Notes under the pieces: model-generated | Databases searched by the model: none | What the model was told of the DNA's origin: nothing | The model's input: the letters and a program-made list of their open reading frames with translations, nothing else | From: Archaeoglobaceae archaeon | GTDB lineage: Archaea; Halobacteriota; Archaeoglobi; Archaeoglobales; Archaeoglobaceae | Length of the DNA: 32,024 nt | Assembly (NCBI GenBank): GCA_015520485.1 | Contig: WAPX01000006.1 | Span: 1 to 32,024, forward strand | Reading direction: 5' to 3' | Program-made: the position numbers and the translations under genes | Shown here: positions 1 through 32,024 of the stretch, one piece after another | How the letters are laid out: the number at the start of each line of letters is the position of its first letter | Numbering within the stretch: position 1 is the stretch's first letter

Positions 1-2
1 AA

Positions 3-312
3 GAATACTTGGCCATTTGGGCTTCTGAAGGAAGAGGAAGCTTTGAAGCCTACGTTTTGAGAGAAGTCTTAAGCACGAAAATAAGCCAGAAGTAATTGTT
101 GACAGAGGATTCTGTACAGGCTTTACAAAGTCTGTACAGGCTTTACAAAGTTGTCAGGCACGAAACCTTCGGTGAGTGCTGTAGAAAGTTTCTTTTCGAG
201 GTTTAAGGGGGCGAAGAGGTTCTGGAACAGGTTTCCTTAAAAGTTCTTTCGAATGCAGGGCTGGTTGGAGAGTTTTATGGCTTTCTACAACTACTGGGGG
301 TGTTTATTTTGA
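3..312 (+). pseudogene. Decayed IS6-like transposase, C-terminal part
   Basis: Translation in shifting frames gives consecutive pieces of a DDE transposase of the IS6-like group. They are an IWASEGRGSFEAYV-like piece, then NKPEVIVDRGF (the region holding a catalytic Asp), then AVESFFSRFKGAKRFWNRFP (the region holding the catalytic Glu), and finally WLESFMAFYNYWG near the C-terminus. The frame changes near 80 and again at the 20-bp tandem duplication at 111-150, and a TAA follows the RFP motif. The N-terminal half lies outside the window or is lost. It cannot encode an active enzyme. A second decayed copy lies on the opposite strand at 29330-29720. The IS6 assignment rests on motif recall, not on a search. 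Confidence 0.8.
111..150. repeat. Perfect 20-bp tandem duplication inside the transposase remnant
   Basis: Bases 111-130 and 131-150 are identical. Twenty is not a multiple of three, so the duplication shifts the reading frame. Removing one copy restores continuity between the VDRGF-like and AVESFF-like segments, which makes it one inactivating lesion of this transposase. Confidence 0.95.
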
Positions 313-430
313 CAGCACCTAATAGAGCTGCTAAAATTTTTAATTCTACATTTTTCTTATTTCTCCGAAAGACTTTTGTAGACTTGACGTAGTCCACCAA
401 TTGCCTTAGTGGGGGTTGCATATCTTTTAT

Positions 431-511
431 TTAGTTCATTTGTTTTTTATCCTTATTCTTGACACTCTCTCCTATTCCAAGGTCATCCCAGAAAGTATGT
501 GCTGAGATTCA
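431..511 (-). pseudogene. Orphan 3' end of a paralogue of the 2322-3092 gene
   Basis: Bases 471-510 match 2332-2371 exactly (40 bp). On the minus strand the segment reads ISAHTFWDDLGIG, the C-terminus of the 256-residue protein encoded at 2322-3092. It then continues into a different short tail (ESVKNKDKKQMN) and a TAA at 431-433. Immediately upstream of the matching segment the same frame has a stop, so only the tail survives. The fragment lies next to a decayed transposase and is probably debris of a duplicated, truncated gene. Confidence 0.7.
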
Positions 512-552
512 TAAAGTTCACTTCATAATAAATAAAATATAAAATAAATATT

Positions 553-680
553 TTAATTTGGTTTTACCTTTATTTCCCATGCTCCCAGCCAGTCGTCGAA
601 TTCCCCAACAATACTAGCGCTGTAGCTACAGATCCAATCCATTCCGAGTTCGCAAACAGCACTCAAAGATTCTCTACAGT
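553..680 (-). pseudogene. Probable frameshifted C-terminal extension of the gene at 674-1876
   Basis: Just past the TAG of the upstream gene, another minus-strand frame stays open to a TAA at 553-555. It reads CRESLSAVCELGMDWICSYS followed by ASIVGEFDDWLGAWEIKVKPN. The composition is protein-like, with acidic and aromatic residues resembling the preceding domain. A one-base slip near 676-680 would join it to the upstream protein, giving about 440 residues. It could also be chance open sequence. Confidence 0.4.
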
Positions 681-1876
681 TCTGCAACATTGCTGTCGTA
701 GAGAGCCACAGTAAAGCTAATGTCAATTGTTTTTATGTCAGGCCATAACCACCACTTTTGAAGTTCAGTTTTGAATTCATGATCAATTATCATAGGTAAA
801 ACCCCACCTTGTTTATTTGGATCGAGTAAACCGATAGATGACGGCTCAAGGGTGTATGTCACATCACTCTTCGAATCTGGTATCTCGTGTAACGTTTTTA
901 CGTATCCCTCATCTGGAACTGTATGATCTTCCCATCTTATTTCAAGTCCTCCCTGAACACTATAGCTGATCGTAGCTGTGGCTACAGGTTCTTCACCCTG
1001 AACTCCAGCTGTGAGTGTAAAAGTAATCTGTGCGTTTGATCCCTCATTCTTCGGACCCCACTGGTGAAGAACTTGCCCTTTCCAAGTATCAGTATTCCAA
1101 TCGGTAACACTTACAAACTTTTTAGGCGAATAACCGTTATAACCTATTGCCGAATGCTGAGTGTTTGCCAAGAAGAATCTATACGTTTTTCCACCGACGG
1201 TCGTTTTTGCTATGTAGTAATCAACTTTTACAGATTCTTTTCCAACGTTCTCAAGAGTTTTACTCTTCCACCCAATATATCCTATATACTTAAAATTCTT
1301 AATGTTTGTTGAGAGCAACTCCATGGATTTTTCTTCGTTGAACGTATGTGTTATTAGCCTAAGGTCTAACAGTGGATTGTTAGAGTTTTCTATAACGAAT
1401 ATTCCAAAGGGCTTAACTGACAATGCTACAATGTCCGCATTAAAAACACGTTCATCAATCTTGAAAGATTTCTTATCTCTACTCGCTTTACTAATTGGGA
1501 TTACGGGCATTTTATATCCGGCTCTCGTTAAAGCTTTGAGCCAAGCTTCGAGGAACTTTCTTTTTTCGTTTTTGTCTACTTTATACAGCACTATTATAAA
1601 ACCGCTTCCTTTCATTCTTTTAGCGAGATTACTGTAGAGCTCAACGGCGGTAGTTCCTTTTAAGACATTTTCATTTGCTATATAGATCTCACAATTTGAT
1701 CTAAGTCCACTTATGTTATTTAGAATTTTTGTGTTTGGTATCTCTTTTTTGATTGCCTCCTTCATATCTTTGCCAACGACGTCAGATACTGTCGTTATAT
1801 CTATCACTGTCCCTATTACACTTCCAACAATCACTAAAACCAACACTGCCCCAACGAACCACTTAACCCCTTTCAT
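674..1876 (-). CDS. Secreted or membrane-anchored protein of unknown function
   Basis: A 400-residue protein I do not recognise. Residues 1-25 form a signal peptide or N-terminal anchor (MKGVKWFVGAVLVLVIVG), so the rest should lie outside the membrane. Residues 30-190 are mixed alpha/beta. Residues 200-400 are rich in beta-strand patterns with aromatic and Thr residues, as in a jelly-roll or Ig-like fold. The ATG follows an AGGTGG-type ribosome binding site. The first 18 codons and about 40 bases upstream are nearly identical to those of the phospholipase-like gene at 5039, although the mature proteins are unrelated. The gene lies about 20 bases after the membrane protein gene ending at 1899 and is probably co-transcribed with it. 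The stop codon may be a frameshift product, because open sequence continues to 553. Confidence 0.75.
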   Translation of the reverse strand: MKGVKWFVGAVLVLVIVGSVIGTVIDITTVSDVVGKDMKEAIKKEIPNTKILNNISGLRSNCEIYIANENVLKGTTAVELYSNLAKRMKGSGFIIVLYKVDKNEKRKFLEAWLKALTRAGYKMPVIPISKASRDKKSFKIDERVFNADIVALSVKPFGIFVIENSNNPLLDLRLITHTFNEEKSMELLSTNIKNFKYIGYIGWKSKTLENVGKESVKVDYYIAKTTVGGKTYRFFLANTQHSAIGYNGYSPKKFVSVTDWNTDTWKGQVLHQWGPKNEGSNAQITFTLTAGVQGEEPVATATISYSVQGGLEIRWEDHTVPDEGYVKTLHEIPDSKSDVTYTLEPSSIGLLDPNKQGGVLPMIIDHEFKTELQKWWLWPDIKTIDISFTVALYDSNVAEL

Positions 1877-1915
1877 CCAACCACCTGATTATTAAATTTT
1901 AAAAATAACTCATAT
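1821..1915 (-). repeat. Repeat copy 1: shared leader and signal-peptide segment
   Basis: This segment is over 90% identical to 4983-5075, with a few substitutions and a 3-base length difference. It covers the upstream region, the ribosome binding site and the first 18 or so codons of the gene at 674-1876. Similarity stops within the signal peptide, so the shared unit is a 5' expression and secretion module. Confidence 0.9.
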
Positions 1916-2270
1916 GTTTTTGTCCCAAAACGACTATTGCCAAAATGATTACATAGCCTATTAGTATACTGTGATATTCATCAATTTTAAAACTAACCAA
2001 TTTTAATAAGATTAAAATAACCGACCACAAAATGTATCCACAAAATCCAAGTTTTATCCCCAATCTTAATTTTTTATGTTTATCTTTTTCGAGTACATAC
2101 TGTCCAAATACTATTATCAGTGGAACCAGCCCGAGAAAGAGCCATGGAAGAATTGAGGTAATTTCCCTCGGAGGCGTATAAAAAGTAGTTACTATCAGAC
2201 TCAAGCAAATTACAACCAAATATATAAACATACCCAATATTGCTCCCAATATTTGCCGAGTTCTAATCAT
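1899..2270 (-). CDS. Small four-helix integral membrane protein, unknown function
   Basis: About 123 residues with four hydrophobic segments, roughly residues 7-30, 40-58, 72-90 and 98-117. The loop after the second helix is basic (LEKDKHKKLRLG). I chose the ATG at 2270 over a GTG at 2279 because GGAGGTGA ends about four bases before the ATG, whereas the GTG overlaps it. The gene lies between the secreted proteins at 2322-3092 and 674-1876 on the same strand, and the three probably form one transcription unit. I recognise no family. Its stop codon falls inside the repeated leader segment that precedes the next gene. Confidence 0.7.
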   Translation of the reverse strand: MIRTRQILGAILGMFIYLVVICLSLIVTTFYTPPREITSILPWLFLGLVPLIIVFGQYVLEKDKHKKLRLGIKLGFCGYILWSVILILLKLVSFKIDEYHSILIGYVIILAIVVLGQKHMSYF

Positions 2271-2321
2271 TATACTCACCTCCTTATAAAATAAAAAATT
2301 TAAATAAATTTTACAGAGCTT

Positions 2322-3092
2322 TTATGGGTTTCCTATTCCAAGGTCATCCCAGAAAGTATGTGCTGAGATTCTAAGGTACTTTGGCACATATGCGTATATC
2401 CAATATGGCGGATTAGGTATAGATATCCATTTCCATTCCCACGCCTTTGCAAACCAAACCCATATGCAACCATTCTCATCCAAGGTTATGTACTCGAAGA
2501 CGGGTGTCAGTATTGCACCCAATAATGCACCAAGAGCAGCTCCCGCTATATGGCTCGCTTCATCTATGATTGCTCCGATAATAGCTCCAGCAACAACAGG
2601 CGGAGAGTCAACAATGCTCCTCGATAGCCAGTCTGCTATGTGTACGTGTATCAGCTGATCTCCAGATATCCAGCAAGTTTCCCACGGTTCTATTCTATAG
2701 TACTTGTAGTCGGGATGAGGATATTTAACACCATATCCACGTACGAATTTTACTCCATCCCACCAATACGAATAGGAAAGTACTCTGATTAGTCTTCTAC
2801 TATTCTTGCTATTTTCTAACAGCAACTTCTTTGTAGCGGTTGGATCCAGCGGGTTATACTTTGACTCATACTTATTGAGAAGCTTACCCTTACTGTATAC
2901 TTCGACGATATACCCACTTGGTTTTTTGTTCACCCTGTACTCGTAAATATAGACCTTATGTGTCTTCAAATCCTCAATCTTCAGCTTGGCTTTCGTTAAG
3001 TCTTTGCTACTTTTTAAAGTTATGAGCACATCATTTACCTGCACGACTGTTGAAGTCTTTGAGTTCTCCTTCACATCTATCTTAATCTGCAT
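2322..3092 (-). CDS. Secreted protein of unknown function, probably broken at its 5' end
   Basis: The 256 residues visible from the first in-frame ATG lack a signal peptide, yet one is encoded just upstream. An ATG at 3187 is followed, after one missing base in a T-rich run, by 32 codons reading MFSFTIFAIVVIVVLSLEVY then KAAFAKPTKIQR, which join directly to the ATG at 3092. The intact ancestor would be a 288-residue exported protein. Residues 1-110 look beta-rich with many Lys. Residues 165-195 form a Gly/Ala-rich hydrophobic stretch (VVAGAIIGAIIDEASHIAGA) resembling a membrane-inserting helical hairpin. The C-terminus is Trp-rich. Part of this C-terminus is duplicated at 471-510. No family is recognised. 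Confidence 0.65.
   Translation of the reverse strand: MQIKIDVKENSKTSTVVQVNDVLITLKSSKDLTKAKLKIEDLKTHKVYIYEYRVNKKPSGYIVEVYSKGKLLNKYESKYNPLDPTATKKLLLENSKNSRRLIRVLSYSYWWDGVKFVRGYGVKYPHPDYKYYRIEPWETCWISGDQLIHVHIADWLSRSIVDSPPVVAGAIIGAIIDEASHIAGAALGALLGAILTPVFEYITLDENGCIWVWFAKAWEWKWISIPNPPYWIYAYVPKYLRISAHTFWDDLGIGNP
2332..2371. repeat. 40-bp exact repeat, partner of 471-510
   Basis: This is the 3' end of the gene at 2322-3092. It is identical over 40 bases to 471-510 and in the same orientation, which shows that a second copy of at least this gene's end once existed to the left. Confidence 0.9.
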
Positions 3093-3289
3093 TCTTTGGA
3101 TTTTTGTCGGTTTTGCGAACGCTGCTTTATATACTTCTAAACTTAATACTACTATTACTACAATCGCAAAGATTGTAAAAGAAACATTGTTGTTTATATT
3201 AATTTCTCTATATTATTATTTTATTTTATTTTATATTATGGCTTGTAATGCTGCCTTAGGTTTTACTAATTCATTTGATCTATCCCAAC

Positions 3290-3931
3290 TCAAATTATCA
3301 TACGTATACAAGGATAGCGGTTCCAACCTTCGTTAAGGGTGATCCAGTCTTTGTATCCATATTCGTCTGCAAAAGTCCAAATGTAATGGGATCCGTGTCC
3401 TAAAAATACTAATCCCTTGGCTCCTGCTTTTATGCAAGCCCCTGCTTCTATTCGTAGTTTGAGCTTAACATAATCTGCATCGCTTGAGCTGTTCAGGTAA
3501 ACGTAAACTTCTTTCACATCGTTGTATTTTACGAGTGTGCTTGGCTCAATGTAGTCGTATGGAGTAAGGAGAGGTGTTCTGTGCGAATAGTAGCCTTTTA
3601 TAGTAGTATATCTATCCGTTACGATTTTGAGTGCTTTACCATATTCAGTATCGATGATCTCAACCTTCGGATTGCATTCAACTTTATCGAAGCAGTAGAC
3701 AGTTAAGTTGTTCATAACTTCGTGGACGGTTCCGTCTTTTTTAACGGTTATAGGCACATACAGCGTAATTGATCCATTCACCTCGTGAAGCGTTTTGTTA
3801 TTTATAATCTTTACAGGATCTACTACAACCTCGTATTCGGTCACGTCGATCTGAGCTTGACTGAGATAGATAATGAGGCAAACGAATATAGCTACAACAA
3901 TAGCAGCAATTATTTTTAGTTTTGTTGACAT
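3290..3931 (-). CDS. N-terminally anchored extracellular protein, unknown function
   Basis: About 213 residues with one N-terminal hydrophobic segment (residues 6-25), then a soluble domain with alternating beta-strand patterns and several N-glycosylation sequons. The two late Cys residues flank a Gly-rich stretch. I start at the ATG at 3931 rather than the GTG at 3938-3940 because AGGTGAT overlaps the GTG and is properly spaced from the ATG. The gene lies on the same strand as the phospholipase-like gene, 31 bases downstream of it, and probably belongs to the same transcription unit. No family is recognised. A role as a surface partner of its neighbours is inference from position only. Confidence 0.7.
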   Translation of the reverse strand: MSTKLKIIAAIVVAIFVCLIIYLSQAQIDVTEYEVVVDPVKIINNKTLHEVNGSITLYVPITVKKDGTVHEVMNNLTVYCFDKVECNPKVEIIDTEYGKALKIVTDRYTTIKGYYSHRTPLLTPYDYIEPSTLVKYNDVKEVYVYLNSSSDADYVKLKLRIEAGACIKAGAKGLVFLGHGSHYIWTFADEYGYKDWITLNEGWNRYPCIRMII

Positions 3932-3962
3932 TTTTATCACCTAAATAAATAATAAATAAAAA

Positions 3963-5039
3963 TTAGCTTAGTTTATCCTTTTTGTTAGCTTTAAGTTTCA
4001 ACTTCTCTATCTTTTCTGCAAACTTACTAGCATAGAGCTTACCGAGCTTGACTTTACTAACCTTGCTCTCGAACCAAACAGTGTAAATCCCAGTCCTTTT
4101 ATCGAACTTTCCATGCGGTATTAAAATTCCCTCTTTTATTAATTCACGACCTATTTCCTTTCTGATTTTTGCAATTTCCTCATTTATTTTTACGTTGGTA
4201 TCCTTATTCTCTACCTGCACACCATTCACAGACATCTTCGATGCACATGAATATACGACATCCATGTGTATTAAATAATTATACGAGCCATCTACTGCTG
4301 CTTTCCACCAGTCTTCGTAATCTCCAAAAGCTGCTTTGGCTGCAAGATACTTATCCCAGCTGAAGGATGCTTGTTCTGCTACAATTCCTGCCATTAAATC
4401 CGTGAACTCCTTGTTTATCTGATCTTCAGTAGGTATTGGAAAATCACCACCGTATTTGTTCTTGTATTCTTGGATGCACGATTTAATGAATGACGAATAT
4501 ACCTTAAACTCCCATGGCCACGGTGCAGCTCCACCTTTTTCGTAATACGTAATACAATCTACATTGTATTCTACAAGCAAGTGCTGGGGGAGATCATTTG
4601 GATCAATTCCTTTGTATTCGAGATATGGCTTGTTGTGGGGGTACGATGGTTTAATCCACGATGGCTTACCTCCATGGATATAGTAATCAGATATGGGATG
4701 TGTTAACCATCCAGCAACATAGGCTATTTCTTGATCTGTTGACGCCTTCTGCCATACTATACTGTTAAAGAGCAAATTGTAATGCATAAGTTGTGCAAGC
4801 TTACTCCATCCGGATGGTACGGTTACACCATCTATTCCCACAAATATGTCTGGAACCACAGCACCGTTTATATAATCCGTTTTGTATTGGTATACCTGCC
4901 AAGGAAGCCCACTTTTATCGTCAACTTTCTTTACAATACTATAGTGTGTTGGTCCACCCCACGCAGACACTGGACTCACTAGGTTTCCAAGCATTACTAA
5001 AACCAACACTGCCCCAACGAACCACCTAACCCCTTTCAT
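3963..5039 (-). CDS. Secreted zinc-dependent phospholipase C-like hydrolase
   Basis: A 358-residue exported protein. The signal peptide (residues 1-26) ends in VSA, so cleavage would leave Trp27 as the first residue. That is how Bacillus cereus-type zinc phospholipase C begins, where the N-terminal Trp binds zinc. Later residues match the family's metal ligands in order: His32, Asp64, His86, His114-x3-Asp118, His122 and His153-x3-Glu157. The last two spacings are those of the B. cereus enzyme. The PLC/S1-P1 nuclease family hydrolyses phosphodiesters, either phospholipid head groups or nucleic acids. The substrate here is uncertain because archaeal lipids are ethers. Residues 270-358 are Lys-rich and outside the catalytic core. 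The leader and signal peptide are shared with the gene at 1876. Confidence 0.85.
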   Translation of the reverse strand: MKGVRWFVGAVLVLVMLGNLVSPVSAWGGPTHYSIVKKVDDKSGLPWQVYQYKTDYINGAVVPDIFVGIDGVTVPSGWSKLAQLMHYNLLFNSIVWQKASTDQEIAYVAGWLTHPISDYYIHGGKPSWIKPSYPHNKPYLEYKGIDPNDLPQHLLVEYNVDCITYYEKGGAAPWPWEFKVYSSFIKSCIQEYKNKYGGDFPIPTEDQINKEFTDLMAGIVAEQASFSWDKYLAAKAAFGDYEDWWKAAVDGSYNYLIHMDVVYSCASKMSVNGVQVENKDTNVKINEEIAKIRKEIGRELIKEGILIPHGKFDKRTGIYTVWFESKVSKVKLGKLYASKFAEKIEKLKLKANKKDKLS

Positions 5040-5075
5040 CCGACCACCTGATTAAATTTTAAAAATAACTCATAT
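4983..5075 (-). repeat. Repeat copy 2: shared leader and signal-peptide segment
   Basis: Partner of 1821-1915. It covers the upstream region, ribosome binding site and first 18 or so codons of the phospholipase-like gene. The noncoding part is as well conserved as the coding part, which suggests recent duplication or gene conversion. Confidence 0.9.
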
Positions 5076-5299
5076 TTAACATTATTGAAAATATTGCTAA
5101 ATTGATAATTTGACCAAGTTACGATAATTATTTATTACAGATAAAATCTTTAACGATCTTTAATAATATACTAAAAAATTTCAAATTAACTCTAACGGTA
5201 CGCAATAAAACGTGACTTCCGAACTGTTCAGTGCTTCCACACCACAAGCAAATGAACTCAACCAAACATGGTATATACCTGAAGCAGAAGTTAGGTGTG

Positions 5300-7399
5300 A
5301 TGCTGTCCTCCCCCCAGATATGGAAGGAATTCTTCGAAACTTACTACAGAGACGAGCTCAACAGGTTAGCCGATGCCGTGGAATTCGGTGGAGACCTGTC
5401 GCTGTACGTTGATTTCCTCAGAGACCTTTCAATATACAGGGAGGGAAGACTGGGGGAGGAGCTCCTATCCAGACCGGATGTGGTGCTGAACCACGCCAAC
5501 GAAGGTCTGGCCTTAACGGAGAACATACACGACGTCAGTCTTGAGAACTGCAGGGTCAGGTTTCTGAACTTACCCGCCTCAAGGAGAGTTTTGATAAGAG
5601 ACCTCAGGAGCGAGCACATATCAAAGTTCGTCGCAATCGAGGGAATAGTCAGAAAGGTAACCGAGGTCAGGCCGAGAGTTGTGGTCGCTGCTTTTACCTG
5701 CACGAAGTGCGGAAAGCTCGTGAATGTAGCTCAAGATGAAGAAGCCACGCTCAAACAACCATACGAATGTCCTGCATGCAAGAACAAGAGGTTCGTTTTT
5801 CTGCCCGACGAAAGCGTAAGCGTTGACAGTCAGAGAATCAGAATTCAGGAGTACCCCGAAAACCTGAGGGGTGGTGAGCAACCACAGCAAATAGATGTCA
5901 TGCTCGAAGACGACCTGACGGGCAAGGTCAATCCGGGAGACCGAGTAATAGTCAACGGAATAGTCAGGGCCAAGCCGAGAAAGGTGGGGAGCAAACACCT
6001 TCAGCACATGGATTTACACGTTGAGGGAAACTCCATAGAGATACTGCAGCAGGAATACGAGGAGTTTGAGATAACAGAAGAGGACAAAAAGAGAATCTTA
6101 GAGCTTGCAGAGGACGACAAAATTTTTGACAGGGTTATTTCGTCCATAGCTCCTTCAATATACGGACACGAAAACATAAAGCTTGCAATAGCCCTTCAGC
6201 TCTTCGGAGGAGTGCCAAAAAAACTGCCGGACGGAACGGAGATAAGAGGGGATATACACGTTCTGCTAGTTGGAGATCCGGGTGTGGCAAAATCCCAGAT
6301 ACTGCGTTACGTGCACAGAATAGCTCCGAGAAGTGTCTATACGACCGGTAAGGGTACGACGACTGCAGGTCTCACAGCCACGGCAACGAGAGACGAATTC
6401 GACGGCAGATGGACGCTTGAAGCTGGAGCGCTGGTTCTCGCTGACAAGGGTATAGCTCTCGTTGACGAAATAGACAAGATGAGGAGTGAAGACAGGTCAG
6501 CACTGCACGAGGCGATGGAACAGCAGACGGTGAGCGTCGCAAAAGCCGGAATAAACGCTGTGCTGAGAGCGAGGTGCGCATTGCTTGGAGCCGCAAACCC
6601 GAAGTACGGAAGATTTGACCGGTACACGCCCATAGCCGAGCAGATAGACCTCTCACCAACGCTGCTGTCGAGGTTTGACCTGATATTCGTTCTGACAGAC
6701 GATCCCGATGAAATGAGAGACAGAATGCTGGCCGAGCACATACTAAGAACCCACGAAATTGGCGAAAAATTTGAAAAACTCAGGAACATAGCTTCAGTCG
6801 AATACACAAGAGACGAACTCATAAAGGAGTCTGAACTGGCGGAGATAATACCGAGCATAGATCCCGAGCTGTTAAGAAAATATATAGCATATGCGAAGAG
6901 AACAGTATTTCCTGTTCTCAGCGAAGAGGCAAAGGAGAGAATAACCGAGTTTTACCTGAGCCTGAGGTCGAGGGCAAAGGAGAACTCAGCAGTTCCGGTT
7001 ACGGCGAGACAGCTCGAAGCCCTTATAAGGTTGGCTGAAGCTTCTGCGAGACTGAGACTCAGCGATGTGGTGGAAAGGGAGGATGTCGATAGAGTGATAG
7101 AGATAATCAAACGCAGCCTTGAGCAGATAGCAGTTGACCCGGAGACAGGAGAGATAGACATAGATTATGCATTTACAGGAACTTCGAAATCTCAGAGAGA
7201 CAGAATAATGATTTTGAAGAGGATAATTGAGGAACTCGAAACGACCCACGACAAAGGAGCTCCTGAAGAGGAGATAATCAGAGCTGCTGAAGAAGAAGGC
7301 ATAAACGAAAGAAAGGCAAAAGAGTTGCTGAAGAAAATGAGAGAAATGGGTGATATATACAGCCCGAGAGACGGGTACTACAGGCTTGCCGTAAAATAG
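5300..7399 (+). CDS. mcm: Replicative DNA helicase MCM
   Basis: This is the archaeal minichromosome maintenance helicase, a hexameric 3'-5' ATPase that unwinds DNA at the replication fork. From the ATG at 5300 the protein has 699 residues, the usual archaeal size. The N-terminal domain has a zinc site, Cys134/Cys137 with Cys157/Cys160. The AAA+ domain carries Walker [10 protein letters not shown] (325-333), Walker B VDEIDK (388-393) and the arginine finger in SRFDLIF (Arg458). The last 90 or so residues form the winged-helix tail. I prefer this ATG to one at 5231 because AGGTG lies just upstream and MCM homology begins with the IWKEFF segment. A TATA-like GGTATATACC at 5269-5278 lies about 27 bases upstream, so a very short leader is possible. 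Confidence 0.97.
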
Positions 7400-7466
7400 T
7401 TTAAATATTAATGATCAAAATATTAAAAATACAAAAATTTTTTAAACTTTGGAAATTAGGTAGAAA

Positions 7467-8075
7467 TCAGGTGCCCCTCAGAGTGCTATTCTTAGCTTTT
7501 GAGAGGTGGCAACAGTACGTGCATTCGTATTTGCTCGGTAATTTAATGCCCCTCTTCAGGTGGCAGTTTATGCATAGAGTTGTGTTGTAAGTTGTGTTGT
7601 TAAGCCTTGCCTTGGGAACTGGAAGTCCGAGCATGTGTAGGAACAGAGCAGTATTCAACACGTCAAGACCGCTGTATATTTTAACCCAGTGTCCATGTGC
7701 TATTATTACTGTTGGCACCTCAGTTATTCCAACGTGTTTGGCAAGCCACTGGCATACTTTCGAGCAGTTCGACATGTTGTAAACGTCGCAGAAGTAAAAC
7801 TCCACGCTTTTGCTGTCAGTTTTTCTTATCAGCTCCATGTACGGTTTAACTTCTCTGCAAATTGGGCATTTCGAGGAGTAGTAGAAGAAAACTTTTGTTG
7901 TTTTATTTATTGAGACCCTGCTTTGGGATCGATTCTGATTGCCAACGGGCATGTTTTTTGGCATTTTGGCTGTAGTTTTAAGCTTTGCATTTCTTTCAGT
8001 TGCACATCCTGCGAAACATCCAGCAAAAGCCACGCAGAGTATTAACAGCAATGCGGTAAGCCTGATGTTCTTCAT
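7467..8075 (-). CDS. Thioredoxin-fold lipoprotein with a CxxCH motif
   Basis: A 202-residue exported protein starting at the ATG at 8075. A longer start at 8108 adds 11 residues ahead of the signal peptide. The leader ends in lipobox-like AFAGC (Cys20) with a second Cys24, so lipid anchoring is likely. Residues 54-150 form a thioredoxin domain with active-site CPIC (70-73) and cis-proline VPT (120-122), plus an extra Cys cluster at 96, 104 and 108. The C-terminal tail has CINCH (168-172), which matches the haem c attachment motif CxxCH, and CTYCCH (185-190). An extracytoplasmic thiol-disulfide or redox role is likely. Haem binding is only possible, and zinc is the alternative. A TATA-like TTTTTATAAATA lies on the minus strand near 8218-8232. 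Confidence 0.8.
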   Translation of the reverse strand: MKNIRLTALLLILCVAFAGCFAGCATERNAKLKTTAKMPKNMPVGNQNRSQSRVSINKTTKVFFYYSSKCPICREVKPYMELIRKTDSKSVEFYFCDVYNMSNCSKVCQWLAKHVGITEVPTVIIAHGHWVKIYSGLDVLNTALFLHMLGLPVPKARLNNTTYNTTLCINCHLKRGIKLPSKYECTYCCHLSKAKNSTLRGT

Positions 8076-8294
8076 GGTGTACGGGAATCGCAGTCCAGTA
8101 AATATCATTTACTGTTTTGACTGTTCGCTGTTTTGTTTTCGAAGCAAATTTTAACTTTTCTGGCCTTTTAAGTTCTCTCTGCGGGCAGACTGGACGTTCA
8201 GCGCGGATTTGATTCTTACGTATTTATAAAAAAGCGACAGGTTCGGTTTTATTGATAAAAAAGCTTAAATTAACTCTGAAAGTTAAACCTGGCA

Positions 8295-10976
8295 ATGAGT
8301 GGTAAAGTTGAAAAGTACTGGCATTTAGCATTCATCGCTGCTGCTTTTATTGTTAGCCTCTACCTCAGAGTAATCAGACCCTGGCATGCAGTTTTTCGGT
8401 GGACAACACTGCTCGGAGGAAACGATCCGTGGTACTACTACAGGCTCATAATAAACTGCATACACAATTTCCCCAACAGAATATGGTTTGACGCATTTAC
8501 GTACTATCCCTACGGGACTTACGTACACTTTGGCCCGTTTCTCGTTTACACGAGTGCAATAGCTTCGATTGTTATGGGTGCACACACGCCAGATCAGGTG
8601 AGGACGGTGATTTCCTTTATACCCACAATCGGCGGAACTCTTCTTGCCATTCCGGTTTACCTGTTTACGAGAGAGGTGTTCGATAAGAAAACTGCTGCCT
8701 TTGCAGCGTTAACGGTGGTAATTGTTCCCGGACAGCTTCTTGCGAGAAGCATCCTCGGATTCAACGACCACCACATCTGGGAGACTTTCTGGATGGTTTC
8801 ATCCCTCGCCCTATACGCTCTTTCAATCAACAGGTGGAGGGGTAAAAGCGTAGTGGAGAACGTTAAAAGCAGTAAAGTCGTGTATCCAGTCCTGGCCGGA
8901 CTCGCGTTTGGCAGCTACCTCGACACGTGGGCTCCGGGCTTCATTCTCGCTCCAATAATCACGATCTACGTTTTTCTGCTGTACCTGGGATGGAGGTGGT
9001 TTAAAGAAGAAAAAGAAAACTCTGCTGTGGCAGGCTCAATAATGTTTGCTACTGCCGCTCTGGTTTATCTGCCGTTCGCTTTCAAGTATCCGGGATTCAG
9101 CACAGTCTTTTACTCACCATTCCAGCTTTTGGTCGTTCTCGGTTTCTCCTTCGTTCTCGCAATATTTTACGCGTTAGAACAGATACAGAAAGTTAAGAAT
9201 TTGCCCGACTATACTGTTCCAGTTGCTGTAATAGCTGTTGTTTCTGCAATAGCCGGCGTATCCTTTATAGTTAACCCGGGATTCATGCACGATTTGCTTG
9301 GAGTTGTTGGAGTTGTGCATCCAAAGGGCGGGTCTTTAACAATAGCTGAAGTGCAGCCATTCTTTACAATGGAAGGACAGTTCAGCTTAATTCCGGCGTG
9401 GTTTAACTTTGGAGTAACTTTCTTTTTTGCCATACCCGGTTACATGTACACGATTTACTTGCTGTACAGGGAGAGAAAAGGCACATATCTGCTGTTGCTC
9501 GTCTGGGGTACGCTGATGTTCATAGCCCTATGCGGACAGAACAGGTTTGCTTACTACTTTGGAGCTGTAACCGCAATATTTTCAGCAGTATTCCTTATAT
9601 TCCTTCTGGAGGTTTACTCTTCCTACTACCGCGAGGGGAAGAACACGAGGCTTTACGCGACTGCCGCACTCTGGGTGATCGCACTGCTGATAATGAGGAT
9701 AGACATAAACAAATTCCCATTTGCTCTCGCAGTGGCTTTTCCAGCAGCTGTTGACGCTTTGCTGAACATGGGCAAGGATATGGAACTCAATTCAGAGTTT
9801 TTCGAAGAGCTTAAGACCGGGCTCAACTCCAGAAAACAGACTCTCGCAGTCGTAACCATTGTTGCCCTGCTTGCCTCCTCACTCTTTCTCATCGCCCCGA
9901 CTCTCGGAGAGTCTTACATTCAGAGTCAGTACGCCGGAGGCATAAACTACCAGTGGTATCACGCTTTGACTTGGATGAGAAACAACACACCGTACAAGTC
10001 TTTCTACGACAGGTACTTCTACGAACTCTACAAACCCGGTTACAGACCCGGACACAAAAAGCCGTATCCATACCCTCATCCAACGTACGGAGTAATGAGC
10101 TGGTGGGACTACGGGCACTGGATAACCGCAATAGCGCACAGAATGCCGATAGCAAATCCGTTTCAGCAGGGGATTGGAAACAAGTACGACAACGTTCCGG
10201 GAGCTGCACCGTTTTTCACAGCATTCAATGAAAGTTACGCTGACAGAATAGCGAAAGAGCTGAACGTCAAGTACGTAATAAGCGACGTGGAAATGGCAAC
10301 CGGTAAATTCTATGCAATGGCTGTGTGGGCTGAAGGCAGCTTGGCTAAGGCGGGAATGACTTACTACTCCGGAGTAGGATACCTGTACCAGTACGGTGGG
10401 AGGGTAGGTTTAGCTTTGAACCCGGGTTCCATACCGCCGGGTGCAAGGATTTTAACAGTTTTGCAGCTTCCGGGCGAGAACTACTTCAGAACGATGGAGG
10501 CGAGATTCCACATTATGGATGGCTGTGGTCTGAAGCATTACAGGATGGTTTACGAGAGCAAACCTGTTAGCGAAAACTCCATGATGGGTCTGGAGGAAAT
10601 GATTTATCGCAGTATATTTGACAACAACTACGCTTCAAAGCTGGGATTGCCAAAGGTTAACGTTACAACCACAGGCTTTGTAAAGATATTCGAGTACGTT
10701 AAAGGTGCGAGAATAGAGGGCACGGCACCGGCAGGGGTTAAATACGTTACAATAGAAACAAGGGTAAAGACGAATCAGGGCAGAGTATTTCTCTACGAGC
10801 AGAAGTGCAAGGTCGTTAACGGACATTACGAGTTCACAGTTCCCTACGCGCAAAACACAACATACCCGGTTAAGCCATCACCCTACGTGATAAAAGCGGG
10901 TAAAGTTGTGGAAAGCTTAACGATAAGCGATAAAGACGTTGAACAGGGCAGAACAATAGTTGTAAACCTTGGCTGA
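8295..10976 (+). CDS. aglB: AglB, archaeal oligosaccharyltransferase
   Basis: This is the membrane enzyme that transfers a lipid-linked oligosaccharide to Asn in N-x-S/T sequons of exported proteins. The 893 residues resemble AglB-L of Archaeoglobus. The metal site is visible as GGNDPWYYY (Asp44) and NDHH (Asp158, His160). The TIxE motif is TIAE (349-352). The catalytic-domain signature WWDYG is at 603-607. About a dozen transmembrane segments fill residues 10-540, followed by the globular external domain. A TATA-like CTTAAATTA near 8264-8271 lies about 27 bases before the ATG, so the mRNA may be leaderless. A T-rich terminator follows. Agl23 at 13084-14547 and several sequon-bearing surface proteins nearby fit the role. 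Confidence 0.97.
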   Translation: MSGKVEKYWHLAFIAAAFIVSLYLRVIRPWHAVFRWTTLLGGNDPWYYYRLIINCIHNFPNRIWFDAFTYYPYGTYVHFGPFLVYTSAIASIVMGAHTPDQVRTVISFIPTIGGTLLAIPVYLFTREVFDKKTAAFAALTVVIVPGQLLARSILGFNDHHIWETFWMVSSLALYALSINRWRGKSVVENVKSSKVVYPVLAGLAFGSYLDTWAPGFILAPIITIYVFLLYLGWRWFKEEKENSAVAGSIMFATAALVYLPFAFKYPGFSTVFYSPFQLLVVLGFSFVLAIFYALEQIQKVKNLPDYTVPVAVIAVVSAIAGVSFIVNPGFMHDLLGVVGVVHPKGGSLTIAEVQPFFTMEGQFSLIPAWFNFGVTFFFAIPGYMYTIYLLYRERKGTYLLLLVWGTLMFIALCGQNRFAYYFGAVTAIFSAVFLIFLLEVYSSYYREGKNTRLYATAALWVIALLIMRIDINKFPFALAVAFPAAVDALLNMGKDMELNSEFFEELKTGLNSRKQTLAVVTIVALLASSLFLIAPTLGESYIQSQYAGGINYQWYHALTWMRNNTPYKSFYDRYFYELYKPGYRPGHKKPYPYPHPTYGVMSWWDYGHWITAIAHRMPIANPFQQGIGNKYDNVPGAAPFFTAFNESYADRIAKELNVKYVISDVEMATGKFYAMAVWAEGSLAKAGMTYYSGVGYLYQYGGRVGLALNPGSIPPGARILTVLQLPGENYFRTMEARFHIMDGCGLKHYRMVYESKPVSENSMMGLEEMIYRSIFDNNYASKLGLPKVNVTTTGFVKIFEYVKGARIEGTAPAGVKYVTIETRVKTNQGRVFLYEQKCKVVNGHYEFTVPYAQNTTYPVKPSPYVIKAGKVVESLTISDKDVEQGRTIVVNLG

Positions 10977-10990
10977 TTTTTGTTTTTATT
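10977..10990 (+). terminator. T-rich terminator after aglB
   Basis: A run of five T, a G, five T, then A and two T directly follows the aglB stop codon. Such runs without a required hairpin terminate transcription in archaea. Confidence 0.6.
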
Positions 10991-11010
10991 ATCTATTCAT
11001 TTCTTGTTTG

Positions 11011-11042
11011 CTGAAGTACAGTCAATCTGAAGTACTGTCAAT
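11011..11042. repeat. Tandem 16-bp repeat between convergent genes
   Basis: Two adjacent 16-mers, 11011-11026 and 11027-11042, differ at one base. They lie downstream of aglB and downstream of the convergent gene at 11112. No function is evident. Confidence 0.8.
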
Positions 11043-11111
11043 AGAGTTATTTCAATGCCAAAGCCAAAAGCAAAAACTGAAGCAATAAAAGCTAAGAAAA
11101 CTAAGAAAAAA

Positions 11112-11645
11112 CTAAGACATCCACACCCTGACGACCTTACCTCTGTCGATGTCTACGAGGGCTGAAACAACCTTACTACCGTGCCAGGTAACGCTGAAGA
11201 GCACTTTTGGCTTGTAGAATTTCGCTGATGTCTGGGGAAGAATTCTTCTGACGGTAACTATCCCGCTCGCATTCTCCGCAACAAGTCTGTCACTCATAGC
11301 TACCGCTATCGCCTCAGCTTTAATGTTTCTCGGCAAAGCTTCCAGACAGTACGATTTCAAAATCAAAATTCCGTTATCGTTTACGAAGAGGTAATCGTCT
11401 TCTCCTTCAAGTTTTGAACACTTAGCTCTAACGTATATGTAACTTCCGTTGATTTTTATGCTTACGTTACTGTAGCTGTATCCGTCAAACGGGCAGAGGT
11501 ATTCTTTTATTTTGGAAAGCACAGCCTTTGTTGTTCTGTTGCCCGGATTTTTGTTTAACTCTGTCTTGCTGTTTGTCACACATCCCAGGTTTATCAGACA
11601 TCCAAAAAATATCAGAAAAATTAAAAATAACGTGAGTTTTCTCAT
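11112..11645 (-). CDS. Small exported lipoprotein-like protein
   Basis: 177 residues. The signal peptide (residues 1-22) ends in a lipobox-like LINLGC, and a short Lys/Asn-rich linker leads to a mixed alpha/beta domain of about 130 residues. I do not recognise the family. The start ATG overlaps the stop of the preceding gene as ATGA, so the two are translationally coupled and probably act together at the cell surface. The 3' end converges on aglB. Confidence 0.75.
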   Translation of the reverse strand: MRKLTLFLIFLIFFGCLINLGCVTNSKTELNKNPGNRTTKAVLSKIKEYLCPFDGYSYSNVSIKINGSYIYVRAKCSKLEGEDDYLFVNDNGILILKSYCLEALPRNIKAEAIAVAMSDRLVAENASGIVTVRRILPQTSAKFYKPKVLFSVTWHGSKVVSALVDIDRGKVVRVWMS

Positions 11646-12904
11646 TCTATATCGACCTCTACGCTAAAACCAAAGCAGTTCTCTGGCGTAATCTCCAGCT
11701 TCCATACCCCGTTTTCAGGATTCTTTATGGAGTATATTTTCGTCTTGCTCGCAGCAACGACCTTGTAGATACCACCTGTCTCTTCCCAAGGTGGAGAAAT
11801 GCCTCCGGTTGTTACGACCAGCCTTTCAATTGTTTTCGGTTTGACCTTCACAGCCCCTGAGGGAGAAACTATATTGACGCTAACGTTAGCTCTGCTCTGT
11901 TTGAAATTGCCAGTTCCGTAGAACAACGGAACAGGGATTTCTGCACCCATAATGTTGAGGTTTATACCTGTGCTCACCTTAATCGTTAACTTACTTGCGT
12001 TGTCAACTCTGATCAGCTTGACGAACGGCTTTGCCGGCTGGGTGAAAACCCTGAGGTTGAGCGTTACCTGCTGCGACCATTTGTCCAGTCCGGGATCGTT
12101 GATGTTCAGATTTATTATCCCGTTGAGAACTCCTTTTGCCGTTTCTGGAACGCTTACCTTAATTTTTACGCTTACTCCTGAATGTGGAGGTATCGTTGAA
12201 GGTGCCTCAATTTTCACGCTGTTTTTACTCAGTGGCGTCGTGTAAATACTCGGGTATTCCTGTGACGTGAGCTCGGGATGCAGCGTAAACGACCTGTTAG
12301 CCGTGTTAACGATCCTTACCGTGTACTCGTAACTCTTACCGGACTGTACCACGTCACTGATGTACCTCGGCCCTATTCTGACGCTTGGTGGTATCCAGAC
12401 GTTAACGCTGAGGTGCAGTACATTCACGTACCTCGGAATTCCATACGGAGTTGTTACGGGAAAAGTGTCGTTTGTAAAAGCGATACTGCAGAAGTAATAT
12501 CCCTTTTCGACGTCTTCTGGCACTTTTACCGTTACGTTTATCTCTGCCTCTTTTTTAGCCTTCAGCGTAAATTTTTGCTTATCAAAGCTAATCCAGCTGC
12601 TGTTTATTGCATTCTCGGAGTACGGGGAGATTACGACTTTTGGAGTTATGAGAACGTCTTTGTCTGTGGGATTCTTTATTTTCACACTAAAATTTGCAGA
12701 GTCCCCCGGTTTAATCCTGAGATTTCTGTACGGAGGAATTATTACGAGTCTTGTAACCTTGTTGAAGTTCGCGAACTTACCTGATGGTACCGGAACTGTT
12801 TTTGGAATCTCTGCTTTTGTACCGGCTGCTACACTCGCTGCCACCACGCACAGTACTAAAAATATTGCTAAGTATTTAATTTCAGACATCCAACGCTGTT
12901 TCAT
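11642..12904 (-). CDS. Exported protein with repeated Ig-like (NEW3/COG1470-type) domains
   Basis: 420 residues. A signal peptide at 1-27 is followed by beta-sandwich repeats. The first, around 50-150, has the typical LRIKPGDSANFSVKIKNPTD opening and an INVTVKVPEDVEKGYYF-like end. The second, around 175-290, has YTVRIVNTANRSF and VSVKIKVSVPETAKGV. These resemble the NEW3/CARDB-type domains of archaeal envelope proteins. Several N-x-S/T sequons are present, making it a plausible AglB substrate. AGGTGATTGT precedes the ATG. The gene is coupled to the lipoprotein gene at 11645 and is divergent from the Agl23-type gene. A TATA-like A/T stretch lies near 12941-12953. Confidence 0.8.
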   Translation of the reverse strand: MKQRWMSEIKYLAIFLVLCVVAASVAAGTKAEIPKTVPVPSGKFANFNKVTRLVIIPPYRNLRIKPGDSANFSVKIKNPTDKDVLITPKVVISPYSENAINSSWISFDKQKFTLKAKKEAEINVTVKVPEDVEKGYYFCSIAFTNDTFPVTTPYGIPRYVNVLHLSVNVWIPPSVRIGPRYISDVVQSGKSYEYTVRIVNTANRSFTLHPELTSQEYPSIYTTPLSKNSVKIEAPSTIPPHSGVSVKIKVSVPETAKGVLNGIINLNINDPGLDKWSQQVTLNLRVFTQPAKPFVKLIRVDNASKLTIKVSTGINLNIMGAEIPVPLFYGTGNFKQSRANVSVNIVSPSGAVKVKPKTIERLVVTTGGISPPWEETGGIYKVVAASKTKIYSIKNPENGVWKLEITPENCFGFSVEVDIE

Positions 12905-13083
12905 ACAATCACCTTGTAATTTACAGAATACTGCTAAAATAAATATTTTTTCAATTCTTTATCTGAGAAATAACGTAATTATTTTTTATTCAATTTCAGT
13001 AAAATAAAATTCAGTTTCCATTAACTCAAAACACTTCATTACGGGGGAGAAACATTTTTGTCCGGAAAGTCGTTCGGAGCGTA

Positions 13084-14547
13084 ATGGCTCTCAGCAAGAA
13101 AATAGTGGTGTTCATTCTCCTCATCTGCCTGATAACAAGGGTTTACGCTCTCTCAGCCCGACCCGTGGATCACGACGAGAGTATTCACGCATGGATGTCC
13201 TACGTGCTCGAGAAAACGGGAAAATACCACTACGACCCAACGTATCACGGCCCTCTCCTTTACCACATTGCAGCTCTCGTCTTCTACCTGTTTGGGGACT
13301 CGATTTTTAATGGAAGAATGATCATAGTTGCTTTTACGCTGATTGGTGTACTTTTCGCCTGTTTGTACGAGAGGTGGATGGGTAGAAACGTTTACATCTT
13401 CTTGTTCGTGCTGCTTTTCTCACCTTCAGTACTGTACTACTCCAGATACATGAGAAACGACATGATACTCGTTCCTTGCTTCATAGCTGCAGTTTACTTT
13501 TACCTGAGGTACGCTGAAAGCTCAAAACCGTACTTCGCGTGGGCGAGTGCCCTGTTTCTTTCGCTGATGGTATGTGCAAAGGAGAACGCCTACATCTATC
13601 TGTTCATATTCCTGACGTTTCCCCTGATTTACGGAATATACAGGGATGGGTTTGACTACGTTAAGGATAAACTGTTCAGGTGGAATAAAAACAAGGTTCT
13701 GGTTTTGGCCGGTAGCATTGCAGTTTACGTTTTTGTCTTCGCCTTCTTTTACACGAGCGCTTTCAGAAGGCCTTACGGTCTCTACGAGGGCACTTTCGGT
13801 GCGATAGACTACTGGATTAAAATGCACGAGCTGAGAGACCACTGGGAGCCAATATACTACTACACGAAAATCTTCCTTGAGTACGAGTTTTTGAGCCTCG
13901 GACTGTTTTTTGGAGGAGCTGTCATCTTCATCAAAAAATTTCTGGATTCCACGGAATCCATAAAAATCAAAGCGAAAAGTGTTGAAAGGTCAGTAAGATC
14001 CAAGCTCGGCAAAGTGAGCAGGTTTGAAGCTTTCGCCTTTTACTGGGCTGTGCTGTCTCTCATAGCCTACCACGTGCTCAACCACAAAATTCCATGGCTA
14101 ACGGTTCACATGGTCGTACCTATGGCTCTGCTCGGGTCGATATACTACAAAGACTGCAAGCTTACGAGAGCTGCCTTAGCAATTGCCATGATTGCAACAC
14201 TCGTCGTTGCTGTACACGTAACGTACATCGACTACAACAACGCCTGGAAGGAAGATCTGGTTTACATTCAGGCCCAGCCGAGCATAGTAAAACTTGCTGA
14301 CAGAATAATCCACCTGAGGAAGGAAGGCTACTCTGTACTGATATACGAGCCCGAGAACGACTACTGGCCTCTGCCCTGGTATCTCAGGCATTACACCATA
14401 GCGTATTCGAGTCACTGGATTCCGGGATTTGATTACGTTGTGACAACCATTAGAGCCCTGTCTCAGGTAAAGGAGCACGGCTACAGAGTTATAGGCGTGT
14501 ATCAGGGAAGGCCGGGGTGGTACTACTACCTGATGAAGAAGTATTAG
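13084..14547 (+). CDS. Agl23-type polytopic membrane protein (TIGR03663 family)
   Basis: A 487-residue membrane protein with about ten hydrophobic segments. The N-terminus has the acidic motif HDES (His30-Asp31-Glu32-Ser33) in the first external loop, as in family-39-like mannosyltransferases and the archaeal Agl23 (TIGR03663) family, which is linked to flipping or handling of lipid-linked glycans. A soluble C-terminal region of about 100 residues follows the last helix. GGAG lies six bases before the ATG. Proximity to aglB supports a role in N-glycan or surface-glycan assembly. The exact reaction is not known from sequence. Confidence 0.85.
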   Translation: MALSKKIVVFILLICLITRVYALSARPVDHDESIHAWMSYVLEKTGKYHYDPTYHGPLLYHIAALVFYLFGDSIFNGRMIIVAFTLIGVLFACLYERWMGRNVYIFLFVLLFSPSVLYYSRYMRNDMILVPCFIAAVYFYLRYAESSKPYFAWASALFLSLMVCAKENAYIYLFIFLTFPLIYGIYRDGFDYVKDKLFRWNKNKVLVLAGSIAVYVFVFAFFYTSAFRRPYGLYEGTFGAIDYWIKMHELRDHWEPIYYYTKIFLEYEFLSLGLFFGGAVIFIKKFLDSTESIKIKAKSVERSVRSKLGKVSRFEAFAFYWAVLSLIAYHVLNHKIPWLTVHMVVPMALLGSIYYKDCKLTRAALAIAMIATLVVAVHVTYIDYNNAWKEDLVYIQAQPSIVKLADRIIHLRKEGYSVLIYEPENDYWPLPWYLRHYTIAYSSHWIPGFDYVVTTIRALSQVKEHGYRVIGVYQGRPGWYYYLMKKY

Positions 14548-14689
14548 ACGTTTCAACCGTTAAGTTCAACCATTAAGTAAAAATATTAATTAAACAAAAA
14601 TATTGTTTTAAAAATCAGAAAATCCAGTCAAAAAGTAAACGTGAAACAGCTGCCAGAAAAATCATAAAGTGCGAGTTCAATTCAGCCTC

Positions 14690-15925
14690 ATGGAGTTCGA
14701 AAAGCTGAAGCCACCTGAAGAAGGAAGCAAAATCGAGTATGCTGACGGCAGACTGATAGTTCCTAACAATCCGATTATTCCGTACATAGAAGGTGACGGA
14801 ATAGGGAGAGATGTAGTTCCCGCTGCACTGAAGGTGCTCGACGCAGCTGCAGAAAAGATAGGAAAGGAAATAGTGTGGTTCAAAATTTACGCCGGAGAAG
14901 AGGCTTACAGGCTCTACGGTTCCTACCTCCCGGAGGACACTCTGAAAGCGATAAAGGAGTACAGGGTGGCAATTAAGGGGCCTCTGACAACTCCCGTTGG
15001 CGGTGGCTACAGGAGTTTAAACGTGACTATAAGGCAGACGCTCGACCTCTACGCCTGTGTGAGGCCCGTTTACTACATAGAGGGCGTACCAAGTCCTCTG
15101 AAAAACCCGGAAAAAGTCAATCTGGTAATCTTCAGAGAAAACACGGAGGACGTTTACGCTGGCATAGAGTGGCCCAGGGGGAGTGAGGAGGCAGAAAAGC
15201 TGATAGAGTTTCTTTCCACGCTGGGAGTTAGTATAAGAAAGGATTCGGGAATAGGAATAAAGCCAATAAGCGAATTCGCAACGAAAAGGCTCGTGAGACT
15301 GGCAATACAGTATGCTATTGACAGCGGAAGAAAGAGCGTTACGCTCGTACACAAGGGTAACATAATGAAGTACACGGAAGGTGCTTTCAGGGACTGGGGG
15401 TATGAGGTGGCAAAGGAGGAGTTTGCAGACAAAACCGTAACTGAGGATGAACTCTGGAACGAGTACGGTGGAAAACAGCCGGAAGGAACTGTCGTCGTGA
15501 AGGACAGGATAGCCGATAACATGTTTCAGCAGCTGCTCACGAGAACTGACGAATACGACGTGCTTGCGATGCCAAACCTAAACGGAGATTACATGAGCGA
15601 CTTTGCAGCAGGACTCGTTGGCGGGCTGGGTGTAGCTCCCGGATCGAACATAGGAGACGGCATGGGCGTGTTTGAGCCCGTTCACGGTTCAGCTCCCAAG
15701 TATGCCGGGCAGAACAAGGTAAATCCAACTGCAGAAATTCTGAGCGGAGCGCTGATGTTCGAATATATGGGGTGGAAAGAAGGTTCGGAAATCATAAAGA
15801 AGTCCGTGGAGATGACGATAAAAAGTGGCACCGTAACCTACGACATACACAGGCATGTCGGTGGAAAGCTCGTGGGAACGAGGGAGTTTGCAGAAGCTGT
15901 GGTGGAGAACATGCACTCTCTTTAA
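14690..15925 (+). CDS. icd: Isocitrate dehydrogenase (NADP)
   Basis: Converts isocitrate and NADP to 2-oxoglutarate, CO2 and NADPH in the cytoplasm. The ATG at 14690 gives 411 residues, matching the Archaeoglobus enzyme. A GTG at 14669 would add seven residues. Visible motifs are [12 protein letters not shown] near the N-terminus, the substrate segment [30 protein letters not shown], the catalytic [20 protein letters not shown] at the metal site, and [15 protein letters not shown]. The Lys-Tyr pair in the last motif is the NADP-specific form seen in the E. coli enzyme. The gene stands alone, preceded by an A/T-rich stretch with a possible TATA near 14604-14613. Confidence 0.96.
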
Positions 15926-15995
15926 TTTTTTATGATCAGATTAACTGCAATCAAAAACGTATCAATGAATATTGAAATACAAATTCCAGCGAAAA

Positions 15996-16007
15996 AAATT
16001 TATATCT
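15996..16007 (+). promoter_or_regulatory. TATA box of the exporter operon
   Basis: AAATTTATATCT lies about 33 bases before the ATG at 16035. Initiation about 27 bases downstream would give a leader of only a few bases, so the GGGGG just before the ATG may be only partly transcribed. Confidence 0.55.
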
Positions 16008-16034
16008 CATCTGTGAGCTGAGCAGGGGGTCGCA

Positions 16035-17372
16035 ATGAAACGAAGGCTCGTTCTGATTCTGGTTTTGCTGCTGATGCAGGTTACGCTCGTTCATGCTCAG
16101 CTCACCGCAACCGTAAACTTCAGTCCGTCTTTTCCTCTTCCGGGTGACCACGTCAGGGGCACTTTAACGATCAGCACCACCTCTGCGGAGACAATATCGA
16201 GCATAAGCTTCATGACCTCTCTTCCCGTAACGCCAAAGGACATTTCCGGGATTGGGACAATACCTGCTGATAGCGCTTACACTCTGCCCTTTACCCTAAC
16301 AGCTCCAGCTCCCGGAGTTTACACGGTGAAGGTGTACATATTCACGACCAACGGCACTCTTGTCAAGACCTTTAACATCAACGTTGTGAAATCAGAGCCT
16401 GAAGTGATTATAACAAATCCGATAAGGCTGGATGAGGTCAACGACGTTCACTTCACACTTTACAATCCGGTAGATGCAATGGACGTTAAGGTAATTCCGC
16501 TGTTTAAAGCATATCCTTCCACGATTTACGCTGATAAAGGTGGTTCGTTTGTTTTCTACCCCACGAATGAGACCCCTCTCAGATTTAAAATAGAGTTTTA
16601 CAACGGCTTTCCCGACAACTTTCACAGTTACGTACAAACAGTATATCCTGAGTTTGTAAAAAGCAGGGGCGTTTCCCTCAACGTTTCAACCCCCCACACT
16701 TCCTACTACCTGTGCGACGTCATACCCGTTAGCGCTGGAGTTTCCAATTTGAGAGGAGACACTATTTACTCCGTAAGGGTAGAGCTGAAGTCAGGAGGTT
16801 ACGAAAAAAGCGTAGTCATTCCATTCATAAAACCCGATAGCCTGAAAAAAGTTACCATTAACTGCCCGGCTTTAAAGCCGGGAAAGCAGGATATTGAAGT
16901 TGTCGTATCCTTTAAAGATTCACTGAACAACTCGTACAGAACTGTCAGAAATATCGTTGTCAACGTTAAGCCGGAAAAAGCTGTCTCTATAAGCGACATG
17001 TCTCTGGAAAAGAGTGGGAACGGTTTTGAAATATCGGGTGACGTCGATAACAACGGCTGGAGCAAAGTTTACAGCGTTACGGTAACTGCGGTAGGAAAGA
17101 AGAACAAATCTTACTTCATAGGGACTATCGATCCTTCAGACTATGACACGTTTGACATCGTTACGCAGAACGCCACAAAAATAGTTGTAACCTGGCAAAA
17201 TGAGCTTGGAGAGTCGTTCTCTACGTCAAAGCCCGTACGCATTGGTTACGAAAAGCCGGTAACGGAAAGCAGTGGTAACGGCAGTGCAACCCTTGTCGCT
17301 TTTGCCGGAGCATTGCTGATCCTGTTCATAGTTGCTGTCAGCGTTTACCTGAGCTGGAAGAGGAAGAGGTGA
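16035..17372 (+). CDS. Exported surface protein with C-terminal membrane anchor (CARDB/S-layer-like)
   Basis: 445 residues. A signal peptide at 1-21 ends in VHA. The ectodomain has beta-sandwich repeats of the archaeal COG1361/CARDB type, for example a FSPSFPLPGDHVRGTLTIS opening near residue 30. The last 30 residues give one transmembrane helix followed by SWKRKR, so the domain faces outward. It is the first gene of an operon with an ABC ATPase and a MacB/FtsX-type permease. This arrangement recurs in archaea, where the surface protein is thought to be the extracytoplasmic partner of the transporter. That role is inferred from context. Confidence 0.85.
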   Translation: MKRRLVLILVLLLMQVTLVHAQLTATVNFSPSFPLPGDHVRGTLTISTTSAETISSISFMTSLPVTPKDISGIGTIPADSAYTLPFTLTAPAPGVYTVKVYIFTTNGTLVKTFNINVVKSEPEVIITNPIRLDEVNDVHFTLYNPVDAMDVKVIPLFKAYPSTIYADKGGSFVFYPTNETPLRFKIEFYNGFPDNFHSYVQTVYPEFVKSRGVSLNVSTPHTSYYLCDVIPVSAGVSNLRGDTIYSVRVELKSGGYEKSVVIPFIKPDSLKKVTINCPALKPGKQDIEVVVSFKDSLNNSYRTVRNIVVNVKPEKAVSISDMSLEKSGNGFEISGDVDNNGWSKVYSVTVTAVGKKNKSYFIGTIDPSDYDTFDIVTQNATKIVVTWQNELGESFSTSKPVRIGYEKPVTESSGNGSATLVAFAGALLILFIVAVSVYLSWKRKR

Positions 17373-17440
17373 AGGGTAGAACGGGTCGTTAAAACCGTCG
17401 ATTCCAAAAAATGTGGAAAAAACAAAAAAGAGAGAGAAAC

Positions 17441-18133
17441 ATGAAAAAGGTAGTGGAGCTGATAGACGTAAAAAAAGTTTACAGAATTGGAAACGAAGAA
17501 GTCTATGCAGTTAACGGTATAACCATGAGTGTTGAAAAAGGAGAGTTTCTGTGCATAATGGGTGCAAGTGGCAGCGGCAAGACTACACTTCTCAGTCTCA
17601 TCGGTTGTTTGGATAAGCCAACGTCCGGAAAGGTGATAATAGACGGAATAGATACAAGCGAGCTGAGCGATAAAGGACTCACAGACGTCAGGAGGAATAA
17701 ACTGGGTTTTGTTTTTCAGCAGTACCACCTAATACCAACTCTAACCGCTTTCGAGAACGTTGAGCTTGCAATGCTGATCAAGGGCGTGCCGAAGAAGGAA
17801 AGAGAAAGGAAAGTTATGGAACTGCTGGAAATAATGGGAATAGCAAATGCAGCGGACAGAAAACCGTCAGAACTCAGCGGTGGTATGCAGCAGAGAGTGG
17901 CAATAGCAAGAGCACTCGCCAACGACCCGGAAATACTTCTGTGCGACGAGCCGACAGGTAACCTCGATACAAAGAGTGGAGAAATCGTCATGAACCTGAT
18001 AAAAGAGCAGAACGAAAGGGGAGTTACAGTAGTTTTAGTGACGCACGACCCGGACATAGCGAAATACGCTGAGAGGGTTGTAAGGATAAGGGACGGAAGG
18101 ATAATTGCTGAAGGTCTGGAAGCAATATACTGA
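17441..18133 (+). CDS. ABC transporter ATP-binding protein, MacB/LolD type
   Basis: 230 residues from the ATG at 17441. An ATG at 17411 adds ten basic residues with no homology. Walker A is GASGSGKTT (41-49). The signature LSGGMQQRVAIARAL and the Walker B CDEPTGNLD are characteristic of the LolD/MacB subgroup, which powers FtsX-like permeases that move or extrude substrates rather than import them. The gene begins 68 bases after the surface protein gene and ends nine bases before the permease. All three very likely form one complex. The substrate is unknown. Confidence 0.92.
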   Translation: MKKVVELIDVKKVYRIGNEEVYAVNGITMSVEKGEFLCIMGASGSGKTTLLSLIGCLDKPTSGKVIIDGIDTSELSDKGLTDVRRNKLGFVFQQYHLIPTLTAFENVELAMLIKGVPKKERERKVMELLEIMGIANAADRKPSELSGGMQQRVAIARALANDPEILLCDEPTGNLDTKSGEIVMNLIKEQNERGVTVVLVTHDPDIAKYAERVVRIRDGRIIAEGLEAIY

Positions 18134-18142
18134 GGGTCAAAC

Positions 18143-19306
18143 ATGTATTTCCAGCTCGCTCTCCGAAATCTGAAGAGAAACGGAATCAGGAGTTCCCTCG
18201 CAATAATTGGAATAATAATAGGAGTTATGGCCGTAGCGTCCATTGGCATATTCAGCGCAAACCTGAAGATGAGTGTTCTCTCAAATTTTCAGAATGTAAC
18301 AGATGAGGTTTTAATTTATCCGGCGTACACAACTCACTTCAGGCACGGACTGGTCGTGTCTTCAGGCATCATGTACATAAGCAAGAGAACCGCAGATAGA
18401 ATAGTCAGGTTGCCGTACGTCAAAAACTACGCTTTTGTGAAGTCCAGTTTTACGACTGCCCGGTATCGAGATGAGGTTTTCGGAACCACAGTATACGGTA
18501 TGAAGGAAAAAGCAGTAAATCGAATGTTCAAACCGAGTTCTGGGGTCATTCGCCTCTCGGATTCCTGCGTGGTCGGATACGATCTTGCGGACAGGCTAAA
18601 CCTCAGGGTTGGAAGCAGAATAGAAATTAAGGGACACAACCTCAGGGTTTCTGCAATACTTAAGGAGACGGGAGCAAGATTCGACGTCAATCCGAACAAC
18701 GCAATAATCGTCTCTTTGAGGGACTACGACAGAATATTTAACACGAAGGGGAATGGTTACAATTTCATAATAGTCTGGGTTAACAGTTTAAAAGATGTCG
18801 GCCTGTTCAAGGAAGCTGTCGATAAGACCATAAACGAGAAAGAGAAAAAGGTTGACGTCTTCGAATTGAAAATAATAATAGATCAGATAAACAAGAGCTT
18901 TAACTTTATTTCCAGCTTTCTTATGGCAATTGCAGGAATTTCCCTTCTCGTTGCCGGCGTCAGCATTCTCAACATAATGCTGATGTCAACACTCGAAAGG
19001 ACAAAGGAGATTGGAGTAATGATGGCAATAGGGGCGTATCGTTCCACTATTCTGAAGCTCTTCCTGCTGGAAGCTCTGATACTTGGAATAATAGGAAGTG
19101 TAATCGGAGCGTTCATGAGCATAATAGGTGGTTACGCTGTGGATATGCTAATTCTTCACTCTGCAAAGTACCTGTTCAGCATTACGACATTTGAATACAT
19201 GCTTGAAGGTATCTTTTTCGGACTGTTAACTACAATCCTCAGCGGGTTTTATCCAGCGTGGAAGGCGAGCAGGCTGGAGCCGCTTGAGGCTCTGAGGTAC
19301 GAGTAA
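18143..19306 (+). CDS. ABC transporter permease, MacB/FtsX family
   Basis: 387 residues. The first transmembrane helix is at about 18-40 (ALRNLKRNGIRSSLAIIGII, then GVMAVASIGIF). It is followed by an external MacB-type periplasmic-core domain (about 40-260) and the FtsX domain with three helices (about 265-385). The segment LIRKLE-like end SRLEPLEALRYE is the usual family C-terminus. GAGGG precedes the ATG by six bases. It pairs with the upstream ATPase, presumably as a homodimer, and with the surface protein at 16035. MacB-type systems transmit mechanical work across the membrane. What this one handles cannot be said. Confidence 0.92.
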   Translation: MYFQLALRNLKRNGIRSSLAIIGIIIGVMAVASIGIFSANLKMSVLSNFQNVTDEVLIYPAYTTHFRHGLVVSSGIMYISKRTADRIVRLPYVKNYAFVKSSFTTARYRDEVFGTTVYGMKEKAVNRMFKPSSGVIRLSDSCVVGYDLADRLNLRVGSRIEIKGHNLRVSAILKETGARFDVNPNNAIIVSLRDYDRIFNTKGNGYNFIIVWVNSLKDVGLFKEAVDKTINEKEKKVDVFELKIIIDQINKSFNFISSFLMAIAGISLLVAGVSILNIMLMSTLERTKEIGVMMAIGAYRSTILKLFLLEALILGIIGSVIGAFMSIIGGYAVDMLILHSAKYLFSITTFEYMLEGIFFGLLTTILSGFYPAWKASRLEPLEALRYE

Positions 19307-19391
19307 GCTTGTGGATTCCCGGTTACAGCTTCGGGCTGCTAAATTTGATTTAGTTTTCTGAAATCTTCTATAAAATAAAAATTTCAAATAA

Positions 19392-19580
19392 TCATTTAAT
19401 TTCTATTTTCTTTAGTTCTTTTGGATTTGCCGCTTTTTCCTCCACTTTTTTTATCTGGTTATCTATGAGACATCTGGCAGCAAGCAAAAGCTCCCTGTAA
19501 GCGTTTGCCAGATGCTCTACGAACTCTTCAGACACGACATCCTCGGGTGTTGGGATTTTAATTTTTATTTCCTTGGGCAT
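19392..19580 (-). CDS. Small conserved-looking acidic/basic protein, unknown
   Basis: 62 residues, predicted mostly helical (EEFVEHLANAYRELLLAARC then a Lys/Glu-rich tail). It has no membrane segment and no recognised family. It lies in the gap downstream of the ABC operon, convergent to it and in line with the membrane protein genes at 19653-20350. No clear ribosome binding site is visible. Composition looks like a real small protein, but the call is tentative. Confidence 0.45.
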   Translation of the reverse strand: MPKEIKIKIPTPEDVVSEEFVEHLANAYRELLLAARCLIDNQIKKVEEKAANPKELKKIEIK

Positions 19581-19652
19581 GTTCTTAGTCTGATTTTCTG
19601 CGAATTAACGTTTTTGGCCGGGCTGAAAAATTACCTGAACGTCAGGATCTGT

Positions 19653-20075
19653 TTAAAAAGGTCTTCTTACGTAGTGCATGGAATGAACTACCGGGTAAAA
19701 GGACGCAACGCCGAGGACCATCGCTATTATTCCAGATACGACCAGAAAGACAAGGTTGGCTATCACGGAAACGGCTATTGCCTTTACGAACCCTATGTGA
19801 AGGATAAGGTCGAGAACGTAAACGTACACGACAAAAGCTATAACGGGAGACAGCAGTATCAGTGGTGGAATGAGTGAAAGGATCGACAGGGTAATGAGAG
19901 AAGCAAATCCTGCAACCAGATTTGCAATTCCAGCCTCTATAATTCCTCTATCCTCTCCAACTATTTTGAGAGCTATCCACAAAAAGAATCCTGAAATAAC
20001 TATGGCTACAAGAACCGCTACAATGAACAGAATAAGAGCGATACCTATACCCAGAAATTCGAGCAACCTTATCAC
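19653..20075 (-). CDS. Four-helix integral membrane protein, unknown function
   Basis: 140 residues and very hydrophobic, with four transmembrane segments (about 8-38, 48-75, 78-98 and 100-125). The start is a GTG whose first bases overlap the stop of the upstream gene as GTGA, with CAGAGG as ribosome binding site, so the two genes are coupled. The coupled partner at 20072-20350 is also a membrane protein, and they probably form a heteromeric membrane complex. I recognise no family. Confidence 0.7.
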   Translation of the reverse strand: MIRLLEFLGIGIALILFIVAVLVAIVISGFFLWIALKIVGEDRGIIEAGIANLVAGFASLITLSILSLIPPLILLSPVIAFVVYVYVLDLILHIGFVKAIAVSVIANLVFLVVSGIIAMVLGVASFYPVVHSMHYVRRPF

Positions 20076-20350
20076 CTCTGAAAGTTCTCTGTTTCGGTTA
20101 TCACCCTGTACACGAGGTAAACTACCCCAATAACGGCCGAAATTGCTACGGATTCGACATAGCTTAACTTTGCCAGTATTAAAGCCATAGAAAGTATAAA
20201 CACTATGCTTATAGTTCCAGCAAGTATAGACAGATTAACCATACACTTAAAAATAGATTCCTTTTTCACTTCCCTCAAAAACACACCTCCGGTAAAAAGC
20301 CTCAGCCTCTCCCCTGTCATCACGCTCTCAGTTCGCCCATCATTCATCAT
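20072..20350 (-). CDS. Small membrane protein, coupled to the downstream membrane protein
   Basis: 92 residues from the ATG at 20350, with two or three hydrophobic segments in residues 40-85. The start is debatable. The TATA at 20376-20385 lies about 27 bases upstream of this ATG, which favours leaderless initiation here. However, a strong GGAGGTG also lies upstream of a TTG at 20278, which would give a 68-residue form without the polar N-terminus. The stop overlaps the next start. Function unknown. Confidence 0.6.
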   Translation of the reverse strand: MMNDGRTESVMTGERLRLFTGGVFLREVKKESIFKCMVNLSILAGTISIVFILSMALILAKLSYVESVAISAVIGVVYLVYRVITETENFQR

Positions 20351-20375
20351 CGGCTAAAGCAGAGTTTGCTGGTGA

Positions 20376-20385
20376 TTATATAAAA
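20376..20385. promoter_or_regulatory. Shared TATA box between divergent genes
   Basis: TTATATAAAA reads as a TATA element on both strands. It lies about 27 bases from the ATG at 20350 on the minus strand and about 52 bases from the ATG at 20432 on the plus strand, so one near-symmetric element could serve both genes. Confidence 0.5.
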
Positions 20386-20431
20386 GTTGCTGAAAGAAAC
20401 TGTGAAATACAGGTATGCGAACTACGGGGGT

Positions 20432-21325
20432 ATGCGAAAGCTTCTGATAATGTTAGTCCTGTTCGTTGCCATCTCAGCGAGTTTTGCTGGCTGCTGCTCA
20501 AAGCCTGAAGTGAGATCCATAAAAATGCACTGGGGAGCCGTAAATTCATCTGTCACGCAGATAATTGCGGACGTAAACGTTTCAAACTCGCTTCCATTCT
20601 CGATACCGCTGAGCGGCGTCAACGTAAAAATCTACATGAACGGCATAGAGATGGGAACGGGGCATTCAGTCGGTAAAACGACAATAGCACCGCCGGGAAG
20701 TACGATAAGGTTGGTGATAAACCTCATGAACAGCAGACTCACAGACTGGTGGGTGTCCCACGTAAAGAATGGTGAAACTACCACTGTAAAGATAGTATCA
20801 GACCTGCAGTTCTCGATATTCGGATTTAAATTTGGAATACCTGTGACAAGAACGAACGAGTTCAAGACAAACCTGCTCGGCGGAATAGCGAAGAACACGA
20901 ACGTGGACATAGTGGTGGACGGACTGAAAATTGGAGAGGTAAAAGACCTGAACCTGAGATGGGGCGATGTATCCCACGATACGACTCAGATAATAGCAAG
21001 CGCTACCGTGGTGAACAACATGCCTGTGCCTCTGTACATAAAGTTCTTTAGGTACCACATATACATGAACGGTATTGACATGGGTGAAGGAGACATTACC
21101 GGTAGCAGTGTTATAGGTCCAAGATCTCAGAAGAGAGTTGAGTTCACAATGCTCCTGCAGAACTCTAAAATACCCAAGTGGTGGGTTACGCACATAAGGA
21201 ATGGTGAAACTACTACCGTGAAAATAGTGGCGGGATTTGGTTTGAAATACGGTGGAAGAGAAGTGTTCCTTCCGCTCAAAAGCTACAAGTACACGTTCCA
21301 CACGAACATACTCTCCATGCACTAA
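20432..21325 (+). CDS. Lipoprotein with two WHy/LEA14-type domains
   Basis: 297 residues from the ATG at 20432, which is preceded by GGGGG. The signal peptide ends in a lipobox-like SFAGCC. The mature part holds two copies of a roughly 130-residue domain. Each has a TQIIA start, a YMNGI(E/D)MG segment and a WWV(S/T)H(V/I)(K/R)NGETTTVKIV end. This pattern fits the water-stress/WHy domain of LEA14-like proteins (COG5608), common as surface lipoproteins in Archaeoglobales and methanogens. The molecular role is not settled. An ATG at 20387 would add 15 residues ahead of the signal peptide and is less likely. The stop codon is immediately followed by the tRNA-Gln gene. Confidence 0.8.
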   Translation: MRKLLIMLVLFVAISASFAGCCSKPEVRSIKMHWGAVNSSVTQIIADVNVSNSLPFSIPLSGVNVKIYMNGIEMGTGHSVGKTTIAPPGSTIRLVINLMNSRLTDWWVSHVKNGETTTVKIVSDLQFSIFGFKFGIPVTRTNEFKTNLLGGIAKNTNVDIVVDGLKIGEVKDLNLRWGDVSHDTTQIIASATVVNNMPVPLYIKFFRYHIYMNGIDMGEGDITGSSVIGPRSQKRVEFTMLLQNSKIPKWWVTHIRNGETTTVKIVAGFGLKYGGREVFLPLKSYKYTFHTNILSMH

Positions 21326-21398
21326 AGTCCCGTGGGGTAGTGGTCAATCCTGCCGGCCTTTGGAGCCGGCGACGGGGGTTCGAATCCCCCCGGGACTA
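21326..21398 (+). tRNA. tRNA-Gln (anticodon TTG)
   Basis: The full cloverleaf can be drawn. The acceptor stem AGTCCCG (21326-21332) pairs with CGGGACT (21391-21397), with discriminator A at 21398. The anticodon stem CCGGC (21353-21357) pairs with GCCGG (21365-21369). The loop CTTTGGA places TTG at 21360-21362, and the T stem GGGGG/CCCCC encloses TTCGAAT. CCA is not encoded and no intron is present. The gene starts at the base after the stop codon of the lipoprotein gene, so its 5' end must be made by RNase P from a joint or closely overlapping transcript. Confidence 0.96.
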
Positions 21399-21399
21399 C

Positions 21400-21412
21400 T
21401 TTTTTGTTTTTT
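21400..21412 (+). terminator. Poly-T terminator after tRNA-Gln
   Basis: A T-rich run broken by one G begins two bases after the mature tRNA end. It is typical of archaeal intrinsic termination. Confidence 0.7.
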
Positions 21413-21515
21413 ATCTGTGCAATATCAGCCAGAAATCACGGAAGTGAGAATATATCGAAGATAGCTTCAAGGAGAGCAATTCTGCGTAATATCTGGTTTG
21501 TCACTCATGAAATTT

Positions 21516-22409
21516 TTATGTTTGCTCACACTCAATAGTGTAAAACCCCATTCCAAAGCTTGCCTTCGCTCCAGCCCCTATGAGTTCGCCTACTGAGAGC
21601 AACTTGAAAGCGTTCTCATCTGCTTCAACCCTATACGTTGCAGAACCTGTGCAACCGTAGAACTCTCTCGTTCCACCTCTCTTCGATCTGTGTATTAGCC
21701 TGTGATTTTTCCATCTTGATTCCACTATCTCATCATGGCACGTATAGTCGGGAACTGTTCCTTCACCATACTCGTTTACGTAAAGAATTAGTCTTCTGCG
21801 AACCATGTGGATCAGGTGGTTCAGACTTATCGGTACTTTTGCCTCGACAGGTGTTGAAAAATTGATTTTAACGACATCAACCTCTTTTGCTGGTATCTCT
21901 GCAAGATTTATTGTTTTAATCGACTTTGCATTCACGCTCTCCCCATCGTAAACTTCTTTCTTTGAAAAGCAGTCGGTTATGCTCTCAATCTCATATTTTG
22001 TGTTGGAGTTGAGCCCCGTTTTGCCCAGAAATCTGAGGCCGTAGATGATGTGGGGGAGGTATCTTGTGTAATCACCGAACACGTTTATTTTCAGCTCCAG
22101 TTTTCCACTTCCCGATACACTTCTGCCGAAGAATGGAGGTACGAATATGATGGGTCTGACGGGCTGGCTTTTTCCTCTCTTCTGTTTATCCCTCACGTAC
22201 AAGGCGTAGTACAGGCAGTCCTCTTTACTGGGGCAGCTCTTGCATTTCGGTTTGAGATAGCCACATACAGCCCTGAGCAGCACGCTTCCAAATCCGCCCC
22301 TGAATTTGTTCCCGAGCCAGTAAGGTAGTTCATACCGGGGAAAGTTCAGAGTTGCTTTGAGTTTTGTTAACTTGAGTTTGAATGCTGTTTCAAATCTTAG
22401 TCTTTTCAT
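21516..22409 (-). CDS. cas6: Cas6, CRISPR pre-crRNA processing endoribonuclease
   Basis: 297 residues. The protein belongs to the RAMP superfamily, which cuts repeat RNA to make crRNA. The family's C-terminal Gly-rich loop is visible as GAGAKASFGMG (278-288), followed by FYTIE. The N-terminal half has a four-cysteine cluster (Cys49, 56, 59 and 65) that may bind metal. This places it in the PF10040-like Cas6 group rather than the shorter classical one. It is the last gene of the operon. GGAGG, spanning the end of csa3, lies about eight bases before the ATG, and the gap from csa3 is three bases. A catalytic His cannot be assigned with confidence. Confidence 0.9.
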   Translation of the reverse strand: MKRLRFETAFKLKLTKLKATLNFPRYELPYWLGNKFRGGFGSVLLRAVCGYLKPKCKSCPSKEDCLYYALYVRDKQKRGKSQPVRPIIFVPPFFGRSVSGSGKLELKINVFGDYTRYLPHIIYGLRFLGKTGLNSNTKYEIESITDCFSKKEVYDGESVNAKSIKTINLAEIPAKEVDVVKINFSTPVEAKVPISLNHLIHMVRRRLILYVNEYGEGTVPDYTCHDEIVESRWKNHRLIHRSKRGGTREFYGCTGSATYRVEADENAFKLLSVGELIGAGAKASFGMGFYTIECEQT

Positions 22410-22412
22410 TCT

Positions 22413-23045
22413 TTATTCCTCCAGCATCAACATACCTTTACCAGAGAGTACATACACTACGCCTCTGCCCACCTTCCTCTCTTCAAGGTAACCGGCATTA
22501 ACAAGCTTTTTTAAAATTCTATAGGTTGTTGTTCTCGATTTTCCGATTACTTCAGCAAATTCGTCCAGCTTTACTTCACCGATCTCTGCTGCTTTCCTTA
22601 GAATTCTTCTATCGGACTCATCTATTGGTTCTGGTTTAAAGAAATCTTGAGTAAGGGTTACAATATTTTCGAGATTTTCAGTTTCGAGTTCAATTAAAGC
22701 ATTTTTGTTGCTGCTCAACACTGCAGCCAGAGTTATCAAGATTAAAGCTCTCATGCCTCCCGAAAGATTTGCAATTAGCTCGCACTCGTGCTTTGAAATA
22801 ATCTCTCTAATTTTATGCTTTGCAAACTCAGGGTTTGATACATCAACTTCAACGATTTCAATGTTTTCAATCCCTGCGTAGTTTTTCAGTATGTCGAGCA
22901 AAGTTTTCAGGGCTTTTTCTGCTTTTTCGACGAGTGGTGAAGCTGTAATTATGGCAATTACATCATCAGGTTTTGGTGCATACCTTAGAATACCTCTGAC
23001 AGCAAACTTTTCGTCGAAGCCGAGGGTTAGTAGGATTAGCCGCAT
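22413..23045 (-). CDS. csa3: Csa3, CARF-HTH regulator of the type I-A locus
   Basis: 210 residues. Residues 1-130 form a CARF (Rossmann-like) domain with LTLGFDEKF at its start and NLSGGMRAL (93-101) as the nucleotide-binding loop. Residues 140-205 form a MarR-like winged helix (FAEVIGKSRTTTYRILKKLV). Csa3 proteins sense cyclic oligoadenylate and control cas gene or adaptation expression in archaea. The ATG overlaps the cas3'' stop by ten bases. Being inside the operon it may regulate, it suggests feedback control. Candidate binding sites near the csa5 promoter are listed separately. Confidence 0.9.
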   Translation of the reverse strand: MRLILLTLGFDEKFAVRGILRYAPKPDDVIAIITASPLVEKAEKALKTLLDILKNYAGIENIEIVEVDVSNPEFAKHKIREIISKHECELIANLSGGMRALILITLAAVLSSNKNALIELETENLENIVTLTQDFFKPEPIDESDRRILRKAAEIGEVKLDEFAEVIGKSRTTTYRILKKLVNAGYLEERKVGRGVVYVLSGKGMLMLEE

Positions 23046-23737
23046 AAAACATCCCTTGGAACATTTACAGGTATCCAGTATTTCTGCTCTCTTTTTCCAT
23101 CTTTATTTCTATTTTTACCCGCTGCAAAATCGTCTCCGCGAAGAATGGGGTGGAGAATCGAAACTGAGAATACATAAATCATCAAATTAGTACTACGCGG
23201 ATTTACACCTTTTTCAAAAAATTCTCTAAGTGTCTTTTCTGCCTCCTCAAATGTTACAATTTCAGGAAATTCGACATTAACACCAGCAATCTTTGCGAGT
23301 TCTTTACCGTCTACCTCCAATGACACTTTATTAGATCCTATTATATCTGGAATTCTGTAAAATCGACGGAAAATTTCGTCATGGTTTGTTCCAGACATCG
23401 TGTGATGGTGGTAAAGTATCGCGATGGTGAAGGGCAAGTACTCAATTCCAAAAATTTTGTGGAAAATTACAGCTGAATATATTTCGTGCCCAAACGCTGA
23501 ATCTCCGCGTTTAATTCTACTTTGGTAGGGTTCGTAAGCCTTGGCGATATCGTGTAACCTTGCGGCGTTAATGAGCATATCTTTAATGATTTCCGCAGAA
23601 TAGCACATTTTACGAGAAAGCATAACGTGGTAATTCCGTTTAATGTAGTGTTCCTCAATGAAATTTACACATTTGTCCACGTGCTCTTTAAGTGTTTCTA
23701 TTATTTCGCCCTTTTTGAAGGCGAGAATGTCATCCAA
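23036..23737 (-). CDS. cas3'': Cas3'', HD-domain nuclease
   Basis: 233 residues. This is the separate HD nuclease of type I-A systems, which degrades the displaced target strand together with Cas3'. The motifs are EH (18-19), His62-Asp63 in RLHDIAK, His84 in GHE, and YHHH (109-112). The start is a TTG inside an overlap with the cas3' stop (TTGGATGA), with GGAGGTGGG at good spacing. No other in-frame ATG lies ahead of the HD motif except internal Met39 and Met44. Confidence 0.92.
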   Translation of the reverse strand: MDDILAFKKGEIIETLKEHVDKCVNFIEEHYIKRNYHVMLSRKMCYSAEIIKDMLINAARLHDIAKAYEPYQSRIKRGDSAFGHEIYSAVIFHKIFGIEYLPFTIAILYHHHTMSGTNHDEIFRRFYRIPDIIGSNKVSLEVDGKELAKIAGVNVEFPEIVTFEEAEKTLREFFEKGVNPRSTNLMIYVFSVSILHPILRGDDFAAGKNRNKDGKREQKYWIPVNVPRDVLCG

Positions 23738-25304
23738 TAATACCCACCTCCTTTCTGTAGGCTGATGGATCCACGCTAATCCATTCGAAACGACCCTCTA
23801 GCAACAGTTGTTCGAGATACTTCCCGTTTTTGACGAATATCTCCAGAATTTTATCATCAATCATTATTTGTGCCTTCTTATTTTTTATGAGGTTAAATAC
23901 AATTTTCGAAGTAAGAGGTATGGCGTTCTCTCGACTCTTCGCTCCCACGTAACACGGCATGATTACGTTGCCCCTCGTAAAACTGCCAACGACTTTCAGC
24001 ATCTTCAAAGCTTCACGTGAACTCCACGGTGTGGTGATTAATCTCATAAATTCGGGATCGTATCTTGCCCCTATTCTATTTCTATGAACATTGTTAAGTA
24101 ACTTGGAGTATCCGTTTTCTACATCAGGTAACTTCCAGTTTATGTCTACATATTCTCCGTTCTTACGATTACTGAGAAAACTACAAGTCTGATTCACCAA
24201 ATCCTCCGAATATGGCTTCGCTTCAACGTCTTTAACGATGTACATTTCTCCGCATTCATCTGCGTACCTTGCGACTCTACCAGATCGTTGAATTAGCGAC
24301 GAAGCCGGGCATGCGTCTGTAATTAAAACATCAGCCGAAATATCAACTCCCGCTTCTACGACTTGCGTTGAGACGCAAACCCATTTATTTTTGTTTAGAA
24401 GTTCAGACACCTTGTTCTCTCTGTCTTTTTGCCTGAACCGTGAGTGCAGTAAGATAGGATTGTAGTCAGAAAGTTTCTCGTAAATTTCAACTGCCCTTTT
24501 CACCGTGTTTACCACGATTAAAACTTTGTCGAAGTTTCCTTCCTTAACGATTTCCGAAATCTGATTGTTATCAATTAACTTCGTTTTCAAGTTAATCGAA
24601 AGTCTTTCGTTTCTGAAATTTTTATCTTTATCTGAACTGTATTCAACGATTTCAAAATCTTTCACTCTATCTCCAACCCTTCTCAAAGCATTCAACACGT
24701 TTTGAGGAAGGGTTGCACTCATCAAAATTACCGGTGTTTGCATCTTCAGCAACGCTCTTATCATGGTAAAAAAGTATCGGATTACTTTATCAGCCTTTTC
24801 TTCGTTCAGGAATAGATGTACTTCGTCGAAAACGTTAAGCGAGTTAAAAATTGAACCTCTCGAAAGCTCGTAATGTCCGTAAAAATCTTCCAGCATTTTC
24901 ATTTCAATTGGTGGCAACTTGGCTAAATACAGTGAATACGTGTCGATGGTAGTGAAAGAAAGAGGTTTCAACAAAAATTGGGAACTATGAACAAACATCA
25001 TTTCCGCACCATAAATATCCTCATGAATGCCTACTTTTTCCAATCCGTTTGCGAGGGATTTTGTGGCACTCTCGACTATCGCTCTCATTGGCAACACGTG
25101 AATGCTTCCGCAGAATTTTTCCCATGAAAAAATGGAATAGATTCCCGCCGAATACACTACGGCAGTTTTTCCGTATCCAGGTGGGGCTGAGAATATAACT
25201 GGCTTCAACTGTTCAATTTTTTCGAGTACTTCTGAAACTAATGGTCTTTCAATTCGCCCTTTGAAAAATCCCTTCTTAACGAGCCTCGAATAAATCTCAG
25301 ACAT
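23730..25304 (-). CDS. cas3': Cas3', DExH helicase
   Basis: 524 residues from the ATG at 25304. This is the ATP-dependent helicase that unwinds DNA recruited by Cascade. Walker A is APPGYGKT (40-47), motif II is DEVH (160-163), motif III is MSATLP, and motif VI is QRSGRVAR. An upstream ATG at 25421 is open but would overlap csa4 by 125 bases and adds a basic, unfamiliar N-terminus. The chosen ATG overlaps the csa4 stop as ATGTCTGA, which fits the coupled style of the operon. The start remains a judgement. Confidence 0.92.
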   Translation of the reverse strand: MSEIYSRLVKKGFFKGRIERPLVSEVLEKIEQLKPVIFSAPPGYGKTAVVYSAGIYSIFSWEKFCGSIHVLPMRAIVESATKSLANGLEKVGIHEDIYGAEMMFVHSSQFLLKPLSFTTIDTYSLYLAKLPPIEMKMLEDFYGHYELSRGSIFNSLNVFDEVHLFLNEEKADKVIRYFFTMIRALLKMQTPVILMSATLPQNVLNALRRVGDRVKDFEIVEYSSDKDKNFRNERLSINLKTKLIDNNQISEIVKEGNFDKVLIVVNTVKRAVEIYEKLSDYNPILLHSRFRQKDRENKVSELLNKNKWVCVSTQVVEAGVDISADVLITDACPASSLIQRSGRVARYADECGEMYIVKDVEAKPYSEDLVNQTCSFLSNRKNGEYVDINWKLPDVENGYSKLLNNVHRNRIGARYDPEFMRLITTPWSSREALKMLKVVGSFTRGNVIMPCYVGAKSRENAIPLTSKIVFNLIKNKKAQIMIDDKILEIFVKNGKYLEQLLLEGRFEWISVDPSAYRKEVGIIG

Positions 25305-26478
25305 TGAGTCCGTAGAGAATTGCCTCAAATTCTCTTCCTCCATCTCCGCGAAAAAGCCAATGTCCTCTTTTTCTTTTTTTATATGATTGCTCGCATGCTT
25401 TCTGCGAAAGTTCTCTACCAAAGAAGTAAATCATGTCATAGACATCGTGGGATTTGTGTATAGCGTCGTAAAGCATAAACGCCGCTCTCTGGTATTTATC
25501 GACTTTACCTCTCCCGCTCGAAACAAGGCGTATGATTTTTTCTAAAGCCTCTTCGAGTTGTGTGCGTTCGGATAAATCTTCACCGAGTTTTTCGTTGTAG
25601 TATTTAAGGTATCTTGCAGCAAATTCGAATATCTGCGAGAAGTTCTGATCAATCTGAGACGTGAGTGTGAAAGTATTTCTTTGTCTGGAAATCTTGTAGA
25701 TTGTCAAATTGAATGTTGTTAGGGGGTCAAAGAAGATCTTAAATTCCCTACGCATATACTCTCTAAGAGTCGAAAGGGTAATTAAGATTACATACGCCTG
25801 AATCGGATCACTTCCAGAAACTTTGAGTGAATTCATAGTAAACTCGTCATAAATCCCGACATCGCAACTGAAGTTCTCCTGTGGAACGAGTATTATTACG
25901 TTCTGATTGAAGTATCCTGAATACGAGAAGGAAAAACCTGAAAGTAGTATTCCAAGCCAAACATCGTTAACGTAATACCTGTAACTGAAGTTCGTGAGGT
26001 TAGACCTCATAAATCTGCTTGCTGATGAGTACTTTTCCACTCCAAACATCTGGAAGAGTGCTATTTTCCCATTGCCATAGTACACCTTATCCCCCTTTGC
26101 TTTAACGTGGGCAGTACTCTTGACTTTGTCAATATTCAAATTGTTTGCCAGCGATTCACAGAACTTTATCGTAAACTGGCAGCAGTACTCCGAAAAAACA
26201 TCAACACCGTTCTTTTTCAGACTGTTGAGGTCGTTTCTATGAAGTTTTATGTCTCCGGGCTTGTTATTTAACTTCCTCTCCATAATCTCCGCCGCTTTTT
26301 CGAAAGTGTCCGCGAGTGCGTCGAGCAAATCTTCATAGTTGCAGTCGGCAATGAACGAATCTCCTTCGAAGTAATATTCAGCATCTCGTATTCGGAGGTT
26401 GCTACCCAATCGCAGGAAAAATGCAGTTGAAAGACCTCTCATCAAAGTCCCATAAGATGGTAGGGGGATCCTGATCAT
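25297..26478 (-). CDS. csa4: Csa4 / Cas8a2, large subunit of type I-A Cascade
   Basis: 393 residues. Identification rests on position between cas5 and cas3', length and a general likeness to Csa4. The family has few invariant motifs. The N-terminus MIRIPLPSYGTLMRGLSTAF and an all-alpha C-terminal third fit a Cas8a large subunit, which recognises the protospacer-adjacent motif and non-target strand in other type I systems. The ATG overlaps the cas5 stop as ATGA, with GGTG before it. A divergent Cas8a1 is the alternative. Confidence 0.75.
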   Translation of the reverse strand: MIRIPLPSYGTLMRGLSTAFFLRLGSNLRIRDAEYYFEGDSFIADCNYEDLLDALADTFEKAAEIMERKLNNKPGDIKLHRNDLNSLKKNGVDVFSEYCCQFTIKFCESLANNLNIDKVKSTAHVKAKGDKVYYGNGKIALFQMFGVEKYSSASRFMRSNLTNFSYRYYVNDVWLGILLSGFSFSYSGYFNQNVIILVPQENFSCDVGIYDEFTMNSLKVSGSDPIQAYVILITLSTLREYMRREFKIFFDPLTTFNLTIYKISRQRNTFTLTSQIDQNFSQIFEFAARYLKYYNEKLGEDLSERTQLEEALEKIIRLVSSGRGKVDKYQRAAFMLYDAIHKSHDVYDMIYFFGRELSQKACEQSYKKRKRGHWLFRGDGGREFEAILYGLNV

Positions 26479-27215
26479 ACTATCACCACATCTTCCCCAT
26501 CTGTAAGAACTTTCATCCCTTCAACTTCAACTCTCACTTTTTCAGCCCTCTGCTTTCTTGTACTGTATGGAACGTTCAACGGGATTTTGTCGGCATTAAC
26601 GTAGTCACCAATTGGGGATTTTCTAAAATCAACTACATCAAAAGAAATTAAATTACCGCTACGGAGTTTTACGTATCCAGTGAAATAGTAATCTGTTTCT
26701 ACCACGCTACAATCCACAGAACTTGCTTTTTTCAGCTTAACGCTCTCAACACTTACAGTAGATTCTTTGGAACCTATCCTCGATATGCCCCATGCTGCAA
26801 GCTTTAGAGTGTTTAGATCACCAACTATACGCTCTGCCTCACTCTCGTCAACAACATATATGACATCGATACTACCATCACTAGACAAACTGTAAACTTT
26901 CTCAAGCGACACAGCATCACTCTGAACGACTTTTTCTTCCTTTCTGTACCAAAATACTCTCGTTAAATCCCCATATTTGATTACTGGAACATTTATCCTT
27001 GCATTTACTGAAATAAACATTTTCCTATATCTATCGGCACTGCTAATTTCACCATCGTTTTCAGGAACTTCAAGTAAGATGTTAAGGGGATAGGCTAAAG
27101 CTCCAATGAATGTTGTTGGTGGGGGAAATAGCAATGCTGGCTTTGACTTACTGAGTGGCACCACTCTTAAGGCATATCCCCAGTGCGGCTGGATAGAAAC
27201 TTTCAAGAAGTACAT
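26475..27215 (-). CDS. cas5: Cas5, type I-A Cascade subunit
   Basis: 246 residues. This RAMP protein caps the 5' handle of crRNA in Cascade. The N-terminal strand FLKVSIQPHWGYALRV and the following PPPTTFIGALAYPL segment are typical of Cas5a. The C-terminal half is beta-rich. The start ATG lies 13 bases inside the end of cas7, so translation is coupled. Nothing is missing compared with the usual length. Confidence 0.88.
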   Translation of the reverse strand: MYFLKVSIQPHWGYALRVVPLSKSKPALLFPPPTTFIGALAYPLNILLEVPENDGEISSADRYRKMFISVNARINVPVIKYGDLTRVFWYRKEEKVVQSDAVSLEKVYSLSSDGSIDVIYVVDESEAERIVGDLNTLKLAAWGISRIGSKESTVSVESVKLKKASSVDCSVVETDYYFTGYVKLRSGNLISFDVVDFRKSPIGDYVNADKIPLNVPYSTRKQRAEKVRVEVEGMKVLTDGEDVVIV

Positions 27216-28231
27216 ACCTTTTCTATTACTTTCTTTATCAATTCTTCCGGCGTGCTTGCCTCCTCATCAGCCTCTGCGTTGTAGCCTATGATGCTGATTG
27301 ACTTGTTCAAGCCAAGCTCATTGTACAGACTAACGACGCTTTTCTTTCTTTCCATCGTTTTTACGTCGTATTCTGGATAAACCGGTGATGAAACCATAAA
27401 CGGCAAATCAGAAACACTTGCAACCATATCTGTGATTTCTGCTACTGGCAGAAACCTCGTTCTTTTCCCTCCAAAGTCGTAAAGTGTCATTTTTAGAGCT
27501 AGTAGAGCGACTTTTTTCCTTTTTTCTATTTCTTCATCATCCAGTACTTTTTCAACAGTTGTCATTGACGTGTAACCGATGCCACTGAGGTTTATGTTAA
27601 AAAGCAAAGCGTATACTGCTGATGATAGCTCGACATAGTATATCATCTGTGCAGCTCTATCAACAACTCTCTCCTCTGTTTCTTTTCCTTTCATAGTTTC
27701 CGATGGTGCGTGCCTTGCATGGAATTGTGTTTCTGTCACGGCAGCATTGATTGTTTCAACCGTTGGAACTATATAGCCAACCTGAAATAGTGATGTTCTT
27801 CTCACTGGTGGGTCCTCAGCATGTAAAAAGCCACCAATGTCTTCGACAAGGCAGCTTTTTATGATTGCCGCTTCGAACTCTTTTTTGTACTCTGGAACTT
27901 TTTCTTTTTTGACTTTGCCTCTCTTCTTCCACACTTCTGAAATCCTATCGTCGATGTGGTCTTTATCCATATGCTTGTAAAATTCTCCAATCCTACACCA
28001 CTTGCAAACTGGTGGCAAATCATAAATCACTTCAGCCGCTCTTACAAGGTTCTCCTGATATGCATGTCCAAAACTTTCTCCACTTATAGCTGGAACCCAT
28101 TTCACGCTGTACCCATTCTCGCTTCTAATAACCACGGGAGCTCTCCTGTGTTTAGTGACGTTGCCAACAGTCTCAACCATGTTCAATGCTTCGAGGTTTG
28201 CTACAAATCTAACGCCTACAGACACGAACAT
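27203..28231 (-). CDS. cas7: Cas7 (Csa2), backbone subunit of type I-A Cascade
   Basis: 342 residues. Multiple copies form the helical backbone that binds the crRNA spacer. The N-terminus FVSVGVRFVANLEALNMVET and the segments VPAISGESFGHAYQE and RRTSLFQVGYIVPTVE are characteristic of Csa2/DevR-like Cas7. An internal Cys76-x2-Cys79 pair may help fold an insertion. GAGGTGAG precedes the ATG by four bases. The gap from csa5 is only four bases. Confidence 0.92.
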   Translation of the reverse strand: MFVSVGVRFVANLEALNMVETVGNVTKHRRAPVVIRSENGYSVKWVPAISGESFGHAYQENLVRAAEVIYDLPPVCKWCRIGEFYKHMDKDHIDDRISEVWKKRGKVKKEKVPEYKKEFEAAIIKSCLVEDIGGFLHAEDPPVRRTSLFQVGYIVPTVETINAAVTETQFHARHAPSETMKGKETEERVVDRAAQMIYYVELSSAVYALLFNINLSGIGYTSMTTVEKVLDDEEIEKRKKVALLALKMTLYDFGGKRTRFLPVAEITDMVASVSDLPFMVSSPVYPEYDVKTMERKKSVVSLYNELGLNKSISIIGYNAEADEEASTPEELIKKVIEKVCTS

Positions 28232-28235
28232 GTTC

Positions 28236-28598
28236 TCACCTCGTTAAATACGTAAATGCCAAAGCCGAAGCAATCCTACAAATTCTCAAATCCTTAGCAG
28301 CCGAATCCAAGAATTTTTGAATTACGTCCGAAGGAGGTACGTATGGCGTAATGTTGTATTCCTTACCTTTTGAATCTATGTACACTTTTTTTCCGTCTTC
28401 CTTAGTTCTAACATTGCCCATACCTGCTTTACTTTCTCTCAGAGCTTCGTATATTGTCCTTTCGACGATTTCTATGTTGTACGTGTTTGATAGTCTGTCT
28501 ACGTAACCATAGTTACCAAGCTCAACAAAAAATCGTAACATTCTGGCTATCTCTTTTGCAACACCCCACTCTTCATCAGAAAGTTGTTTCTGTTGCAT
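28236..28598 (-). CDS. csa5: Csa5, small subunit of type I-A Cascade
   Basis: 120 residues, largely helical with a short beta insertion. This is the type I-A Cascade small subunit (Cas11a), which helps hold the displaced strand. The assignment rests on size, position directly ahead of cas7, and the LRICRIASALAFTYL end. It is the first gene of the operon. The TATA box at 28621-28628 is about 27 bases upstream of the ATG and no ribosome binding site is present, so the mRNA is probably leaderless. Confidence 0.85.
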   Translation of the reverse strand: MQQKQLSDEEWGVAKEIARMLRFFVELGNYGYVDRLSNTYNIEIVERTIYEALRESKAGMGNVRTKEDGKKVYIDSKGKEYNITPYVPPSDVIQKFLDSAAKDLRICRIASALAFTYLTR

Positions 28599-28620
28599 AC
28601 ACTTACACTATTCAGACTCA

Positions 28621-28628
28621 TATTTATA
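28621..28628 (-). promoter_or_regulatory. TATA box of the cas operon
   Basis: On the minus strand this reads TATAAATA, preceded by A-rich sequence fitting a TFB recognition element. Its centre is about 27 bases from the csa5 ATG, which predicts a leaderless transcript for the whole cas operon. Confidence 0.75.
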
Positions 28629-28645
28629 ATTTTCTATTTGCTTAG

Positions 28646-28666
28646 AATGTAGATTCATTCCAAAAT
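28646..28666. promoter_or_regulatory. Degenerate operator-like inverted repeat upstream of the cas promoter
   Basis: The right arm (28657-28666) is ATTCCAAAAT, identical to the right arm of the perfect palindrome at 29055-29075. The left arm matches six of ten bases, and the centre base is the same. It lies about 16 bases upstream of the csa5 TATA box. Another left-arm-like sequence (ATTTCGGAATCAT) sits at 28695-28707. These are candidate sites for the antitoxin or for Csa3. Confidence 0.5.
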
Positions 28667-28703
28667 GAGTTAAATTAATCTGTCTTATACCACTATTTCG
28701 GAA

Positions 28704-29000
28704 TCATAATCTACCGTACATCTTATGTGCTTGCTCGATTGTCATTATATCAAGTATCTTAACGACTCTTTCGTCCTCAATAATTCTGTAAAAAACAGTG
28801 TATGACCTAGCAATATGCATGCGATATAACTCGTAATCTGGTAAGTTCAACTTCTTTTTGCTTCCTCCCCTCTCTGGATACGGATTATCCCTTAAAGTTT
28901 TGAGTTTTTCTCTTACGATTCTTTGACTTTTTTCAGGAAGATTCCCTATGAACTTCTCAGCTTTTTTACTTATCAAAATCTTCCACGGTTGAAAATGCAT
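28704..29000 (-). CDS. RelE/ParE-family toxin
   Basis: 98 residues with the compact RelE fold. It opens with a beta strand (WKILISKKAEKFIGNLPEK), has a central helix-rich part ending in LRDNPYPERGG, and then strands typical of the family: YRMHIARSYTVFYRIIEDERVVKILDI. RelE toxins cut mRNA on the ribosome, and ParE relatives poison gyrase. Sequence alone favours RelE. A TATA-like AATTTAAATA at 29021-29030 lies about 27 bases before the ATG, so the toxin may have its own leaderless promoter in addition to read-through from the antitoxin gene. Confidence 0.85.
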   Translation of the reverse strand: MHFQPWKILISKKAEKFIGNLPEKSQRIVREKLKTLRDNPYPERGGSKKKLNLPDYELYRMHIARSYTVFYRIIEDERVVKILDIMTIEQAHKMYGRL

Positions 29001-29054
29001 ATCAGCATTATATCATAAGATATTTAAATTTTTCCACTAAATACATTTCATTAG

Positions 29055-29075
29055 ATTTTGGAATCATTCCAAAAT
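29055..29075. promoter_or_regulatory. Perfect 10-bp inverted repeat (operator candidate)
   Basis: ATTTTGGAAT (29055-29064), one C, then ATTCCAAAAT (29066-29075) form a perfect palindrome. It lies just past the antitoxin stop and about 25 bases upstream of the predicted toxin TATA box. Ribbon-helix-helix or winged-helix dimers bind such sites. Confidence 0.7.
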
Positions 29076-29077
29076 AA

Positions 29078-29263
29078 TTAGAATATTAGTTCAACAAACT
29101 CTTCTTCCTCTTCGATCTTTTTCATGTCTCTAACTAACTTACGCTTCTTCTCCCTATCTAAAAGTTCAATCAACAAATCGTTGAATGTCTGGTTTGGTTT
29201 CTTTAATGCCTGTAGCTCCTTCCATACTTCTTCTGAAACAGAAATCTTCTTAGTTGCACTCAT
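29078..29263 (-). CDS. Antitoxin, VapB/UPF0330-like
   Basis: 61 residues from the ATG at 29263. A TTG at 29281 would add six residues. The N-terminus KKISVSEEVWKELQALKKPN is the strand-helix opening of archaeal VapB-type (UPF0330/DUF217-like) antitoxins. It is followed by a second helix and a highly charged tail rich in Glu that would mask the toxin. This antitoxin group usually partners VapC PIN-domain toxins, so pairing with a RelE-like toxin is notable. A TATA-like GAAAATTTAA at 29291-29300 would give a leaderless mRNA. Confidence 0.8.
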   Translation of the reverse strand: MSATKKISVSEEVWKELQALKKPNQTFNDLLIELLDREKKRKLVRDMKKIEEEEEFVELIF

Positions 29264-29329
29264 TGTAGTTTTTTGATTCAAGCGGATAGTTAAATTTTCT
29301 CCTTTTAGTTTTCTGTCCTCTATCCCGCA

Positions 29330-29720
29330 AGCTCAAGTTAGCACTCCAATAATTATAGAATGCTACAAAACTCTCCAACCAGCTCTGCACCATTCAAAAG
29401 AATTTCTATAATGGGCATCTTAGTCTTCTCCCTAACCTTCTACGGCATTCACCAAATGTTTCATGCCTGTACTTTTACCACTTTGCCACAGATACAATAA
29501 TGCGTCATCAACTACTTCTGGCTTATTTTCACAGTACTTTAAGACTTCTTTCAAAAGAACGTAAGCCATGAAAGGGGCTTCTTCCTTCAGAAGTGTCCAT
29601 ATAGTAAGACTTTCCTTTGTATCAATCTATAGCTGCCCATACGAAGATTAGCTTTCTTTTAATATCCTCTTTTCACCTCCTCATTGTCCGTTGTTAAAAC
29701 AACGACACCACTGATCGGCT
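29330..29720 (-). pseudogene. Decayed IS6-like transposase, second copy
   Basis: On the minus strand, in shifting frames, pieces of the same transposase as at 3-312 can be read in order: an NEEVKRGY segment near 29665-29690, FVWAAID near 29632-29650, AYVLLKEVLKYCENKPEVV near 29520-29570, a degenerate stretch around 29420-29500, and WLESFVAFYNYW near 29345-29385. Frameshifts and stops are frequent, so it is inactive. It fills the otherwise gene-free stretch between the toxin-antitoxin pair and the CARF gene. Confidence 0.8.
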
Positions 29721-29790
29721 CAGCTACTCCATCGATGAATGCCGTTATTACTGGCGGGATTTAGGTCGAGAGGGGCTATTACGGAGGTTC

Positions 29791-30558
29791 TTATTTTAGC
29801 TCCTCAGCCACTCTCCACAAATTCCACATAAGCTTCCCTATTGACGTAATTTCGTAGCCTCTAACTTCACCACGTTCGCCGTGAATTGGCTGTATCAAAT
29901 GATTTTTCAATAGCAATTCATCTGCTTTTCTTACATCATATATTCGCCCACTTTGTGTCTGGATGAAAGGTTCAAGTTTTTCCATGACATCTTTTTTCAG
30001 CATTATCGGAAATGGCGGAATTTCCACAACGTCTCCAATAATCTCATGCCTATAGTATGTCGGAATTCCTAAAGTAGAGCCAATAGCAACAAGCAAAGAG
30101 ACTTCAGGTTTGAGACCACCAGTAGCATTGAAGTATATCTTCCTGTCTTTCCAGCTTTTTACTTTTTCCGCAACTGTTTTCAGGAATTCTACTAATCCCT
30201 CATAGAAGTCACCACCCCTTACATTGTAACCTCGTACACGCTTTACGTGAACATCTATTCCCTTTTGTCTAAGGACTTGTTCAAGAACTCTTCCACATAA
30301 CTCGCACTCATCCGTGTCTGTTAGAATCAGATACGCCTCATCAATTTGAACGTCAAACTTTTCTAAGTAGGAGTAAAGTGCATTTAGTTCTGCTGATGCT
30401 TTTTTCGGGTCTTCACTAACGAAAGCAACGAGTTCGCTGACAAACGTTCTGTCATGTAGAAGTCTGCCTATGTCCAGTTGTTTTTGGTCTATACTGTTTT
30501 CTCTACAATAATTCGTCAATATGCTCGTTCCTACCGAGATTATATGGCTGTGCTTCAT
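29791..30558 (-). CDS. CARF-domain protein, APE2256-like; possible ring nuclease
   Basis: 255 residues. The N-terminal CARF domain opens with HIISVGTSILTNYC (5-18) and has the second nucleotide-binding segment NATGGLKPE (144-152). These match the Cas_APE2256/TIGR02619-type CRISPR proteins. Residues 185-255 look like a winged helix (ADELLLKNHLIQPIHG, then YEITSIGKLMW). Related Sulfolobus CARF proteins (Crn1) degrade cyclic tetra-adenylate, so this may switch off type III signalling or act as a regulator. GGAGGTGATAAT is an ideal ribosome binding site, four bases after the preceding gene. CARF assignment is firm, enzymatic activity is inference. Confidence 0.82.
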   Translation of the reverse strand: MKHSHIISVGTSILTNYCRENSIDQKQLDIGRLLHDRTFVSELVAFVSEDPKKASAELNALYSYLEKFDVQIDEAYLILTDTDECELCGRVLEQVLRQKGIDVHVKRVRGYNVRGGDFYEGLVEFLKTVAEKVKSWKDRKIYFNATGGLKPEVSLLVAIGSTLGIPTYYRHEIIGDVVEIPPFPIMLKKDVMEKLEPFIQTQSGRIYDVRKADELLLKNHLIQPIHGERGEVRGYEITSIGKLMWNLWRVAEELK

Positions 30559-30562
30559 ATTA

Positions 30563-31060
30563 TCACCTCCATTTTACTTCCTCAAAGAAAGACAGGAGCA
30601 GGAATAGATTAAGATACAAGTTCCTTAGATATTTCAGACTCATAGCCGCTTTAGGGGGTGTGAACTTACTAATCGCAGAAAGTACATCCTCGAGCTGGTA
30701 GATATAATCCAAAACATCGTCTGTAGAAACACCAATCAATGCTATTTCATTTTGAAGTTTTTCATCTTCCTCACTTTCCACTCTTTTTTTGATTAATTTT
30801 ATATTATCATACAACAAATTTGTTAAAAAATTATGGTGAGATGACAGAATTTCAGCTATCTTCTCAGCTGTATACCCACCAAGATCAATTGGTTTGAAGC
30901 GATGTGACAAAGGAGAGACGTTTCTCAACCTTTTGAATTCTTTTGCTTCTCCCCACTTACTTGTTAAATGTAACAAGCTTTTTCTTTGGTCTTGCTCGAG
31001 TTTAAATAGATTGTCTACGTCAAATATATTTCTAGCAGTCAACCTAATTGTTTCCCACAT
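30563..31060 (-). CDS. Helical protein of unknown function next to the CARF gene
   Basis: About 165 residues from the ATG at 31060, preceded by AGGGG. A TTG at 31123 and an ATG at 31081 are longer alternatives. The protein is almost all alpha, with a long charged coiled-coil-like region near the middle (YDNIKLIKKRVESEEDEKLQ) and a hydrophobic C-terminal helix. Its start lies inside the 3' end of the preceding gene and its stop overlaps the CARF gene's ribosome binding site, so it is coupled on both sides. I do not recognise a family. Its size resembles small helical CRISPR subunits (Cas11-like), but no motif supports this. Confidence 0.65.
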   Translation of the reverse strand: MWETIRLTARNIFDVDNLFKLEQDQRKSLLHLTSKWGEAKEFKRLRNVSPLSHRFKPIDLGGYTAEKIAEILSSHHNFLTNLLYDNIKLIKKRVESEEDEKLQNEIALIGVSTDDVLDYIYQLEDVLSAISKFTPPKAAMSLKYLRNLYLNLFLLLSFFEEVKWR

Positions 31061-31886
31061 TAGTGCCCCTGTTGTATCCATAAGTATAGAGAATAGCTGA
31101 AGAGATATGAGTTTTTTTGCCAAAAACCAGCCGAGAAATTACATGAATTGCTAGCATCAGGAAATCCTTAATTAGTCTTTCAGACCTCTCCAAAAATTCT
31201 GAAAAAATAGATATTTTACTTATTTTTGATTCAGAAAGTTCCTCTACTTTATTTAATGTTTCAGCAAGTTCAAGAAAGAAATCCAAAATCTCTTCTATTT
31301 TATCCACTGTAGATGTCACTAATTCTGAGTATTCGGATACACTATCTCCACTCTTGAGTTTCTCTAATCTAGTTTTGGATTCCTTCAATCTTGTTTGAAA
31401 ATCCTTGAAAAAATCTCCCTCTAGCCTATTCTTTACGAAAATCTCAGAATCTGTAAAATAATCCATCAGCCTTCCGAGAGGATAAAGACAACCTATTGCT
31501 AACCAAGCACAAGGTGCGTTATTTACTACGTCTAAAATTTCTTTTTCTTTAAACTTTCTTAGTGGCACAAGAGTATACGAAATCTCTTCAATACTCAACT
31601 TAATTCGCTTAAACTCATGAAGTAACAATATTACAAATACCGGATACTCTTCTACAATATATTCTTCTTTCTCTTCATCATCTATTCTTTGAATCCTTCT
31701 TTCTATCTTAAAATATGTGGCCTTTAAATCAAGTTTGAAAATAACATCTACGCTTTCTGAGCCGTTTAAAATTTCTATTAGTTTTTCAATGTTCTCGATC
31801 TCGACATGCTCATAGTCTTTTTTAAGAAAAAGTTTACCTTCTCTAACTTCAAACCTGGCCCCAGAATCTAACACAATAACAGTCAT
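31044..31886 (-). CDS. Unknown protein in the CARF operon
   Basis: 280 residues, no family recognised. Residues 1-110 are beta-rich and start with TVIVLDSGARFEVREGKLFL, faintly like the N-terminal beta domain of Cas1, but without the catalytic residues that would support it. Residues 120-280 are helical, with a charged heptad-like stretch (about 165-245, rich in Leu, Lys and Glu) suggesting a coiled coil. The ATG overlaps the preceding stop as ATGA. The C-terminus runs past the likely start of the next gene in another frame. The two could be pieces of one frameshifted gene or independent partners. Confidence 0.7.
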   Translation of the reverse strand: MTVIVLDSGARFEVREGKLFLKKDYEHVEIENIEKLIEILNGSESVDVIFKLDLKATYFKIERRIQRIDDEEKEEYIVEEYPVFVILLLHEFKRIKLSIEEISYTLVPLRKFKEKEILDVVNNAPCAWLAIGCLYPLGRLMDYFTDSEIFVKNRLEGDFFKDFQTRLKESKTRLEKLKSGDSVSEYSELVTSTVDKIEEILDFFLELAETLNKVEELSESKISKISIFSEFLERSERLIKDFLMLAIHVISRLVFGKKTHISSAILYTYGYNRGTNVGNN

Positions 31887-32024
31887 AGTTCAATCTTGCT
31901 TCTTTTCACCTCGTACAGCTTCACGAAAGACTCAAAGAATCTCCATACATCCTTTTCGTTCACGTTTTTTAATTCACTCCACAACTCTTTTGTTATTCTT
32001 TCAGCTATACCAAAGCACTCCTTA
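31883..32024 (-). CDS. C-terminal end of an unidentified gene (partial)
   Basis: Only the last 46 codons are in the window. They form a charged, helical segment (ERITKELWSELKNVNEKDVW then a Phe/Lys-rich end) and a TGA overlapping the next ATG. It belongs to the same operon as the CARF gene. A type III effector subunit or another accessory protein is possible, and the visible part cannot decide. Confidence 0.65.
   Translation of the reverse strand, partial: KECFGIAERITKELWSELKNVNEKDVWRFFESFVKLYEVKRSKIEL

What the first reader, a model, noticed from the sequence alone, without database searches (positions are those of the whole stretch)
28599..29300. Toxin-antitoxin pair and type I-A cas operon appear to share an operator
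A perfect palindrome (arms ATTTTGGAAT and ATTCCAAAAT) precedes the RelE-like toxin. A copy with an identical right arm lies just upstream of the csa5 TATA box, and a left-arm-like sequence lies at 28695-28707. Both downstream genes have TATA boxes predicting leaderless mRNAs. One regulator, the antitoxin or Csa3, could control both interference genes and toxin, so that loss of Cascade or cA signalling changes toxin dose. This would be a protein-based analogue of addiction modules that guard CRISPR loci.
Basis: partly seen in the sequence, partly recalled or inferred. Interest (0 to 1): 0.65.

Follow-up and report, generated by a model that had tools for sequence, protein, structure and literature searches.

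The report
Toxin promoter resembling CRISPR cas promoter
In an uncultured heat-loving archaeon, a toxin gene that is normally fused in one operon with its antitoxin has gained its own promoter carrying the same rare DNA switch as the neighbouring CRISPR interference operon, so toxin and immune genes may be turned on and off together; this is seen in one genome only and no binding has been tested.

Summary
The sequence observation holds. A perfect 21-bp palindrome (29055-29075) lies upstream of the aRelE/ParE-type toxin's own TATA box, and a 16/20 copy (28646-28666) lies upstream of the csa5 TATA box. In 271 kb of this genome, only those two sites and one inside a coding gene match 16/20 or better. 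Among 246 other upstream regions the best is 14/20. The two promoters align better than either does with any of 115 other promoters.

In relatives with a clear antitoxin partner, antitoxin and toxin genes overlap or abut; only the window has a 77-nt gap holding a promoter. Several relatives carry a different antitoxin-proximal repeat (TTTACAA...TTTACAAT), which the window lacks. The pair therefore looks rewired. The same antitoxin family also sits beside near-identical csa3 genes (87-89%) in two other Archaeoglobales loci, intact in one and decayed in the other.

Best reading: one regulator, most likely Csa3, acts on both promoters. No relative of the pair or of csa3 carries the motif, so comparative support is missing. 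Promoter duplication without shared control remains possible. An RNA-guided (CreTA-like) guard is not supported. The addiction interpretation is untested.

The parts
29055..29075 (.). Perfect 21-bp palindrome ATTTTGGAATcATTCCAAAAT, -75 to -55 of the toxin ATG
   Evidence: unique in genome within 2 mismatches
29020..29030 (-). TATA-like box of the toxin promoter, centred 25 nt before ATG (leaderless)
   Evidence: sequence
29001..29077 (-). 77-nt intergenic promoter segment between antitoxin and toxin; absent from TA relatives with an identifiable antitoxin, where the genes overlap or abut
28704..29000 (-). Toxin, 98 aa, ParE_toxin family (PF05016), solved relative aRelE PHS013 (1WMI)
   Evidence: 68-72% identity to Archaeoglobales relatives
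29078..29263 (-). Antitoxin, 61 aa, VAPB_antitox family (PF02697), probable ribbon-helix-helix
   Evidence: fold not confirmed
28646..28666 (.). Palindrome copy upstream of csa5 (right arm identical, 16/20 overall), -68 to -48 of the csa5 ATG
28621..28629 (-). TATA-like box of csa5, centred 27 nt before ATG
   Evidence: sequence
28695..28707 (.). Left-arm-like sequence ATTTCGGAATCAT overlapping the toxin stop; with 28650-28666 forms an imperfect inverted repeat/RNA hairpin (z -2.3)
28236..28598 (-). csa5 / cas11a, first gene of the type I-A interference operon
   Evidence: PF09702; Cas11a
23036..28231 (-). rest of interference operon: cas7 (27203-28231), cas5a (26475-27215), Cas8-position protein (25297-26478), cas3' (23730-25421), cas3'' (23036-23737)
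22413..23045 (-). csa3: CARF + winged-HTH regulator, candidate binder of the shared motif; cA4 motifs LGFDEKF and SGGMR present
   Evidence: motifs per PMC8844856
21516..22409 (-). cas6
29791..30558 (-). CARF7 protein, Crn1-type ring-nuclease relative
29346..29658 (-). decayed DDE transposase remnant upstream of the antitoxin

Best explanation
A mobile ParE/RelE toxin-antitoxin pair settled beside a csa3-bearing type I-A locus and was rewired. The usual overlapping antitoxin-toxin operon was split by a ~77-nt segment with a leaderless promoter, and the antitoxin-proximal TTTACAA repeat seen in several relatives is not present. The new toxin promoter carries the same operator, in the same place just upstream of BRE/TATA, as the csa5 promoter. 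One transcription factor, most likely the CARF-wHTH protein Csa3 encoded in the cas operon, would bind both as a dimer, so toxin output follows Cascade output and possibly the cA4 signal. I favour co-induction on infection (dormancy coupled to immunity) over an addiction guard. Shown: genes, motif, positions, statistics, the break in TA architecture. Inferred: binding, regulator identity, sign of regulation, physiological effect.
For: Palindrome unique within 2 mismatches. csa5 copy 16/20 against a maximum of 14 in 246 upstream regions and 0/3000 shuffles. The promoter pair aligns at score 50; each against 115 other promoters reaches at most 38. Motif-to-ATG distances are 68 and 75 bp. In 17 of 19 relatives an antitoxin ORF overlaps or abuts the toxin, and none of the 19 has the palindrome. 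A different repeat, TTTACAA, lies near the antitoxin start in several relatives: 14 TTACAA/TTGTAA seen against 1.2 in shuffles over all relatives examined; absent in the window. Csa3a of Sulfolobus protects -81 to -42 with an imperfect palindrome next to BRE/TATA (PMC4333418), and Csa3b has a mapped site on the csa5 promoter (PMC7480081). Csa3 keeps its cA4 motifs and the genome has two GGDD Cas10 proteins. The same TA family adjoins 89% identical csa3 and a 66% identical cas6 in L018, and a decayed antitoxin (72% over 200 nt, E 2e-20) lies directly before cas11a in L054, whose csa3 is 87% identical.
Against: The motif was found in one genome only. L054, with 87% identical Csa3, has at best 15/20 upstream of its operon, tied with a site inside a gene. 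L018 has no match in its 3.9 kb, although its cas operon promoter lies off the contig. No site scoring above 15/20 lies near this genome's cas1, cas10 or array loci. The known Csa3a site sequence differs. Outside the motif the two promoters are only modestly similar (p about 0.01-0.02 with fixed register; not significant in local alignment).
Confidence: 0.42

Rival explanations
1. Duplication footprint without shared control: the csa5 promoter, perhaps including the start codon, was duplicated around the toxin gene by a recombination or insertion event, and the similarity is inherited rather than selected. The pair is a passenger in a variable defence region.
For: The toxin gene is flanked by direct repeats (40 nt, 75%, 409 bp apart); the alignment continues through TATA to ATGCA. 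Decayed transposases and decayed TA copies show a fluid region. TA pairs inside cas cassettes are common in Sulfolobales (PMC4390879).
Against: Identity is concentrated in a 12-bp core and TATA while the rest has drifted, which suggests selection on the core; a perfect 21-bp palindrome at the toxin site is not expected from a neutral copy of the imperfect csa5 site.
Confidence: 0.25
2. The antitoxin (probable ribbon-helix-helix) binds the palindrome and thereby controls both its toxin and the cas operon.
For: Type II antitoxins commonly bind the promoter region of their own operon (PMC12737573); antitoxin and toxin flank the site.
Against: The site is not in front of the antitoxin. Several relatives, including two with 62-64% identical antitoxin, carry a different repeat before the antitoxin. 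None has this palindrome.
Confidence: 0.13
3. Another host transcription factor binds both sites, independent of CRISPR or TA proteins.
For: Rare palindrome with no protein assigned; a 3-mismatch site exists elsewhere.
Against: The elsewhere site is inside a coding gene and half-sites show no promoter bias, so no wider regulon is visible.
Confidence: 0.1
4. RNA-level element: the inverted repeat at 28650-28714 is a 3' hairpin of the toxin mRNA and the palindrome a hairpin in an antitoxin-toxin transcript, both acting as terminators or stabilisers.
For: Both fold better than most shuffles, z -2.3 and -1.9.
Against: Weak z-scores; one arm is toxin coding sequence conserved in relatives; does not explain the match between the two promoter sites.
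Confidence: 0.07
5. CreTA/CreR-like RNA guard: the motifs are degenerate CRISPR repeats making a crRNA-like regulator.
For: Weak resemblance to Archaeoglobus-type repeats (the A. fulgidus repeat is from memory).
Against: This genome's repeat is GATAAAATCAGACCATAGTGGGATTGAAAG; local scores of the sites (10-16) are within the window background, 95th percentile 16, maximum 21.
Confidence: 0.03

Closest known systems
Csa3a/Csa3b control of type I-A cas promoters (Sulfolobus)
   Same: CARF-wHTH Csa3 encoded with type I-A genes; Csa3a site is an imperfect palindrome just upstream of BRE/TATA, at -81 to -42 (PMC4333418); Csa3b site on the csa5 promoter (PMC7480081)
   Different: Here a toxin promoter carries the motif as well; the sequence differs from the published Csa3a site; binding not shown
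CreTA / CrePA toxin guards of CRISPR-Cas
   Same: A toxin tied to the presence or activity of a type I CRISPR effector
   Different: No crRNA-like antitoxin or repeat found; any link would run through a protein operator, and a protein antitoxin is also present
Type II ParE/RelE toxin with PF02697 antitoxin (archaeal)
   Same: Protein families and gene order
   Different: Gene overlap lost, TTTACAA repeat absent, toxin has its own promoter
vapBC and other TA pairs interspersed in Sulfolobales cas cassettes (PMC4390879)
   Same: TA pair embedded in a cas locus, proposed to help retain it
   Different: No shared operator is described in the text I read

Membership tests
Type II toxin-antitoxin, ParE/RelE superfamily | toxin of the family next to a protein antitoxin | tested here: met
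   PF05016 E 1e-7 and PF02697 E 4e-9; aRelE 1WMI
Type II toxin-antitoxin, ParE/RelE superfamily | usual layout: antitoxin and toxin in one overlapping operon (typical of the family, not strictly required for membership) | tested here: not met
   77-nt gap with its own promoter in the window; no TTTACAA repeat
Type II toxin-antitoxin, ParE/RelE superfamily | toxin inhibits growth and antitoxin neutralises it | not testable with these tools
   needs expression assay
Csa3 regulon | palindromic site just upstream of BRE/TATA of a cas promoter | tested here: met
   -68 to -48 of csa5, an imperfect palindrome; position compared with PMC4333418
Csa3 regulon | site conserved where near-identical Csa3 occurs | tested here: inconclusive
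   L054 at best 15/20; L018 lacks the operon promoter
Csa3 regulon | Csa3 binds the site | not testable with these tools
   needs shift or footprint assay
CreTA / CreR | degenerate CRISPR repeats of the host array flanking a guide | tested here: not met
   no repeat-like match above background in 28560-29790
CreTA / CreR | toxin repressed by Cascade with a crRNA-like guide | not testable with these tools
   needs RNA and genetics

The most novel reading that the evidence does not exclude
A protein-based coupling of a toxin to CRISPR immunity: a cA4-responsive CRISPR regulator (Csa3) controls both the type I-A interference operon and a toxin that was detached from its antitoxin operon, giving either infection-triggered dormancy or an addiction guard of the cas locus.
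Probability: 0.2. Interest if true: 0.8.

Novelty: new variant of a known kind. Interest (0 to 1): 0.48.

Why it matters
If one CRISPR regulator drives both Cascade and a toxin, it would be a direct, testable case of the proposed coupling of immunity with dormancy or suicide (PMC3506569), built from a protein operator rather than from crRNA-like guides. It would also show how a generic mobile toxin-antitoxin pair can be recruited as a CRISPR accessory by a promoter change of under 100 bp.

Tried and rejected
CRISPR-repeat origin of the motif: not above background. Motif as a general genome or transposon element: half-sites are rare; three background copies lie in a decayed transposase with a similar stretch, but the homologous remnant in the window is elsewhere (29346-29658), so I treat that as chance. 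Viral origin: no exact palindrome in the viral contig collection. Close relatives of the cas operon in GTDB: none by Cas7. Other Archaeoglobales type I-A loci: csa3 and csa5 are divergent with another promoter and no such motif. Palindrome hits with up to 3 mismatches in 22 of 57 Archaeoglobales genomes look near chance: only the window has 0 mismatches, none lies at the TA or csa3 loci discussed, and the reversed control gives some too. Antitoxin fold by AlphaFold and Foldseek: two helices, no significant match. An early first scan used a pattern without the central base and so found nothing.

Full report
WHAT IS THERE. The window is a whole contig (C6, 32,024 bp) of a 1.57-Mb archaeal genome; named relatives found with its Csa3 are an Archaeoglobales MAG and a Geoglobus MAG. 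On the minus strand, in order of transcription, lie a CARF7 ring-nuclease relative (29791-30558), a decayed transposase (29346-29658), an antitoxin (29078-29263, PF02697), a toxin (28704-29000, PF05016; solved relative aRelE 1WMI), then csa5, cas7, cas5a, an unassigned Cas8-position protein, cas3', cas3'', csa3 and cas6.

THE OBSERVATION. The perfect palindrome ATTTTGGAATcATTCCAAAAT is at 29055-29075 and is unique in the genome within 2 mismatches. In register with it, 28646-28666 upstream of csa5 matches 16 of 20. In 271 kb of this genome only three positions reach 16: these two and one inside a coding gene. Among 246 other upstream regions the best is 14, and none of 3000 shuffles of the csa5 upstream region reaches 16. 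The half-site occurs ten times genome-wide, three of them here. TATA-like boxes lie 25 and 27 nt before the two start codons, as expected for leaderless messages.

PROMOTER SIMILARITY. The 119-bp upstream regions of toxin and csa5 align with score 50; either against 115 other promoters reaches at most 38. Among 6555 random promoter pairs one reached 50 or more. Most of this comes from the motif. The rest of the promoter is similar at p about 0.01-0.02 in fixed register and not significant in local alignment. The data therefore show a shared element in a shared position, and only suggest a duplicated promoter.

THE TOXIN-ANTITOXIN PAIR HAS BEEN REWIRED. A profile of the toxin finds relatives in 86 of 393 genomes of the phylum sample, so the family is ordinary and widespread. 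Of the 19 other loci fetched, 17 have an identifiable antitoxin ORF that overlaps or abuts the toxin; 4 nt is the commonest overlap. L125 and L130 gave no clear antitoxin by this test. None of the 19 has the palindrome; the best match near any of them is 13/20. The window alone has a 77-nt gap with its own promoter. Several relatives (L121, L122, L124, L129, L137, L138) carry TTACAA-type repeats close to the antitoxin start, often at -22 and -13: 14 occurrences against 1.2 in shuffles. Others (L126-L128, L131-L136) lack the exact hexamer. The window lacks it too. The palindrome is therefore unlikely to be the inherited antitoxin operator.

ASSOCIATION WITH csa3 LOCI. Only two other genomes in the phylum sample have a close csa3, at 87-89% identity. 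In one (L018/L053, 89%) the order is csa3, ATPase fragment, antitoxin, toxin, cas6. In the other (L054, 87%) a frameshifted antitoxin remnant, 72% identical over 200 nt including its promoter, lies directly before the cas11a gene of a type I-A operon. Three further close toxin relatives (L015, L016, L017) are not next to recognisable cas genes. The link is thus recurrent but not obligatory.

WHO BINDS. Csa3 is the best candidate by position and context: Csa3a protects -81 to -42 next to BRE/TATA with an imperfect palindrome (PMC4333418), and Csa3b has a mapped site on the csa5 promoter (PMC7480081). The window Csa3 has both cA4 motifs described in PMC8844856, and two Cas10 proteins with GGDD are encoded. 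Against this, L054 with near-identical Csa3 has at best a 15/20 site upstream of its operon, tied with a site in a gene, and no site above 15/20 lies near other cas loci of the genome. The antitoxin is a weaker candidate. No binding data exist.

SIGN AND FUNCTION. If Csa3 activates, infection signalling would raise Cascade and toxin together while the antitoxin keeps its own promoter: dormancy coupled to immunity. If Csa3 represses, loss of the cas operon, which contains csa3, would release the toxin: an addiction guard. Upstream-of-BRE placement resembles the activating Csa3a site, so I lean to the first, without strong evidence; the Sulfolobus Csa3b acts as a repressor on the csa5 promoter (reviewed in PMC11640852), so the opposite sign is quite possible.

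LIMITS. The motif is known from one genome. No close relative of this cas operon was found in the collections searched, so conservation could not be tested fairly. Statistics are post hoc, since the site was noticed before it was tested. The genome background is a sample of about 271 kb.

Noticed in passing
window 29346-29658 and 20-466: Decayed DDE transposase remnants; related copies on C8, C49 and C53 contain a stretch resembling half the palindrome (codons for KRFWNRF).
   Followed up: partly
window 30563-31886: Two ORFs (186 and 280 aa) upstream of the CARF7 gene without any family match above cut-off.
   Followed up: no
window 25297-26478: Protein in the Cas8 position matches no Cas8 model in PADLOC, NCBIfam or Pfam.
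   Followed up: no
L121, L122, L124, L129, L137, L138 upstream of the antitoxin: Putative operator repeat TTTACAA...TTTACAAT near the start of PF02697 antitoxins in part of this toxin-antitoxin family.
   Followed up: partly
L054 5884-7649 with L018 5-1581: Nearly identical csa3 and similar cas8 3' ends attached to otherwise divergent cas cassettes, suggesting module swapping at csa3.
   Followed up: no
L144 3726-4390: Probable HEPN-MNT toxin-antitoxin pair inside a Cas10-containing (type III) operon of the same genome; judged from sequence only.
   Followed up: no
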